Of a DNA stretch of 64,000 nt, positions 1 to 64,000 are shown one piece after another. Below the pieces are notes generated by a model. That model had not been told where the DNA came from, did no database searches, and saw only the letters and a list, made by a program, of their open reading frames with translations. A program made the translations under genes and the position numbers. This DNA comes from Halobacterium sp. CBA1132. Its GTDB lineage: Archaea > Halobacteriota > Halobacteria > Halobacteriales > Halobacteriaceae. The stretch is from contig NZ_BCMZ01000001.1 of assembly GCF_001485535.1 (NCBI RefSeq), positions 1 to 64,000 of the forward strand. The letters are read 5' to 3'. Positions within the stretch are counted from its first letter, which is position 1, and each line of letters begins with the position of its first letter.

Positions 1-2
1 CG

Positions 3-1034
3 TCACGCGCCGAGACGCCACTCGCCGCGCCCCGTCGCGCTCGCGTAGTGGCGGTCGCTCCCGAGCAGGCGGTCGCGTTTCCACTGGAAACTACTGCGGT
101 GGTCGTACGCGAGGCCGCCCTCCGTCAGCAGGCCGCCGCAGGCCGTCAGCGCGCTGCGCGCGCGGTCGCTGGCCGGCGTCGCTTCGACCGCGAACGTGCT
201 GCGCGTGGTGTCCGAGACGTTCGCGACCTGCACGCCGTCCCGTGTGTGCGGGTTCGGATAGACGCTGGCGAGGCGCTGGTCGTCCGGGAAGTCCGCCTCG
301 CGGGCGGCTACCTCGACGGCGTACCCGTCGTTGGCCGCCGCGTGCAGGGTCGTCCGCAAGCGCACGAACCGCTCGCTCTCCTGGTCGTTCACGGACGCGA
401 CGGTCCGCGACGCGTACGCCTCCCCGGAGCCGAGTCGTCCGACGACGTGCGCCGCGCCCGCGTACTCGTACTGGTCGTCAGCTGGGGACTCGGGCATGCC
501 CGTCTGGCACTCCGGCACGCGGCCGACCAGCGCCCACCCGAGCGGGTCGAGCACGGGGTCCGGCCACCCGCCGTCGTCGACGAACGTGTACGTCTCGACG
601 CTGTCGTTCCCGCCCGGCACCGCGACGACGGTCTCGACGGGCCGCGCGCGAACCGCCTCGACGCCGAACGTGTACTCGCCGCCAACGGCTTCGAGTAGGC
701 TGCGGAGCGCGGCCTGTACGTCACCGGCCCCGAACGCCACGGGCTTGCCCGCACGAAGCGCTCGGACGAGGTCTCCGCGGTCCGCGCTCGCGGTCGCGAG
801 TACGATGTCCGCCCCCGCGACTGCCGGCGCTGTCTTCGGTGGTTCGGGGAGGTCGCCGGTGTCGCCCGCGAGATACACGGCTTCGTCGTCGAGCGCGCGA
901 CTCGTGTCCGCGTGCAGGCCGCTCCCGGTGTTCACGTCCGGGAGGCCGCCGTCGAACGCGCTACACCCGGCGAGGGCTGCGATACCAGTCGTGCCGGCTG
1001 CCGCGAGGAACCGGCGGCGGCTCGTGGAAGGCAT
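3..1034 (-). CDS. Tat-exported lipoprotein of unknown function
   Basis: A 343-residue protein I do not recognise by family. It starts with a twin-arginine signal (SRRRFLAAAG) followed directly by a lipobox (LAGC, Cys24), so it is probably exported folded by the Tat route and anchored to the outer face of the membrane by a lipid. The rest is acidic and soluble-looking with no further membrane segment. A stop codon at 3-5 closes the frame, so the gene is complete. It points away from the stress-gene cluster on its right and shares no operon with it. Export and lipidation are well supported; function is unknown. Confidence 0.8.
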   Translation of the reverse strand: MPSTSRRRFLAAAGTTGIAALAGCSAFDGGLPDVNTGSGLHADTSRALDDEAVYLAGDTGDLPEPPKTAPAVAGADIVLATASADRGDLVRALRAGKPVAFGAGDVQAALRSLLEAVGGEYTFGVEAVRARPVETVVAVPGGNDSVETYTFVDDGGWPDPVLDPLGWALVGRVPECQTGMPESPADDQYEYAGAAHVVGRLGSGEAYASRTVASVNDQESERFVRLRTTLHAAANDGYAVEVAAREADFPDDQRLASVYPNPHTRDGVQVANVSDTTRSTFAVEATPASDRARSALTACGGLLTEGGLAYDHRSSFQWKRDRLLGSDRHYASATGRGEWRLGA

Positions 1035-1094
1035 CGACTACACGGCCGTGCGGCCGCAGTAAAAAGTCCGCGTTGGGTCAGACAGCCGCTTTCC

Positions 1095-1529
1095 TCACTC
1101 CTCGGAGTCGTCGAGTTGGCGCACCGTCAACACCGGCACCGGACACGTCCGCACGACGCGCTCGGCGACGCTCCCGATGAGGAACCGGTTCTCGCCGTGG
1201 CGGCCCCGCGTCCCCGTTGCCACCACGTCACCGTCCACGTCGCGGGCGTACCGGCTGATTTCCGCGGCCGGCCGCCCCTCTCGGACCGCCGTCGTCACGC
1301 GCTGGGCGGCGTCCGCGGCGATGCTCTCGACGGCGTTCTCGCCGCGCTCTTCGAGCGCGTCGTGCATCTCCTCGCGGACTTCCTCGGGCGCGCTCTCGAC
1401 CTCGCTCTCCTCTAAGACGTACAGCGCGTGAACCTCCGCGTCGAAGCGCTCCGCGAAGTCGAGCGCGACCGCCACGGCGCGACCGACGCTCTCGGAGCCG
1501 TCGGTCGCGATGACCACCGTCTCTATCAT
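1095..1529 (-). CDS. universal stress protein (UspA family)
   Basis: A 144-residue single-domain universal stress protein. The first strand reads ETVVIATDGSESV and the C-terminal half carries GTRGRHGENRFLIGSVAERVVR, the G-2x-G-9x-G-S/T pattern of ATP-binding Usp proteins, ending in the usual PVPVLTV strand. The frame stays open further upstream, but the Usp domain begins exactly at the ATG at 1529, so I take that start. Usp proteins are cytoplasmic, usually dimeric, and linked to stress survival; the specific role here is unknown. It is transcribed divergently from a second Usp gene 93 bp away. Confidence 0.9.
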   Translation of the reverse strand: MIETVVIATDGSESVGRAVAVALDFAERFDAEVHALYVLEESEVESAPEEVREEMHDALEERGENAVESIAADAAQRVTTAVREGRPAAEISRYARDVDGDVVATGTRGRHGENRFLIGSVAERVVRTCPVPVLTVRQLDDSEE

Positions 1530-1622
1530 ACTCGACGCTGGGCGCCCGCGCCCCTTAAACCCACGCGGCAGTGCGCTCCCACACGCGGAGCGCTTTAGTA
1601 GCCCGCCCGCGCAGACGCATCC

Positions 1623-2066
1623 ATGACCCTCGAAGTGGACACCGTGCTCGTGCCCGTGGACGGGACCGACGCCTCGGTCACGGCCGCCGAGTACGCGTTC
1701 GCGGTCGCAGACCGCTACGACGCCGACGCCCACGCCCTGTACGTCCTCGGCGAGACGGTCAGCCGCGGCATCCACGCCGGCGAAATCGACGAACCCGAAC
1801 TCGCCGACGAGACCAGGACGTTCCTCGCGGACGTCGAGGAACTCGCGCCCGCGGACGTCCACGTCGACTCCACCATCGCGTACGGGTTCTCCACGACGCG
1901 GAAACTCCAACACCCCGGCAGCGTCATCCTCGACTGCGCCGCCGACGTCGACGCCGACTTCCTCACCATCCCCCGAGAGGGCATGCGCGACGACACCGGC
2001 GACGTCCTCGAGAAAGCCGCCGAGTACGTGCTGCTGTACGCCAGCCAGCCCGTCCTCTCAGTCTGA
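1623..2066 (+). CDS. universal stress protein (UspA family), divergent member
   Basis: A 147-residue Usp-fold protein beginning TVLVPVDGTDASVTAAEYAF and ending in ASQPVLSV, the first and last strands of the fold. The ATP-binding glycine motif seen in its left neighbour is replaced by IPREGMRDDTGDVLEKAAEYV, so it may belong to the non-ATP-binding branch. It is divergent from the Usp gene at 1095-1529 and overlaps the end of the convergent small membrane gene on its right by 9 bp. Family is clear; role is not. Confidence 0.85.
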   Translation: MTLEVDTVLVPVDGTDASVTAAEYAFAVADRYDADAHALYVLGETVSRGIHAGEIDEPELADETRTFLADVEELAPADVHVDSTIAYGFSTTRKLQHPGSVILDCAADVDADFLTIPREGMRDDTGDVLEKAAEYVLLYASQPVLSV

Positions 2067-2291
2067 GGCCTCCTCGATTCTCGTCTTCACGAGTTCGTCG
2101 ACCTGCGAGAACAACGAGTGCGCGAGCAGCCACGTCGCGCCGAGCGCGAACGCACCTCCGAAGACAACTCCAATCGGGCCGGTCGGCGCCAGCACCGCCT
2201 GCAGCGTGACCAGCGCCACCCACACGAGCACCACGTGGAGCGTGAATCGGTTCGCCCGAGAGATTTGTTCGTCGGACCATTGAAGCGACAT
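2058..2291 (-). CDS. small two-helix membrane protein
   Basis: A 77-residue protein with two hydrophobic helices (about residues 20-38 and 43-62) joined by a short turn (APTGPIG), with a charged C-terminus (VDELVKTRIEEASD). I chose the ATG at 2291 (MSLQWSDEQ) over the upstream ATG because it starts the conserved-looking part. Such 2TM proteins are common in haloarchaea and have no assigned function. It converges on the Usp gene with a 9-bp overlap. Confidence 0.7.
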   Translation of the reverse strand: MSLQWSDEQISRANRFTLHVVLVWVALVTLQAVLAPTGPIGVVFGGAFALGATWLLAHSLFSQVDELVKTRIEEASD

Positions 2292-2336
2292 AGCCGGTCG
2301 TTCCGGTGCGCCGGTCAAAATAGTACCCGAACCCCG

Positions 2337-2885
2337 TCAGTTCAGCCGAATCGCCATCTCCATCTCGAAGCTCTCGGCGGCCGCCGTCTCGAAGCCGACC
2401 TTCTCGTAGAGCGCGACCGCCGGCCGATTCCACCGCTCGACGGTCAGCCAGACGTACTCCGCGCCCTGCTCTTGCCCGTGGCCCAACAGCGCCTCGATGA
2501 GTTTCGTGCCGATGCCCGCGCCCTGGAAGTCCTGGTGGACGAAGATGGCGAGCTCGTACGTCGACTCGTTGTCCGGTACGAGCGTCGCGTGCCCCGCCAC
2601 CTCGTCGCCGTGCCACGCCAGCACGTCGTAGCCGTCCTGCTCGAAGAGGTTCGCCAGCCACTCCCGGATGCGGTCTTCGCCGACCGGCGGCACGCCCTGC
2701 GCGCGGTCCGCCGGGTCGAACTCCACGTACATCTCCACGACCGCCTCGAAGGCGTCGTCGCCCGGCCCGTGTTCGCCCTCCCACGCCCGCACTTCCACGG
2801 GGCGACCCTCGCCGTCCTCGAACTCCCGCGGCGGCCGCGGGAACTCGCCCGAAACGTCGTTGGGGTACGCGCGTTCGTCGCTCAT
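2337..2885 (-). CDS. GNAT-family N-acetyltransferase
   Basis: A 182-residue GCN5-related acetyltransferase. Acetyl-CoA-binding motif A is visible as the strand YELAIFVHQDFQGAGIGTKL (the Q-G-A-G-I-G loop holds the pyrophosphate), and motif B as RWNRPAVALYEKVGFE. The N-terminal 40 residues are acidic and outside the fold. The acceptor substrate cannot be told from sequence. The gene lies one base downstream of the Usp gene 2887-3255 on the same strand, so the two are almost certainly co-transcribed, which hints at a stress-linked role. Confidence 0.88.
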   Translation of the reverse strand: MSDERAYPNDVSGEFPRPPREFEDGEGRPVEVRAWEGEHGPGDDAFEAVVEMYVEFDPADRAQGVPPVGEDRIREWLANLFEQDGYDVLAWHGDEVAGHATLVPDNESTYELAIFVHQDFQGAGIGTKLIEALLGHGQEQGAEYVWLTVERWNRPAVALYEKVGFETAAAESFEMEMAIRLN

Positions 2886-2886
2886 G

Positions 2887-3255
2887 CTAACGCACCAACT
2901 TCACGGACACGCGTGCGTTCAACAACACGAACTCCGCGATATTTCCGAGGCGAATCTTCCCCATCGGGCTGCGCTGGCCGCCCCCGAGGACGATCTGGTC
3001 GAACTCCTCGGACTCGGCCAACTGCACGATACTACTCCCCGGGTCGCCCGAGAGCTGTCGCACGTCCGGCTCCAGCCCGGCGTCGGTCATCGTCTCCCGA
3101 GCCACGTCCACGAGGTCGTCGGGCGACCGGTCGCTGTCGGGGTTCTCCACGACAGCCACCGTCACCTCGTCGCCGGTCTCGACCGCTCGCTCGACCGTCT
3201 CGTGGAGCGCGTCGAGGGAGTCGTCTGCACCGCCGATGCCCAGCAGCACTTTCAT
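2887..3255 (-). CDS. universal stress protein-like, glycine-rich ATP motif
   Basis: A 122-residue Usp-like protein. It starts KVLLGIGGADDSLDALHETV and carries LGGGQRSPMGKIRLGNIAEF, a recognisable form of the Usp nucleotide loop, ending in the ARVSVKLV strand. The ATG at 3255 is chosen because residues upstream of it do not fit the fold. First gene of a two-gene operon with the GNAT acetyltransferase (1-bp gap). It is the third Usp-type gene within 2.2 kb. Confidence 0.85.
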   Translation of the reverse strand: MKVLLGIGGADDSLDALHETVERAVETGDEVTVAVVENPDSDRSPDDLVDVARETMTDAGLEPDVRQLSGDPGSSIVQLAESEEFDQIVLGGGQRSPMGKIRLGNIAEFVLLNARVSVKLVR

Positions 3256-3833
3256 AGTCGGACTGTCAGCGCCGCCGAGTAAAAGGATTCGGCTGGGAGG
3301 CGACGAGCAACGCGAGTCGCCTCCGAATAAGTGAACGGCGACCGCAGGGAGCCGTGAACCGGGAGACGGTGACCGGCAGGGAACCATCTCCGAACACGTG
3401 AGCGGGGAGCGAAGCGACCCGCGAACTGCGGGATTCTGAGCGGAGCGAAGAATCCCGGACTACGTGAACGGCGACCGCAGGGAGCCGTGAACTGCGGGAT
3501 TCTGAGCACAGAGTGACCGACGCCCCACTCGGCGCCCCGCACCGCTCGCGGCTCCCGACGGTCGCCGCTCGACGATTCCGCGCGCCGTCGCTACGCGACG
3601 CCCCACGCCGCTCGCGGGTCGCTGCGCTCACGGCTCGCGTTGCTCGCCGTTCTCCGTTCCGTGCTCTCCCTTCGGTCGAGCACGTGCTCCCCGCTCGCCG
3701 TAACGAGGAGCCTCACTACGTTCGGCTCCTCGCCGGGACTCGCGGGTCACTGCGTTCCCCGCTCGTCCGTTCGGGAACTTCGTTCGAAGTTCCCGGCGAC
3801 ACGCTTTTGCGCTCAACACGGCAACCGTACTCC
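3256..3833. repeat. non-coding stretch with direct repeats and a palindrome
   Basis: About 580 bp with no credible gene. A roughly 28-bp block (gtgaacggcgaccgcaggga and the bases after it) occurs at 3331-3359 and again at 3464-3491, and the following gcgggattctgagc occurs at 3427-3440 and 3494-3507, so a segment of about 130 bp looks partly duplicated. The rest is the GC-rich, gagcgaagcgacc-type filler common between haloarchaeal genes. At 3773-3794 there is a perfect 10-bp inverted repeat (gggaacttcg, 2-nt loop), about 40 bp before the next start codon. Confidence 0.6.
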
Positions 3834-4457
3834 ATGCCCGAACGCGCTTCTCCCGCAGACTGGGACCTCACGCCGGCGGTCGAGTCCGCGGCGGCCCAGG
3901 CCGACGACACCGCCGACGTGCCCGAGGACGTCCGCGAGTACGCGCGGTTCTCGAAGATGGACGGCGCGCAGTACGACCGCGTCAACGAGTTCCTCCGGGA
4001 CCGGACGTACATCACCGCCCGCGAGTGGGCGATAGCCCGGCTGTGCGCGGACTTCCGCACGGAGACGGGCGTCGAGATGACGAAAATCGGGGAGAACCTC
4101 CCCGAACTGGTGCCGTTCATGACGGACACGTACAGCCCGCAGGCCGTGAATCAGGCTCGCTCGGCGTTCGAGGATAAGGTCCGGATGGCGGGCGCGACGT
4201 TCCTCTACGGAGCGATGTCGGGGTTCTTCACCGCTGACGAACTCGACGACCTGATGTACGAGGTGACGGAGGTAGCGAAGTTCCTGCTCGAAGTGGAGGG
4301 CGTCGACCTCGCCGTCGAGGAGGAGTTAGAGGCGGAGGAGCGCATCTCGTCGGTGATGCGGGACGTGCGCTCGGCCAGTGACGAACTGCGCCACGACGGC
4401 ACGGAGTGCCCGAACTGCGGGCACACCATCGACGCGGACGCCAGCGCCGACGACTAG
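3834..4457 (+). CDS. conserved haloarchaeal protein (DUF5806-like)
   Basis: A 207-residue cytoplasmic protein. Its central part (from EYARFSKMDGAQYDRVNEFL to FLLEVEGVDL) is of a type I recall as conserved in haloarchaea and labelled DUF5806; function is unknown. It ends with a zinc-ribbon-like half (CPNCGHT, one Cys pair only), which suggests metal binding or dimer-shared metal. The ATG at 3834 is preferred to the long upstream frame, which is filler. The stop overlaps that of the convergent next gene by 4 bp. Confidence 0.75.
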   Translation: MPERASPADWDLTPAVESAAAQADDTADVPEDVREYARFSKMDGAQYDRVNEFLRDRTYITAREWAIARLCADFRTETGVEMTKIGENLPELVPFMTDTYSPQAVNQARSAFEDKVRMAGATFLYGAMSGFFTADELDDLMYEVTEVAKFLLEVEGVDLAVEEELEAEERISSVMRDVRSASDELRHDGTECPNCGHTIDADASADD

Positions 4458-4939
4458 ACGTCCGGTCGCTCCGAGAGGAACGGCGCGACGTTCTCGTGGA
4501 CGAACTCCACGTAGTCGTCGTTCAGCCGCCGGCAGAACAGCCGTAGCTCGCCGTTCGCGCGAACCGTGTCGAGTTTCTCCGCCGACGATTCGTCGTAGTA
4601 CGCAGGCACGAACACCGCCGTCTCGCTGTCGGGGTCTTTCTCCACCACGAGCAGGTACGTCGTGGTGCCCTCGGACGCCCGGAACACGTCCACGTCGGTG
4701 AACGACGCGTCGTCGGCCAGCGCTTCGAGGTCCTCGTACTCGTCGCCCGGCAGCAACACGTCGAGGCCGGTGCGGGACTCCGAGTCGACGAGCACCGAGT
4801 CGCCGGGGTGGAGTTCCAGCGTCGTCCAGCCGCGCTCTCGGTACGCGTCGGCAGTCGCCGCCATGTCCTCGACGACGGCCTGCCAGCCCTGATCGGTAGG
4901 CTGGGTGGTCGGGGCGTCGCTGGCGGGGTCTCCGTTCAT
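4454..4939 (-). CDS. conserved haloarchaeal protein of unknown function
   Basis: A 161-residue soluble protein (possibly the DUF7529 group, from memory). It has a low-complexity N-terminus, then a domain with DMAATADAYRERGWTTLELHPGD and ending CRRLNDDYVEFVHENVAPFL. No catalytic motif is evident. The ATG at 4939 is used because upstream sequence overlaps the promoter of the divergent ABC ATPase gene and looks non-coding. Convergent with the preceding gene (4-bp overlap). Confidence 0.7.
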   Translation of the reverse strand: MNGDPASDAPTTQPTDQGWQAVVEDMAATADAYRERGWTTLELHPGDSVLVDSESRTGLDVLLPGDEYEDLEALADDASFTDVDVFRASEGTTTYLLVVEKDPDSETAVFVPAYYDESSAEKLDTVRANGELRLFCRRLNDDYVEFVHENVAPFLSERPDV

Positions 4940-5929
4940 GTCTGTGACGCGGGCGGCGCCGGGGATAAGCGTTGCCCAAGTCCCGCAAGCTATTTCTTGG
5001 GTGGACCGCGAATTTTGCCCAGTGACTGATCTCCTGTCGCTCTCCGGCCTGCGGACGCAGTTCGAGACCGAACGCGGCGCGGTGAAGGCCGTAGACGGCA
5101 TCGACCTCACCATCGAGGAGGGCGAGACTGTCGGCTTGGTCGGGGAGTCCGGCTCCGGGAAGAGCGTGACGGCGCTGTCCGCGATGGACCTCGTCGACGA
5201 CCCGGGTGACGTGGTGGACGGCCGCGTGACGTTCCGCGCGCCCGACCTCGCCGCCGACCTCGCGGGCGACTTCGGGGGGAGCGTCGTGCCGTACCCGTTC
5301 GAACTCGTCGACGCCGTCTGGGAAATCGTCGCCGACCTCCGCGTCGGCGAGGGCGTCGAGTCGGCGCCCGCCGAACTCCGCGGAATGGCCGACGACCTCG
5401 CGGGCGACGACGACCCGGCGGACCTCGCGGACGCGCTGCGCGAGGCCGCCGACCGCCTCGCTGACGGCGCAACCGAGTCTGTCGTCGCGGACGCGCTCGA
5501 AACAGCCGTCGAGGACGCCGCCGACGGGTTCGTCTACGTCGACGACGACGCGCGTGCCGAACTCTTGGGCGGCGCGGACGCCAGCGACGTGGACGTGACC
5601 GACGGCGTCCTCGACCTCACCGAGGCGCCCGAGGAGGCGATGCGGAAGGTTCGCGGCGGCGAGATGGGGATGATCTTCCAGGACCCGATGACGTCGCTGA
5701 ACCCCGCGGTGACCGTCGGCGAGCAGGTCGCCGAGTCGCTTCGCCTCCACCGCTACGGCGACCGCAAACGCGACACGTGGCTGAACGCGATTCGCGAAAT
5801 CCTCCCGAAAATCGGCGGCCGCGAGCACGACGAGGAAGTGTTCGAGGACGTCGTCGACATCCTCACCGACGTCGGGATTCCGGAGGCGACGACGCGCCTC
5901 GACGAGTACCCCCACGAGTTCTCCGGGGG

Positions 5930-7747
<1,818 letters not shown>

Positions 7748-7854
7748 ATCGGCCGACTGACCGGTCGCGCTCCGCGTTCGGGGTAATTTTCACCACGACC
7801 GAAACACGACGGACCCGGACCCCCGCGACGTGTGCCGGTTACACCACTACTATC

Positions 7855-7891
7855 CGATAGTATTATTTGCATCGCCGCCGCGAGTGCTCTC
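7855..7891 (+). promoter_or_regulatory. probable promoter of the peptide-binding protein gene
   Basis: An A/T-rich box (tagtattattt, about 7857-7868) is centred some 27 bases before the ATG at 7892, the spacing expected for an archaeal TATA box driving a leaderless mRNA. It stands out against GC-rich surroundings. Inferred from position and composition only. Confidence 0.55.
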
Positions 7892-9586
7892 ATGGCAGGT
7901 AATGACAGCCAGGTCTCACGGCGTAGCTTCCTGAAGGCCGCCGGCACCGCGACCGTCGCTGCGACCGCGACGAGTTCCGTTGCCGGTTGTCTCGGTGGCG
8001 ACGGCGACGGTGGCGACGGTGACGGTACCACGGACGGGACCGACGACGGTAACGGCGGTAGCGGCGGCGGCACGCTCCGCTACGGCCGCGGCTCGCACTC
8101 CAACACGCTCGACCCGCAGAACACGACCAGCGGCGAAGTCGCGAAAGTGACCAACCAGGCCTACGAGGGCCTCATCGGGTTCCAGCCCGGCGAAGCCGCG
8201 CTCACCGAGTCGCTCGCGACCGACTGGACGATGGACGGCTCGACCGTCACGCTCCAGCTCCGCGAAGGCGTGACCTTCCACGACGGCTCCGAGTTCACCG
8301 CCGACGACTTCATCGCGACGTACCGCCGGTTCGTCGACGAGGACTACGAGTACCACTTCGAGGACGCGTCCGCGTACGGGCCGTTCACGCTCGGCAACTG
8401 GATCGACAGCGTCGAGAAAGACGGCGACTACACGCTGAACATCACGCTCACGCAGACGTACGCGCCGTTCCTCCGGAACCTCGCGATGTTCGTCGCAGTC
8501 GTCATCTCCAAGGACGCCATCGAGGGCGACGTCAACCTCGACGAGGAGATGGTCGGCACCGGGCCGTACGAACTCTCCCAGCTCGACGACGCCAACAACC
8601 GCATCCAGCTCACCGCGTTCGACGACTACTGGGGCGACAGCGCGAACGTCGACGAAGTGCTGTTCCTCACGCGCGGACAGAACTCCACTCGCGCGCAGGC
8701 GCTCGTCGAGAACGAGATGGAGATCATCGACGGCCTCGACCCCGACACCATCGGGACCGTCGAGAACTCTAACAGCGCCTCCGTGGAGACAGTCGAGGGC
8801 ATCAACATCGGGTACATGAGCTTCAACATGTCCCGCGTCGAGGCGTTCCGCGACCGCCGCGTCCGGAAGGCAATCAGCTACGCCATCGACACGCAGTCCA
8901 TCGTCGAGAACATCTACTCGGGCATCGCGACGCAGGCCGACCAGCCGATTCCGCCAGCGCTGTTCGGGCACAACGACGACCTCAGCCCGTACCCCCACGA
9001 CCCCGAACAGGCCCAGTCGTTGCTCGAAGAAGCCGGCTACGCCGACGGCTTCTCGTTCGAACTGACGACGTTCCAGAACCCGCGCGGCTACAACCCCGCG
9101 CCGCTCCCGACCGCCCAGACCATCCGGTCGAACCTCTCGGAGATCGGCGTCGAGGTCACCATCGACGACCGCCAGTTCTCTGACTACCTCACGTACACGT
9201 CCGAGGGGCGCCACGACGCCAGCCTCGCGGGCTGGTACACGGACAACGCCGACCCCGACAACTTCTGTTACGTCCTCCTCCACCCGCAGTGCGAGGTCCC
9301 CGAGGGCCAGGACTGGGTGTCGTGGGACACCGAGGGCTTCAACACGTCGAACCGCTCGGCGTGGGCGAACAGCGAGTACATGAGCCTCGTCGAGGAGGCG
9401 CAGGCGACGACCGCGCAGGACGAGCGCGCGCAACTGTACGAGGACGCAGTTCAGATCGCCCACGACGAAGCGCCGTGGGTGTACATCGACTACGCCGAGG
9501 AGGTGCGCGGGGTCAGCAACAGCGTGACCAACTACCCCATCTCCGCTATCGGCGGCCCGCACCTCGACCTCGTCGAACTGGAATAG
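7892..9586 (+). CDS. ABC transporter peptide-binding lipoprotein (SBP_bac_5/DppA family)
   Basis: A 564-residue extracellular solute-binding protein. Tat signal SRRSFLKAAG is followed by a lipobox (VAGC, Cys33) and a Gly/Asp-rich linker to about residue 62, then a family 5 (oligopeptide/nickel) binding domain: the LDPQNTTSGEVAKVTNQAYEGL entry, LREGVTFHDGSEFTADDF and GTGPYELS blocks are typical. It captures peptides or a similar ligand outside the membrane and hands it to the permeases just downstream. An A/T-rich promoter box precedes it, so it may be transcribed separately from, and more strongly than, the ATPase gene. Exact ligand unknown. Confidence 0.93.
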   Translation: MAGNDSQVSRRSFLKAAGTATVAATATSSVAGCLGGDGDGGDGDGTTDGTDDGNGGSGGGTLRYGRGSHSNTLDPQNTTSGEVAKVTNQAYEGLIGFQPGEAALTESLATDWTMDGSTVTLQLREGVTFHDGSEFTADDFIATYRRFVDEDYEYHFEDASAYGPFTLGNWIDSVEKDGDYTLNITLTQTYAPFLRNLAMFVAVVISKDAIEGDVNLDEEMVGTGPYELSQLDDANNRIQLTAFDDYWGDSANVDEVLFLTRGQNSTRAQALVENEMEIIDGLDPDTIGTVENSNSASVETVEGINIGYMSFNMSRVEAFRDRRVRKAISYAIDTQSIVENIYSGIATQADQPIPPALFGHNDDLSPYPHDPEQAQSLLEEAGYADGFSFELTTFQNPRGYNPAPLPTAQTIRSNLSEIGVEVTIDDRQFSDYLTYTSEGRHDASLAGWYTDNADPDNFCYVLLHPQCEVPEGQDWVSWDTEGFNTSNRSAWANSEYMSLVEEAQATTAQDERAQLYEDAVQIAHDEAPWVYIDYAEEVRGVSNSVTNYPISAIGGPHLDLVELE

Positions 9587-9645
9587 CCAAGAGGTCCGTC
9601 GCTACGACGGGACCTTTTTAATTCTTGCACTCTCCCCTTCGCGTA

Positions 9646-10659
9646 ATGGTCTCAAAGCGGTTCATCGCGAAACGGTTGCTGCTCCTCGTCCCCGTGCTGT
9701 TCGGGGTGGCGACCGTCGTGTTCGCGATTCTCCACCTCTCGCCGGGCGACCCCGCCGTCTCGATCGCTGGGAACCGAGCCAGCCAGGAGTTCGTCAACCA
9801 GGTCCGCGCGGACCTCGGACTGAATGACCCACTCTGGCAGCAGTACGTCCGGTTCCTCGGGGACGCCGCGACGTTCAACTTCGGCGAGTCCTACCAGATT
9901 CAGCGCGGCACGCCCGTCAGCCAGATTCTCGCCGACCGCCTCCCCATCACCATCGAACTCGCGGTGCTGGGCCAAATCGCCGGCCTCCTGTTCGGCCTGC
10001 CGCTTGGCATTCTGAGCGCGGTCAAACAGGACACGTGGACCGACCACCTCACGCGCATCGGCGCGCTCAGCGGCATCAGCATCCCCATCTACTGGAGCGG
10101 CCCGCTGCTCATCCTGTTGTTCGCGCAGTTCCTCGGCGTCCTCCCGACCAGCGGGCGCATCGGCTCCGCGCACTTCATCGACAGCACCACTGGCTTCATC
10201 CTCGTCGACACGCTGCTGGCCGGCGACATTCCCGCGTTCCGCTCGGCGTTCCGCCACCTCCTGTTACCCATCGTCGTGCTGGGCATCTACCAGATGGCGC
10301 TCATCTCGCGGATGATGCGGTCGTCGATGATCGAAGTTATCCGGCAGGACTTCATGCGGACCGCCCGCGCGAAGGGCCAAGGCGAGAAGATTACGACGAT
10401 GAAGCACGGCCTCCGGAACGCGTTCATCCCCGTCATCACCATCATCGGCATCCAGTTCGGGGCGCTGCTCGGCGGCGCCGTCCTCACCGAGACCGTCTTC
10501 GAAATCAACGGCATCGGCACGCTGCTGGTCAGCGCCATCAACCAGAGTGACTACCCGGTCGTGCAGGCCACCGTGCTCGTGTTCGCGGTGATGTACACGC
10601 TGGTGAACCTCTTCGTGGACGTGACGTACTCCGTCCTCGACCCCCGCATCGAACAATGA
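9646..10659 (+). CDS. peptide ABC transporter permease (DppB type)
   Basis: A 337-residue integral membrane permease of the binding-protein-dependent family, DppB/OppB branch. Several hydrophobic helices are visible, including an N-terminal one (LLLLVPVLFGVATVVFAILHL) followed by the SPGDPA element characteristic of this branch. The cytoplasmic EAA loop that contacts the ATPase is DFMRTARAKGQGEKITTMKHG. Start at the ATG at 9646 (MVSKRF). It overlaps dppC by 4 bp (ATGA), so the two subunits are translationally coupled. Confidence 0.95.
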   Translation: MVSKRFIAKRLLLLVPVLFGVATVVFAILHLSPGDPAVSIAGNRASQEFVNQVRADLGLNDPLWQQYVRFLGDAATFNFGESYQIQRGTPVSQILADRLPITIELAVLGQIAGLLFGLPLGILSAVKQDTWTDHLTRIGALSGISIPIYWSGPLLILLFAQFLGVLPTSGRIGSAHFIDSTTGFILVDTLLAGDIPAFRSAFRHLLLPIVVLGIYQMALISRMMRSSMIEVIRQDFMRTARAKGQGEKITTMKHGLRNAFIPVITIIGIQFGALLGGAVLTETVFEINGIGTLLVSAINQSDYPVVQATVLVFAVMYTLVNLFVDVTYSVLDPRIEQ

Positions 10660-11573
10660 GCACCGAAACCCAGACCCCCGACGTCGACCGTGGCATCGTC
10701 GAGCGGCTCCGCGCGAGCCCGTTCCTCTCCGAACTGCTGTCGAACCGGCTGGCGGTCATCGGCATCTCGCTCATCGTCGCCGTGTTCGCGGTCGCCATCT
10801 ACGCGCGGTTCGCGTACGACTTGAGCGCGATTACGCTGACCGAGTTCGGCACGAACCCGACCGAGGCCGCACCGAGCGTCGAGTACCCGTTCGGTACTGA
10901 CGGCCAAGCCCGCGACATCTTCCCGCGCGTGCTGTACGGCGCGTGGTACGCGATGCTGTACGGCACCGTCACGGTCGTCGCGTCGACCGTCCTCGGCGTC
11001 GGCCTCGGCATCATCGCGGCGTACTACGGCGACCTCACGGACAACGTCATCATGCGCACGATGGACGTCCTGTTGTCGTTCCCGTCGCTGCTGTTGGCGC
11101 TCGCGCTCGTCACCATCTTCCCGGACGAACTCGGCCTGTGGCGCGCGGTCGCGGCGCTGACGCTCGTGTACACGCCGCGGTTCGCCCGCGTCGTCCGCGG
11201 CGCCGCGCTGAAAGTCTTAGAGGACGAGTACATCGAGGCGACGCGCGCGCTCGGCGCGACCGACCCCCGGCTGCTCGTGCGCCACGTGCTCCCGAACTGT
11301 CTCGCGCCCATCACCGTCCAGTCGACGCTGAACTTCGGCCTCGCCATCATCGACATCGCGGCGCTGTCCTTCCTCGGGTTCGGCGCCAGCCCCGGCGAAC
11401 CGACGTGGGGGATGATGCTGTCGAACGGCGTCGAGTACGGCCTCTTCTCGGGGGCGTGGTGGTGGTCGTTCTTCCCCGGGCTGTTCCTCGCGCTGACCGT
11501 CCTCGGGTTCAACCTCCTCGGGGACGGCATGCGTGACGCCCTCGACCCGCGGATGCGGGAAGCCGTTGACTGA
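10656..11573 (+). CDS. peptide ABC transporter permease (DppC type)
   Basis: A 305-residue partner permease. It has the DppC layout: a short cytoplasmic N-terminus, one helix (LAVIGISLIVAVFAVAIYA), an external loop with the FGTDGQARDIFPRVLYGAW block, then five helices. The EAA loop is DEYIEATRALGATDPRLLVR. Its ATG overlaps the stop of dppB (ATGA). With the binding protein, dppB and the fused ATPase it makes a complete importer. The end overlaps the next small gene by 8 bp. Confidence 0.95.
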   Translation: MSTETQTPDVDRGIVERLRASPFLSELLSNRLAVIGISLIVAVFAVAIYARFAYDLSAITLTEFGTNPTEAAPSVEYPFGTDGQARDIFPRVLYGAWYAMLYGTVTVVASTVLGVGLGIIAAYYGDLTDNVIMRTMDVLLSFPSLLLALALVTIFPDELGLWRAVAALTLVYTPRFARVVRGAALKVLEDEYIEATRALGATDPRLLVRHVLPNCLAPITVQSTLNFGLAIIDIAALSFLGFGASPGEPTWGMMLSNGVEYGLFSGAWWWSFFPGLFLALTVLGFNLLGDGMRDALDPRMREAVD

Positions 11574-11928
11574 CGACCCCTACGCGGACCCGCGGACGCT
11601 GCGCGAACTCGGCGCTCGCGCGGCCCGCTGGACGCTCCGCGGCGCTGCCGTCGGCGTCGCTGTCTCGCTCGTCTTGCTCGCAGTCACGTCCCCGAAGGGC
11701 GCCACGGACACGGCGTTCGCGCTCGGCGCGCTCGTGTTCGGGTTCGGGATGTTCGCGTGGGCGACCGCCGTCGGCCTCGGCGAGACGCTCGACGGCGTGC
11801 AGAACCGCCTCGACGTGAGTTCCGCGTGGACCGAAGCGGGCGCCCGCGAAGCGTTCTTCGTGCTGTCGTGGGCGGGCGCAGGCTGGGCGTTCGCCGCCGC
11901 CGCGGCGTCTGTCGCGCTCGGCGTCTAG
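11566..11928 (+). CDS. small membrane protein downstream of dppC
   Basis: A 120-residue protein with three hydrophobic segments (about 28-46, 54-70 and 92-115). I suggest the TTG at 11566 as start (M-TDDPYADPRTLRELG), which overlaps the dppC stop by 8 bp and gives translational coupling; the longer frame upstream would lie inside dppC. No known domain recognised. Being last in the importer operon could mean an accessory role, or merely read-through. It converges on arcC with a 4-bp overlap. Confidence 0.65.
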   Translation: MTDDPYADPRTLRELGARAARWTLRGAAVGVAVSLVLLAVTSPKGATDTAFALGALVFGFGMFAWATAVGLGETLDGVQNRLDVSSAWTEAGAREAFFVLSWAGAGWAFAAAAASVALGV

Positions 11929-12836
11929 CCCGGTCGAATCTGCGTGCCGGCGTCGCCCGCGACCGCGGCGGCGACGTCGTCGGTACCGGCGACGACCGCG
12001 CGCGACCCGCCCGCGTCGAGGAACCGCAGGCACGCGCGGATTTTCGGCTGCATACTTCCTTCGCCGAACTCGCCTGCAGCGAGGCGCTCGCGCAGTTCTG
12101 CGGCGGTCGCGTCCTCGATGCGTGACTCGTCGGGCGTCCCGAAGTCCGCGTAGACGCAGGGGACGTCCGTCGCCATCACCAGCACGTCCGCGTCGATGCG
12201 CTCGGCGACGAGACGCGTCGTGTGGTCCTTGTCGACGACGCCCGGCACGCCCTCGATTGTTCCGTCTTCAACGACGACCGGGACGCCGCCGCCACCGCCG
12301 CAGACGACCGGCGCGCCGTCCGCGACGAGGCTCTCGACGCGCTCGCCCTCCACGACGCGCGTCGGTTCGGGCGACGCGACGACCCGCCGGTACGCCGTCT
12401 CGCCCTCGGGCGTCGTCACTTCCGCCGTCTCGACGTCGCGCTCGCGGGCCTGCTCGGCGCTCAAGTACGGACCGACTGGTTTCGACGGGTCGTCGAAGTC
12501 CGGGTCGTCGGGGTCGACTTCGGCCTGCGTGACGACGGACGCGGCGCTGGCGTCCACGCGCTCGTCGACGGCCTGCTGGAGCGGGTAGCCGATCTGGGCC
12601 TGCGTCTCCGCGACCAGCACGTCGAGCGGTCGCTCCGGCGCGTCCGGCGCCTCCTGCTGGCGGAGCAACGCGCCGACCTGCGGGCCGTTCCCGTGGGTCA
12701 CGACGAGACTGTGGCCGTCCCCGTGGAGCGCGCCGAGTTCGTCGGCTGTCTGCTCGATTCGCTCGCGCTGGGCGGCTATCGTGGCTTCGCCGCTCGGCGC
12801 GAGCGCGTTCCCACCGAGCGCGACGACGACTCGCAT
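11925..12836 (-). CDS. arcC: carbamate kinase
   Basis: A 303-residue amino-acid-kinase-family enzyme that interconverts carbamoyl phosphate + ADP with carbamate + ATP. Family marks: VVALGGNALAPSG at the N-terminus (phosphate-binding glycines), VVTHGNGPQVGALLRQQ (substrate binding), a central PVVCGGGGGVPVV loop, DKDHTTRLVAERIDADVLVMATDV, and the C-terminal FGEGSMQPKIRA. Length is normal for the family. In haloarchaea it serves the arginine deiminase pathway, yet no arcA or arcB is nearby. It lies 44 bp downstream of dihydroorotase on the same strand, linking it with carbamoyl-phosphate-using metabolism. Confidence 0.95.
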   Translation of the reverse strand: MRVVVALGGNALAPSGEATIAAQRERIEQTADELGALHGDGHSLVVTHGNGPQVGALLRQQEAPDAPERPLDVLVAETQAQIGYPLQQAVDERVDASAASVVTQAEVDPDDPDFDDPSKPVGPYLSAEQARERDVETAEVTTPEGETAYRRVVASPEPTRVVEGERVESLVADGAPVVCGGGGGVPVVVEDGTIEGVPGVVDKDHTTRLVAERIDADVLVMATDVPCVYADFGTPDESRIEDATAAELRERLAAGEFGEGSMQPKIRACLRFLDAGGSRAVVAGTDDVAAAVAGDAGTQIRPG

Positions 12837-12880
12837 ACCGGTGTGGTCGCCGCCGCGCCACTAAGCCGTACTGGCAGTCC

Positions 12881-14143
12881 TCAGGCGCGGACGTTCTCGC
12901 CGTCGTGGTCCACGAACGCCTCGCCGTCCCAGACGACCGTCCCGCGGACCACCGTCAACTCCGGGAACACGCCAGCCATCCCCTCGAACGGCGTCCACCC
13001 GCACTTCGAGTGCAGGTCGTCGCCCCGAATCTCCTGAGAGTCGTCGGGGTCGACGAGCACGAGGTCGGCGTCCCGGCCCGCCTCGATTTTCCCCTTCTGC
13101 GGCACGTCGAAGATGCGGGCGGGGTTGGCGGCGGTCACGTCCCGAACGCGCTCGAAGCTCAGTCGCCCCTCGCTGGCGGCCTGCACGAGCAGCGGGAGCG
13201 CGGTCTCGACGCCCGGCACGCCCGAGGGCGCGTCCCAGATGCTCGCGTCCTTCTCCTCGCGCGTGTGTGGCGCGTGGTCGGTCGCTACTACGTCCACGCG
13301 GCCGTCCGCGAGTCGCTCGAACAGCGCCTCGCGGCGCTCCTCACTTCGCAGCGGCGGGTTCATCCGCCCGAACGTCCCCAACTCGTCGAGGCCGTCCCGA
13401 GAGAGGAAGAGATGGTGGGGCGTCACCTCGCAGGTCGCGCCGCCCGCCCGCGCCGCGTCAACGCCCTCCGGCGTCGACGTGTGCGCGACGTGAATCGTCG
13501 CACCGACGTTCCCGCCGACGCCGACCGCGCGCTCGACGGCCGCCTCCTCGGCCTCCGCAGTCCGGTACGCGCTCCACGCGTCCGCGTCGTCGCGGGATTT
13601 GGCGTCCTCCGAGAACAGGTCGGCGTCCTCCGCGTGGACAGTGACGACGACGTCTTCCTCGGCCGCGCGCCGACACGCGTCCGCGAACAAATTGGCGTCG
13701 ATGCCCATGTCGCCCGTCGAGTCCGCGAGGAACACCTCCCCGAGCGCGAACAGCGGTCGCTCGAACAGCGTCTCGGGGTCCCAGTCCGCCGTCACGCCGC
13801 CGTTGATGCCCCAGTCCACGAGCGAGTCGGTCGCGTACTCGGCCTTCTCGTCGAACGCCGCGCCCGTCACCGTCGGCGGCTCCGTGTTCGGCTGGTCGAC
13901 GACCGTCGTGACGCCGCCCGCCGCCGCGCTCCGCGACCCCGTTTCCCACGTCTCCTTGTGCCCGTACCCGGGCTGGCGGAAGTGTACGTGCGCGTCTATC
14001 ATCCCCGGCAGCAGGCGCTTGCCTGTCGCGTCCACGAGCGTCTCGCCGTCGAGTTCCTCGCCCACCGCGTCAATGCGGCCGTCCGCGATGCGGACGTCGC
14101 GCTCCCGCCCGTCCGCCAGCGTCGCGTTCCGGATTACTCGCAT
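12881..14143 (-). CDS. pyrC: dihydroorotase
   Basis: A 420-residue class I-type dihydroorotase of pyrimidine synthesis, closing N-carbamoyl-L-aspartate to dihydroorotate. The metal-binding HxH is in GMIDAHVHFRQPGYGHKET (His52, His54); further ligands lie in TVHAED and ATIHVAHTST, and the catalytic Asp in VVATDHAPHT near residue 292. The family end motif KIEAGRDADLVLVD is present. Start ATG at 14143 gives the expected RNATLADG opening. Probably co-transcribed with arcC. Confidence 0.95.
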   Translation of the reverse strand: MRVIRNATLADGRERDVRIADGRIDAVGEELDGETLVDATGKRLLPGMIDAHVHFRQPGYGHKETWETGSRSAAAGGVTTVVDQPNTEPPTVTGAAFDEKAEYATDSLVDWGINGGVTADWDPETLFERPLFALGEVFLADSTGDMGIDANLFADACRRAAEEDVVVTVHAEDADLFSEDAKSRDDADAWSAYRTAEAEEAAVERAVGVGGNVGATIHVAHTSTPEGVDAARAGGATCEVTPHHLFLSRDGLDELGTFGRMNPPLRSEERREALFERLADGRVDVVATDHAPHTREEKDASIWDAPSGVPGVETALPLLVQAASEGRLSFERVRDVTAANPARIFDVPQKGKIEAGRDADLVLVDPDDSQEIRGDDLHSKCGWTPFEGMAGVFPELTVVRGTVVWDGEAFVDHDGENVRA

Positions 14144-14339
14144 ACGTGGTCGTCTTCAGGCACCGGCCTAAGTACTGCGGAGACGTACTCACCGCTCGCT
14201 ACTCGGTGCCGCCTCCTAGAAAGCCCTCGGCGCGCTCGCGCACGCTCCGCGACATATCCGCTCGCTACGCTTCGCGGATAGTGGTCGCGGACCGCACACG
14301 GCCTTCGGCCGCGAGCGCGCCTCGCCCTTTCAATCCGCC

Positions 14340-14384
14340 GGAAATCTCCGATTTCCGAGGCCTCGGGAGAGCTATGCTCTCCCG
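14340..14384. other. pair of short hairpins between pyrC and the ligase gene
   Basis: In the 289-bp gap 14144-14432, two perfect inverted repeats lie side by side: ggaaatc/gattcc-type with a 3-nt loop at 14340-14356, and cgggagagc with a 3-nt loop at 14364-14384. There is no T-run, so a classical terminator is not evident. An imperfect inverted repeat around 14255-14281 (atatccgctcgctacgcttcg) is also visible. No gene here. Confidence 0.5.
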
Positions 14385-14432
14385 GCGACCGCCAGGCCTA
14401 CCGGCTGTGACAACTGGTGATGCTGTGGCTCG

Positions 14433-15104
14433 TCACGATAGCCGTTCCACATCGACCTCTGCATTACCGACGAGCGCGCTCTCCAATTCGTCCCTGACGC
14501 GTTCCGCGTCTCCCCCTGCTGCCGCAACGCTCCCCACCGATTTCGGGTCGAACGGCACCCCCAATTTCGGATAGACGTCTGCGAGTACGTCGGCCATCTC
14601 GTCGCGGTCGTCGACGACCAGCACGCCCGACGTGAGTGCGGCGTCCTTCGTCACGCGCTGGGCGATGCCCGCGAGTTTGCCGTCCGCGGAGACGGAGTGG
14701 TCGCCCGGGCAGAACGAGTCTGGAGGTTCGCCCTCGTGGGCGTCCACGCCGACCGCCGCGAGCGCGTCGATGACGTCCGCGACCATCGCGTCGTAGCGCT
14801 CCTGGAGGCCCGTGCGGACGCCCTCGACTGGCGTGACTCTGGCGAACGCGAGCGTCGTCTCCGTGTACGCGACCGCGCGCCCGCCGACGCTGCGCTCGAC
14901 CGGCGGGAAACCGTGCTCTCGTGCGGCCTCGCGCGCCGCCTCGTAGCCGTCGCTGTTGGCGTCTCGGCGGCCGAACGCGAGTTGGCGACCCGGCGCCCAC
15001 ACGCGAACCGCCGGCTCCCCGGTCTCCGCGACCCAATCGAGGAGCCGCCGGGTCGCCGCGCGGTCGGCATCCGGGCTGTCGGCTCGCCCGCGGAGCACGC
15101 GCAT
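14433..15104 (-). CDS. lipoate/biotin protein ligase-like (BPL/LplA family)
   Basis: A 223-residue protein of the lipoyl/biotinyl ligase fold. Visible blocks are RVWAPGRQLAFGRRD (substrate loop), PPVERSVGGRAVAYTETTLAF (the R-x-S/T-G-G-x-A-V element), and a lysine motif DGKLAGIAQRVTKDAALTSGVLVV corresponding to the catalytic Lys. It would attach lipoate or an octanoyl group to a carrier protein, but the target cannot be inferred. The ATG at 15104 is chosen because the domain starts there. Single gene, divergent from the M23-like gene. Confidence 0.85.
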   Translation of the reverse strand: MRVLRGRADSPDADRAATRRLLDWVAETGEPAVRVWAPGRQLAFGRRDANSDGYEAAREAAREHGFPPVERSVGGRAVAYTETTLAFARVTPVEGVRTGLQERYDAMVADVIDALAAVGVDAHEGEPPDSFCPGDHSVSADGKLAGIAQRVTKDAALTSGVLVVDDRDEMADVLADVYPKLGVPFDPKSVGSVAAAGGDAERVRDELESALVGNAEVDVERLS

Positions 15105-15155
15105 ACCGGTCCCTTCGACCGACGGCGGTAAATCCTCACGGTCCGATTCGCGGGT

Positions 15156-15998
15156 ATGGTCACGCTGGACGGCGACGTGCTCGCACGCTACCCGCGCGCG
15201 TCGTTCTACAATTCGCCGTACCCCGCCCACGACGCCGGGTGTGCCGTCGACCTCTATCCTGAGCGCGCGGCCGGCGGGTCAGCCGGCCGTGCAACCCGCG
15301 CCCCCAGTCCGGTCGCGGGTGAAGTCGTGGAGACCCGCACCGTCCGCTGTCCGTCGAAGCCGTACGCCGCCGACCACGACCACCTCATCGTCGTCGATAC
15401 GGGCGACTACCTCGCGCGCATCCTCCACGTCGCGCCCGCCGTCGAACCCGGGGATACCGTCGACGTGGGCGACGACCTCGGGCGGCTGGTGCGCTCGGGC
15501 TTCTTCGCGCCGTGGGTCGCCAACCACGTTCACCTCGGATTCCGCAAGCGCGACGCCGACGCGGTGCGGGCCTCGGGGTCGCTCCCGCTCGAACTCGACG
15601 CGCCCGTCGAAGCCGTCCCGTGGGACGGCACCGGAAATGTCGTCGAAGTCGGGGAGACGTACGCGCTCCTCGACGCGCCCGAACACCCCGCACCCGGCGA
15701 GGCGCTCGCGGGCGTCGCCACCGACGACGGGCGCGTCCTCGACGGCGGACTCCCGCACTACGACGACGGCGGCGTCTTCGGCCCGGAGACGGACAGCGAA
15801 GTCTCGTTCCTCGGTACGACCGTCGCGGATGTCACGAATGGCCGAACTATCGAGTGGCGGGACGTGACGGTCACGGCGAACGGCGAGCAGATTCGAGGGC
15901 TCTCGCTGTGGCTCGGCGCCGACCGCCTCGGCGTCAAACTCGTCGCGCCCGACCACGACTTCGCGGTCGGCGACCGGGTCACCGTCGGCGTCTCGTAG
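15156..15998 (+). CDS. M23/LytM-fold (lysostaphin-like) protein
   Basis: A 280-residue protein without a signal peptide. Spaced motifs recall the zinc site of M23 peptidases: H and D in AHDAGCAVDLYP near the N-terminus and the HxH in NHVHLGFRKRD near residue 126, separated by a beta-rich stretch with PVAGEVVE and VEPGDTVDVGDDLGRL (barrel-sandwich strands). Haloarchaea lack murein, so a peptidoglycan substrate is unlikely; it may be a non-catalytic or repurposed member. Family call moderate, function unknown. Divergent from the ligase gene, 51 bp between starts. Confidence 0.65.
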   Translation: MVTLDGDVLARYPRASFYNSPYPAHDAGCAVDLYPERAAGGSAGRATRAPSPVAGEVVETRTVRCPSKPYAADHDHLIVVDTGDYLARILHVAPAVEPGDTVDVGDDLGRLVRSGFFAPWVANHVHLGFRKRDADAVRASGSLPLELDAPVEAVPWDGTGNVVEVGETYALLDAPEHPAPGEALAGVATDDGRVLDGGLPHYDDGGVFGPETDSEVSFLGTTVADVTNGRTIEWRDVTVTANGEQIRGLSLWLGADRLGVKLVAPDHDFAVGDRVTVGVS

Positions 15999-16044
15999 CA
16001 GACTCGCCCGCGCGCTTATTGTCCCGCCGTCTGTACGCCGGCCC

Positions 16045-16482
16045 ATGGACGTCGACGACCACGTACGAATCACCGAGCGACTCATCCAGTCGGTCGAAAT
16101 CGTCGCCGCGTACGTCCTCGTGTTGCTGTTCGCCGTCGGCGTCTTCGACCTCGGACTGAACATCTTCCAGTTGGTCCGGACTGGCGCCATTACGCAGACC
16201 AGTGAGGTCGTCGCGCTCATCGACACCGTCCTCCTCCTCTTCATCATCGTGGAAATCTACCAGACGGTCGTCGCGTACACCCGCGAGGAGAGCGTCGTCC
16301 GCATCGTCATCATCACCGGCATCATCGCGGTCACGCGCCGCGTCATCAGTTTCCACCCCGGCGACCATGCCGCCCAAGAAGCCCTGTTGACGTCGCTCGG
16401 GTTCGCGACGCTGCTGGCCGTGCTGGTCGGCGCGCTCTACATCGTCCGTCGGACGAACCCCGACGGCGGCTCGCTCCACTAA
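16045..16482 (+). CDS. PsiE-like (phosphate-starvation-inducible E family) membrane protein
   Basis: A 145-residue integral membrane protein with four hydrophobic helices (about 15-37, 55-75, 83-98, 115-133). The EIVAAYVLVLLFAVGVFDLG, VEIYQTVVAY and RIVIITGIIAVTRRVI blocks fit the PsiE family. PsiE in bacteria responds to phosphate starvation; its biochemical role is not known, and regulation here is not visible. The stop overlaps by 4 bp that of the convergent hydrolase gene. Confidence 0.8.
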   Translation: MDVDDHVRITERLIQSVEIVAAYVLVLLFAVGVFDLGLNIFQLVRTGAITQTSEVVALIDTVLLLFIIVEIYQTVVAYTREESVVRIVIITGIIAVTRRVISFHPGDHAAQEALLTSLGFATLLAVLVGALYIVRRTNPDGGSLH

Positions 16483-17051
16483 GCGAACGCCACGTCGCCG
16501 CGGTCGACGACTTCCCCGAACAGCCAGTCTGCGTGGTCGAGGGCGTACTCGCGGTGTTCTTCCTCGATGTAGCCAATCGCGTCCTCGACGAGCACCGGCC
16601 GGTAATCCCGCAGGCCCGCGCTCCCCGCGGTGTGGAGCACGCAGACGTTCGCCAGCGTCCCACAGACCAGCAGGTCGTCGACGCCGTGCGCGTCGAGGTG
16701 GCCGTCGAGGCCGGTCTCGTAGAACGCGTCGTAGGTGTGTTTGTCCACCACGTAGTCCTCGTCGCGGATGTCGAGGTCGTCGTGGAGTTGGGCCTCCCAC
16801 GTCCCCTCGACGACGTGTTCGCCCCAGCGCTCGAACTCGTCGTAGTAGTGGTTGTCCTCGAACTGCTCGGGCGGGTGGACGTCGCGGGTGTAGACGACGC
16901 TCGCGCCCGCGTCGCGGGCTCGGTCGACGAGACTCGTCACGTCGTCGACGACCGCCTCGCTGGCGGGCGCGTACAAACTCCCGTCGGGGTGGCAGAACCC
17001 GTTCTGGACGTCCACCACGACGACCGCGGTTCGCTCGGGGTCGAACTCCAT
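16479..17051 (-). CDS. cysteine hydrolase, nicotinamidase/isochorismatase family
   Basis: A 190-residue alpha/beta hydrolase. The catalytic triad is visible: Asp in VVVDVQNGF near residue 14, Lys in DYVVDKHTYDAF near residue 104, and Cys in CGTLANVCVLHTAG near residue 137. The HPPEQFEDN segment supplies likely metal ligands, as in PncA. The most probable reaction is nicotinamide to nicotinate. That reading is supported by a nicotinate phosphoribosyltransferase gene 1.6 kb away, which would use the product in NAD salvage, but a relative acting on another amide cannot be excluded. Confidence 0.85.
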   Translation of the reverse strand: MEFDPERTAVVVVDVQNGFCHPDGSLYAPASEAVVDDVTSLVDRARDAGASVVYTRDVHPPEQFEDNHYYDEFERWGEHVVEGTWEAQLHDDLDIRDEDYVVDKHTYDAFYETGLDGHLDAHGVDDLLVCGTLANVCVLHTAGSAGLRDYRPVLVEDAIGYIEEEHREYALDHADWLFGEVVDRGDVAFA

Positions 17052-17150
17052 GTGCGAGCGCTCGACGGCGACCCACTAAGCCGTTTGGCCGACCCGCGGG
17101 CGGCGCGACTGTGCGTAGCGTTTTACCCCGTCCAGACCGAACCGCGTGTA

Positions 17151-18584
17151 ATGACACGCCGAACTCTGGCCGTGGCGTTCGTCGCGCTGGTGGTCCTCGC
17201 GGGCTGCCAGTCCCCCGCCGTGACTGGCGGCGGTGACTCCGTCGAGACGACCACACCGGCGGCGAGCGACTTCGACTACGCCGACCCCGCCGGCGACGCG
17301 CTCGGCTGGGAGGGCGGCTACTGGCACAACGAGTCCCTCCCGGTGACCGTCGAGGACGGCCTCAACGAGACCGAACGACAGCAGGTCGTCAACCGCTCGA
17401 TGGCGCGCGTCGAACAGCTCCGCGGCATCGAGTTCGATTCGCCGGTCCCCGTCGACGTCATCTCGCGGTCGACGTACCGCGGACAGTACGCCGGGTCCGG
17501 CAACGCCAGCGACGCGGCAACGACGTTCGACAACGTGAAATTCGAGGCGCTGTTCCTCGTCGGCGAGCGCGACGACTCGCTGGACGTCCAGAGCGAGAAT
17601 CGCGGATCGAACGTCCTCGGGTTCTACACGCCCCGCGACGACCGCATCGTCGTCATCTCGGAGTCCGAGACGCCGACCATCGACGAGAACACGCTCGGCC
17701 ACGAACTGATGCACGCGCTGCAGTTCCGGAACTTCGACCCGAACTTCTCCTCGCCCACCCGCGACAAGGCCAACGCCCACAAGGGCCTCATCGAGGGTGA
17801 AGCGAGCTTCCTCGACAGCCAGTACAGCCAGCGCTGCGGCGACGAGTGGGAGTGTGCGACGCCCGAAGCCGCGGGCGGTGGCGGTGGTGGCGGCGGGAGC
17901 ATCCACCTCGGCGTCTACATGATGAAGTACTTCCCGTACAGCGCGGGGTCGGCGTTCGTCGAGCATATCTACGACGACGGCGGCTGGAGCGCCGTCGCGG
18001 ACGTCTACGACTCCCCGCCGGCGTCCTCCGAGCAGGTCGCCCAGCCCGAGAAGTACGGCAGCGACCAGCCCAGTGACGTCTCCCTGCCCGACCGCTCCGC
18101 CGATTCGTGGGAGCGCGTCACGCCCGGCGGCCGCGCGCCCTACGGCGAAGTCGGTGTCGGCGGGCTGACAGCGATGTTCGGATACCCACTCTTCGAGCAG
18201 GACCGCCACCCGCAGAACGCCATCCTAGAGCCGCGGAACTTCGACGAGAACGGCAACATCGTCCGGAGTTCGCCGTTCAACTACGCGACCACGCCCGTCG
18301 AGGGCTGGGACGGCGAGAAGCTCTGGGTGTACGAGAACGGCAACGAGACGGCGTACACGTGGCGGCTCGCGTTCGACTCGAACGGCGACGCCCGCGAGTT
18401 CGCGCGCACGTACCGCCAGCTACTCCAGTACTGGGGCGGCGAGGAGCGCTCGAACGGCGTCTGGCGCATCCCCGAGGGCGAGAGCGAGTTCGCTGACGCG
18501 TTCCGCGTCACTCGCTCCGGGAGCGACGTCACCATCGTGAACGCGCCGACGCCCGGCGACCTCGGCGACGTCCACTCGCAGTAG
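17151..18584 (+). CDS. surface lipoprotein with HExxH motif (Hvo_1808-like)
   Basis: A 477-residue exported protein. Hydrophobic signal plus lipobox (VLAGC, Cys near residue 18) predict a lipid-anchored surface protein; start ATG at 17151. I recall this type as the Hvo_1808 family of haloarchaeal surface proteins. It contains TLGHELMHALQ (HExxH, near residue 184) and, 25-30 residues later, LIEGEASFLDSQY, where the Glu could be the third zinc ligand of a gluzincin. A glycine run (about residues 243-251) separates two parts. This suggests an active cell-surface metallopeptidase, an inference. Between the pncA-like and pncB genes but not clearly related to them. Confidence 0.85.
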   Translation: MTRRTLAVAFVALVVLAGCQSPAVTGGGDSVETTTPAASDFDYADPAGDALGWEGGYWHNESLPVTVEDGLNETERQQVVNRSMARVEQLRGIEFDSPVPVDVISRSTYRGQYAGSGNASDAATTFDNVKFEALFLVGERDDSLDVQSENRGSNVLGFYTPRDDRIVVISESETPTIDENTLGHELMHALQFRNFDPNFSSPTRDKANAHKGLIEGEASFLDSQYSQRCGDEWECATPEAAGGGGGGGGSIHLGVYMMKYFPYSAGSAFVEHIYDDGGWSAVADVYDSPPASSEQVAQPEKYGSDQPSDVSLPDRSADSWERVTPGGRAPYGEVGVGGLTAMFGYPLFEQDRHPQNAILEPRNFDENGNIVRSSPFNYATTPVEGWDGEKLWVYENGNETAYTWRLAFDSNGDAREFARTYRQLLQYWGGEERSNGVWRIPEGESEFADAFRVTRSGSDVTIVNAPTPGDLGDVHSQ

Positions 18585-18651
18585 CGAGGAGAGGCTTTTT
18601 CGACCGGGCGAGTCTACCCCGACGCATGCAGGCTACTCGCCGGGTGGTCGC

Positions 18652-19806
18652 GTGACCTTCGACGTCGTGTCCCCCGAAGCCATCGAGAGCGGGCGCGCGA
18701 CCGACGCCTACTTCGAGCGCACCGAGACGACCCTGGAGTTCGCCGACAGGAACCCCAGCGTCGTCGCGGAAGTGACCGCCGACCAGTTCCCGACCGGGGA
18801 GTTCGAACTGCTCGCGGGCGTGAAAGACGCCGCCCACCTCCTCGAAGGCCTCCCCGTAGATGTCGACGCGCTGCCCGAGGGGACGCTGTTCGACGGCGGC
18901 CCCGTCCTCCGCATCGAGGGCGACTACTTGGACTTCGCGCGCTACGAGACGTCGCTTTTGGGCTTCCTCTCGCACGCCTCCGGCGTCGCCACGGGCGCGC
19001 TCGAAACCCGGCACGCCGCCCCCGAATCACAGGTCCTGAGTTTCGGCGCGCGCCACGTCCACCCCTCGATTGCGGCGATGGTCGAACGCTCCGCGCTCGT
19101 CGGCGGCCTCGACGGCTTCTCCCACCTCGCCGCCGGCGACGTTCTCGGTCGGGAAGCCGGCGGGACGATGCCCCACGCCCTCATGATCTGCTTCGGGCGC
19201 GGCAATCAGGAGGCGGCGTGGCGCGCGTTCGACGACGCCGTCGACGAGTCCGTGCCGCGGGTCGCGCTCTGTGACACGTACAGCGACGAGAAAGACGAGG
19301 TGCTTCGCGCCATCGACGAACTCGGCGACAACTTAGACAGCGTCCGCCTCGACACCACCGGGTCGCGCCGCGGCGACTTCCGGCACATCGTCCGCGAGAT
19401 TCGCTGGGAGTTGGACGCGCGCGGCCACGGCGACGTCGACGTGTTCCTCAGCGGCGGCCTCGGCCCGGCGGACCTCCGCCACCTCCGCGACGTCGCGGAC
19501 GGCTTCGGCGTCGGCAGCTACGTCTCGAACGCCGACCCCGTTGACTTCGCGCTCGACATCGTGGCAGTCGACGGCGAACCCGCGGCTAAGCGCGGGAAAC
19601 TCTCCGGGAAGAAGGACGTCTACCGAACGCGCGACGGCGGCCACCAGATTGGCCTCGCCGCTCGCCCCGGTCCGACGGACGGCACGTCGCTGCTGGACCC
19701 GCTGATTCGGGACGGCGAACTCGTCCGGTCGTTCAGCATCGAGGACGCCGCCGACCGCGCGCTCGACGACGCCGAGCGTGTCGACTTCCGAAACCCCGCG
19801 GAGTAA
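18652..19806 (+). CDS. pncB: nicotinate phosphoribosyltransferase
   Basis: A 384-residue type II phosphoribosyltransferase that makes nicotinate mononucleotide from nicotinate and PRPP in NAD salvage. Visible family blocks: ATDAYFERTETTLEF, LLGFLSHASGVAT, SFGARHVHP (the conserved His region), SVRLDTTGSRRGD, and DVFLSGGLGPADL (phosphate-binding glycines near the C-terminus). GTG start at 18652; the nearby ATG at 18626 is out of frame. Together with the nicotinamidase-like gene it would form a two-step salvage route. Convergent with the AMMECR1 gene. Confidence 0.93.
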   Translation: MTFDVVSPEAIESGRATDAYFERTETTLEFADRNPSVVAEVTADQFPTGEFELLAGVKDAAHLLEGLPVDVDALPEGTLFDGGPVLRIEGDYLDFARYETSLLGFLSHASGVATGALETRHAAPESQVLSFGARHVHPSIAAMVERSALVGGLDGFSHLAAGDVLGREAGGTMPHALMICFGRGNQEAAWRAFDDAVDESVPRVALCDTYSDEKDEVLRAIDELGDNLDSVRLDTTGSRRGDFRHIVREIRWELDARGHGDVDVFLSGGLGPADLRHLRDVADGFGVGSYVSNADPVDFALDIVAVDGEPAAKRGKLSGKKDVYRTRDGGHQIGLAARPGPTDGTSLLDPLIRDGELVRSFSIEDAADRALDDAERVDFRNPAE

Positions 19807-19815
19807 CAGGTCCCG

Positions 19816-20451
19816 TTACGCGGTGAGCTCTTCGACGGGCTCCTCGACGTCCTCGCCGGTCTCTCGGAACACCTGTCCCTCGAACAGTGTGACCATCACG
19901 TCGTCGTTCTCCCACGCGCCGTTCGGGAGGCCGGCCTTCCGACAGGTTCGGTCGAGATACTCGAAGACGCTCCAGTCGTTCTCGACGGGCAGCGTCGGAT
20001 ACATCCAGCCGTGCTTGCCGTCGCCGTCGATGGCGACGCCGTGGACGCCGAGTTCGATGTCGTCGACGGGGTCGTCCGTGAGGACGAGATTCGAGACGGT
20101 GCAGACGGAGACGCGAAGGTTCGGTAGCTCCGCGGCCTCGACTTCCGAGCCACACGACGCGTCGGAGGCGGCCTTGATTGACGCCTCGACGATGGCGTGT
20201 CCGAGCTGCTGGTCGCGGCTCCCGAGGTCGCGGGCGGACTCCTGAGCGCCCGCGCAGCCCCGGAGTCGGCCGCGACCGTGGGTCGACTCCAGTCGCACGA
20301 ACGCGCTCGTTCGGTTGTAGAAGGCGTCTCGCATGCTTCCGGGCTGCTCGCGCTGGCCGTTCCGGACGAACGCCTCGACGGATTCGCGTGCTAGTTCAAC
20401 CGTCCGAGCGCCGTCCTCGAAGGAAAGTACTACTGACTGGGCCTCGGCCAT
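19816..20451 (-). CDS. AMMECR1 domain protein (TIGR00296)
   Basis: A 211-residue single-domain AMMECR1 protein, conserved from archaea to humans with unknown biochemical function. The hallmark LRGCAGAQ (LRGCIG-like) motif is near residue 83; the C-terminal ENDDVMVTLFEGQVFRE strand is also typical. Two conserved cysteines (LRGC and SVCTV) could act in chemistry or metal binding. Single gene, convergent with pncB. Confidence 0.93.
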   Translation of the reverse strand: MAEAQSVVLSFEDGARTVELARESVEAFVRNGQREQPGSMRDAFYNRTSAFVRLESTHGRGRLRGCAGAQESARDLGSRDQQLGHAIVEASIKAASDASCGSEVEAAELPNLRVSVCTVSNLVLTDDPVDDIELGVHGVAIDGDGKHGWMYPTLPVENDWSVFEYLDRTCRKAGLPNGAWENDDVMVTLFEGQVFRETGEDVEEPVEELTA

Positions 20452-20702
20452 ACGAGTCTATTTATGGCAAGGATTAACTTGAAGGCTTCCCCTCGTGGGC
20501 GAGAACCGTGAAGGATTTCACCTCGGCTGCACAGCACGACCGAATCGCCAAACGTGAGCCGTTTCTCCACATACCAGTTGGGTGATTGATGACAAATTCG
20601 TATAATTCCGCTAGCCACAAGGTTGAATACTGCAGGGTTCGTCGGCGCTGGCTCCGACAGCCGACCCAATCGCACCCCTTAACCCCGCGGCACTCCTAGT
20701 AC

Positions 20703-21139
20703 GGGCGAGCAGAGGGAGCCTGGCTCCCGTGCCGCGAGGCATGAGGAAAGTCCCCCCACCCGTTCGGGCAGGCGGCCGGATGCAAATCCGGGACGGGAGA
20801 CCGTCGGCACTGGAACAGAGACGACACGTCCCTCTCGGACCGATGAGGCGTGCGACCCGACCCGCGAGGGGAGGAAGCTAACCCGCCGAGGGAGGCGTGA
20901 CCGACGAACGTCGGTCACGTTACAGGTGAGCGGCGTCAGCCGCGAACCGCGCGGCTTTGCCGCGTTGAGGCGAACGGCACTCCCGTTCGCTGAAGAGAGG
21001 GGAGCGATGGAACGGCTAATCCCCGCCGGTGCAAGTCCACGCGCGCAAGGTAGCCCGACGCACCCGCAAGGGGCCGTGTGGACGCTCAGCCGAATGCCAG
21101 GCCGAACAGAAGGGGGCTTACTCCCCTCCAGCTCGTCCC
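20703..21139 (+). ncRNA. rnpB: RNase P RNA (archaeal type A)
   Basis: About 437 nt. The conserved 5' core is gaggaaagtccccc (20750-20763) after the cggctcccgtgccgc region; the 3' half has the ggtgcaagtcc core (21028-21038), matching conserved regions of RNase P RNA. The ends pair to give helix P1: gggcgagc (20703-20710) with gctcgtcc (21131-21138), one G-U pair. It is the catalytic part of the ribonucleoprotein that trims tRNA 5' leaders. Ends are set by P1 pairing, accurate to a few bases. Confidence 0.93.
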
Positions 21140-21172
21140 TTTTTGCGGAGTCGCATCGCGACTCCGCAAAAA
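21140..21172. terminator. strong hairpin directly after rnpB
   Basis: A perfect 15-bp stem (tttttgcggagtcgc, then atc loop, then its complement) starts at the base after the RNase P RNA. T-run on one side and A-run on the other give it a bidirectional terminator look. A second palindrome (cgagagagc, 2-nt loop) follows at 21180-21199. Inferred from structure and position. Confidence 0.6.
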
Positions 21173-21350
21173 TCTACACCGAGAGAGCTCGCTCTCTCGA
21201 GCCCTGCCTCACTGCGTTCGGCAGGACGCTGAAAAAGACAGCAACCGCTACCGGGTGTGAAATATCGACCCAGAGCGTCGCTGTCCGACAGCCGGTGTAT
21301 CTTCCGAACGGTTCTCGGCGCTGAAAACACGGAAAACGGCTACGGGAGCG

Positions 21351-21590
21351 TTACGAGCTCTCGGTGCCGGCAATCGCCGTCAGCGGGGTCGCGCCGCCGA
21401 CGATGGCGCCGGCGGTCAGCACCGCCGCCGCGAGGGTCACGAAGTCGTCGCCGGGGTTGAGTCCGGCGAGACTCGCGCCCGCGTCGACGATGAAGATGGT
21501 GACGAAGAAGCTGATTACCGCGAGCGCGAGCAGCAGCGCCACCGCGATGACGCTGCCGACGAGTTCGCCGACGGAGTTGAGAACGGACAT
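21351..21590 (-). CDS. small two-helix membrane protein
   Basis: A 79-residue protein with two long hydrophobic segments (about residues 8-36 and 48-74) and a short polar loop with NPGDD. No conserved catalytic residue is seen and I do not recognise a named family. It stands alone between rnpB and the nuclease-like gene. Confidence 0.65.
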   Translation of the reverse strand: MSVLNSVGELVGSVIAVALLLALAVISFFVTIFIVDAGASLAGLNPGDDFVTLAAAVLTAGAIVGGATPLTAIAGTESS

Positions 21591-21650
21591 TGTGTCTCTC
21601 TAAGAAGTGACACGGCGGCGAGGGATAAACACCGAGGGGAACGTGACGGA

Positions 21651-22376
21651 CTACGGTTCGACGAACCACTGGTACTGTCGCGGTGTCGCGTAGAGGACTG
21701 CAGTGTCGGCCGCTTCCCCGGTGGCAGTCAGCCACTCCCGGGCTATGCGGCCCAGCCGTTCGTATGCTCGATTGTGCGCCCGTTCGCCCTCCGTCACCGG
21801 TGGGCAGTAGAGGTAGTTCTTGTTCGAGACTAGCAGCAGGAACGTCTCAACGTCGTCGGGCAGGCGCGCTAGCTCCTCGAAATCCGGACCGAGGCTGTTC
21901 TCCTCGACGTCCAAGGCGTCCCGCAGTTCGTCGTCCGAGAGTGCCGCCAACTCGGACGCGGCAGCCGTCGTCGGGAACCGCGGTTTGTTCTTCACGTACT
22001 TCACCTCGAACGCGGCGTCGAGGTCGGACGCCGAGAACCGCTTCGAGCCGTCGTGCCACTCGACTGCGTCGACAGTTTCTCCGAGGACTGCGAGGTCGAT
22101 TCGCTCGTTCTCCTGTACGGTCAGTTCGGGATGGACGCGTGTGAGGGCGTCCGATTCCCGCCACTTTGACTCGATGGTCGTCCAGTACGCCCGCTTGTAC
22201 CCGTCGCTGGTGTGTGTCAGTGAGGGGTGTTTCCCGTTCGTCCGGAGAGCGTCGATGTCGGCGAGGCGTCGACGCAACTCCTCGTAGAGCCGCGCCTGCA
22301 CCTCGAACTCCACTGTGAAGTCGATTGGCCGAGCGACGAACTCCGACGCCACGGACTCGCAGGCGTCTCGGAACAT
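21651..22376 (-). CDS. PD-(D/E)XK nuclease-like protein coupled to the aminopeptidase gene
   Basis: A 241-residue cytoplasmic protein of no family I can name. The stretch NERIDLAVLG followed about 22 residues later by AAFEVKYVKNK looks like the D...ExK core of restriction-endonuclease-fold proteins, with the helix before it rich in charged residues. The ATG at 22376 shares one base with the TGA of the upstream aminopeptidase gene (TGATG), so translation is probably coupled. It may be a nuclease or a non-catalytic member of the fold; the pairing with a peptidase is unexplained. Confidence 0.65.
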   Translation of the reverse strand: MFRDACESVASEFVARPIDFTVEFEVQARLYEELRRRLADIDALRTNGKHPSLTHTSDGYKRAYWTTIESKWRESDALTRVHPELTVQENERIDLAVLGETVDAVEWHDGSKRFSASDLDAAFEVKYVKNKPRFPTTAAASELAALSDDELRDALDVEENSLGPDFEELARLPDDVETFLLLVSNKNYLYCPPVTEGERAHNRAYERLGRIAREWLTATGEAADTAVLYATPRQYQWFVEP

Positions 22377-23479
22377 CACTCCTCGAAGCCGTCTTCCCAC
22401 CGGAAGGTCCCGTCGCGCTGGACGACCTCCCCGTCGACTTCCATGTAGGAGTCCTCGCTGACGTCGGTAATCATGTCGACGTGGACGGCCGAGTCGTTGG
22501 CTTCGTCCTCGTGGCCCTCGGGGTAGTTCGACTCGTAGGCTCGGCCGAGCGCGAGGTGGACGGTGTCGCCCATCTTCTCGTCGAAGAGAACGGAGTCGGT
22601 GAACTGGTCGATGCCGCGGTTCATCCCGATGCCGAGTTCGCCGAGGCGGCGCGCGCCGTCGTCGGTGTCCAGAATCTCGCCGACGACCTGCTCGTTCTGC
22701 GCGGCGCTGTAGTCGACGACTTCGCCGTCCTCGAACGTGAGGTGGACGTCTTGGACGCGCTCGCCGTGAATCGTCATCGGGACGTCGAAGAACACCTCGC
22801 CCTCGGTGGCGTGGGGCGCGGTGAACACTTCGCCCGAGGGGAGGTTGTGCGAATCGTAGGCGACGGACGCCGCGGAGTTCACGGCGGTCCGGTTCTCGAT
22901 GGACATCGTGAGGTCGGTGTCCGCCTTGACGAGTCGCACCTCGCTGCCGGCGTCGAGAATCTCTTTCATGTTCGCCATCTGGTCCGCGAGGCTCTCCCAG
23001 TCGCGGAGGATGGCGTCGTACGCGAACTCCCGGTACTCCTCGTAGGACATGTTCGCCTGCTGGGCGAGCGACCGCGTCGGGTGGACCGTCGACACCCAGT
23101 CGGCGTCCAAGCGCGCTTCCCGGATTCCCTGCCGCGCTCTCGACTTCGCGCGCCGGACATCAGCGGGGACGTCCGAGCCCTCGCTGGTGTTGCGGCCGCC
23201 GCCGACGATGAGCACGACGTCGGCGTTCTCGTAGAGTGCGAGTTCGTAGTCGGGGTCCTCGTCGAAGCCGTCGCCGTGGGCGAGCGCGTACGCTCGGTTG
23301 AGTTCGCCCGACGAGTACGTCGTGACGAGGTTCGCGCCGCGCTCGCCGACCTTCTCGGCGACGGCGACGGCGAGTTCGTGGGCGTCCGGCCCGACGGTCA
23401 ACACCACGTCGTCGCCTTCCTCGACGCGCGCGCTCCAGTCCACCAGCACTTCGGCGTGGTCCTCGATACGGGGGTCCAT
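22376..23479 (-). CDS. aminopeptidase, M29 family
   Basis: A 367-residue metalloaminopeptidase of the thermophilic-aminopeptidase (M29) family, removing N-terminal residues from peptides in the cytoplasm. Family blocks: NTSEGSDVP, NLPSGEVFTAPHATEGEVFFD (metal-ligand Glu residues), GELGIGMNRGIDQFTDSVLFDEKMGDTVHLALG (Glu and His ligands) and DSAVHVDMI. Length fits M29. First of a coupled pair with the nuclease-like gene. A neighbouring peptide importer supplies a plausible substrate source but lies 11 kb away. Confidence 0.93.
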   Translation of the reverse strand: MDPRIEDHAEVLVDWSARVEEGDDVVLTVGPDAHELAVAVAEKVGERGANLVTTYSSGELNRAYALAHGDGFDEDPDYELALYENADVVLIVGGGRNTSEGSDVPADVRRAKSRARQGIREARLDADWVSTVHPTRSLAQQANMSYEEYREFAYDAILRDWESLADQMANMKEILDAGSEVRLVKADTDLTMSIENRTAVNSAASVAYDSHNLPSGEVFTAPHATEGEVFFDVPMTIHGERVQDVHLTFEDGEVVDYSAAQNEQVVGEILDTDDGARRLGELGIGMNRGIDQFTDSVLFDEKMGDTVHLALGRAYESNYPEGHEDEANDSAVHVDMITDVSEDSYMEVDGEVVQRDGTFRWEDGFEE

Positions 23480-23539
23480 ACGTCTCGTGCCGTCCGCCGA
23501 GAGAAAAAGCAGTCGGGTACCGGCCGGCGACGCGGGGAA

Positions 23540-26179
23540 CTACTCGTAGACGAGGACGGTGCCGAACGACGTCTCGACGACCGCGACCTCCTCGCCGGTC
23601 TGCGCGCGGTACTCCTCGTCGACGGTCAGCCAGTCGGCGTCCAGTTCGTACGTCTCGCCGGCGGCGTCGACGGTGACGACGTCCCCGGAGTGCATCTGCG
23701 CTTGAATCTCGGCGGGGTCGGCGGCGTCGACGGCCTGCATCACCGCGCCGGCCTCACTGCGGAACTCGGGGCCGATTTCGGACTCGTCGGCGTCGACCTC
23801 GACGGGGACGAGTTCGATGTCCGGGCGCCCCTCGACGAGTTTGATGGGGGCGTTGACGGTCTCGCTGAGGTCGTACGTGTCAAGCGTCGCCTCCTCGCTG
23901 CGGTCGAAGTAGAGTTCGACGCGGTCCAGCGACTCGTTGAGCGGGATGTGGTTCTCGGACTTCCACGCGCGCACCTCGCTGGCGGTCTCGGCGATGTGCT
24001 CGCCGGCGACCTCCGCCTCCTCGTCGAGCATGTCGACGTCGGGCCACGAGGCGTTGTGGACGCTGCCCTCCGTGCCGGGGAGGTGGTTCCAGATTTCCTC
24101 GGTGACGTGCGGGCTGAACGGCGACAGCATCCGGACGACGGACGTGACTGCCGTGTAGAGGGTCTTCTCGGCGGCGGCGCGCTCGCCGGGTCGCCCGTTG
24201 TACAGGCGGCCCTTGACGAGTTCGACGTAGTCGTCGGCGAGGTCCTCCCACGCGAACTCGCGGAGGCGGCGCAGCGCCGCGTCGAAGCGGTACGCCTCCA
24301 TCTCGGCTTCGACCTCGTCGGCGACCCGCGTCAGTTCCGAGAGCAGCCAGCGGTCGGCGTCCCGGTAGGCGGGGTCGGAGACATCGGGCGTGTCCTCGTC
24401 GAAGTGGCCGCCCGCGAACTTCACGATGTTCCAGAGCTTCGTGAGGAACCGCGACGCGGACGTGACTTCCTTCCACTGGAACTGGACGTCGCTGCCGGGT
24501 TGGCCGCCGAGCGCGAGCGCCTGCCGGACGGCGTCCGCGGAGTACTCCTCGATGGCCTCGTCGGGCGCGACGACGTTCCCGCGGGATTTGGACATCTTGT
24601 TGCCGTCGTCACCGAACACCATGCCGTTGACGAGGATGTCCTCCCACGGCGCCTCGTCGGTGAGCGCGCCCGTCCGCAGCAGCGTGTAGAACGCCCACGT
24701 GCGGATGATGTCGTGGCCCTGCGGGCGCAGGCCAACCGGCTCGAACTCGTCCAAGTCGATGTCCTGTGGCCACCCGGAGATGTGGAGGGGCGTAATCGAG
24801 GAGTCCATCCACGTGTCCATGACGTCGGTCTCGCCGCGCCAGTCGTGGCTGCCGCACTCGGGACAGGCGCCGACCGCGGGGTCTTCCTCGGTGGGGTCGA
24901 CGGGCGTCTCGGCGTCCTCGGCGATGTGCCAGTGGCCGCAGTCCGCGCACTCCCACGCGGGAATCGGCGTCGCGAACACGCGCTGCCGGGAGATGACCCA
25001 GTCCCACTCCATGCCCTCCGCCCAGTCGACGAGGCGGTCGTGCATGTGCTCGGGAATCCACTCGACGTCCTCGGCCTTCTCCAGAATCAGGTCCTGGTCG
25101 ACCTCGACGAACCACTGCTCCTTGGAGAGAATCTCGATGGGCGTGTCACACCGCCAGCACGCGCCGACGCTCTGCTCGGTGGGCTCGGTGTCGTTGAGGT
25201 AGCCCCCGTCGTCGAGGGCGTCCGCGATTTCGCCCTTCGCGTCGTCGATGGTGAGACCCCCGAATTCGCCGGCCTCCTCGGTGAGGTGGCCGTCCTCGGT
25301 GAACACCGACCGCAGGTCGAGGTCGTACTCGGCCCACCAGTCGACGTCCTGCTTGTCCCCGAACGTACAGATCATGACGGCGCCTGACCCGAACTCGGGG
25401 TCGACCTCGTCGTCGGCGAGCAGTTCGACCTCCTGCCCGAACAGCGGGACTTCGAACGTGTCGCCGACGCGGCCCTCGAAGCGCTCGTCGTCGGGGTCGA
25501 CGGCCATTCCGACGCAGGCCGCCAGCAGTTCCGGGCGCGTGGTCGCGATTTCGATGTCGTCGTTGCCGACGCCCTCGAAGGTGACGTAGTACAGCGTGCC
25601 CTCGCGGTCGACGTTCTCGACTTCGGCGTCCGCGATGGCGGTCTCGCAGCGCGGGCACCAGTTGACGGGGTGCTCGTCGCGGTAGACCATGTCGTCGTCG
25701 GCCATCTCGACGAACGACGACTGCGTCTGCCCCCAGTACTCGGGGTCCATCGTGCGGAACTCCGCCGACCAGTCCTGCGAGAACCCCATCTGGGTCATCG
25801 TCTGTTTCATCTCCGCGATGCGGGCCTCGGTGTGTTCGACGCACATCTCCCGGAACTCCTCGCGGGAGACGTCCGTCCGGTGGATGTCGTGGTTCTCCTC
25901 GACTTTGACTTCGGTCGGGAGGCCGTGGCAGTCCCAGCCCTGCGGGAAGAGGACGGCGTCGCCCTGCAGGCGGTGGAAGCGCGCGGTGAAGTCGATGTAC
26001 GACCAGCCGAGCGCGTGACCGAGGTGGAGGTTCCCGGTGGGGTACGGCGGCGGCGTGTCGATGATGTACTCGGTGTCCGAGTCGCTGGGGTCGAACTCGT
26101 AGACGTCGGAGTCCTGCCAGTCGTCTTGCCACTCGGATTCGATGCGGTCGGGGTCGTAGCTGTCCGGAATGTTCGTCAT
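23540..26179 (-). CDS. valS: valyl-tRNA synthetase
   Basis: An 879-residue class I aminoacyl-tRNA synthetase. The HIGH motif appears as [11 protein letters not shown] (residues 48-58) and KMSKS as NKMSKSRGN near residue 528. Zinc-binding Cys pairs in the editing and linker parts are clear ([21 protein letters not shown]). [17 protein letters not shown] identifies the valine branch, and length fits archaeal ValS. It charges tRNA-Val. Single gene, 61 bp upstream (in gene order) of the M29 aminopeptidase gene and on the same strand. Confidence 0.96.
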
Positions 26180-26352
26180 AGCTGGGTGGGTCGTCGGCCG
26201 CGGTCGCGTGTCTGTGCGTGCGAGTCGTGACGAGAAGAGGGCTTACACACGTACTACCGCGAGCTCGACGCGCATACGTCAGCGGAGCGGAGGCGCGGCA
26301 ATAAAGGTTCCCGTCCCGGGTGGTGACGTGACACGGCGCTCGCTCGCCCTTA

Positions 26353-26403
26353 TTTAGGCTGGCCGAAAAACCGACGCGCTTTTATTCTTTAGGCTAACCT
26401 AAA
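26353..26403. promoter_or_regulatory. iron-repressor (DtxR/SirR/Idr-like) operators and promoter of the iron-binding protein gene
   Basis: A palindrome tttaggctaacctaaa lies at 26388-26403, just before the ATG at 26409. An imperfect copy (tttaggctggccgaaa) lies 35 bp upstream at 26353-26368. A tttatt box at about 26380 sits 27 bases before the ATG, implying a leaderless mRNA, with the operator between box and start. The ttaggc half-sites match known metal-dependent repressor boxes of the DtxR family. Confidence 0.8.
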
Positions 26404-26408
26404 CGAGT

Positions 26409-27560
26409 ATGCGACGACGCACGTTCATCAAATCCGGAACCGCAGCGACCGTCGCCGGCCTGCTCGCCGGCTGCACCAGCAACTCGGAGTCCGACGGGTC
26501 GACTACCGAGCCGACTACTGCATCGGATACGACCACCAGTTCTTCCGACGAGACGACCGCCGACGACGGCTCGTACAGCGTCTCCATCGAGCCGATGGGC
26601 GAGGTCGAGTTCGACGCCGTGCCCGAGACGTGGGTCGCGAACAACGGTAGCTGGGCCGACATGGGCGTCGCGCTCGGCCGCGAACCGCCGGAAGCCGTCT
26701 GGCTCGCGAACCGCTACCACACCCGGTACTACGACGACATCGACGGCGTCTCCGTCGACGCCAGCGGCATGACCTCGCTCTATCAGGGCGGCGTCGACAA
26801 AGAACTGTTCTACTCGCTGGACGCCGACGTCCACGTCATCGACCCGAACTTCCTGCTCAACCGCTTCAGCGGCTGGAACCAATCGGACATCGACGAAATC
26901 GAGGACGGCGTCGGGCCGTTCTTCGGCAACAGCATCTTCTCGCGGGGCTACGGGTGGCACGAGGACTACCAGTACTACACGCTCTACGAGGCCTTCGAGA
27001 AGCTCGCGCAGGTGTTCCAGCGCACGGAGCGCTACGAGGCCTTCGAGAGCCTCCACGACGACTTCCAGTCGAACGTCAGCGATGTCGTGCCCGCCGAGAG
27101 CGAGCGCCCGAGCGTCGCCATCATGTGGGCGGCCGGCGACGAACCCACGTCGTTCTCCCCGTACCTCATCAGCGAGGGGACGAGCTTCAAGCAGTGGCGC
27201 GACCTCCAAGTCAACGACGCGCTCGCGAACACCGACGTCCGCGACTTCCACGCCTCCCGCGCAGAAGTCGACTTCGAGACGCTGCTCGAAATCGACCCGG
27301 ACGTCCTCCTGTTGCGCGGTCAGGAGGCCAAGACCGCCGAAGAGTTCCAGAACACGGTCGTCTCCTTCCTCGAAGACGACACCACCGCCAGCGACCTCAC
27401 CGCCGTCCAGAACGGCGACATCTACCGCGGCGGCCCGCTCTACCAGGGCCCGATTACGAACCTCGTGCTCACCGAGCGCGGCGCACAGCAGCTCTACGAC
27501 GTCGACGAGGAGCTGTTCGACCGCGAGCGCGTCGCGAACATCGTCAACGGCGACTTCTGA
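26409..27560 (+). CDS. iron-siderophore ABC transporter binding lipoprotein
   Basis: A 383-residue solute-binding protein of the FecB/FepB type. Tat-like signal RRRTFIKSG and lipobox (LLAGC, Cys near 21) are followed by a Ser/Thr/Asp-rich linker to about residue 55. The two lobes flank a helix with the VFQRTERYEAFESLHDDF segment; ETLLEIDPDVLLLRGQEA and FLEDDTTASDLTAVQNGDIYRG are typical of periplasmic-binding-like metal carriers. It should capture iron(III)-chelates for the permease and ATPase at 28-30 kb, all three genes sharing the same type of operator. Confidence 0.9.
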   Translation: MRRRTFIKSGTAATVAGLLAGCTSNSESDGSTTEPTTASDTTTSSSDETTADDGSYSVSIEPMGEVEFDAVPETWVANNGSWADMGVALGREPPEAVWLANRYHTRYYDDIDGVSVDASGMTSLYQGGVDKELFYSLDADVHVIDPNFLLNRFSGWNQSDIDEIEDGVGPFFGNSIFSRGYGWHEDYQYYTLYEAFEKLAQVFQRTERYEAFESLHDDFQSNVSDVVPAESERPSVAIMWAAGDEPTSFSPYLISEGTSFKQWRDLQVNDALANTDVRDFHASRAEVDFETLLEIDPDVLLLRGQEAKTAEEFQNTVVSFLEDDTTASDLTAVQNGDIYRGGPLYQGPITNLVLTERGAQQLYDVDEELFDRERVANIVNGDF

Positions 27561-27700
27561 GCGCCGCCCGGCTACTCTTTCGCGGACGAGCGTGAGAGCC
27601 ACGGTCTCACGCTGTGCCGAACTCCGCCCGCTGGCTCCTCAGCAGGACGCGCAGCGGGTCGGCAACCCGCTGTGAAGCACTCACTGCGGGTGTGACGCTG

Positions 27701-27898
27701 TCAGAAACTGTTGATAGCGAGTTCGACGACTCCGGAAACGACCATCCCGATAGTCACCAACCAGAACCACTGCAGGTCCGTGGTCACTCCGACTATCGCG
27801 AAGACCGAAACCGCGGCGACGAGCGTGACCCAGTGGTCGTCACCACGGACGAATCGCACAATCCTCGTTACTACGGGAGCCGAGTCCTCGGAGGCCAT
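27701..27898 (-). CDS. small two-helix membrane protein
   Basis: A 65-residue protein with two hydrophobic helices (about 23-41 and 45-62). It is embedded between genes of the iron importer but on the opposite strand to the binding protein and without an operator of its own that I can see. Coding potential is supported only by length and composition; no family recognised. Confidence 0.5.
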   Translation of the reverse strand: MASEDSAPVVTRIVRFVRGDDHWVTLVAAVSVFAIVGVTTDLQWFWLVTIGMVVSGVVELAINSF

Positions 27899-28087
27899 GT
27901 CAGGTCGGTTACGAGTGCGTCCGCCGGCCTACTGCAAAAACCCACCGGCGGAACAGTCGGTTCGCCGACGCACGGTCTCGCCGCGCGTTTCACCGGCAAG
28001 CAGAGCTTACCGACCCTCACTCACTCCGTTCGTGAGGACACCGCGACGAGCGTAGCGAGAAAACCCGACGAAGTAAAACGGTACGCG

Positions 28088-29209
28088 CTACAGTTCGCCG
28101 ACGTCCTGCTGGCGCCGCATCAGATAGAGGAAGTACGGGCCGCCGACGACGCCGGTGACGATGCCCACCGGGACTTGGCCGACGGGGAGCGCGAGGCGCG
28201 CGATGACGTCCGCGGCGACCATCAGCGCGGGACCGGCGAACAGACAGCCGACCATCAACTGCTTGTAGTCGCTGCCGACGATGTTCCGGACGACGTGCGG
28301 GATGAGCAGGCCGACGAAGCCGACGATGCCCGCGATGGCGATGCTCGAAGCGGCCGCGAGCACGGCGACGCCCGCGAGCAGGAATCGGGTCCGTTCGACG
28401 GACATGCCGAGCGAGCGCGCGGTCTGTTCGCCGAGCGCGAGCACGTTCAGTTGGCGCGCGCTCACCAGCGAGAGCACGACCGAGCCGACCGCCCACGGGA
28501 GCGCGGGCCGGATGTGGCGCCACTCGACGCCAGTCAGCGACCCCGTGGTCCACGCGATGGCACTCTGGACGACGCCGAGGCTGTCCGCGAAGTAGAACAT
28601 CCCCTGCTGGAGGGAGGTGAAGACGGTGCTGACGATGACGCCCGCGAGCACGAGGCGCACCGGGCTCGTGCCGTTCTGCCACGCGATGGCGTACACGAGC
28701 ACGAACGCGCCCGCGCCGCCGAGCGCGGCGATGATGGGGAGGTAGGCGTTCAGCCCGCTGAACACGACGAGCGTCAGGAGGATGGCGAGACCGGCGCCGG
28801 AGGACACGCCGAGGATGTAGGGGCTGGCGAGTTCGTTGCGCGTGACCGCTTGGAAGATGGCGCCGGACACCGCGAGGCTCGCGCCGACGACGATTGCGGC
28901 GACCACGCGGGGCAGCCGGATGGTCCAGACGACGACGGTGCTGGTCGCCAGTTCCGGGAGTTCGCCCTGAAAGCCCGTAATCGTCCGCATCAGCGACTCG
29001 CCGACGACGAACTTCAGCAGCCACCGCGGGTCGTAGAGCACGTCGGTGTCGAACAGCGCTCTCAGCGCCTGTTCGAGGCTCATCGAGTACGAGCCGTACC
29101 GGACCTGCACGACGGCGCCGACGGCCACGACGACGATGCTCGCGGCGACGACAGCGACCAGCGAGCGGTCGATTCCGTCGCGGAGGCCTTCGGCGTCGCC
29201 TACGGACAT
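28088..29209 (-). CDS. iron ABC transporter permease (FecCD family)
   Basis: A 373-residue integral membrane permease with about ten hydrophobic helices. FecCD marks: WTIRLPRVVAAIVVGASLAVSGAIFQ, NELASPYILGVSSGAGLAI, and IAGIVGFVGLLIPHVVRNIVG, which contacts the ATPase. I use the ATG at 29209, preceded by a clear ribosome-binding site (ggagg, about 7 bases upstream); this puts the operator 78 bp upstream and implies a leader. It imports iron(III)-siderophore with the binding protein and the ATPase. Confidence 0.93.
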   Translation of the reverse strand: MSVGDAEGLRDGIDRSLVAVVAASIVVVAVGAVVQVRYGSYSMSLEQALRALFDTDVLYDPRWLLKFVVGESLMRTITGFQGELPELATSTVVVWTIRLPRVVAAIVVGASLAVSGAIFQAVTRNELASPYILGVSSGAGLAILLTLVVFSGLNAYLPIIAALGGAGAFVLVYAIAWQNGTSPVRLVLAGVIVSTVFTSLQQGMFYFADSLGVVQSAIAWTTGSLTGVEWRHIRPALPWAVGSVVLSLVSARQLNVLALGEQTARSLGMSVERTRFLLAGVAVLAAASSIAIAGIVGFVGLLIPHVVRNIVGSDYKQLMVGCLFAGPALMVAADVIARLALPVGQVPVGIVTGVVGGPYFLYLMRRQQDVGEL

Positions 29210-29286
29210 CGCTTCCTCCGGGAGGGGCGTCGCGTGCGTGTTCGTTCGCCGGGCGGGGTCGGGCGGCGAGTCGTCGCGTCCATTAT

Positions 29287-29304
29287 GTTTAGGGTGGCCT
29301 AAAC
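29287..29304. promoter_or_regulatory. iron-repressor-like operator before the permease gene
   Basis: The palindrome gtttagg-gtgg-cctaaac has perfect 7-bp arms and shares the ttagg/cctaa arms of the sites before the binding protein and ATPase genes. It most likely binds the same metal-dependent repressor. Inferred from sequence similarity. Confidence 0.75.
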
Positions 29305-29362
29305 GACGCAAAAGGATTTCGTTCCGCGCTCCTGCGGGGCGCCACGGCGGCCGGAACCGCCC

Positions 29363-30217
29363 TCAGTCCAGTGACCCCTTCGGGATAATCTGGGGGTCGG
29401 GCGTGTACGAGATGGCGGCGTCTACGCTGAAGACGTCCGAGAGCAGTTCCTCGGTCAACACGTCCACCGGCGGCCCCCAGTCGTAGACCTCGCCGTCTTC
29501 GAGCGCGACGAGGTAGTCCGCGCGCCGGGCGGCCTGCGCGATGTCGTGCAGGACCACGCCGACCGTGACGCCGTCCTCCTCGTTGAGGCGTTCGATGGTC
29601 TCCATCACGCGCAGTTGGTGGTGGAGGTCGAGGTACGTCGTCGGTTCGTCCAGCAACAACACGTCCGGCTCTTGGGCGAGCACCATCGCGATCCACGCCA
29701 ACTGCTTCTGCCCGCCGCTGAGCCCGCCGACCTCGCGCTCGCGGAGGTGGTCGACGCCCGCGAGGTCGATGGCGCGCTCGACGGCCTCCCGGTCCTCGTC
29801 GGTCACGGAGTCGAAGAACCCGCGGTGGGGGTAGCGGCCGTGGTAGACGAGGTCCTCGACCGTAATCGAGCCCGGGGAGGTGTTCTCCTGCGAGAGCAAG
29901 CCCAGTTCGCGCGCGAGTTCCTTCTGCCCGTACTCTTGGATGTCCTTCCCGTCGAGCACCACCGCGCCCGCCTCGCGGTCGAGGTGGTTCGACAGCGCCT
30001 TCAGCAGCGTGGACTTCCCGCTGCCGTTCGGCCCAACGAACGCCGTCACCTCGCCCTCCGGGATGTCGACGCGGTCGCAGGTCACGACCGGTTCGTCGGC
30101 GGTCGCGTACGTCACTTCGAGGTCGTCGCCGAACAGCGCCGAGGGAGTGTCCTCGCCGGCCTCGTCGGCCTCGCCCGCCGGGTCCGCGCGCTCGGCGGTG
30201 GTCTCTTCGAGCGACAC
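29363..30217 (-). CDS. iron ABC transporter ATP-binding protein (FecE/FepC type)
   Basis: A 284-residue ABC ATPase. An acidic N-terminal extension of about 30 residues precedes the domain. Walker A GPNGSGKST (about 61-69), Q-loop LLSQENTSPGSITVEDLVYHGRYPH (the siderophore-ATPase pattern), signature LSGGQKQ, Walker B VLLLDEPTTYLD and H-loop LHDIAQ are all present. It powers the FecCD permease. It is transcribed separately, behind its own operator, although it lies just upstream of the permease gene on the same strand. Confidence 0.95.
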   Translation of the reverse strand: MSLEETTAERADPAGEADEAGEDTPSALFGDDLEVTYATADEPVVTCDRVDIPEGEVTAFVGPNGSGKSTLLKALSNHLDREAGAVVLDGKDIQEYGQKELARELGLLSQENTSPGSITVEDLVYHGRYPHRGFFDSVTDEDREAVERAIDLAGVDHLREREVGGLSGGQKQLAWIAMVLAQEPDVLLLDEPTTYLDLHHQLRVMETIERLNEEDGVTVGVVLHDIAQAARRADYLVALEDGEVYDWGPPVDVLTEELLSDVFSVDAAISYTPDPQIIPKGSLD

Positions 30218-30276
30218 TACGGCTCACCCCGAGAGCCAGTCCGGTCGACGACGACGCTTCGTTTCACGGGCACAGT

Positions 30277-30290
30277 TTAGGCTCGCCTAA
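30277..30290. promoter_or_regulatory. iron-repressor-like operator before the ATPase gene
   Basis: Perfect palindrome ttaggc-tc-gcctaa, 59 bp upstream of the ATPase start. Same arms as the sites at 26389-26402 and 29288-29303, so the three transport genes form one iron regulon despite separate promoters. Confidence 0.8.
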
Positions 30291-30292
30291 GG

Positions 30293-30547
30293 TTAATCGT
30301 TTTCCCTTCGCTCGCCGTCCTCCCGCGTCGCCACTCGTTCGCGCAACTGCTGGATTTCTCGCTGTAACTCCGCGCGTGACGGCGTCTCCCGGTCGACGCC
30401 AGCGCCGACGGCCACCGCGACCGGCACCGTCAGCGCGAGCGCGGCGCCGAACACGACCAGCCACGTCGGCACCGACACGTCCAGCGCCAGCAGGAGGACG
30501 GCGTCGTTCACGAGCACCACCGCGAGGACCACCGGGAGCGTACGCAT
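30293..30547 (-). CDS. small membrane protein with coiled-coil tail
   Basis: An 84-residue protein: two hydrophobic segments (about 4-22 and 28-49), then a charged heptad-like tail (SRAELQREIQQLRERVATREDG) likely to form a coiled coil. No named family recognised. Its stop is 2 bp from the iron operator, so read-through into the iron ATPase region is possible. Divergent from gnd. Confidence 0.65.
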   Translation of the reverse strand: MRTLPVVLAVVLVNDAVLLLALDVSVPTWLVVFGAALALTVPVAVAVGAGVDRETPSRAELQREIQQLRERVATREDGERREND

Positions 30548-30660
30548 ACGACGCCGTTCAGTGCGCGCGGCCTGAAGGCTTGTGGTCGCCGCGACGCCAG
30601 CGGCGACTGACGCCCCGCGCTTATCGCAACCACTACCTACCGCGCCCGGGAGTTCGACGT

Positions 30661-31569
30661 ATGGAACTCGGCGTTATCGGTCTCGGCCGCATGGGACGCA
30701 TCGTCGTCGACCGGTGTCTGGACGCGGGCCACGACGTAGTCGCGTTCGACATCGACCCCGACGCCCGCGAGGACGCCGCCGACGCCGGCGCGACGCCCGC
30801 GGAATCGATTCCCGACCTTGCGGCCGCGCTCGGCGACGAGAAGCGCATCTGGCTGATGGTGCCCGCCGGCGACCCAGTCGACGCCGCGCTCGACGAACTC
30901 GCGCCCGAACTCGATAGCGGCGACGTGGTCGTGGACGGCGGGAACAGCCACTTCGAGGACTCGACGCGGCGCGCCGACGAACACGAGTTCGCGTACCTCG
31001 ACTGCGGCACTTCGGGCGGCCCCGCGGGCGCGGAACTCGGCTTCTCGCTGATGGTCGGCGGCCCCGAGTGGGCGTACGACGAACTCACGCCCGTCTTCGA
31101 CGCCGTCGCGACCGGCCCGGACGGTCACGACCGCATGGGGCCCGCGGGCTCGGGTCACTACGTGAAGATGGTCCACAACGGCGTCGAGTACGCGCTCATG
31201 CAGGCGTACGGCGAGGGCTTCGAACTCCTCCACGAGGGCCGCTACGACCTCGACCTCGAAGCCGTCTCGAAGACGTGGAACAACGGCGCCGTCATCCGCT
31301 CGTGGCTGCTCGAACTCTGCGAGGAGGCGTTCCGCGAGGAGGGCAACGACCTCGGGGACGTCGCTGACCACGTCGCCGGCGGCTCTACGGGCACGTGGAC
31401 GGTCCAAGAGAGCCTCGAACAGGAAGTCCCGCTCCCCATCATCTATCAGGCGCTCGCGGAGCGCTTCGACTCCCGCGCCAGCAGCGACGGCGAGGGACGG
31501 TTCGCGCGGCGGCTGGCGAACCGGCTGCGGTACGGGTTCGGGCGACACGAGGTCGCTCGGAAGGAGTGA
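30661..31569 (+). CDS. gnd: 6-phosphogluconate dehydrogenase (decarboxylating)
   Basis: A 302-residue member of the short (GndA/YqeC-like) branch, converting 6-phosphogluconate to ribulose 5-phosphate with CO2 release in the oxidative pentose phosphate pathway. Rossmann loop GVIGLGRMGRIV (4-15) ends in FDIDPDA, where the Asp suggests NAD preference (inference). Catalytic and substrate residues lie in DGGNSHFEDSTRR, DCGTSGGPAGAE, GSGHYVKMVHNGVEYALMQ (Lys and Asn) and the C-terminal ERFDSR. The ATG at 30661 begins the Rossmann strand exactly. Confidence 0.93.
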   Translation: MELGVIGLGRMGRIVVDRCLDAGHDVVAFDIDPDAREDAADAGATPAESIPDLAAALGDEKRIWLMVPAGDPVDAALDELAPELDSGDVVVDGGNSHFEDSTRRADEHEFAYLDCGTSGGPAGAELGFSLMVGGPEWAYDELTPVFDAVATGPDGHDRMGPAGSGHYVKMVHNGVEYALMQAYGEGFELLHEGRYDLDLEAVSKTWNNGAVIRSWLLELCEEAFREEGNDLGDVADHVAGGSTGTWTVQESLEQEVPLPIIYQALAERFDSRASSDGEGRFARRLANRLRYGFGRHEVARKE

Positions 31570-31697
31570 GCGTAGCGAACGACCGAGAGCGACGAAAATA
31601 GCGAGCGGAGAGCGCAGCGACCCGCGAGCAGAGGCTGTTCGGAACGAACGATAGCGGCCCGCGAGCCGGGCAGAGCGACCAGTAACAGCCGAGTCGG

Positions 31698-32327
31698 TCA
31701 GTAGTTGTTCTCGTACTCGATTTCTTCGGCGACCTGTTCGGCGACGCCGGGCGAGCATTCGCGTTCGAGGAGGTGGAGCGCGAGGTCGATGCCGGAGGTG
31801 ACGCCGCCCGCCGTGAGCATCGTGCCGTCGTCGACGTAGCGGTCGTCGCGCACGTCGACGCCGTAGTCGGCGAGGTCGTCCTTCGCGGATTCGTGCGTGG
31901 TCGCGGGCCGCCCTTCCAGCAGGCCGCCTTCCGCCGCGATGAGTGCGCCAGTGCAGACCGTGGCGATGGTCGCGCCGCCATCGTGGAGCGTGGCGAGGCG
32001 TTCGGGGAGCGTGCCGTCCTGGACTTCCGCCCGAGCGCCCGCGTCGTCACGCGCTCCGACGGCGGTGCCGTCTCCGCCTCGTCGCCCCTCCGGCGCAACG
32101 CTGTTCCACCCGCCACCGGGAACGAGCACGAGGTCGGGCGTGCCGAGGAGCACGTCGTCGGGTTCGACGCGGAGGCCGTGGCTCGCAGTCACGCGCTCGC
32201 TCGGCACGAGCGTCCGCAGGCTCGCGTCCACGTCCGCGCCGAAGTCGGCGGCCGTTCGGAACACCTCGTAGGGGGCGACGGCGTCTAGCTCGTCGAACCC
32301 CTCGTACAGCAGTATCGCGACGTCCAT
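31698..32327 (-). CDS. DJ-1/PfpI family protein
   Basis: A 209-residue glutamine-amidotransferase-like protein. The nucleophile elbow is ATVCTGALIAAEGGLL (Cys near residue 121), with an acidic partner in LYEGFDELDA near residue 10; DLVLVPGGGWNSV and GGVTSGIDLALHLLE are conserved surroundings. A charged insertion (EGRRGGDGTAVGARDDAG, about 80-97) is unlike most relatives. Such proteins are chaperones, deglycase-like enzymes or isonitrile hydratases; which one applies cannot be said. ATG at 32327 starts the first strand. Confidence 0.88.
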   Translation of the reverse strand: MDVAILLYEGFDELDAVAPYEVFRTAADFGADVDASLRTLVPSERVTASHGLRVEPDDVLLGTPDLVLVPGGGWNSVAPEGRRGGDGTAVGARDDAGARAEVQDGTLPERLATLHDGGATIATVCTGALIAAEGGLLEGRPATTHESAKDDLADYGVDVRDDRYVDDGTMLTAGGVTSGIDLALHLLERECSPGVAEQVAEEIEYENNY

Positions 32328-32420
32328 GCCGCGGCGTTCGCGCCACCGCCTCAAAACTCGCCCGGAGCGGGGCGGTGAGCAATCACAATACTGTTAAGCA
32401 ACCTCTCCGTACCGCCGGGC

Positions 32421-33002
32421 ATGGTGAACACACTGGGGCTGGCGCTCGGTCTCGGGATGGCGCTCACGCTCGTCGGGCTCCACTTCCTGAAGGGCACCGC
32501 GAAGCCCGTCCCCGAGGACATCGCCAGCGAGGTCCTCGAACAGCGCGCGTCGACGGTTCCGGAGACTGACTTCCCGGAGCCGTACAACCGCTCCATCGGC
32601 GGTGGTGGCGGCGCCGGCGCGGTCGCGGGCGGCGCCGCGGAAGGCGAACTCGAGGAGGAGGGCGAGGAAGAGGAAGGCTTCGACCCCGAATCCATCCCGG
32701 AGGACGAAGTCGAGTACTACGAGATCGAGTTCGTCAAGGAGGGCGAGACCATCGAGGTCGCGAACAACGAGAGCATCCTCGACGCCGGCGAAGAGGAGGG
32801 CTGGGACCTCCCGTACGCCTGCCGTCAGGGTCAGTGTCTGTCGTGTGGTGGCCGCGTCGCCAGCGGCGACGACTCCCACGACTTCATCCAGCACACGAAC
32901 AACGAGACGCTCAGCGACGACGAGATGGAGAAGGGGTACATGCTGACGTGTACCGCCCACCCGACCGCGTCCTTCTCCTTGGAGACGGACGAGACGCCGT
33001 AG
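32421..33002 (+). CDS. membrane-anchored 2Fe-2S ferredoxin
   Basis: A 193-residue protein: an N-terminal hydrophobic helix (TLGLALGLGMALTLVGLHFL), a glycine-rich then highly acidic linker (about 60-90), and a plant-type 2Fe-2S domain from about residue 97. Cluster cysteines are seen as YACRQGQCLSCGG and LTCTAHP (C-4x-C-2x-C...C). It should pass electrons at the cytoplasmic face of the membrane; the partner is unknown. The anchor and linker distinguish it from soluble haloarchaeal ferredoxins. Confidence 0.9.
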   Translation: MVNTLGLALGLGMALTLVGLHFLKGTAKPVPEDIASEVLEQRASTVPETDFPEPYNRSIGGGGGAGAVAGGAAEGELEEEGEEEEGFDPESIPEDEVEYYEIEFVKEGETIEVANNESILDAGEEEGWDLPYACRQGQCLSCGGRVASGDDSHDFIQHTNNETLSDDEMEKGYMLTCTAHPTASFSLETDETP

Positions 33003-33114
33003 CGTTCGGCCACTGTTCTTCCCGCGACTTCTCTCGTTCGCCGGCAACGCGTGCGGTTTGCCGGCTTTCTTCGAGCCGGAGTTTTCAAAACGGCGCGCCG
33101 CGTGCGTTGTCGTA

Positions 33115-34524
33115 GTGCCCGAAACCCGCTCGACGAGCAGCATCACCGAGGGCGACCTCGTCGGTCCGATGATTCGGCTCGCGTGGCCGATGGTTGTCAT
33201 CCAACTCCTCCAGGTGATGTACAACCTCGCGGACACGTTCTGGCTGGGTCGGCTGTCCGGGCACGCCGTCGCCGCCATCAGCCTCGCGTTCCCGCTCGTG
33301 TTCTTCCTCATCTCCGTCGGCGGCGGGTTCACCACCGCCGGATCGATTCTCGTCGCGCAGTTCACCGGCGCCGACAGCGAGGGCTCAGCGGGGAAGGTCG
33401 CCGCGCAGACGATGGGGTTCGTCGTCACCATCGCGACGGTCCTCGGCATCGTCGGCCACTTCGTCACGCGGGACATGCTCGGGCTGCTGCCCGCACAGGC
33501 CGAGACTGCCGCCGTCGTCGTGCCGCTGGCCGGCGACTACATGGAGGTGTTCTTCCTCGGGATGCCCGCGCTGTTCGGCTTCTTCGTGTTCTCCGCGCTG
33601 ATGCGCGGCTACGGCAACACCCGCACGCCGATGCTCGTGATGTTCGTCAGCGTCGCCATCAACGTCTTCCTCGACCCGTTCCTCATCTTCGGGTGGTGGG
33701 TGTTCCCCGAGATGGGCATCGCGGGCGCCGCCGTCGCCACCATCTTCGCGCGCCTCGTCGCCGCCGTCATCGGCGTCTACGTGCTCTTCTTCACGGACGC
33801 CGGCCCCGCAATCTCGCTGTCGCAGTTCGCGCCGGACTTCTCGATGATTTCGCGCATCGTCCGCGTCGGCACGCCCAGCGCCGCCGAGCAGTCCACGAGC
33901 GCGCTCGCGATGATCACGCTCACCGCGATGGTGGCGTCGTTCCCGCCCGCCGTCGTCGGCGCGTTCGGCCTCGGTAACCGCCTCATCTCGCTCGTGTTCC
34001 TGCCCGCGATGGGGCTCGGTCGCGCCACCAACACGATGGTCGGACAGAACCTCGGCGCCAAGCAGACCGAGCGCGCCGAACGCGCCGTCTGGCTCGCCGC
34101 GAAGTTCGCGGCGGGCGTGCTGTTCGTCATCGCCATCGCCGCCGCCGTCTTCCCCCGCCCCATCGTCGCCGTGTTCCTCAGCCCCGGCGCCGAGAACGCC
34201 GCCGCCATCATCGACTACGGGTCGACGTACGTCCGCATCCGGGCCATCGAGTTCGTTTTCGTCGGCATCGTCCAAGTCCTCCTGGGGGCGTTCCGCGGCG
34301 CCGGCAACACGAAGACCGCGATGGTGATTTCGATGGTGACGCTGTGGCTCGGCCGCGTCCTCACGGTCTACCTGTTCGCGTTCGCGCTCGACTGGGGCGC
34401 CACCGGCATCTGGGTCGGGATGGCGTTCGGGAACGTCACCGGCGCCATCGTCGCCGCCGCGTGGTTCACGCGCGGCACGTGGAAGCGCACGCTCGTCGAC
34501 GCCGACGACACCGAGGCCGCCTGA
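33115..34524 (+). CDS. MATE family multidrug/sodium antiporter
   Basis: A 469-residue transporter with 12 hydrophobic helices arranged as two similar halves. Typical MATE elements: MIRLAWPMVVIQLLQVMYNLADTFW at the start, GGGFTTAGSILVAQFTGA, and in the second half VGTPSAAEQSTSALA and GNTKTAMVISMV. It would export cationic compounds in exchange for Na+ or H+. GTG start at 33115, since the frame upstream lies in AT-rich promoter sequence (gttttcaaaa near 33080). Single gene; the tRNA-Arg gene follows 51 bp later. Confidence 0.93.
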   Translation: MPETRSTSSITEGDLVGPMIRLAWPMVVIQLLQVMYNLADTFWLGRLSGHAVAAISLAFPLVFFLISVGGGFTTAGSILVAQFTGADSEGSAGKVAAQTMGFVVTIATVLGIVGHFVTRDMLGLLPAQAETAAVVVPLAGDYMEVFFLGMPALFGFFVFSALMRGYGNTRTPMLVMFVSVAINVFLDPFLIFGWWVFPEMGIAGAAVATIFARLVAAVIGVYVLFFTDAGPAISLSQFAPDFSMISRIVRVGTPSAAEQSTSALAMITLTAMVASFPPAVVGAFGLGNRLISLVFLPAMGLGRATNTMVGQNLGAKQTERAERAVWLAAKFAAGVLFVIAIAAAVFPRPIVAVFLSPGAENAAAIIDYGSTYVRIRAIEFVFVGIVQVLLGAFRGAGNTKTAMVISMVTLWLGRVLTVYLFAFALDWGATGIWVGMAFGNVTGAIVAAAWFTRGTWKRTLVDADDTEAA

Positions 34525-34575
34525 CCGCCCAGGACTCACAACCGTTATACCGTCGCCCCCGTTACCACACGCCGA

Positions 34576-34648
34576 GGGCGCGTAGCTCAGCGGACAGAGC
34601 ACTTGGTTCCGGACCAAGATGTCAGGGGTTCAAATCCCTTCGCGCCCG
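34576..34648 (+). tRNA. tRNA-Arg (anticodon CCG)
   Basis: A 73-nt cloverleaf: acceptor gggcgcg pairs with cgcgccc (34641-34647), anticodon stem cttgg/ccaag with loop ttccgga giving anticodon CCG, and T arm cagggGTTCAAATccctt. No CCA encoded and no intron. It reads CGG codons. Base composition falls sharply right after it, so this tRNA probably marks the insertion point of the accessory island; its 3' end was not found a second time in the window. Confidence 0.95.
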
Positions 34649-34987
34649 TCATTCTCCATAACGATCCAAAATCAACAGACTGCAGTACGTTCCTTATAAA
34701 GAACGTCCGTCTGGCTCATTTGAATTCGTTATAACTCATAGCGGGGGTCGCCGCCTTCGTGCGGTTATCTAAACTAAACTCCGCCGAGAGTTAAACGTTA
34801 GGTAAGTACGACTCCGTTGACGACTCTCTTGTGTGGTCGAGACTCGCTAATGAATTATGCTAACCGGGTCCTGTGAGTAGGATTTACGTCTGGCGGTGTA
34901 CTCTCGTCGTCGGTATCCTCGGCTGTGGCGCTATTCCATCCACTTGGTGGCATCAACCTCGTCAGTAGTGTCGTGCGCTCTTCGTAC
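34649..34987. other. non-coding stretch at the island edge
   Basis: About 340 bp right after the tRNA, A/T-richer than the core. No open frame of note, no integrase fragment and no second tRNA end were found. A short inverted repeat acgttc...gaacgt surrounds ttataaa at 34687-34704, which may be a promoter-like element. Confidence 0.5.
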
Positions 34988-35911
34988 TTACTTGGAGGGG
35001 ATGTTCCGGTCGAGCGTAGTGAGAAGATAATCGACTATGTGTAAGATATTCATCGCCTGTGTTGCATCTAACCCATCAAGATATTCCTCACCCTCTGGGT
35101 CAGGTGTTCGATGACTCAGAGGATTACGTATTCCTTTATACACTCCTTGAAACATGGCCATTATCCCTGACTGCTCACCAGAGTCTGAAGCAATTTGAAC
35201 TTCGCCATTATCCGGGGCAAATGCCTCCCTGAAGAGCTTACTTCCTCCGTAGTCAGAAAGCGACTCGGGTGCGATTTCACGTACGCGTTCTTCCAATATC
35301 TGTCCGGCGAGTCGCGTACACTCGTGATAATTCTCTTGCTCAAATAGAGGCAAGCAGCGCTCGACAAGTTCTCCATCATGAAGCGGTACAGAATCTAATT
35401 CCGCTTCAGAAGATGACCGAATTTCATCAAAAAATGCCAACAGCTCCTCAGCGTTCCGACGATCCTCGTCTCCGGAATCATCCCGTTCCTCGTAGTAGTA
35501 AATATCCGGAGACATAGTTCCTAACGGTCCAAACGAAATCCTCTCATGATTAGCCTCAATTGTGAGTTCATCCAGTCCTTCTGACCTGTTCACAGTCCCG
35601 TTGTGAGACGTAGTAGTTTTGACCCCATTATTGAGTGATAGTTCAAGAGATCGGTGAATCTGATCATCTTGCTTTAGGTGATGAACGAGGAATTCTCGAA
35701 TTTCCCCGAACTGAGATCGGTCTTCGAACTCTGCCTCCAGAACAACCCTAGAATAATTACTGCCTAAGGGATCGCAATTGAAGATTATCGTGTTTGGCGA
35801 AAAATCACCAGAGTGGGACATGAACGCCGTGATATGTAATGTTACTCTGTGGTTCCAATCCGGTTCGTAGTTTACCGACTCAAGATGAGTCTCCAGTCGA
35901 TCAGGTATCAT
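34988..35911 (-). CDS. TIGR02391/Ymh-type protein with HEPN-like C-terminus
   Basis: A 307-residue protein. The C-terminal 120 residues match the TIGR02391 pattern: CTRLAGQILEERVRE, YGGSKLFREAFAPDNGEV, SGIMAMFQGVYKGIRNPLSHRTPD. The RNPLSH element is the Rx4H-type motif of HEPN ribonucleases found in abortive-infection and toxin proteins. The N-terminal half is unrecognised. Codon use is A/T-rich, unlike core genes. A defence role by RNA cleavage is a reasonable inference, unproven. Confidence 0.7.
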   Translation of the reverse strand: MIPDRLETHLESVNYEPDWNHRVTLHITAFMSHSGDFSPNTIIFNCDPLGSNYSRVVLEAEFEDRSQFGEIREFLVHHLKQDDQIHRSLELSLNNGVKTTTSHNGTVNRSEGLDELTIEANHERISFGPLGTMSPDIYYYEERDDSGDEDRRNAEELLAFFDEIRSSSEAELDSVPLHDGELVERCLPLFEQENYHECTRLAGQILEERVREIAPESLSDYGGSKLFREAFAPDNGEVQIASDSGEQSGIMAMFQGVYKGIRNPLSHRTPDPEGEEYLDGLDATQAMNILHIVDYLLTTLDRNIPSK

Positions 35912-36126
35912 CTTAGGAAGAGGGCATAGTCCGATTCACAAATAAATGAAGTCTCCTACCCAACGGCAGACTCATCGAAAATCGTGTTGGACTAATATGG
36001 TTTCAACAGAATCTATTCCGCCTTCATTCGAAATCACACGGGATTGAGCCACTAAATTGATGCTCGGAAAGCGTATCGAATAGATTCTCGGTTAATCTTA
36101 TCTGTCCATCACCAATCTTCACGGGT

Positions 36127-37029
36127 ATGAACCGTGATGTTCGTCAATTCGTGTATCTAGATTCGGGGGCAGTTAACTCACTCTTGGCGTCCATGTTCAT
36201 GGCTGTCCCTGAAACAGTCCGTGACGTAGCAGAAGAAAGTGAAGAGGAGGGCTCTCAATCAGAAGGTAGAGCAGGTATAGACCTCGGGAGCTTGCTAAAT
36301 CTTGGCGGAAGTCATGCACGTTCAAGCTCTGAGACCGAACGTGAACTGTCGGAAGTTAGTAAGCGAGTGAACGACCAGTACCGGTTTTCCATCTTGATCG
36401 ACTCCTTTGAAAACGACCATACCGACCCTGAAATCACCGATCTTACCAGTGATTCGGATATTGAGGACATCGAACTAGGTGAGCTTGTTCGAGTCGTAGG
36501 GTCTTGTCGGCCGGACCCACTCTATCCACTTCTAAGTGCGCTCCAGTACATCGTTGAATCCACCTCTGATGCCCCGCAGGGTGGTGGAGTTTTTGCACAG
36601 TTAATGCAAAATGCGTCTCAGCTTGGACAAGTAGAACAGTTTTACCAACTACTCTATCATGGTTGGATTGGCTTGGAAATTGACGCTCCAACCGGACAGT
36701 GGGGTGTCGCTACAACCGTTGACACTCAAAATATGTGGGTTGATCCGGATCGAGAATTTCGGAGTCAAAATGAGTATACGATCTTAGGCCGTGTCAGGGA
36801 AGTCAACGATGAGGAGACGATTTGGGACTTGATTGAGGCTCTTCGAATGATGGATTCTGTGTCCTCTGATAGCGAAAACTCAGAGTTTCGGGCAAAATTG
36901 GTTGGACGGGTCCTAGACTCGATGGACGAACAAAACGAGAGTGAGTTTGAACTTCCAGAAATCCACCCGGAGGACTTCATCTTGGAGGGGAAATCTATAG
37001 TGATTGACCCGATTGCAATCCACTGGTAA
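36127..37029 (+). CDS. DUF6414-like protein
   Basis: A 300-residue soluble protein beginning RQFVYLDSGAVNSLLASMF, the opening I associate with DUF6414 proteins of bacterial and archaeal accessory regions. The middle (about 115-200) has LGELVRVVGSCRPDPLYPLLSALQYI and a Trp-rich strand; no catalytic motif stands out. An A/T-rich box about 29 bases before the ATG suggests a leaderless mRNA. Function unknown. Convergent with the zincin gene. Confidence 0.65.
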   Translation: MNRDVRQFVYLDSGAVNSLLASMFMAVPETVRDVAEESEEEGSQSEGRAGIDLGSLLNLGGSHARSSSETERELSEVSKRVNDQYRFSILIDSFENDHTDPEITDLTSDSDIEDIELGELVRVVGSCRPDPLYPLLSALQYIVESTSDAPQGGGVFAQLMQNASQLGQVEQFYQLLYHGWIGLEIDAPTGQWGVATTVDTQNMWVDPDREFRSQNEYTILGRVREVNDEETIWDLIEALRMMDSVSSDSENSEFRAKLVGRVLDSMDEQNESEFELPEIHPEDFILEGKSIVIDPIAIHW

Positions 37030-37135
37030 CCGTTGTGACTGTAGTTAGCTGTCCAAATTTGGCGATGTAGAATCTAGCACTCTGGAGAGCTACTGACCGG
37101 CATGGAACTAGTATACTCCTCTTGCAGGCGAGGAT

Positions 37136-38023
37136 TCATCCGCAGGAACTCACGTTAAATCCGTCTGTTAGATCATTTTTCGTTCTATCACTCAGTTGAC
37201 TCGCCATTCCCGGTGTTGTCGGTGCTAGCCAACTGGAAGAGTTCGTGTGGTATCCACCAGCTACGTTGTGGAGTAGTTCATGCGTCATTATGGACAATCG
37301 TGAGGGATGTTTAGGACCAATCATTACGGTGCCGTCTTTCGAATCACCCATGATTATCGAGAATTTCCCGCCGGGAATTGCCTTCCCAAGTGTATAGGTA
37401 AAGTTGTCTCCCTTATTATATGGGAATCTACTTTCAACCAGAATCATCTGATGATATGCACACCGCCTATTTGCGCTAATGTTCCCCTGTACAGACTCTT
37501 CCCCACCATAGTACGCTCTTGCTAGGTTTCTCAGCTCTTTATACGAAATTGAGCCTACGCCATATCCATCCAAAGAAAAGTCTGTGACTATGTCTCCACC
37601 CTCTGGGGGTGTATCGTCGATATGTAGATCAATCCCGTTAGTACCGTCCGGATTCGCCACAGGCATCTCCGCCCAATAATCCTTTAGCTGCTGGATTTCG
37701 GAGTCCGTTAGGTGGGTAACATTCTCGCCGTAATTGATCTGGAGATAGAGGTCCTTCTGTAGGGGGTCACTCTCAGGGATACTCTTTTCACTAGATGAGT
37801 TTTGCACCTCCCAATTATCTAAAAGCCCATCACCATCTGTATCGGCTGAATATTTTGAGGTCCCAATCTTGGATTCATAGCTATCATTTAGATTATCACC
37901 GTCGGAATCCTTTATTTGGCTCTCTGCCATTCCCCCGGACGTATTTGGCGTATAGTATGACCCAGCTGCTACTGCAAGCACGAGTACAATAAGGAGTGCC
38001 ACTACTGCCTTCCCCAGATTCAT
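37136..38023 (-). CDS. secreted zincin metalloprotease-like protein with calcium-loop repeats
   Basis: A 295-residue protein with an N-terminal hydrophobic helix (VVALLIVLVLAVAAGSYY) acting as signal or anchor. Two thrombospondin-3/EF-hand-like loops follow: DSDGDNLNDSYE (39-50) and DTDGDGLLDNWE (61-72). The zinc site is MTHELLHNVAGGYH (HExxH at 248-252, another His at 259). The spacing to the last His is one residue longer than the strict metzincin pattern, so third-ligand assignment is uncertain. A calcium-stabilised extracellular protease is the likeliest reading. Confidence 0.7.
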   Translation of the reverse strand: MNLGKAVVALLIVLVLAVAAGSYYTPNTSGGMAESQIKDSDGDNLNDSYESKIGTSKYSADTDGDGLLDNWEVQNSSSEKSIPESDPLQKDLYLQINYGENVTHLTDSEIQQLKDYWAEMPVANPDGTNGIDLHIDDTPPEGGDIVTDFSLDGYGVGSISYKELRNLARAYYGGEESVQGNISANRRCAYHQMILVESRFPYNKGDNFTYTLGKAIPGGKFSIIMGDSKDGTVMIGPKHPSRLSIMTHELLHNVAGGYHTNSSSWLAPTTPGMASQLSDRTKNDLTDGFNVSSCG

Positions 38024-38385
38024 CTTTTATGGATGCTGTATCCTCAAACATATATCTGGTTGTGGACGTGCGCAATCAGATGAAAAACGCCTTGTGCCGG
38101 TTTGTTACGTCTTTCTTGCTCGGCAAGCATATCAGAGAAGTCGTACAAACCAGTTGTAACAGTAAAAAACTATACTGTCTGAGACGGTTGAAGCAAAGAA
38201 GCTAGTACAACCGTTTTAGATAGTAATGACCTCTAAGACGTTTGTTACAGTAAAACTGATTTCTGGAAGGGAGTGATTCAGTTCTAAGCTAGCTTGCGCA
38301 TCGAAGTATCTGATTCCCGGCAATAATTTGGAAAGCCGTCACTCAGGGGAAGTACCAATATGTTGGACCAATAGGTCTCTTGGTA
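38024..38385. repeat. non-coding stretch with partition-like repeat
   Basis: About 360 bp without a gene. It contains tctaagacgtttgttacag plus taaaac at 38232-38256, a 22-of-25 match to two copies at 58865-58926, and related shorter pieces (gttgtaacagtaaaa near 38153, gtttgttacg near 38099). A palindrome agctagct is at 38287-38294. The stretch lies 1.5 kb before the ParA gene and could be part of its target region. Confidence 0.55.
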
Positions 38386-39603
38386 ATGGCAAGGAATCGG
38401 AGTGCCCTATTCTTGGATCACAATTTCCTCGATTTGAAAAGGAAGAAACAGGATAAGATGAAGGACGAAATCTCATCGCTCACTTCTGAGGAGTTAGATG
38501 AGAACAGTACGGACTCTCTAGCGATAATCTTCTCTTCAAAATATACTCCCTCTCAGATTGAACTTCACGATGTCATCAAAAAGGACGGAGGGCAAGTTGA
38601 GAAAGAAGTTCGAAACCGGGCTGGGATTCCAAATATTGGTCGAGGTACACCCACTCGGAAATATGAGAGGCTGAAGGTAAAGTTCCAGTTTGACGGCGAT
38701 AAGAAGCTGTTCCGTTACAAGCCCAGTAGCTTCAACTTCAGCCCTCCACTATACGATAAACTCAGAAGTAGCGAAGTTGTGAGGTACTTCGATTTTCGGA
38801 CGCAGAACAGAGAGGCAGAAGAGGTGAAAGAAGAGCTTCGCTCTGATATCGAGGGCTGGAAGGATGATGTCCGGTGGTGGGTAGAAAACCTCAATTCCGA
38901 CATCAGGCAGATGCGGGAGAAATCTGAAAACAAGGCGCGTTCAGCGATTGAACGGCGTCGAGACGAGGTTGAAACCAAGACAAAGGTCATGGAGGACCTC
39001 GGTGTCGATACAGGTGGTTCGGAGAGTCAGGGATTCATAGTTCCTGAAAAGAAGCGGAGTATCGAGCTTCCAAAACCTGATGACAGCAGTTCTCTGAATC
39101 TACTTCCAGACAATCATTATTTGGAGGTTCTCGGGATTATTGATGACTTGGGAGTGAATATCGAACGATCTGCTGAGAGGCTTCGTGATTTGGATGAAGA
39201 GTCCCTCCGCGATATTTTCCTCGCAGGCATCAACTCTCACTATGCCGGGATTGCACAGGGTGAGTCTTTCAACCGAGGTGGAAAAACTGATATTCTACTA
39301 CCCTACGAGAACCGGAATCTGTTCGTTGCGGAGTGCAAGTTCTGGTCTGGGCAGGCACAATTTATAGACGCTATAGATCAACTCATAGGGAATCTAACGG
39401 TCCGGGATTCACACGCATGTTTGATGATGTTCTCTAGGAGAGAGGGGTTTAACGAGATACGTGCGAAGGCGGAGAAGGCGACAAAGAGTCACGAGCAGTT
39501 TGAGACAGAACTTCCGGGTTACGACAATCACGACGTATACCGATTCAACATCAACTCCGGTACACCCGTCAAGATTGCTGTCAAAGTATTCGACCTGAAT
39601 TAA
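38386..39603 (+). CDS. PD-(D/E)XK nuclease-like protein with coiled coil
   Basis: A 405-residue protein. Residues about 140-205 are highly charged and probably coiled coil (ELRSDIEGWKDDVRWWVENL onward). The C-terminal third holds GGKTDILLPYENRNLFVAECKFW, a D-11x-ECK arrangement that fits the restriction-endonuclease fold, preceded by a helix ending FLAGINSHY. It is not a known restriction subunit and stands alone, A/T-rich, in the island. Nuclease activity is likely from the motif; a defence role is inference. ATG at 38386 preferred over the TTG two codons upstream. Confidence 0.7.
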   Translation: MARNRSALFLDHNFLDLKRKKQDKMKDEISSLTSEELDENSTDSLAIIFSSKYTPSQIELHDVIKKDGGQVEKEVRNRAGIPNIGRGTPTRKYERLKVKFQFDGDKKLFRYKPSSFNFSPPLYDKLRSSEVVRYFDFRTQNREAEEVKEELRSDIEGWKDDVRWWVENLNSDIRQMREKSENKARSAIERRRDEVETKTKVMEDLGVDTGGSESQGFIVPEKKRSIELPKPDDSSSLNLLPDNHYLEVLGIIDDLGVNIERSAERLRDLDEESLRDIFLAGINSHYAGIAQGESFNRGGKTDILLPYENRNLFVAECKFWSGQAQFIDAIDQLIGNLTVRDSHACLMMFSRREGFNEIRAKAEKATKSHEQFETELPGYDNHDVYRFNINSGTPVKIAVKVFDLN

Positions 39604-39755
39604 CCGAGTGAGGTGAGGTTGACCATCCGGTAACTAGTTAGCTGTGTTTCTCCAAACCCGCGATACGAGTCTTGCACCGGTGAATTACGGATAAAGATAC
39701 GGGTTGAAACGCGTCACTCCTAACGCCGGGACGCCCCTGCATCCTTTTGCAGCTA

Positions 39756-40523
39756 ATGACTTCCAAGATCGCGGTTACGAACCAGAAAGGCGGAGTCGGA
39801 AAGACAACCATCGCCATCAACGTTGCAGGGGCACTCGCGGCCCGTAACCACGACGTCCTACTCGTGGACCTCGACCCACAAGGCCACGGAACAGAAGGAC
39901 TGGGTCTACAAGCGAAGTATGAATCTGAGTCACCGAACCTTCACGACGTCCTGCTCGATCTCGACGACCAAGACCAGATTAACGAGCTGATTGACCAGCA
40001 CGAAGAATTCGACGTTCTCCCGTCGAATATCGACTTGTTCGCTGCTGAATCCGAGCTAACGACCGCGATGCGTAGCCGTCACCGCCTCCAGCTAGCTCTC
40101 GACTCCCTCAACCACGACTACGATTTCATCCTCGTCGATTGCCCTCCGTCGCTCGGACAACTCACGGACAACGCCCTACTCGCGTGCGAGCATGCACTGG
40201 TTCCTGCGCTAGCGGAATCGACCTCTATCCGCGCGTTAGAGCTGGTCCACGGCCAGATGGCCACCCTCGAACAGAATTTTGAGACGACCATTAAGGAGAT
40301 TGGAATCGTCGCAAATCGTGTCGAACCAGATGGACAGAGCGAGGAGATGATGCAGTGGTTCGACGACAACTTCGATGGAATCCCAGTCTGGGAAGTCCGC
40401 AAGCGGGTCGCACTGCAACGTGCATGGAGTGCCGGTGTTTCGATTCACCAGCATAGCGAGGACTGCGATATGGAGGCCGTATTCGAGTCGATTGCAACTC
40501 GGCTTGAGGAGGTCGCAGCATGA
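39756..40523 (+). CDS. ParA-family partition ATPase
   Basis: A 255-residue ParA ATPase. The deviant Walker A is NQKGGVGKTT (9-18), switch I is DLDPQGHGTEGLG, and the Walker B-like strand is FILVDCPPSLG. These ATPases move or position replicons and large complexes. No DNA-binding N-terminal domain is present, so it is the small ParA type. The next gene overlaps by 4 bp (ATGA) and should encode the partner. Its presence suggests that the island derives from a plasmid-like replicon. Confidence 0.92.
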   Translation: MTSKIAVTNQKGGVGKTTIAINVAGALAARNHDVLLVDLDPQGHGTEGLGLQAKYESESPNLHDVLLDLDDQDQINELIDQHEEFDVLPSNIDLFAAESELTTAMRSRHRLQLALDSLNHDYDFILVDCPPSLGQLTDNALLACEHALVPALAESTSIRALELVHGQMATLEQNFETTIKEIGIVANRVEPDGQSEEMMQWFDDNFDGIPVWEVRKRVALQRAWSAGVSIHQHSEDCDMEAVFESIATRLEEVAA

Positions 40524-40918
40524 CGGGACGAGATACTAACTTTGACCGTCTCAACGGGCGCTTCTCTGACGACGATAGCTCATCTAATACTGAGGAACAG
40601 CCTGAGACGTCTAGGACGGAACAGACAGAAAAACCGTCTGAACCGGTAAAGACAGAAAAACCGTCTAAAACGGTAAAACCGTCTGAACCGGTAAAAACGG
40701 AAGAAAGCGAGACTGGGACGGTGAAAGACCGGCCCCACCTGATGATGTATCTCCCGTCGGAACAGCTCGAAGAATTGGCTCTGACCTTCGACGAGCTTAA
40801 TCTCCAGCACAAACGCGCACACGGGACTGCGTTAGAGAAAAACCGCGATTACTATCCCGCGCTCATCAAGGCCGGATTAGAAAACCGAGAACGCCTCGAA
40901 GACTTGCTGAACCTCTAG
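40520..40918 (+). CDS. probable ParA partner with repeat-rich N-terminus
   Basis: A 132-residue protein translationally coupled to ParA. Residues about 37-65 are a low-complexity repeat (EKPSEPVK, EKPSKTVK, PSEPVKTEE) and the C-terminal half (RPHLMMYLPSEQLEELALTFDELNLQ onward) looks like a compact helical, possibly ribbon-helix-helix, DNA-binding domain. The coding DNA of the repeat (accgtctgaaccggtaaa and variants) resembles the island's partition-like repeats. Position makes it the likely centromere-binding partner; no ParB signature is seen. Confidence 0.65.
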   Translation: MTGRDTNFDRLNGRFSDDDSSSNTEEQPETSRTEQTEKPSEPVKTEKPSKTVKPSEPVKTEESETGTVKDRPHLMMYLPSEQLEELALTFDELNLQHKRAHGTALEKNRDYYPALIKAGLENRERLEDLLNL

Positions 40919-40934
40919 CCCCGCCTACGAAGAA

Positions 40935-41216
40935 TTAGTCGTCGAGATCGACGTACTGTTGCTCCCAGTCCCGACGTGCCGCAATCTCTCGCTGGCCTCG
41001 TCGCGTTAGTGTGTAGTAGTTGGTGCGCTGGTCGAGTTCACCTTTATCGACGAGTCCCTTGTCTACGAGAGTGTCGAGATTTGGGTAGAGACGGCCGTGA
41101 TGAATCTCAGACTCGTAGTAGTCTTCCAGTTCCTCTTTAACTGCGAGTCCGTGCGGCTCGTCTAGTCCCGCAATTGTGTAGAGCAGGTCACGTTGGAATC
41201 CAGTTAAATCATGCAT
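40935..41216 (-). CDS. PadR-type winged-helix regulator
   Basis: A 93-residue transcription regulator. The PadR-like winged helix is clear: TGFQRDLLYTIAGLDEPHG, then ESEIHHGRLYPNLDTLVDKGLVDKGELD (recognition helix and wing) and NYYTLTRRGQREI. It lacks the long C-terminal dimerisation helix of full-size PadR, as is common in haloarchaeal and virus-borne versions. Convergent with the ParA partner gene; target unknown. Confidence 0.88.
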   Translation of the reverse strand: MHDLTGFQRDLLYTIAGLDEPHGLAVKEELEDYYESEIHHGRLYPNLDTLVDKGLVDKGELDQRTNYYTLTRRGQREIAARRDWEQQYVDLDD

Positions 41217-41930
41217 ACCACTTGAGAGAACCTGAAATACTTTGATTCTTTCCGTATTTGTGCCTTAGCGGTTGATTCTCAGAGCATTCAGAGAAATCAA
41301 CAGAATGGTGCTGTGTAACCACGTTGTGGTTCTATATCTTGGTGAGTCCGAGAATCACCTAGCTAGACGCGGAATTCGTGTTTCGAGAAACGTGGACGCC
41401 TCTATTTGGGAGTGGCTTCCACGAGTTACCGAAAGGAGTGCTAGCAGACGGCGGCCACTTTCAGCGCGTCGTAACCGCATCTACTGCTTGTAGGTTTTCT
41501 TGGCTAAGGGTTTGCCCTATCATCGAAGAGTTAGTCCCACCGACGAGGTCGATCGTGCCGGAGCTGACGAACTACCTGTGAGTCTCGCCGGTCGTTCTGA
41601 TAGACTCTGCTGTGTGTTCGTTCTTCGTGCGTAGGCATCGAACTCACAGGTAACTCCACTGCTGAGCCGCGATAGATATCTCTTCGTAAGTGATGCTATA
41701 GTGTGGTCTGCTGAATCGTTGACTCTCCGTCAAACGCCGAGTACACTTCGTTTCTGATATTGTCATGAGCGCAGAGTCGGTGCCGTATTGACCAAAACAT
41801 TAAATAGGTATTCGGTAACCTCCCCGAGAGTAGAACAGGCGATACAAAACTCCTATGGTGTGTATTAGGGATAATTTGGGATTCAGTAGGTGGCTAGCAT
41901 TTAAGTTTCAATAAGCAGAACGAGCAGGTG
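41217..41930. other. non-coding stretch
   Basis: About 710 bp between the PadR gene and the leader ORF. I see only poorly supported short frames (such as 41272-41493). Two features stand out: a 6-bp hairpin aaccac-gtt-gtggtt at 41317-41331 and an A/T-rich box (atttaag) at about 41899-41906 that fits a promoter for the ATG at 41931. Confidence 0.5.
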
Positions 41931-41978
41931 ATGGCACACAACCATCAACCTCAATCGCTGAATTGCACAGAACCATGA
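41931..41978 (+). CDS. 15-residue leader ORF before the 128-aa gene
   Basis: A tiny frame (MAHNHQPQSLNCTEP) starts about 27 bases after a TATA-like box, as a leaderless mRNA would, and its TGA overlaps the ATG of the next gene (ATGA). This arrangement would let translation of the leader control the downstream gene. Supported only by position; it may be fortuitous. Confidence 0.35.
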   Translation: MAHNHQPQSLNCTEP

Positions 41979-42361
41979 ACGCTATCGAAACTCGCTCCAC
42001 GAACGAATCGCCCGAAATCATCAAGTCTGCCCGCTATCTCGACAGTTGCGGCCTCCACACGAAGAACCATAAAGTCCGGCAGGCGTTTGTTGACGTCCTC
42101 GAACACGTTGACGACCTCTCCGACAAGAACGTCTCCCGACGCGCGACCGGCTGCGGGGCCTGCACTCCGGACGTTGACGCTGACATCCTCCTCACATGGA
42201 TTGCACAGGGTTCCGCGACCGAAACGATGTTCGTGAATTACCCGGACAAGGAGGCCGCTGAACTCGTCCTCGAAGCGGCCGACGACCTCGGTGTCGAATC
42301 GAGTTGGACGGGAGAAACCAAGGATTGTGTTGTTCTTGGCGACGACGGCTTCTACGCTTAA
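41975..42361 (+). CDS. conserved-looking small protein, function unknown
   Basis: A 128-residue acidic protein I cannot place. It contains RATGCGACTPDVDADILLTWIA, with a CxxC pair that could bind metal, and ends with an alternating strand-helix pattern (LEAADDLGVESSWTGETKDCVVL). Codon use is close to core genes, unlike its A/T-rich neighbours. Its start overlaps the stop of a possible leader ORF. It comes just before the repeat-bearing promoter of the 94-aa/winged-helix cassette. Confidence 0.6.
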   Translation: MNAIETRSTNESPEIIKSARYLDSCGLHTKNHKVRQAFVDVLEHVDDLSDKNVSRRATGCGACTPDVDADILLTWIAQGSATETMFVNYPDKEAAELVLEAADDLGVESSWTGETKDCVVLGDDGFYA

Positions 42362-42426
42362 TTTCGACGTCGTCTAGCTGGCGTACTTCTGACGGTCGTT
42401 GTTCTCGGTGGTACTTGTTCTGGTGT

Positions 42427-42517
42427 CGGTCGTGACGCAGTGGGGTGGGTTTGACAGTCGCGACGGGCGTGACGCAGTGGGGTAGGATTTGTCAGTCATG
42501 ACGCCGTGGTGTGTTGT
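42427..42517 (+). promoter_or_regulatory. repeat-bearing promoter region of cassette 1 (motif 1)
   Basis: Three related direct repeats precede the ATG at 42518: gtcggtcgtgacgcagtggggt (from 42425), gggcgtgacgcagtggggta (from 42466) and catgacgccgtggtgtg (from 42498). The first is repeated exactly over 32 bp at 58615-58646. The second matches, over some 30 bp, the reverse strand at 60675-60705 directly upstream of the paralogous gene. Conservation in front of both paralogs argues for an operator. Core: gac-r-c-r-gtggggt. Confidence 0.65.
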
Positions 42518-42802
42518 ATGGTCGACCCAGACGACTACGAATCCGACCCCGACCTCGGTGACGACGAGGTTGCGCGTGTACGGGAGGAACTTCGGGGGCG
42601 ACTGGACGAGGAGACGTTCGGGGAGCTAGACGTCGGGGAAGCGGCGGCGCTCACTATCCAGCAGGCGCAGGGGCGACAGACTATCCGGACGGTCGGGCAG
42701 GCCCTCGGCCTCGACGAAAACAAATCTGCGTGGGAAATTGTCGCGGGTACACACGAAGCCCTCGATCTCGATCCCGAGGCCGATGTTGACGGCGGTGTCT
42801 GA
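42518..42802 (+). CDS. small acidic protein, first gene of duplicated cassette (copy 1)
   Basis: A 94-residue acidic, helix-rich protein (VREELRGRLDEETF, AAALTIQQAQGRQTIRTVGQAL, VAGTHEALDLDPEAD). It is clearly paralogous to the product of 60385-60657 (by eye about half the residues identical, same length, both starting MVDPD). No known domain recognised. In both places it precedes an ArsR-like winged-helix gene and follows a conserved repeat, so it is probably a partner or co-regulator in the same circuit. Confidence 0.75.
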   Translation: MVDPDDYESDPDLGDDEVARVREELRGRLDEETFGELDVGEAAALTIQQAQGRQTIRTVGQALGLDENKSAWEIVAGTHEALDLDPEADVDGGV

Positions 42803-42844
42803 ATCTGATTCCTGTTCTTAGGTCGTGTATCGTCTGAATTGGAG

Positions 42845-42869
42845 GGATTTAGACTCGCGAGACGGGGTG
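42845..42869. promoter_or_regulatory. motif 2 upstream of the winged-helix gene (cassette 1)
   Basis: The sequence ggatttagactcgcgagacg followed by gggtg lies 64 bp before the start of the winged-helix gene. It matches, on the opposite strand, the caccCCTGCTCGCGTTTGTAAATCC repeat that occurs twice before the paralogous gene and at least six more times at 60.77-61.14 kb. Likely operator of this regulator. Confidence 0.55.
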
Positions 42870-42932
42870 GGGGTCGCGGTCTAGCTAGTCGCGTTGTCAC
42901 GGCTTATGATGCCGGCGGACTAACACGTCGAT

Positions 42933-43478
42933 ATGCCTGTCTCCGACGACGTAATTGACGGGTTGGAGGACCAGTATCTCGACGACCACTTGCTCGACCT
43001 ACCGCGCTACCTTGACGTTCTGAAGCTCGCCTCAGACCCGACGCGATTTGCCCTCCTCGACGAACTCCGGGATGCAGGCAACGAGGGAAAGACTCCCGAC
43101 GAGCTGGCCGCCGCGCTCGATCTCGACGAATCCGAGGTCTGCGACGATATCGGCGCGCTCTCCGAACGGTACCTCGTCCGGCGGTGGCGCGATTCGGACG
43201 AGGGCGAACAAGGAACGCACATGCACCTCGAAATCGGGGGATACGGCTTAGCCGCTCTCGACGCCGTTGAAGAACTTCTCGAAGCCGAAACGCGCGCGAA
43301 TGAATACTTCCGGAGCGACGACGACCCCGGCAGTGGGGATGACGACGATGGAGACGACTCGCCGTTAACGCGTTATGGGCCTTATGACGGGCCAGCGGTC
43401 TCAGCTGTGCGGATAATCGAGTCCGGGTGCGACGACCCTCGGCGGTCTGATGGTACGGATGACACGGAGGACAGCTAG
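42933..43478 (+). CDS. ArsR-like winged-helix regulator, second gene of duplicated cassette (copy 1)
   Basis: A 181-residue regulator. The winged helix spans about residues 25-110: LPRYLDVLKLASDPTRFALLDEL, then KTPDELAAALDLDESEVCDDIGAL and a wing ending GTHMHLEIGGYGLAALDAVEELL. Its first 130 residues are strongly similar to the product of 59824-60219; the last 50 form an acidic tail absent from that copy. Conserved cassette order, and motif 2 in front of it, suggest an autoregulated DNA-binding protein that may also bind the repeat array at 60-61 kb. Confidence 0.85.
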   Translation: MPVSDDVIDGLEDQYLDDHLLDLPRYLDVLKLASDPTRFALLDELRDAGNEGKTPDELAAALDLDESEVCDDIGALSERYLVRRWRDSDEGEQGTHMHLEIGGYGLAALDAVEELLEAETRANEYFRSDDDPGSGDDDDGDDSPLTRYGPYDGPAVSAVRIIESGCDDPRRSDGTDDTEDS

Positions 43479-43678
43479 TTCTCGTCGTCTTCGGGGGCGT
43501 CTGCGGGTGGCATCGTGACGCCGTCGATGTCCTGCATGAGCGGGTCGTGGTCGTCTAGCTCAATCCCTAGTTCTAACGCTGACGCGGTTTCAGCTACTGA
43601 ACGGGGAGAGCTGTTCTCTGGGTCGGGGTCGTCGTCGGAAGTGTCGTCGTTCATGCCTGTATGGTTGGGTTGCTGCAT
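43475..43678 (-). CDS. small acidic protein, function unknown
   Basis: A 67-residue very acidic protein (DDTSDDDPDPENSS, PPADAPEDDEN). Two ATG codons are possible, 43678 or 43654. It converges on the winged-helix gene with a 4-bp overlap. No domain recognised; composition and the tight junction are the only support. Confidence 0.5.
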   Translation of the reverse strand: MQQPNHTGMNDDTSDDDPDPENSSPRSVAETASALELGIELDDHDPLMQDIDGVTMPPADAPEDDEN

Positions 43679-43717
43679 AACGCCAGCTAGCTAACGTACT
43701 CTTCTGTCCGATGGGGG

Positions 43718-43966
43718 TTACTGGACAAACTCCTTTGCGAACCCTTCAGCCTCCTCAAAGCCGTCAAAGAAATGGGTGTGTTCGCCCGTTTCGTCGTCAG
43801 GATGTTGGACTGCCCATTCTTTGTCCGTGACTTCCTCCATACCAGTACCTTCGACCCTGTAGATGATTACTTCTTCACCAGTCTCCGACTTCCGCCATCC
43901 CCGTTCAGCATTCGTATATTCCGCTCCAGCGAGAATTTCGTCGGATAGGGATTCCCAATCGCTCAT
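43718..43966 (-). CDS. small soluble protein, function unknown
   Basis: An 82-residue protein with an alternating strand pattern (EEVIIYRVEGTGMEEV, EHTHFFDGFEEAEGFAKEF). No family recognised. A/T-richer than the core. Second in a possible minus-strand pair with 43475-43678 (39-bp gap). Confidence 0.55.
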   Translation of the reverse strand: MSDWESLSDEILAGAEYTNAERGWRKSETGEEVIIYRVEGTGMEEVTDKEWAVQHPDDETGEHTHFFDGFEEAEGFAKEFVQ

Positions 43967-44206
43967 ACCTGAGCGTTCCTTCGAACGACCATAATACCAT
44001 GCCGTTCTATGCAGGAGAGGGCAGTCGCTGGACGCCGATAATCAACCAGTCTGACCATTATCCAAAAGCAAATCATCCTAATTAGGTGGACGACGATGTG
44101 CTTGCAATCTAGGATAAGTCTAGAAGACGCAGTAAGTCGTAGTCCAGTATACACTATCTCCTGTGTCGTTTGTATCCACTACTGACGTTTCATTTCGTAG
44201 TCGATC

Positions 44207-44602
44207 TTACCGCTGCGATCTGAACCAAGACCATGTCAGAGATAGCATTCCGATTTTTCGAAGGCACCAGAAAATAGCGGACAAACTGAGCCCGAAACCA
44301 ACCGTTCCGACATTCATCCCGATTTCTACCAGAATAGTTGCCCGTGGGAGAAGTCGGCCAATAAGAGGGAGAGATCGAAGAACTATGGGTGATTCTACAG
44401 CGAAGGGTGCCGACAAATATGCCGATAGCAGAGCAGCATCTGGAACTTTCAAGAGCCCGAGCCCAATTCCCAGTATCATCAAACAGGCTATCACCGGCAG
44501 ATACTTTCGAACAACATTTCGCCCTCTTCCGAGTGTTGTCCTTGGAGAATTCGAATCCGTGTTCCGGGAATACCGGAGTGCAGAAATAAGGTCGTCAAGC
44601 AT
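44207..44602 (-). CDS. small membrane protein, last gene of the CBASS-type operon
   Basis: A 131-residue protein with two clear hydrophobic helices (YLPVIACLMILGIGLGLLKV and ILVEIGMNVGTVGFGLSLSAIFW) and a possible third between them. Its ATG is 14 bp after the stop of the SLATT gene on the same strand, so it is probably part of the same transcript. A plus-strand frame overlaps it, but context favours this one. It may be a second membrane component of the effector; no family recognised. Confidence 0.55.
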   Translation of the reverse strand: MLDDLISALRYSRNTDSNSPRTTLGRGRNVVRKYLPVIACLMILGIGLGLLKVPDAALLSAYLSAPFAVESPIVLRSLPLIGRLLPRATILVEIGMNVGTVGFGLSLSAIFWCLRKIGMLSLTWSWFRSQR

Positions 44603-44616
44603 TATTTGTCAGTCTG

Positions 44617-45159
44617 TTATTCAAATAGCTCCTCAGCGATATCGTCTGCAAAGGCTTCCTGCATACCTTTCGACCCTTTTGTCCACTTGAGGTAGTGATA
44701 CCAGACGCTGCTAACGTCTGGCATCTCTTCGTTCAGCTCCTCCCGCCGTTTACGGAACTCTTCATATTCCGCTACGATTGCGTCATCACGGTCGTTCTCG
44801 TACGGAACTCGCAACGACAGAAAATCTACGAGGTCATCAAACAAGGCATGGTATTGCTGAGCCGAATTTTGGAGACGATCACGCTTCTCACCCGGTTCAA
44901 CTACTAATTGTATCCCGGAAACCACCGATACTGAGACGGCTAACACAATCATCTGCCAATTTGGGACGCCATCCCAGATTAGGCCATACGAGAGAACTCC
45001 GCCAATAACTGCGATGATGGATGAGAGTCCTAAACTAAGGAATTTGTAGAAATTAGCTGCTTTATAGTGCTGGTTGTACGTGTACCATGCACTCGATGCT
45101 TGGTCTAGCGTACGCTTTCGAACCCGCTCTCGCCGTTCCTCGGCGTCAATCGTCTCCAT
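44617..45159 (-). CDS. SLATT-domain two-helix membrane effector
   Basis: A 180-residue protein of the SLATT type (SMODS- and SLOG-associating 2TM effector). After a cytoplasmic helix (QASSAWYTYNQHYKAANFYK) come two close membrane helices (about 38-58 and 66-86), then a long charged helical part with RLQNSAQQYHALFDDLVDFL and the terminal EEMPDVSSVWYHY. SLATT proteins are thought to be gated by a nucleotide signal and to damage or depolarise the membrane, killing infected cells. Directly downstream (33 bp) of the CD-NTase gene, completing a minimal CBASS pair. Confidence 0.82.
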   Translation of the reverse strand: METIDAEERRERVRKRTLDQASSAWYTYNQHYKAANFYKFLSLGLSSIIAVIGGVLSYGLIWDGVPNWQMIVLAVSVSVVSGIQLVVEPGEKRDRLQNSAQQYHALFDDLVDFLSLRVPYENDRDDAIVAEYEEFRKRREELNEEMPDVSSVWYHYLKWTKGSKGMQEAFADDIAEELFE

Positions 45160-45192
45160 AGACAGTCCTATGAGTTAGAGAGGACATCCATA

Positions 45193-46242
45193 TCAGTCCT
45201 GAAACCCCTCACCGTACTCCTCTCGAAGTTTTTCTTTCGCCTCCTGTGTTCGTCCTTGCTCCTTCAATCTCTTCGCTTCCTCAAGTGTTTGCGCAGCTCG
45301 CTTCGCTTTCTCTGCTGCTTCCTGCCTTTCCTCACTACTCCAGTGGTTATCGACAGCGCCGTCGTACACGGGCTCTCGCGGAGTGCCACGAACTCGTTCC
45401 GGAAGTGAGTCAACGAAGTCTCGCGCTAGGTCGTGATAGTTCTCTGGAACTGCTCCGCCCGTTTCGGCCTTTTCAGCGAAGTAGTTGTAGACCATCACCT
45501 CCATCGCGTATCCCTTAGTGGGAACATCGTTGTTCTCGGACCATTTCTTCATCACCCGAGTTAGCCCGGCAACTCGCCCATCATGCGCTTCATTTCGTGC
45601 GTCGAAGCGCTGCTTGTACGCTCTCGGATTCGTCCCAATCCATGACTCCTGTCCGTGGGTGTCTGGAATAGCGTACCCGTCACTGGCATCATTAAACAAG
45701 TTGAGTCCATCCCGTGGATGCTCCGCGTGCGGGACTTCGGAATACCGGAATGCCGGAACGATTTCGATGGTGGAATCGTGGTACTTCACCTGAACTGCAT
45801 TCTGGTCAATCTTGACATCCGTCTCGGAAAATCGGGGGTCACTCTTTATCCGACGCTTAATCGCTCGTAGGCAATTTCGCGGCCCACTTTCCTGTTCAAT
45901 CCAGTGCCGGTGTTCTTGCGCGTCAAGAACGACCATCATGTCCGCGTCCGTTTCTTCCGTCATCGGTCCAGTCACGGTACGCCGCGTGAAAGAACCGATA
46001 AGCCGGGAGTCGTGAACACCCAGTTCTTCTCGGAGAATCTCTTCCAAGACATCACGTCGGTTGGAGATTGTCTCGCCCTGTCGGTCGGTCAGACCGCTAT
46101 CCTCAGCGAAATCGCGATACGATTCGTCTACTTCGTCCCCTTCTCGGATAGTATTCCGAATCGTATTGCCGATTTGTCCGGTGTCCGTCGATCCTCGACC
46201 ACCACCCGAGTACGTGTGTCCGGTTTGATGTGTGTCGCCCAT
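45193..46242 (-). CDS. CD-NTase (SMODS nucleotidyltransferase) of a CBASS system
   Basis: A 349-residue oligonucleotide cyclase-like enzyme. The nucleotidyltransferase core shows RLIGSFTRRT (GS at 83-84), ETDADMMVV (DxD, 99-101), and the third carboxylate position as STIEIVPAFRY, where Glu160 stands in the place usually held by Asp. Tail residues 315-345 are a charged helix. On sensing phage it would make a cyclic nucleotide that triggers the SLATT effector. ATG at 46242 is one base after the stop of the upstream broken gene (TAATATG), so the genes were one operon. Confidence 0.88.
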   Translation of the reverse strand: MGDTHQTGHTYSGGGRGSTDTGQIGNTIRNTIREGDEVDESYRDFAEDSGLTDRQGETISNRRDVLEEILREELGVHDSRLIGSFTRRTVTGPMTEETDADMMVVLDAQEHRHWIEQESGPRNCLRAIKRRIKSDPRFSETDVKIDQNAVQVKYHDSTIEIVPAFRYSEVPHAEHPRDGLNLFNDASDGYAIPDTHGQESWIGTNPRAYKQRFDARNEAHDGRVAGLTRVMKKWSENNDVPTKGYAMEVMVYNYFAEKAETGGAVPENYHDLARDFVDSLPERVRGTPREPVYDGAVDNHWSSEERQEAAEKAKRAAQTLEEAKRLKEQGRTQEAKEKLREEYGEGFQD

Positions 46243-46570
46243 ATTATACAACCTCCTTCTGGGAATTATCCGTCCAAACTCCGAGGGGAGTCTGCCCCTC
46301 ACCTAATGTCGACGCGACCTCTGTTCGAAGCGACTCATATCGCGACCGTGAGACAATTGCAGGGACTTCTCTGAGGCTAACCCACGTCCGCCACTGATGC
46401 AGTCCAGATGCTGCTACAACCTGTGGCGGAAGTCGCTCTAACATCTGGGGAGCGAGCAGCCCAATCAAGAATATTTCTCGGTCGGGCATCTGGCAGACGA
46501 CGTTTCGGAGGTCCTCCAGCAGGCTGCCGAATCCCGCACCACTGAGGAAATACTGGGTCCCGTAATAGGC

Positions 46571-47267
46571 GGCGGTGTTCAGATAAGGATTGAAAGGTGA
46601 GGCGGTGCGGTTTTCAGGTGTCCATGCCAGAAAACGCCCGCCTCAGCGGTTGTTTAGACCAGATCGACTTAGAGTTTGTTGAACGAGAAGCGACACCGCA
46701 GCTGCTGATGAAGCTCAGTATTCAGCTCCACCTTGCTGGACTCTCACTTTCAAATACTGTCTCTATACTTGAGATATTCGGTGTCGAACGAGCACGCTCC
46801 ACCGTCCATAACTGGGTTCACAAAGCCGACCTACAGCCCGAGTCAGGACGGAGTCCGGATCACGTTGCCGTTGATGAAACCGTGATCCGACTCAATAACG
46901 AGCAGTACTGGCTGTACGCTGCTGTCGATCCAGAAACAAACGAATTGCTCCATACAAAGCTTGAGCCGACGCGTACGAACGTGATTGCTCGCTCGTTTTT
47001 CGCCGACCTCCGCGAGAAACATGATGTCGATAATGCCGTGTTTCTCGTTGATGGTGCACCCACGCTGAAAGACGCCTGTCAACGACACGGCCTCCGATTC
47101 CAATATGAAAAACACGGGAATCGGAATGCTGTCGAACGTGTCTTTCGAGAGATAAAACGACGAACCTCATCGTTCTCGAACTGTTTCAGCAACGCCGCAG
47201 CAGATACCGCCGACGATTGGCTCAGATCGTTCAGCTTCGCATGGAATCAGCTTATCTGAACACTACC
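46571..47267 (+). mobile_element. IS6-type insertion sequence, complete
   Basis: A 697-bp element. Ends are inverted repeats: ggcggtgttcagataag (left, 46571-46587) and, read inward, ggtagtgttcagataag (right, 47251-47267), 15 of 17 identical. It is flanked by a perfect 8-bp target duplication taataggc (46563-46570 and 47268-47275), as expected for IS6 family. One transposase gene fills it. Intact ends and duplication mean recent, simple insertion. Confidence 0.93.
46624..47259 (+). CDS. IS6 family transposase
   Basis: A 211-residue DDE transposase. Catalytic residues are visible in DHVAVDETVIRLN (first Asp), NAVFLVDGAPTLKDA (second Asp) and RNAVERVFREIKRR (Glu). A short N-terminal helix-turn-helix region (SNTVSILEIFGVERARSTVHNWVH) binds the ends. 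The ATG at 46624 gives the usual length for haloarchaeal members; a GTG lies 27 bp upstream. Cuts and joins DNA by replicative transposition. Confidence 0.93.
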   Translation: MPENARLSGCLDQIDLEFVEREATPQLLMKLSIQLHLAGLSLSNTVSILEIFGVERARSTVHNWVHKADLQPESGRSPDHVAVDETVIRLNNEQYWLYAAVDPETNELLHTKLEPTRTNVIARSFFADLREKHDVDNAVFLVDGAPTLKDACQRHGLRFQYEKHGNRNAVERVFREIKRRTSSFSNCFSNAAADTADDWLRSFSFAWNQLI

Positions 47268-47927
47268 TAATAGGCATAGAACTCAACACCGAGGAGGTCG
47301 AAAACGCGGCTAACGATTTGCCACTCCTCGATATTGACACCCTTCAGTAGCGGGATGAGTTCGATGTCGGTTCCGGCCAGTTCTTGCGCCACTGCGACAG
47401 TCCTGTCGAGGTATCCTTCAATACGGTCACGACGTTCCGAGCGGTCGGTTTCTTCGTAAACTGGAACGTCGCAAGGGATGTGGAACGTCGGATTGAATTT
47501 GTGGACTAGCTCGGCTTCACGCTGCCAATCTAACCCATCGAGATATTCGTCATTCACCGTCGTTGTGGTCGCTACTGCGACCTTCTCGGGGAAGAGCGTT
47601 GAAGCCGTTTCACCCCGGCGGATGAATGGCTCAATATCACTCATACGGACGAGAACGACCGTGCCTTCCGGACAGTTTTCTACAAACTGGAGGTGGGCGT
47701 TGTACGGTTCAACCAGAGGGATGCATCCGCTCGGTGCATCGGCTGTGGTTACGAGGTTTGGAACAGACTGTGGGGGTTCAGAGTCAGTCATGCGTCGTTG
47801 GTCTCCCGGCTTGTTTTCTGAACGAGGCGTGTGGTTTCAGGGTGCCTCGGGTTCAGTGGGAGATACTCTAGCATGGTTCTGTCAGAGTATAAAACTAGGC
47901 CTTCAGAATATCTCTTCATCCGCTCGC

Positions 47928-47941
47928 TTAGGCTCACCTAG
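47928..47941. promoter_or_regulatory. candidate iron-repressor-like box before a small membrane gene
   Basis: ttaggctcacctag differs by two bases from the perfect palindrome before the iron ATPase gene (ttaggctcgcctaa). It lies 72 bp upstream of the ATG at 48013, followed by an A/T-rich box (cttattt). A chance match cannot be excluded. Confidence 0.35.
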
Positions 47942-48012
47942 TCCTTATTTCGGAAGATTCTGCAATAGGTGAGGGAAAAGATACTTCGTCGTCGTAAACT
48001 ACGAGATTGTTA

Positions 48013-48270
48013 ATGAATCGGCGTGGTGGAAATCAGGGGATTCCCTCGTGGATTTGGCTAATCATAATCGCAGCGCTTGCCATTCTTGCTGTTATCATCA
48101 TCACTGCACTCAGTGCAGGTGGGATGGTCGATAGCTTCCTTACCGACCTCGGGTTTGAGGGAGTTGGTAATGATGCAGGGGCCTTCGTCGCTGGCGGCAT
48201 GTTCCTTCTGCTAATCGTGCTGATTCTAGGGAGTATTGCCGTGATTTTGCGTTCCGTCTCCGAATTATAG
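48013..48270 (+). CDS. small two-helix membrane protein
   Basis: An 85-residue protein: short basic N-terminus (MNRRGGNQG), helix 1 (SWIWLIIIAALAILAVIIITAL), a polar loop of about 27 residues, and helix 2 (FLLLIVLILGSIAVIL). No family recognised. It lies between the CBASS-type operon and the restriction operon, with an iron-box-like sequence upstream. Confidence 0.65.
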   Translation: MNRRGGNQGIPSWIWLIIIAALAILAVIIITALSAGGMVDSFLTDLGFEGVGNDAGAFVAGGMFLLLIVLILGSIAVILRSVSEL

Positions 48271-48330
48271 CCGTCGGTTAGTGTCCTGCTCACCGCAGAA
48301 CATATAGTGGTCCGAAGGGACCTACACGGT

Positions 48331-49833
48331 ATGCCTCTCTCTTTGGATGACCTCGAAACGCACTTGTTCAAGTGTGCGGACATCATCCGCGACGCCGTTG
48401 ACCCGACCGACTACAAGGAGTACATTCTGCCGCTGGTCTACTACAAGTCTATCTCCGATGAGTTCGAAAAACAGTACGCTGAGAACGTCGAGGAGTACGG
48501 CGAAGACTTCGCCCGCCGAAACAACCTCTACGACATCCCGGTCGTTCCTGAAGGCTATCTGTGGGCGGATATTCGCGCCGTCAGCGACAACGTCGATCAA
48601 GCCCTGAACGAGGCCTTCGACGCACTCACCGAAGAGAACCCCGAGCTAGCTGGCGTCTTCCGCGCGGACTACATCGACGCGGACGCGCTCGACGACGACC
48701 GTCTCGGCAAGCTAGTCGAACACCTCTCGAAGCACGACCTCGACCGCGACAGCATCCCCCCAGACATGCTCGGAGAGGCGTACATGGACCTTGTGCGCCA
48801 CTTCGCAGAAGAAGAGGGCAAGTCCGGTGGGCAGTTCTTCACGCCCCCGCACATCGTCAATCTCTGCGTTCGCCTCGTCGATGACTTCGAGGACGGAATG
48901 ACGTTCCACGATCCAACCGTGGGTTCTGGTGGGATGCTCATCGAGGCCGCGCGCTACTACCGTGACGAGCAGAGTAGTGACCCGACGAAGCTGACGTTCA
49001 CCGGGCAGGAAATCAACCCGGATATTGCGGCGATTGCGAAGATGAACCTCTCCATCCATGGACTGGATGGCGAGATTCGGCGCGAAGATTCCCTCTCGAA
49101 TCCTGCCTTCACGAACGACGAGGAGAACGAGCTGACGCGCTTCGACCGTGTGCTAGCTAATTTCCCGTTCTCCGCTGATTGGGCGAAAGACGACCTCCAA
49201 GACGACCCGTACGGGCGCTTCGACTGGCACGAAAAACTCCCACGTGCCGACCGAGGCGACTACGCCTTCATCATGCACATGGCGAAGCAGTTGAAGCGTC
49301 CCGAACGCGATGAGGCAGGGGGGAAAGCCGCTATCGTCATCCCTCACGGCGTGCTGTTCCGCAAGCACGAGTCGCGGTATCGGGAGTACATGCTTGAGAA
49401 TGATATGGTGGAGGCCATCGTCGGACTTCCCGAGAATCTATTCCAGAACAATTCGATTCCCTCCGCAGTCCTCGTATTGAACACGGACAAACCCGCCGAA
49501 CGCGAGGGCGAAGTACAGTTCATCCACGCCGCAGACGAGGCGTTCTACGAGGAACTATCGAACCAGAACGAACTCACCGAGGACGGCCTCGACCACATCG
49601 TTGAGAACTTCCGCGAGTGGACGATCGAAGAGCGCGTTAGTCGCACGGTGTCGCTCGGTGAGATTCGAGAGAACGACTACAACCTCAACATCGCGCTGTA
49701 CGTCGATACCACAGAGCCGGAGGAGGATGTTGATGTGGCGGAGGAACTGGCGAAGTTACGCGAGTTACAGGCTGAACGGGATGAGATTGAGGCGACGATG
49801 ACGGAGCATTTGGAGGCGTTGAGCTATGAGTGA
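48331..49833 (+). CDS. hsdM: type I restriction-modification methyltransferase subunit HsdM
   Basis: A 500-residue N6-adenine methyltransferase. An N-terminal HsdM bundle is followed by GGQFFTPPHIV (167-176), the SAM-binding HDPTVGSGGML (193-203), and catalytic motif IV in the form NFPF (277-280) rather than the usual NPPF. It methylates host DNA and, with HsdS and HsdR, forms the restriction complex. A TATA-like box (catatag, 48301-48307) 27 bases before the ATG implies a leaderless mRNA. It overlaps hsdS by 8 bp. Codon use is close to the core, unlike much of the island. Confidence 0.94.
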   Translation: MPLSLDDLETHLFKCADIIRDAVDPTDYKEYILPLVYYKSISDEFEKQYAENVEEYGEDFARRNNLYDIPVVPEGYLWADIRAVSDNVDQALNEAFDALTEENPELAGVFRADYIDADALDDDRLGKLVEHLSKHDLDRDSIPPDMLGEAYMDLVRHFAEEEGKSGGQFFTPPHIVNLCVRLVDDFEDGMTFHDPTVGSGGMLIEAARYYRDEQSSDPTKLTFTGQEINPDIAAIAKMNLSIHGLDGEIRREDSLSNPAFTNDEENELTRFDRVLANFPFSADWAKDDLQDDPYGRFDWHEKLPRADRGDYAFIMHMAKQLKRPERDEAGGKAAIVIPHGVLFRKHESRYREYMLENDMVEAIVGLPENLFQNNSIPSAVLVLNTDKPAEREGEVQFIHAADEAFYEELSNQNELTEDGLDHIVENFREWTIEERVSRTVSLGEIRENDYNLNIALYVDTTEPEEDVDVAEELAKLRELQAERDEIEATMTEHLEALSYE

Positions 49834-51199
49834 GGACGCTACGTTAGACGAGTTTGTGAAGAACGAGGAGAACCCCTCAAATCTTGAACTCGGCCCTATC
49901 GAGATTAATATTCCCCCGAAGTGGGACTCAGAAGAACTTTCTGACCTGTTCAATCTCATTTCTGGAAATAATTATACCGGGGAACACCTCTCCGAGGAGG
50001 ATAACGGAGGACGGGTATTTCTCACGTTAAAGTCGGTGAACAAAGGAGGGGGATTCAATCAGGATAGTATAAAATACTATACTGGAGAGGTGAACCAGAG
50101 AGAAATAGTCGAGCCGGGCGAGTTACTAATCGCAAATACAGATGTTACCCAAGATGGAGATATTGTAGGGTATTCGATTAGAGTACCAGAGTTTGAGTCA
50201 GAAAGAGAAATTGCGGCCTCTATGGATTTGTCTATCCTTCGCCCGAAGACCAAGGACGTGAATTTGCCGTATATTGAGCATCTCCTCCAGACTGAATATA
50301 TTCATTCTCGAATGAGGGCGTTTAGTGCTGGTTCAACAGTTCTTCATCTAAACACCGACCTCGTGAAGTCGCTCTCTCTGCCACTCCCACCACTCCCCGA
50401 ACAGCGCAAAATCGCCACCGTACTCTCCACGGTTGACCGGGCGATCGAGAAGTCTGAGGAGGTCATAGCACAGACAGAACGCCTTAGAGAAGGGGCGATG
50501 CAAGACTTATTCTCTCGTGGAGTTCGTGGTTATGATGATTTCCAAGAGACGAAGTATGGCATTATCCCGGCCAGTTGGGAGGTTAAGCCAGTACGTGAGA
50601 TAGCAGACCGAATTGGTTCTGGTGGAACTCCGAATACAGACAAAGAGGGGTACTATGGAGGAGATATTGAATGGGTCAAAACAGATGACTTGAATAGCGG
50701 GTTAGTTGAATCTGCTAAAACTACAATAACATCGCGGGGGCTGGACGAGTCAGCGGCTAAATTATTCCCCGAGGGTACAGTCGTGTTTGCGATGTACGGC
50801 GGTGCATTAGGGCAGAATGGCCGGTTAGGAATGGAGGCGGCTATGAATCAGGCTTGTTGTGGAATCGTCACTGACGAGTCAGAGATGAACTCCTACCTCC
50901 TACACCAGCAACTCATCCATCGAAAGAAACAACTCACCGCTCTAAGCGCCGGAACTCACCAGCAGAATATTTCCCAATCTATGATTGAGAAGTTCGAGGT
51001 GTTTGTCCCCCCTCTCGATGAACAAATGGAGATGGTGGATATTCTAAAGAGTATAGAGAGGACGATGGAGGCGAACACGAACGAAAAAGAGCGGCTAAAG
51101 CGACTCAAGCACGGTCTGATGCAAGACCTCCTCTCCGGAACAGCCCGCACGACCGACACTAACATAGAGGTGCCCGAGGAAATCGCGCAGTATGGTTAG
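49826..51199 (+). CDS. hsdS: type I restriction-modification specificity subunit HsdS
   Basis: A 457-residue specificity subunit with two target-recognition domains (about 20-190 and 245-405), each followed by the conserved spacer: LPLPPLPEQRKIATVLSTVD (about 188-207) and VPPLDEQMEMVDILKSIE. Each domain reads one half of a bipartite target. The DNA of the recognition domains is A/T-rich compared with hsdM and hsdR, as expected for exchanged modules. It overlaps both neighbours by 8 bp. Target sequence cannot be read from the protein. Confidence 0.93.
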   Translation: MSEDATLDEFVKNEENPSNLELGPIEINIPPKWDSEELSDLFNLISGNNYTGEHLSEEDNGGRVFLTLKSVNKGGGFNQDSIKYYTGEVNQREIVEPGELLIANTDVTQDGDIVGYSIRVPEFESEREIAASMDLSILRPKTKDVNLPYIEHLLQTEYIHSRMRAFSAGSTVLHLNTDLVKSLSLPLPPLPEQRKIATVLSTVDRAIEKSEEVIAQTERLREGAMQDLFSRGVRGYDDFQETKYGIIPASWEVKPVREIADRIGSGGTPNTDKEGYYGGDIEWVKTDDLNSGLVESAKTTITSRGLDESAAKLFPEGTVVFAMYGGALGQNGRLGMEAAMNQACCGIVTDESEMNSYLLHQQLIHRKKQLTALSAGTHQQNISQSMIEKFEVFVPPLDEQMEMVDILKSIERTMEANTNEKERLKRLKHGLMQDLLSGTARTTDTNIEVPEEIAQYG

Positions 51200-54152
51200 C
51201 ACCCCATCCGAGGGCGGCGTCGAACGCTCGCTTCTCTCGTGGCTCGACGGCATCGGATGGGAGACACACGGACAGGACGGCGACCGTGGTGCAAACGTTC
51301 TTGATGAGGCCTACGAGCGCGACAGCCACGAGGTCATCTACTGGAACCTCTTCGCCGAGCAGGTCGTCGCGTTGAACGAGGATGTGACCGAGGATAACGT
51401 CGATAAGTTCGTTTCTTCCCTTCGTCGCGACCTCGACACCGAGAACCTGATGGACGGAAACCGCGCGTTCTACCAGTTGCTCACCAAGGGCAAGACGTTC
51501 AACGTCCAGCGCGATGACGGCACGACCGAAACCATCTACGTTGACCTGATTGACCACGAGAATCCCGAACAGAACCGCTTCCACGCGGTCAATCAGTTTT
51601 CTGTCTCGCGTGAGACGACAATTCGCCCGGACGTCACTCTGTTCGTCAACGGGATTCCGCTCGTCACGATGGAGCTGAAGAGTCGCGCACAGGACAACGA
51701 CTGGCACGACGCTGTCAGCGACCTCAAAGCCTACGAGGACGACGTCCCTCGGCTGTTCGTTCCCGGTCTGTTCAACGTCGCTGCCGACACGATGGAACTG
51801 CGCTACGGTGCGGTCGGCGCTCCCCGCGAGTTCTATGAACCGTGGAACGACGCCCCGGCAGAGTTCGAGGACGACAACGAGATGCGGCAGGCGGTGAAGG
51901 CGCTCTGCAATCCTGATACGCTGCTGGACCTGCTGAAGAACTTCGTGTTCTACGAGCGGCGTGCTGGTGGTGACGCGAAGATTGTCCCGCGCTACATGCA
52001 GTATTACGCGGTCAATCGTATCCTCGACCGCGTTCGTCGGGGTGAACACAAGCGCGGGCTCATCTGGCACACTCAAGGGTCGGGCAAGTCGTTCACCATG
52101 CTGTACGCTGCTGAGAATCTGCTCTCACAGCCGACTGTCGCGAAGAACCCGCAGGTGTTCGTGATCGTCGATACGGACAAGCTCAACAGCCAGATGCGCG
52201 ACCAGCTAGCGAACCTCTCGTTGGAGCAGTGGACGGAAGCCGAGAGTATCGACCACCTCCAGCAGCTCATCGAAGAGGGGCAAAGCCAGCTAGTCCTTAC
52301 GACGATCCAGAAATTCGAGGACGTAGACCCCGACGTCCAAGGCAACGACGAAGTCGTCGTCATGTCCGACGAAGCCCACCGCTTCATGGAAGCCGACCTC
52401 GGGAGTCGCCTCGAAGCAGCGCTTCCCGACTGCTATCACTTCGGCTTCACCGGCACCCCTGTCCGTGAAGGAGAGAAACACGAGGACCGCAACACGTTCC
52501 GTGAATTCTCGCCCGAAGACGAGGACTACCTGCATCGCTACTCTGTCAAGCAGGGTATCGACGACGGCCTGATTCTGCCCGTCTACTTCACACTGCGCCA
52601 CGAAATGGAGTGGGAGATAGACGAGGCGGGCTTAGACGAAGAGTTCGAGCAGGAATTCCGTGGCATGACCACGGACGAAAAGCGGGAGGCAATTCGCGAG
52701 AACGTGACTGCGACGACGCTCGCAGAAATTGAACCCCGGGTCAATCGTGCTGTTGCGGAGATTGACCAGCACTATGGCGACCACGTAGCGCCGAACGGGT
52801 GGAAGGGGATGGTTGTGACGCCGAGTCGCCGGTCAGCCGCGATGTACGGTGAACGGCTCATCGACCGGCGTGGCGAGGACGAGGTCGAGGTCCTCTACAC
52901 CTCAACGAAAGACGATCCCGAGCTAATCCAGCAGTTCCACACCGACTCCGAGGAGCGTGACAGCATCGTCAAGGCGTTCAAGGAAGACGAGAATCCGAAA
53001 CTCCTCGTCGTCCACAACATGCTCCTGACGGGGTTCGACGCGCCGATATTGAAGACGATGTACCTCGACCGGAACCTGAAAAACCACAACCTCATGCAGG
53101 CTATCGCCCGCACCAACCGGCCTGCCGAAGGAAAGGAAAACGGCGAGATCGTGGACTTTCAGGGCGTCTTCGAGAACATCGACGAGGCGTTGGACTACGA
53201 CGCCGAGACGAAAGCGTACGCAGCCCGTGACAAGGACGACCTCTACGACGACCTCGTAGACCAGCTAGACACGGTGATGGGAATCTTCGATGGAATACCG
53301 AAGGAGGACACCCAAGAGGCGACCTACGAGGCCGTCGAGCGTGTCAGCACTCACCCGGAACGTCGTGAGTTCAAACAAGGATTCCGCCGGCTGCAAAACC
53401 TCTACGAGGCAGTCGCTCCAGACGGCCGGCTCGTCAGCGAAGGCATCGAGGACGACTACAAGTGGCTCAGCCGGATTCACGTCGCGTTCAAACGCACGGC
53501 GTCGGGCGATGAATCCCCGGAGGAAGACATGCGCGAGAAGACGCGGGATATCATCAACGACCACGTCGAGATTACGGATATCAAGCGTGACTTCCCGACG
53601 TACAAACTGGGCGAAGAGTACCTTGAGGACGTCGAGGGACTAGAGAATCCCGGCGTGAAAGCGTCCCAAATCGCCCACGCAACCCGCGAACACCTTCACC
53701 CTCGGGAGAATCAGAACCCTCGATACAAGCGGCTAAGCGAACGCGTGACGGATATCGTCGAACGCTGGCAAGGGGACGAAATTAGCGACCCCGAGGCTGT
53801 TGAGGCACTGAGATCAGTTGAGGAGGACGTCCTTGAGGTCGAGAAAGAAGCTGAAGAACAGGGGATGGGTGATGCTGAATTCGCAATCTACACCCATCTT
53901 ACCGAGGAGACACCAGACGCAATCGAGTCCGAAGAGCAGGCCGAAGAGATTGCTGCTGAGATCGTCTCCCAATTCCGTGAGCGCGTGGACCGAGGCTACC
54001 ACGGCTGGCAGACGAACCAGCAGACCATCGCTGAAATCGAGCGTATTCTGCTAGACGTCCTCGTGAAGGAACGTAATCTCGGGTCCTTGATTCAGGATCA
54101 CGACGACTTCATCGACGTGATGCGGAACTACCTCATCCGAAATCATGGCTAA
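51192..54152 (+). CDS. hsdR: type I restriction subunit HsdR (helicase-nuclease)
   Basis: A 986-residue motor subunit. The endonuclease core is RPDVTLFVNGIPLVTMELKS (Asp147, Glu161, Lys163). The SF2 translocase follows: Walker A HTQGSGKSFTM (about 293-303), DEAD-box form SDEAHR near 391, motif III GFTGTP, and motif VI QAIARTNRP. The C-terminal 250 residues are helical and bind HsdM/S. It pulls and cuts unmethylated foreign DNA. 8-bp overlap with hsdS and with the next gene. Confidence 0.95.
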   Translation: MVSTPSEGGVERSLLSWLDGIGWETHGQDGDRGANVLDEAYERDSHEVIYWNLFAEQVVALNEDVTEDNVDKFVSSLRRDLDTENLMDGNRAFYQLLTKGKTFNVQRDDGTTETIYVDLIDHENPEQNRFHAVNQFSVSRETTIRPDVTLFVNGIPLVTMELKSRAQDNDWHDAVSDLKAYEDDVPRLFVPGLFNVAADTMELRYGAVGAPREFYEPWNDAPAEFEDDNEMRQAVKALCNPDTLLDLLKNFVFYERRAGGDAKIVPRYMQYYAVNRILDRVRRGEHKRGLIWHTQGSGKSFTMLYAAENLLSQPTVAKNPQVFVIVDTDKLNSQMRDQLANLSLEQWTEAESIDHLQQLIEEGQSQLVLTTIQKFEDVDPDVQGNDEVVVMSDEAHRFMEADLGSRLEAALPDCYHFGFTGTPVREGEKHEDRNTFREFSPEDEDYLHRYSVKQGIDDGLILPVYFTLRHEMEWEIDEAGLDEEFEQEFRGMTTDEKREAIRENVTATTLAEIEPRVNRAVAEIDQHYGDHVAPNGWKGMVVTPSRRSAAMYGERLIDRRGEDEVEVLYTSTKDDPELIQQFHTDSEERDSIVKAFKEDENPKLLVVHNMLLTGFDAPILKTMYLDRNLKNHNLMQAIARTNRPAEGKENGEIVDFQGVFENIDEALDYDAETKAYAARDKDDLYDDLVDQLDTVMGIFDGIPKEDTQEATYEAVERVSTHPERREFKQGFRRLQNLYEAVAPDGRLVSEGIEDDYKWLSRIHVAFKRTASGDESPEEDMREKTRDIINDHVEITDIKRDFPTYKLGEEYLEDVEGLENPGVKASQIAHATREHLHPRENQNPRYKRLSERVTDIVERWQGDEISDPEAVEALRSVEEDVLEVEKEAEEQGMGDAEFAIYTHLTEETPDAIESEEQAEEIAAEIVSQFRERVDRGYHGWQTNQQTIAEIERILLDVLVKERNLGSLIQDHDDFIDVMRNYLIRNHG

Positions 54153-54867
54153 AGCCGACTCACGGTCGATTGACCTCTTGGGGAAGACCGTCGAGTACGA
54201 TGTCCAACGTAGTACGGAGGCCTCGGAGCCTCGGATTGATGTCGATATTCACGGTGTGACTGTTGTCCTCCCTGATTCGGAGGAAGTCCAACCGGCGACG
54301 TTGCTCAAGGAGAACGCGGCATGGGTGGTGGACAAACGGCAGCAGTATGAGGCTCACCGGGAGCAGGTGCCTGACCGAACGTTTGCGGCCGGGGAACAGT
54401 TTCCGTATCTGGGGGAGCCCCGCACGCTGGTTGTGGCGCCGTGCCGGAAACACTCCGTGCAGGACGACACAATCCGACTCCGCCAGAGTGCGGTTGAACA
54501 GTCCTCGGTAGAGCAGGTACTGGAGAACTTCTACCGTGGTCGTGCCCGAGACTATCTCACGGATCGAGCTGACCACTACGCCGAACAGATGGGCGTGGAC
54601 TACGAGGCATTAGAGCTGCGGAATCAACGGACACGGTGGGGGAGCTGTTCGACAAACGGGACGCTTAGTCTGAATTGGCGAATTATCATGGCACCGCCTG
54701 ATGTCGTCGATTACCTCCTCGTCCACGAATTAGCACACCTAACTGAACAGCATCATGGCGAGGAGTTTTGGAAGCTTGTCGCGGATTATGTGCCGGACTA
54801 TCAGGCGAAAGACCAGTGGCTCACTGAAAACAGCGTGAAGCTGATTTTCAGCGAGGACGATCTTTAG
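54145..54867 (+). CDS. YgjP-like zinc metallopeptidase linked to the hsd operon
   Basis: A 240-residue protein of the YgjP/DUF45 family. Zinc site: YLLVHELAHLTEQHHGEEFW (HExxH plus a later His), preceded by the family mark QRTRWGSCSTNGTLSLNWRI. Its ATG overlaps the hsdR stop by 8 bp, so it belongs to the operon. YgjP-like genes often accompany type I systems; they may process or limit the complex, an unproven suggestion. No signal peptide, hence cytoplasmic. Confidence 0.88.
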   Translation: MAKADSRSIDLLGKTVEYDVQRSTEASEPRIDVDIHGVTVVLPDSEEVQPATLLKENAAWVVDKRQQYEAHREQVPDRTFAAGEQFPYLGEPRTLVVAPCRKHSVQDDTIRLRQSAVEQSSVEQVLENFYRGRARDYLTDRADHYAEQMGVDYEALELRNQRTRWGSCSTNGTLSLNWRIIMAPPDVVDYLLVHELAHLTEQHHGEEFWKLVADYVPDYQAKDQWLTENSVKLIFSEDDL

Positions 54868-55063
54868 CAGTAGTTGCCTTGATTCGGTTTGACTGGAAAA
54901 GTGGAACGCTTGAATCGGTAAGTAGAGATGCGAACGGACCGCCAAATCTTCTACCAATTCCCTTCGATGTACTCGCTGTCCTGCTTAATTGAGAGCGCGT
55001 ATCTTGTATCGAGTCACTTCGAAACCAAGACCGGACTACCCTGATGTCCGGATGTTCATCCAA

Positions 55064-55882
55064 TCACTCAGTATCAGAATCAGTGATAGTATTATAAAAA
55101 TCAATCACTAAATGACGGTTTCTTCTAAAAGAGTATTTGAATAATTGGCGTGATGAAATAACTGAGACAGCAAATAGGAAAATAAGCAAAATCCACGAGT
55201 TTTGTTCTTGTAGCCAAGGGACAGGAACTTTTCTCCCCGAAGTATCAGATAAGTACATCAAGTATTGGGTGAGTGTTATTATAAACGCGATCCAGAATGT
55301 GAAGGCGATGTTTCGAAAAAATGTGGCCAATATATTATATCGCTCGTATAGGCTTTGACTATCATATAATTCGGAATAAGCGAAGTGTCTTATAGTTCGT
55401 TCTTCTGCATTTTCGGGATCGAAGTTATATACCTCCTCAAACCTCCGTTTAATATTTTGAATTATATCAAAATCAACATACGGATAACGGACTTGAAGGG
55501 TGGGGCCATTTACTCTCCCGGGGGCCCAATCATCAGCAAAAAAGTCATCAACTATTTTCTCTCTATCCTCCACGGGGAGAGACTTTCTAAACTCATACCA
55601 TAATCTGTTACCGATGGAATAATCGCCCGGAGGGTATTTGGCAGCAGGAACGATATGATCCAAAATTTTGGAAAATGTACTAGAAAGAGAATGGATTAAT
55701 CTCCCAATCAAATATCCAGCTCCAACTAAAATTACTGCAATCAAAATTCCACTAGCAGAGGGGGTTCTGAACGGTAATTCCCCAACTGGTATTATTAGTT
55801 GTATTAAATATATGGCTGATAGCCCCGGAAAAACATCAACTAAGAAATCATATAACCGCAACTGCTGTATTGGCATTTTCAC
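55064..55882 (-). CDS. membrane protein of unknown function
   Basis: A 272-residue, A/T-rich gene product with two helices near the N-terminus (about 15-32 and 43-62), a central soluble part of about 110 residues (PPGDYSIGNRLWYEFRKSL to ERYNIL), and two helices near the C-terminus (about 190-212 and 225-243). The 2TM-soluble-2TM layout is seen in several defence effectors, but no motif confirms this. Start at the first of two close ATGs. Confidence 0.65.
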   Translation of the reverse strand: MKMPIQQLRLYDFLVDVFPGLSAIYLIQLIIPVGELPFRTPSASGILIAVILVGAGYLIGRLIHSLSSTFSKILDHIVPAAKYPPGDYSIGNRLWYEFRKSLPVEDREKIVDDFFADDWAPGRVNGPTLQVRYPYVDFDIIQNIKRRFEEVYNFDPENAEERTIRHFAYSELYDSQSLYERYNILATFFRNIAFTFWIAFIITLTQYLMYLSDTSGRKVPVPWLQEQNSWILLIFLFAVSVISSRQLFKYSFRRNRHLVIDFYNTITDSDTE

Positions 55883-55906
55883 CCCTCCCGATTCATTTTC
55901 ACGAGT

Positions 55907-56086
55907 TTATTTCGTTTTAATATCTGCATCGAGAGCGGTGTTACGTACGCTCTTGATTGATTGCAGGGCCTTCTCTTTTGATGTATACCCCTCCCCGCCA
56001 TCGGCAATTATATTCCCATTATCGTGTACAAGTCGCCACCGATACCGTCCGGCAGAGTCCTCATAAATCTCGAAAGTTGCACCCAT
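55907..56086 (-). CDS. DUF1508/YegP-like small protein
   Basis: A 59-residue single-domain protein: ATFEIYEDSAGRYRWRLVHDNG then IADGGEGYTSKEKALQSIKSVR, the YegP/HVO_2922-type alpha-beta unit. I use the ATG at 56086 (MGATFE), since the longer frame adds unrelated residues. Function of the family is unknown. It lies 24 bp upstream of the membrane gene 55064-55882 on the same strand, a possible operon. Confidence 0.8.
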   Translation of the reverse strand: MGATFEIYEDSAGRYRWRLVHDNGNIIADGGEGYTSKEKALQSIKSVRNTALDADIKTK

Positions 56087-56205
56087 ATCGAATTGATTTA
56101 TTTTGGCCTTGAAAAAAGGCTTTGGCCTTAGCGTAAGCACTCAACAGACCCAGATATCGTCCGAATAGGCGTTTCAGTCAGGTGCCTGCAAAAGCCTAAG
56201 ACCGA

Positions 56206-56766
56206 ATGCCGAAAATAAGAGCTATGGACAATCCAGAGCGTATTGAACTAACTCCAAACCATATTGGAGCGATTGGCGAAGCTCTTTTTGATGCTATGTA
56301 CGCCCCACCTGAGCCGGCTACTCAGCTAATTCGTGAAATGTGTCGGTCAATAGCTCCAGATTGGGTTACCATAGACGACCTCACAATTCAGTCTCGGTCT
56401 GATGACTATACGTATCGGATCGAGAGCGAAGATTCAATCCAAGGGGAAGAATCAGTCCGACGCAAAAAACCACTCCACCAGTGGGAGCGAGATGGAGTGA
56501 TTACAGCCCGTTATCGTCCATCTGGTGAGGAGAGGGAACAGTTGAAAGAAGAGTTGGGTAAACTCGACCCAAGTTGGCGATACGAGTTTCCGGTTGAGAT
56601 TAAAACCGGTACTGGAGCAGAACTGAAGCGTGACCAACTCAACGTAATGGAATTATTGGCGGAGAATTCAGACACTCAGCCGATTCTCATCCGGCTTGGA
56701 TTGGAACCACTCCCAGATGCTTTTTCCGTCGAAGAAGTCCGGCTGGTTGGAAATACTCCTAATTGA
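56206..56766 (+). CDS. PD-(D/E)XK nuclease-like protein
   Basis: A 186-residue protein. GAIGEALFDAMYAPP near the N-terminus and RYEFPVEIKTGTGAELKRDQLNVMELL in the C-terminal half give a GE...E-x-K-x(n)-Q pattern typical of restriction-fold nucleases of the resolvase/VRR type. The Asp of the core is not clear, so catalysis is uncertain. A/T-rich and alone. Either ATG (56206 or 56224) may start it. Confidence 0.65.
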   Translation: MPKIRAMDNPERIELTPNHIGAIGEALFDAMYAPPEPATQLIREMCRSIAPDWVTIDDLTIQSRSDDYTYRIESEDSIQGEESVRRKKPLHQWERDGVITARYRPSGEEREQLKEELGKLDPSWRYEFPVEIKTGTGAELKRDQLNVMELLAENSDTQPILIRLGLEPLPDAFSVEEVRLVGNTPN

Positions 56767-56931
56767 AAAAGGGATTCTCTTCAGTCGTTATTCCTCTCAC
56801 CAAAACCACCTTGGATAAACACCCCCGACTCACCGATTCACCCGTTCCATTTTCAGGCACTCTTCTGAATAAATAAACGGTACTAGAAACTACTGGTAAT
56901 AGTAATTCACCCCACCTTCCCTAGTACGGTA

Positions 56932-57219
56932 TCATTCGTTTTTGAGGTCTACACGTCCTGTGTCCACTTCGACTGAAATTTGCCGTGTACTCAGCTTCTC
57001 AGCTAGCTTTTCCTTCTCCGACGGTCGGATATCAGCTTCTTCGAGAGCATCCTCGATTTGAGGAAGAACATTTCCTGCGAGGTCGCATGCCTTGACGATT
57101 GCCTCAGTATTGTTCCCGACGTCGAAGGTTGCCTTCGCTTGCTGGATGGCGTCGTAGCGGTGACCGTAGCCGTCGTCGGGGTCAGTGCGCACGCGAACTT
57201 GGGTCGGGATGTCGCCCAT
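56932..57219 (-). CDS. small haloarchaeal protein (possibly DUF7692)
   Basis: A 95-residue protein starting MGDIPTQVRVRTDPDDGYGHRYDAIQQAK, followed by NNTEAIVKACDLAGNVLPQIEDAL, a helical layout resembling ribbon-helix-helix or similar small DNA-binding proteins of haloarchaeal plasmids. The ATG at 57219 is preferred to the GTG 12 bp upstream. The family name is from memory and uncertain. Stand-alone; palindrome agctagct lies inside the gene (57001-57008). Confidence 0.6.
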   Translation of the reverse strand: MGDIPTQVRVRTDPDDGYGHRYDAIQQAKATFDVGNNTEAIVKACDLAGNVLPQIEDALEEADIRPSEKEKLAEKLSTRQISVEVDTGRVDLKNE

Positions 57220-57480
57220 GCTTGTGGCCACGACCGCCAGATACCTAGTTCCAGCGGGTAACTCAACGCCTTGTCTTTAAGTAGGACTCCCGGGTTCGGA
57301 AGGAATCAGCCGGCGAGTCGAGCTAGCTAGACGACGGTGGTCGCGTCTAGTGGCCACGGCCGAGATCGAATCTGTGGCCACTATCGGAGAACGCGTGTCG
57401 TCGACGCGCGACCCCTCGCGCAAATACAGAAACCCACTTTCACCGATACGAGTTTCACAGTATCAGGAGTGGGGGAGTAC

Positions 57481-57915
57481 ATGGACTTGAGTCAGGTAGT
57501 TCGGACGTTCGGAGAAGAGAGAGGACAGATAATCTGGTTTCCTCCGATAGTACTTGGTTATCTTCACACACTCACTGGCTCCGATATCCAGTTCTATCTC
57601 TCACTTGCGTCTATTGCCGGCTCGATGATCTTGTGGGATTTACAGCACTCAGTCTTCAGCGGAGACGATATACGACAAACAGAAGATGTAGTCCCCTTAG
57701 ATGTGGGTCGTAAGGTAGTGCCTGAGAGCTTTTGGAGGAAGTGGACGGCGGCACTGACTCTTCTAGTTTGGTGTATCGCCTTGGGATTCGCTGTTTTAGG
57801 TATCAAAGCTGAATACACCCATTCTGATTTGCTTCTAGTAGCGATGGCACTAGTGGGTTTAGGAAGTTTAGTTACGGTATTCTTCAACGGGTACCATCTC
57901 CTCGCGATTGAATAG
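57481..57915 (+). CDS. membrane protein of unknown function
   Basis: A 144-residue protein with about four hydrophobic segments (residues 20-37, 40-52, 90-108, 117-138). I use the ATG at 57481, preceded by a purine-rich gggggag; the longer upstream frame is not convincing. No family recognised. Confidence 0.6.
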   Translation: MDLSQVVRTFGEERGQIIWFPPIVLGYLHTLTGSDIQFYLSLASIAGSMILWDLQHSVFSGDDIRQTEDVVPLDVGRKVVPESFWRKWTAALTLLVWCIALGFAVLGIKAEYTHSDLLLVAMALVGLGSLVTVFFNGYHLLAIE

Positions 57916-58040
57916 AGGAACCAGCGCTGCTGCTCCTGATTTTGGAATCCTATTAGACAGATTCTACTTTCAGTGAAATAGCTAATAGTTGAGTGCAGGA
58001 ACTCATCTATGGATAGTAGGCTCTCGACCGACCTGTGTTT

Positions 58041-58241
58041 TCAGGAATTTTCAAACAGTTGAACAAGTAGTACTGCGATGATCACACCAAGGAACACCCA
58101 AACCGCCAGTTCGATAAATTGGGGTAGAAGGTCAACTAAGACCATACCGATGTCTTGGTTCCAGATTGTAACCGCAACGACGAGCATTATTACTACGAGG
58201 ATGGTCGAAACGAAGGTTTCCACAATATCATCTGGGTTCAT
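58041..58241 (-). CDS. small two-helix membrane protein (pair member 2)
   Basis: A 66-residue protein with two hydrophobic helices (TILVVIMLVVAVTIW and FIELAVWVFLGVIIAVLLVQLF) linked by a short loop. Its ATG overlaps the stop of the next gene by 4 bp (ATGA), so the two small membrane proteins are probably made together and may interact. No family recognised. Confidence 0.65.
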   Translation of the reverse strand: MNPDDIVETFVSTILVVIMLVVAVTIWNQDIGMVLVDLLPQFIELAVWVFLGVIIAVLLVQLFENS

Positions 58242-58459
58242 TTCTCATCACCTCTTTTCATTTGATTAATTCTAATCCGATTGTCAATCGACAAAACGAG
58301 TAGTGCATAGAGGGTCAGCGCCATCGTTGAAAGGACTATCGCCCCCGTAGCCCCAATACTGTCGAGAAAAACCCCGTACACTCTACCAAGGAGTGTTATG
58401 CTAATTGCTAATGCTCCTGCAATAGCACCAGCGATGACCAGAAGTTGCTTGTCTACCAT
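58238..58459 (-). CDS. small two-helix membrane protein (pair member 1)
   Basis: A 73-residue protein with helices at about 5-24 and 36-57 and a basic C-terminus (RIRINQMKRGDEK). First of a coupled pair with 58041-58241. Tandem tiny membrane proteins in plasmid-like regions can be holin- or toxin-like, but nothing here proves it. Confidence 0.65.
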   Translation of the reverse strand: MVDKQLLVIAGAIAGALAISITLLGRVYGVFLDSIGATGAIVLSTMALTLYALLVLSIDNRIRINQMKRGDEK

Positions 58460-59823
58460 TCTTCGAATCCCTTACTAGTTTGTCAAAATTTGATTCGGCA
58501 GTCGGGTTGATAAATGTATACGTTGCACCACCCCAGAATTGTGGTCTGATGGCGTGTCAGAGGTTCACCCTATTCCAAAGCTAGCTGGTTCGTCTAGCGT
58601 CCTCGCTCCGATGACGGTCGTGACGCAGTGGGGTGGGTTTGACAGTGATGACACCGTGGTATCCTGTACAGACACAACGACATCGACGATAAGGGCACAG
58701 CGGTTGAGTAGTCCGAGCGCGAGGAGGGGTGTGTTCCCGACAGCTAGCTGGCGGTTCCTGTACATGCTGTTTGGATATTCTCGGGATTCCGTTGGTCGGA
58801 ATACCGGTGAGGCGGTCAGAACGACGCTCAACGCTCGTATTCGATAGGTCTTGTTGTACTGCAATCTAAGACGTTTGTAACGGTACAACCGGTAAGGACG
58901 TCTAAGACGTTTGTAACGGTACAACCGTCTCAACCAGTAAAACTCTCCTTAGATCGTCGGTCCCGGAGAGAACCCGTCGAACACGATTAGTCTTCGTCGT
59001 CGATACTGGTGCTATACGGTTTCTTGTGAGACCTGAGTGCGAGTGCGACATCTTTAATCGGGAAAAAGAGCCAAATTTACCCCTTAGACTCCTCCTCAAT
59101 ACTGTTCATCAGTAGTTGACAGTATTACTGCTCACTGTGAATGCCCGCTAATAGTGGGCGTTAATGATGGGCGTTAATTATACGCATCATTAGTGGTCTG
59201 TTGAGGAGGACTGCACAGCTGCTGAACACTTCTGTAACGACACTAGCTGATGCTTTCTTCGGAACACCCGCCACTGTGTCGAGTGTAACCACTGGATAGG
59301 GACTATCAAATAGCCGTAATCGTGGATTTAGGATTGAATTTGCAGCTAGCTCTACGACGACTGGATAGTTGGAGACACACCCCAGCGTGTCGAGTGTTTA
59401 GACACCATAGAGCGCCTATACCTAGAGAAATCTCTGATGAACGGTTGAGACTTGCTTCTGCTTCGCGTTAATTTCCACACCCCCCACCATGTCGAGTGTT
59501 CCATAACCGATCTCTCACAACAGCCTGTGAAAGATCAATAACCGGTTTCGAACACCACCTAGCGCCCCACCCCCACCGTGTCGAGTGTCCGTAAGGGACT
59601 CTTCACAAACCATGAGCCGTTCGAGATCAGTAACCTCTCCCCGAACCACCGTGTCGAGTGTTCTATTTCTTTATAACCCCCACACACCCCACCGTGTCGA
59701 GTGTCCGTAAGGGAATCTTCACAAGGATTCTGGGGTGCTTCCTGCTGTATCCTCCACCGTGGCGAGTACTTTCCCCTCCCCGTTTCGAGTTAGTTCTATC
59801 AGGCCATGAACAAGGAACACCAG
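58460..59823. repeat. non-coding repeat-rich region, left part of the array
   Basis: About 1.36 kb with no credible gene. It holds: the 32-bp copy of the cassette 1 promoter repeat (58615-58646); two tandem copies of tctaagacgtttgtaacggt plus acaacc (58865-58890, 58901-58926); a run of motif 1 repeats from 59276; and agctagct palindromes at 58579, 58742 and 59344. Composition is intermediate and A/T-rich patches alternate with repeats. Confidence 0.7.
58865..58926. repeat. tandem 26-bp repeat, partition-site-like
   Basis: Two exact copies of tctaagacgtttgtaacggt followed by acaacc, 36 bp apart, with a third near-copy 20 kb away at 38232-38256. Following bases ccgtctcaaccagtaaaac resemble the repeats inside the ParA-partner gene. 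Suggests a specific protein-binding site used at two places in the element. Confidence 0.6.
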
Positions 59824-60219
59824 CTAGCTGTCGCTCCGAAAGTATTCTGCTGCACGCCGGTCCGCTGCCAGCAGCTCCTCGAACGCGTCGAAGGCAGCGA
59901 GTCCATAACCGCTAATCTCGCAGTGCAGATGAGTTCCCGGCTGGTTTTGATTGGCCTCGCGCCACCGATTGGCAAGCCCGACCTCAACTAGAACGTCGAT
60001 ATGATCGCGAATAGAAGACTCGTTGAGGTCGAGCGCGTCTGCCAACTCGGCCGGTGAACGCCCGTCGTTGCCCGCTTCGTTCAGCTCGGTGAGGATAGCG
60101 AACCGAGTCGGGTCCGCCATCGTACCCAGCAAGTCGAGATAGTGCGGGAGATCGAGCGGATTGTCGTCAGTAAGATACCGAGTCTCTAACTCGTCCAGAA
60201 CATCGTCGGAGACAGGCAT
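59824..60219 (-). CDS. ArsR-like winged-helix regulator, second gene of duplicated cassette (copy 2)
   Basis: A 131-residue regulator paralogous to 42933-43478: both open MPVSDDV and share LPxYLDxL, ADPTRFAxLxEL, the helix-turn-helix (SPAELADALDLNESSIRDHI) and GTHLHCEISGYGLAAFDAFEELL. It lacks the acidic tail of copy 1. Two motif 2 repeats (60290 and 60361) lie between it and the upstream small gene, suggesting autoregulation. It sits inside the repeat array, making it the first candidate for the array-binding protein. Confidence 0.85.
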   Translation of the reverse strand: MPVSDDVLDELETRYLTDDNPLDLPHYLDLLGTMADPTRFAILTELNEAGNDGRSPAELADALDLNESSIRDHIDVLVEVGLANRWREANQNQPGTHLHCEISGYGLAAFDAFEELLAADRRAAEYFRSDS

Positions 60220-60384
60220 ATCGAGTTGTTAGTCTGCCGGCATCTAAGCGGTACCGACGGAGACAAGATATCCATACCCCACCCCTCGTCGCGTTTGTAA
60301 ATCCCCGGTATACGACAGTTCGGCCCCTGAAACGAGCGGCTAGAAACCGGAACACCCCTGCTCGCGTTTGTAAACGGGATAGGG

Positions 60385-60657
60385 CTATCCATCAACCTCG
60401 GGTTCGAGATCGAGGGCTTCGTGCGTTCCCGCGACGCACTCAAACGCGACGCTGTGGTCGGTGTCGAGGGCCTGCCCGACTGTCCGGATTGTATGCAAGC
60501 CCTGAGCCTGATTAATCGCCAACTCTGCCGCTTCTTGGACGTTAATACTCTCGAAATCCTCCTCGTCCAACCGCTCCCGAAGCCCCTGCCTAACGAGCGC
60601 GATCTCGGCGTGGTCCAAGTCCGGGTCTTCGGAATAGTATTCGTCTGGGTCTACCAT
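60385..60657 (-). CDS. small acidic protein, first gene of duplicated cassette (copy 2)
   Basis: A 90-residue paralog of 42518-42802: MVDPDEYYSEDPDL, GLRERLDEEDFE, AINQAQGLHTIRTVGQALD and CVAGTHEALDLEPE line up without gaps except one residue. Helical and acidic, no known domain. Its upstream region (60675-60705) carries the same repeat as copy 1. Cassette order is the same, but the cassette is inverted relative to copy 1. Confidence 0.8.
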   Translation of the reverse strand: MVDPDEYYSEDPDLDHAEIALVRQGLRERLDEEDFESINVQEAAELAINQAQGLHTIRTVGQALDTDHSVAFECVAGTHEALDLEPEVDG

Positions 60658-61425
60658 ATCGGTTCAACACAGGGCCACGACTGACAAACTTACCCCGCCG
60701 TGTCAAGAGTCCATAAGGGGTTCTTTACAGGGAGTACCCCCTCCACCGTGGCGAGTGTTCTTCGACACCCCTGCTCGCGTTTCTAAATCCACTCTACACA
60801 CGACCCTCAAAGCCTGAGCCGACTGGTTTGAAAACCCGATTCTCCCGCTCGCGTTCGTACATGGGATAGGACACCTCCGTGTCGAGTGTTCTTCCGCACA
60901 CCCCGGCTCGCGTTTCTAAATCACTCAATTATAGCGAGTACAAGACCTAAAACACAAGAATCCTCCCCAAGCAACCCTATAACCTCCTCGCGTTTGTAAA
61001 TGGGATAGGGTACATTCCACCGTGGCGAGTGTTCTTCCACACCCCTGCTCGCGACTGTAAATCCACTCTACATACGAGCCTCAAAGCCTGAGAAGACTGG
61101 TTTGAAAAAGGGACACCCCTGCTCGCGACTGTAAAGGGGATAGGATACCACCGTGTCGAGTGTCCATAAGACAGCGTGCAAATCACGTAACGGACGCAAC
61201 CAGCTAGCTGGTGTCCTCACCGGGAACACTCCCCAGCGTGTCGAGTGTCCGTAACGGAATCTTCACAGCGAGTTATGAAACCCCCATAACGATAGCTGAT
61301 TGGCGATTTTCAGAATAGGAACGACGATCCACGCAGCATATAAACCACGTTGGAGTCATTACCCGCTCGGAGCATCATGTCGGCTAGTAGCACCGTTCTT
61401 ATGGCTTCGTCTCGAAGGCACGATA
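60658..61425. repeat. non-coding repeat-rich region, right part of the array, with a 274-bp period duplication
   Basis: About 770 bp without a gene between cassette 2 and the kinase. Segment 60743-60890 is repeated at 61017-61164, every motif shifted by exactly 274 bp (motif 1 at 60748/61022 and 60879/61153; motif 2 at 60774/61048 and 60848/61122), with gcctgagccgactggtttga-type sequence conserved between. agctagct is at 61202-61209. Confidence 0.7.
60675..60705 (-). promoter_or_regulatory. motif 1-type promoter repeat of cassette 2
   Basis: Read on the minus strand, tgacacggcggggtaagttt followed by gtcagtcgtgg lies 18 bp before the start of the 90-aa gene. Cassette 1 has tgacgcagtggggtaggatt then tgtcagtcatg 18 bp before its start. 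The conserved place and spacing support an operator or promoter element. Confidence 0.6.
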
Positions 61426-62802
61426 ATGATGGAATGGCCCGAGGCGCAGTCTGCCGCAGAGACCACGCGCCAAGCGTCCCCTGCCGGCCTCCGGGCAGAA
61501 CTCGGGTCTCATAATCTGCCACGCCATCTCGCGCTCTTCTACCGGGAGAACGAAGCCCAGTTGGCCGCCACTACAGCCTTCCTCGTCGAAGGTCTCCAGT
61601 CTGGCCACCGCTGTGTCTACCTGCTTGATGTCAACACCGCTGGCGACATCAAATCGGCTCTCCGGCGAGCCAATATCGACGTCGAGCAACGGATTAACGC
61701 TGGCGACCTCGTCATTCGAGATGCTGAGGATGTCTACCTCGAATCCGGATTCGACCCTAATAAGATGGTTTCGACGCTCGAAACTGAGGCCAACGCCAGC
61801 GTTGCGGAGGGCTACGATGGGTTGTGGCTCGCCGGCGAGAACTCGTGGTGTTTCCATACCGACCAGTCGTTCGACCATATTCTCGACTTCGAAGCAGACT
61901 TCGACGCCGCCTGCCCGGACCTCCCCGTTACCGCACTCTGCCAGTACGACCTCGATCGCTTCAACGGAACGTCGGCCGCGAAAGCCCTCCGTACTCACGA
62001 ACAGATCGTCTACCGCAACCAACTCTGCAGGAACCCCTTCTACATCCCACCTGAGGATTATCGTTCGACCGATAGCTCGGAGTTGAACGCGCCACTGATG
62101 CTGGAGCAAGCGTACTCGCTGACCAACGCCCGCCGCGACATCAACGAACGCGAACAGCGGTTAGGGATCGTCAATCGCGTGCTTCGGCACAATATCCGTA
62201 ATGACCTGAATCTCGTGAAGGGGACGCTTGAATTGTTAGACGAGACGGAGTCGTTGTCCGCCGAGAATCACCAGCGACTGGCGATCGCCACCGAGCATGC
62301 TGAATCGGTCATCGAGATAGCGGAGAAAGCCCGCTACATCCAACAAACGACCGGCGATACGACGGTCGAACCACAGCAACTTGGCCCACTTATTAGGTCA
62401 GCCGCCGAAGAAGTGACAGCCGAATATTCGGCTGCGGACATCCAGTTTTCCGGAGCGGACGGCGTAACGGTGCTTGCTGATGCGAACCTCGACGTTGCGG
62501 TGCGCGAAGCCCTTGAGAATGGAATTATCCATCAGGAGACGGATTCTCCAACCGTTGTCGTCTCTGTTTCGACGCCGAACGAAGACATGGCCCAGATCGA
62601 GATTCAGAACGAAGGCTCGATTCCGGATTTGGAACGGTATACGTTGGAGAAGGGCGAGGAGACCCCGTTAGAGCATTCGAGCGGGCTTGGCCTCTGGCTG
62701 ATCAAGTGGGTTGTCGAGAACGCGCACGGGTCGATTGAATTTCCAGACCCAGACTCAGGCGAGGCACGCCTACAGATCGAATTGTACCGCGTTCCCTCAT
62801 AG
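61426..62802 (+). CDS. MEDS-domain histidine kinase
   Basis: A 458-residue cytoplasmic sensor kinase. The N-terminal MEDS domain (about 25-205: HLALFYRENEAQLAATTAFL, GHRCVYLLD, CQYDLDRF) is of the DcmR type, thought to bind small molecules. Then a dimerisation helix with the phospho-acceptor RVLRHNIRNDLNLV, and an ATPase domain with N box REALENGIIHQ and G box SSGLGLWLIKWVVENAHG. No membrane segment and no receiver gene next to it, as is usual in haloarchaea. ATG at 61426 follows the array directly. Confidence 0.88.
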   Translation: MMEWPEAQSAAETTRQASPAGLRAELGSHNLPRHLALFYRENEAQLAATTAFLVEGLQSGHRCVYLLDVNTAGDIKSALRRANIDVEQRINAGDLVIRDAEDVYLESGFDPNKMVSTLETEANASVAEGYDGLWLAGENSWCFHTDQSFDHILDFEADFDAACPDLPVTALCQYDLDRFNGTSAAKALRTHEQIVYRNQLCRNPFYIPPEDYRSTDSSELNAPLMLEQAYSLTNARRDINEREQRLGIVNRVLRHNIRNDLNLVKGTLELLDETESLSAENHQRLAIATEHAESVIEIAEKARYIQQTTGDTTVEPQQLGPLIRSAAEEVTAEYSAADIQFSGADGVTVLADANLDVAVREALENGIIHQETDSPTVVVSVSTPNEDMAQIEIQNEGSIPDLERYTLEKGEETPLEHSSGLGLWLIKWVVENAHGSIEFPDPDSGEARLQIELYRVPS

Positions 62803-62846
62803 AGTGGACGCCGGTACAGAACAGTTTAGACGCACTTGACACTACC

Positions 62847-62866
62847 CCGCACGCTGAAGCGCGCGG
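62847..62866. other. hairpin resembling an IS200/IS605-type end
   Basis: ccgcacgc-tgaa-gcgcgcgg: an 8-bp stem with one mismatch and a tgaa loop, in an otherwise empty 140-bp gap. Such tgaa hairpins occur at the ends of haloarchaeal IS200/IS605-type elements; no transposase is near, so it would be a remnant at most. Confidence 0.25.
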
Positions 62867-62942
62867 TGTCCTATTAGTACAACTTTCGTAGATGGGGATG
62901 ATATCGTGAGTTGTGGCTGCTGGGGTGACGGCCCACCGATAT

Positions 62943-63501
62943 CTAGGCGTCGTCTGGGTCGATATTCACGTTCTGTTGGAACACATTCTCCGAATCGTAC
63001 TGATTCTTGATTGCTGCGAGCCGGTCGTAGCTCGACCCGTAGACTTGCTCGGACCAGTCTTCCCAGCCCTGTTCTTCGACGCCCGTGAAGCCGGCGTAGG
63101 CCCCCTCACCGGCCACGCCGCGCAGTTTCTGTTCGGTTTCACGCGCCCACTCGAGGTTCGGCGCGTTCTCGATACCCTCCCAGTTCCCCTCTATCGACAC
63201 CATGTACTGCTTGTCGTCCCACGCGAAGGCGGCGTTAGGCCCGTGGCCGACGTTCCCGTCAATTGGCCAGATACCAATCGCGTCTGTCACTGCCGGGGCT
63301 TTGGCCGCTTGCTCGGTGATGATGTCGTGGACCTCGTCGGTCAGTTCGTCGAGGAAGAGCGAGCGGTGAGTGTACTTGCGGCCACGGATAGAGCTGCTTG
63401 CCGAGTTCGTGCAGCATCTCGTAGGGCATCTCGTCGCTCAGGTCGATAATCGGGTCGCCGATCTCGCGCAACGGCGCGATAACTTCCCGCTTCACAGCTC
63501 A
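62943..63501 (-). pseudogene. decayed C-terminal fragment of an FAD-linked (berberine-bridge-type) oxidase
   Basis: Only the last part of the protein remains. In one frame: EMPYEMLHELGKQLYP (from about 63495); after a frameshift near 63393 the other frame continues GRKYTHRSLFLDELTDEV, GIWPIDGNVGHGPNAAFAWDD and ends SYDRLAAIKNQYDSENVFQQNVNI, the C-terminal motif of BBE-type flavin oxidases. The FAD-binding N-terminal domain is missing and a stop lies just upstream. A relic of a gene of core-like composition, probably cut by rearrangement at the island. Confidence 0.7.
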
Positions 63502-63683
63502 TGAATCTCTGACTGGGACTGTTCGGCAGGTTTCTCACCTGTATTGAACGGAATTTCATTCTCTGCTAGGAATATAGAAACCGTAGGCGGAACTCACTGA
63601 GAACGAACGACAGCAGCTAGCTGGCACTTTCCCCCGGAGACACCCCACCATGTCGAGTGTAATAGCCCGATAGAAACCGTAAG

Positions 63684-64000
63684 CTAGCTGTTGGCAGCGG
63701 CTTCGATATCTTCCCCGAGACGTGCCTGCGGATAATCCGCACCCAGCACAACAACACCCGAGTCATGGTCTCCGACAGGCTTCCAATTCAGCGCGGCCAC
63801 CGTCGAAACCCACGGAACTAGCTCGGTGTCCCCGTTAGCCAGTTTATCGAACGCGGGAGGGAAGGCAAACAGCGAGGAGTCAATATCACAGTCCAACTCG
63901 GTTGCTGCGTCCCACAGGACCTCACTCGCCCGCCGTAGCTGTAATTCATCCTTTGACTCATCCCAATACTCGTCCAGCTGAATCTCCCAGCCCTGTGCTG
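63684..64000 (-). CDS. partial gene, function unknown (start beyond window)
   Basis: The frame is open to the right edge and ends at TAG (63684-63686), so about 104 C-terminal residues are seen: GWEIQLDEYWDESKDELQLR, LFAFPPAFDKLANGDTELVP, VVVLGADYPQARLGEDIEAA. Soluble and acidic, not recognised. Its stop codon overlaps an agctagct palindrome (63682-63689), and a motif 1 repeat lies 24 bp downstream. Confidence 0.6.
   Translation of the reverse strand, partial: AQGWEIQLDEYWDESKDELQLRRASEVLWDAATELDCDIDSSLFAFPPAFDKLANGDTELVPWVSTVAALNWKPVGDHDSGVVVLGADYPQARLGEDIEAAANS

Follow-up and report, generated by a model that had tools for sequence, protein, structure and literature searches.

Repeated initiator sites, together with operator copies, control replication by titration at iteron-controlled plasmid origins and at bacterial titration loci of the datA type. 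Among haloarchaea, 11 origin recognition boxes (ORBs) lie within 722 bp at oriC2D of Haloarcula hispanica, downstream of cdc6E, where they exert a negative effect on oriC2, likely via titration of Cdc6E (PMC3936714). At haloarchaeal origins that adjoin an orc1/cdc6 gene, the ORBs lie inverted around that gene (PMC3528665), and a halophile-specific G-string serves as a criterion for an ORB (PMC3528665; PMC3936714). Origins not adjacent to orc/cdc6 were explicitly excluded in PMC3528665, and ORB-dense regions without an initiator gene have been little studied.

Here we describe a region of this kind in a 64,000-nucleotide stretch of the genome of Halobacterium sp. CBA1132 (NZ_BCMZ01000001.1, positions 1 to 64,000; hereafter the window). 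It resembles oriC2D in that predicted ORBs are packed into a short intergenic region (13 in 2 kb, compared with 11 in 722 bp) for which titration can be proposed; however, the oriC2D array adjoins its own cdc6 gene, whereas the array in the window has no cognate orc1/cdc6 in the genome and is interleaved with a second, apparently non-ORB family of sites. The boxes match those of the orc1/cdc6-adjacent origins (PMC3528665), including that of plasmid pR1SE2, in both sequence and G-string, but the locus has no adjacent orc1, its ORBs share one orientation and two unrelated small genes stand in the middle of the array. With autoregulated operons of the ArsR family it shares a small ArsR-like winged-helix (wHTH) gene with a site ahead of the gene's own promoter, seen in both of a pair of paralogous cassettes; unlike in those operons, the site is present eightfold and phased with ORBs, the partner is a predicted orphan helical protein, and no metal- or effector-linked partner gene was seen. 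The likeness to iteron origins and datA loci concerns only how such loci work, as the window carries what read as archaeal Orc1 boxes and no iteron-type Rep gene was found.

A dense array of origin recognition boxes lacking its initiator

The first of two repeat families, motif 1, is present in 14 copies, all on the minus strand and thus not inverted as the ORBs of an orc1/cdc6-adjacent origin are:

59264–59770, minus strand: left cluster of motif 1, seven copies (59264, 59375, 59477, 59566, 59639, 59682 and 59747)
60688–61249, minus strand: right cluster of motif 1, six copies interleaved with motif 2, starting at 60688 (in the promoter of a gene for a 90-aa protein), 60736, 60867, 61010, 61141 and 61226
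63638–63661, minus strand: isolated fourteenth copy of motif 1 (27 bits)

Thirteen of the copies (59264–61249) form a dense cluster in a short, mostly non-coding region. Elsewhere in the order, ACACTCGRCACGGTGG was matched with at most one mismatch in 148 of 392 genomes, with many singletons and, in many genomes, clear clusters. In 11 genome regions (L102–L112), motif 1 stands on the minus strand to one side of an orc1/cdc6 gene and on the plus strand to the other, and the box–gene–box layout of the Halorubrum plasmid pR1SE2 is equal to theirs. The Orc1 proteins flanked in this way form one clade (support 98/99), from which all seven host Orc1s are excluded. At its 3' end, the consensus carries the halophile G-string, GGGGTGTG, which is degenerate in some copies of the window. 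Because inverted arrays surround a single orc1 family in the 11 regions and on pR1SE2, we assign motif 1, on this comparative evidence, as the ORB belonging to an Orc1/Cdc6 family that is widespread among haloarchaea, with an Orc1 protein as its most likely ligand.

None of the seven Orc1 genes of the host belongs to this family, the best host match to the cognate protein being 46% identical as against 89–100% for the cognate carried by three other genomes of the same taxonomic family (G011, G015 and G025). Where host Orc1 genes show ORBs, these differ from motif 1 (TTCCACTCGAAACGAAGGGGTGGG, GAACACTCGAAAACCGGGGGTGGG, GAACACATCGATAGAGGGGTGTG and TTACACTTCGATGACGGGGG), and host matches to motif 1 are confined to the window and to a single strand. 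Neither an adjacent orc1/cdc6 gene nor a recognisable remnant of one was found within the 100 kb read around the locus. Since motif 1 reads as an ORB and the cognate Orc1 family is not encoded in the genome, the 14 copies are, judged by comparison, an orphan ORB array.

Two further arrangements of motif 1 were seen in other genomes. In G147 (L115:4126–4485), nine copies in one orientation, spaced by ~42 bp, lie ~600 bp from an Orc1 gene that belongs to a different family and is accompanied by other repeats of its own, and this may be a second orphan ORB array. A candidate orphan array around a toxin–antitoxin-like pair in G276 (L120:4409–8689) was rejected on account of an adjoining truncated cognate orc1; it reads as a normal origin that has been disrupted, with a DUF433/PIN-like gene pair and a transposase-like gene lying within it. 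In the host genome, decayed fragments of further orc1 genes were noted at G000:C3:50811–51258 and 54300–54599, the first ~70% identical to the C3 Orc1.

A second repeat family, arranged in pairs

Motif 2 is present as follows:

60279–60303, minus strand: copy a1, the proximal site of the wHTH promoter, centred at −72 from the ATG
60352–60376, minus strand: copy b1, located 73 bp farther upstream than a1, in the stretch separating the 90-aa gene from the wHTH gene
60765–60789, minus strand: copy a2
60839–60863, minus strand: copy b2, with a degenerate G-string
60898–60922, minus strand: copy a3
60978–61002, minus strand: copy b3, with a degenerate G-string
61039–61063, minus strand: copy a4
61113–61137, minus strand: copy b4
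42846–42870, plus strand: the copy of the second cassette (GATTTAGACTCGCGAGACGGGGTGG), centred at −75 from the ATG of the second wHTH gene

On the minus strand, which is that of the genes, the consensus is GATTTACAAACGCGAGCAGGGGTGT, and CGCGA is invariant. The repeat is real and well above chance expectation. Allowing up to three mismatches, CTCGCGTTTGTAAAT was matched eight times in 60288–61136 and once at 42847, while dinucleotide shuffles of the window (n = 100) gave 1.0 matches on average and four at most, none of the 100 reaching nine. A family-size test of 15-mers in 60240–61260 returned eight copies of motif 2 against a maximum of three in 100 shuffles, bearing out the eight copies that the initial annotation had read at 60288–61135. 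That annotation had proposed a multiple alignment, in which copies no more alike than random sequence would speak against a repeat family; over 25 bp, all nine copies (eight within 60279–61137 and the one at 42846) aligned with a mean column identity of 85% and 10 invariant columns.

The alternation with motif 1 also holds, in the form of pairs between single motif-1 copies. Motif 2 is arranged as four b–a pairs with ~73–80 bp within a pair; three pairs lie upstream of the 90-aa gene, alternating with single copies of motif 1, and the fourth precedes the wHTH gene. Read along the minus strand and leaving out the isolated copy at 63638, the order is 1-1-22-1-22-1-22-1-1-[90-aa gene]-22-[wHTH gene]-1111111. 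In the resulting triplets of motif 2, motif 1 and motif 2, the motif-1 centres are 27–32 bp from those of the adjoining motif 2 copies. At the DNA level the array resembled no plasmid or phage, and the locus had no Rfam match indicative of a structured RNA.

Two paralogous cassettes and a putative operator

The two small genes of the array have paralogs elsewhere in the window:

59824–60219, minus strand: cassette-1 wHTH protein, 131 aa, ArsR-like (HTH_20, E 1e-13)
60385–60657, minus strand: cassette-1 90-aa acidic protein, modelled as all-helical
42518–42802, plus strand: cassette-2 counterpart of the 90-aa protein, a paralog with 65% identity
42933–43478, plus strand: cassette-2 wHTH paralog, 62% identical over the shared part
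42430–42515, plus strand: cassette-2 motif-1-like sites (TCGTGACGCAGTGGGGTG etc., three copies), before the 90-aa paralog
58612–58690, plus strand: remnant of a third cassette promoter, of the 90-aa type, with the gene missing

The proteins of the two cassettes (42518–43478, plus strand; 60657–59824, minus strand) are ~62–66% identical. The 131-aa wHTH protein scored 51 bits with the HTH_20 profile (cut-off 27) and 31 bits with HTH_5 (cut-off 22); its structure model had a pLDDT of 54, too weak for use. For the 90-aa protein, searches of Pfam, NCBIfam and PHROGs gave no match, and no winged-helix match was obtained; its all-helical model is of modest quality (pLDDT 71) and had no Foldseek match below E 3. 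Apart from one weak, stop-containing match, no relatives beyond the paralog were found in plasmids, GTDB contigs, IMG/VR or the 392 genomes of the order, and the protein is predicted to be an orphan, all-helical and not of the winged-helix type. Both cassette genes look constrained, with an excess of third-position changes, and the 90-aa ORF is very likely a real gene because the divergence of the paralogs shows this bias (35 changes at codon position 3 compared with 20 and 18 at the others). The initial annotation had placed one copy of motif 2 before each winged-helix gene; this stands for the two wHTH paralogs, with two copies in cassette 1 and one in cassette 2. There is only one such gene per cassette, and the 90-aa gene is not among them.

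The position of motif 2 is matched before both wHTH paralogs, and the alignment of their upstream regions keeps a GGATTTA...CGCGA...GGGGTGGGG block at −72/−75 as well as the core promoter. A site of the motif-1 type likewise precedes the 90-aa gene at about −42/−40 in both cassettes. The promoters of cassette 2 are laid out alike, with both sites, yet no ORB array accompanies them; the cassette therefore does not need ORBs, which counts against the replication-control reading discussed below. The motif-1-like site of cassette 2 was also considered as the ORB of another Orc1, a candidate rejected on finding one lone one-mismatch match in 391 other genomes.

Beyond the locus, more than one match to motif 2 was found solely in the genome of the window among the 293 genomes of the order searched; arrays were absent from the 292 others, three of which had one lone two-mismatch match each. 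GTDB contigs held no match to a stricter pattern, nor did IMG/VR to a degenerate one, and on these searches motif 2 was rejected as a general haloarchaeal motif. Taking position, exclusivity and conservation together, motif 2 is best read as a putative operator of the wHTH protein.

A likely integrated element as the setting

Along this haloarchaeal chromosome (contig C1 of G000), the G+C content falls from 62–74% to 40–59% after a tRNA-Arg gene (34576–34648) and rises again near 82 kb. The 19-bp 3' end of this tRNA gene, CCCTTCGCGCCCGTCATTC, is repeated directly at C1:79242, beside a tyrosine integrase gene (~77.9–78.9 kb). Because the tRNA 3' end recurs next to the integrase, an integrated element of ~44.6 kb (~34.6–79.3 kb) is likely, with the tRNA-Arg repeats (34576–34654 and 79242) as attL and attR. 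The element carries a ParA gene (39747–40523) and both two-gene cassettes, but no Orc1.

Some neighbouring features may be mentioned in their own right. A shorter, 14-bp copy of the tRNA-Arg 3' end lies at 79015. Next after the ParA gene comes a 132-aa gene assigned to PHROG 26668 (together 39747–40918), close to cassette 2, and the two are likely the partition module of the element. Genes reading as the M, S and R subunits of a type I restriction-modification system lie inside the element at 48307–54152, and on its right side the ORB array adjoins the start of a MEDS-domain histidine-kinase-like gene (61432–62802).

Discussion

We tentatively propose, at a probability somewhat short of even, that the segment at 59.26–61.25 kb is a composite replication-control region, that is, an origin or a region of initiator titration, of an integrated plasmid-like element. 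Motif 1 would provide an ORB array for an Orc1/Cdc6 family that, as comparison shows, the host genome does not encode, and motif 2 would serve as operator for the ArsR-like wHTH protein that the element itself encodes and would have been multiplied between the ORBs. Because motif 2, motif 1 and motif 2 are set ~27–32 bp apart, each ORB would be flanked by wHTH protein loaded on its two sides. There the protein could act as a gate to, or else give way to, the Orc1 of an incoming or co-resident replicon, which would couple the expression of the wHTH and 90-aa proteins to the amount of that Orc1. The net effect might lie in titrating the initiator, in incompatibility or copy control, or in borrowing a helper initiator for replication of the element. 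Against such a role in replication control stands the absence of the cognate Orc1 from the assembly. An active origin in particular is disfavoured by ORBs that all point one way and by the lack of a clear unwinding stretch, since the ORBs of working origins are usually inverted around an AT-rich stretch; no strong AT-rich stretch was seen at the locus, the maximum being 60% AT per 60 bp.

A more conservative explanation, which we consider unlikely and yet deserving of weight, is that the wHTH gene is subject to ordinary autoregulation and that passive duplication has left tandem promoter copies in a decaying origin, with no role in replication. Direct repeats of 148 bp and 58 bp are indeed present in the array, 60742–60889 and 61016–61163 being a direct repeat with 85% identity, a caveat on the observation, and in other genomes orc1 copies that have decayed and pairs of motif 1 left behind are found. 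The spacers of array units 1 and 3 are 87% identical, which marks a recent duplication and makes this pair (U1–U3) uninformative with regard to conservation; part of the array is therefore simple copying. However, units with diverged spacers (31–57% identical) keep their sites, motif 2 at 76–84% and motif 1 at 80–85% identity, and passive duplication fits poorly with the regular spacing of 27–32 and 73–80 bp or with 13 ORBs in 2 kb, compared with ~5–9 copies at the normal origins scanned.

It is distinctly improbable, to our judgement, that the orphan ORB array and the sites for the element's own regulator together act as an initiator trap and sensor in a mobile element, interfering with replication or excluding plasmids by means of decoy origins. 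If so, the Orc1 of a rival plasmid would be titrated and would displace the wHTH protein, switching on the cassette.

We assign a low probability to motif 2 being a second type of ORB, bound by some Orc1/Cdc6 instead of the wHTH protein within a mixed, two-initiator origin. The repeat starts with TTTACA, its last nucleotides are the haloarchaeal G-string (GGGGTGT), and its 10-nt core is equal in length to that of the host C3 ORB, TTTACACTTCGATGACGGGG; beyond the G-string, however, its similarity to five ORB types did not exceed that of shuffled cores (p 0.06–0.3), which leaves the ORB reading of motif 2 unsupported past the G-string. Moreover, motif 2 tracks the wHTH gene, and no clusters, hence no orc1 gene surrounded by motif 2, were found in the 293 genomes, nor any match in GTDB contigs.

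The least probable account extends that of the initial annotation, in which each cassette protein has its own operator, or one protein has both sites; the copies of both would titrate or cover the locus, with no part for Orc1. Two distinct site families are indeed multiplied in one array, each before one cassette gene, at promoter positions conserved in both cassettes, both ending in GGGGTG and with a motif-1-type site in cassette 2 that is not an ORB. However, the motif 1 of the array matches the consensus of the ORBs that go with an initiator family unrelated to the cassette, in many genomes without the cassette, and for the 90-aa protein no DNA-binding domain or fold match was found; the assignment of both site families to cassette proteins is thus not supported.

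As a composite replication-control region, our preferred reading, the locus adds a variant to the ORB-rich control regions of haloarchaea, with a putative decoy or exclusion function. Here one can test cleanly whether the boxes of an origin, acting in trans, can be decoys or an origin that is borrowed, with a second regulator on the shared DNA. Should the Orc1 of pR1SE2 or of similar plasmids be titrated by the array, this would represent archaeal plasmid exclusion through origin decoys.
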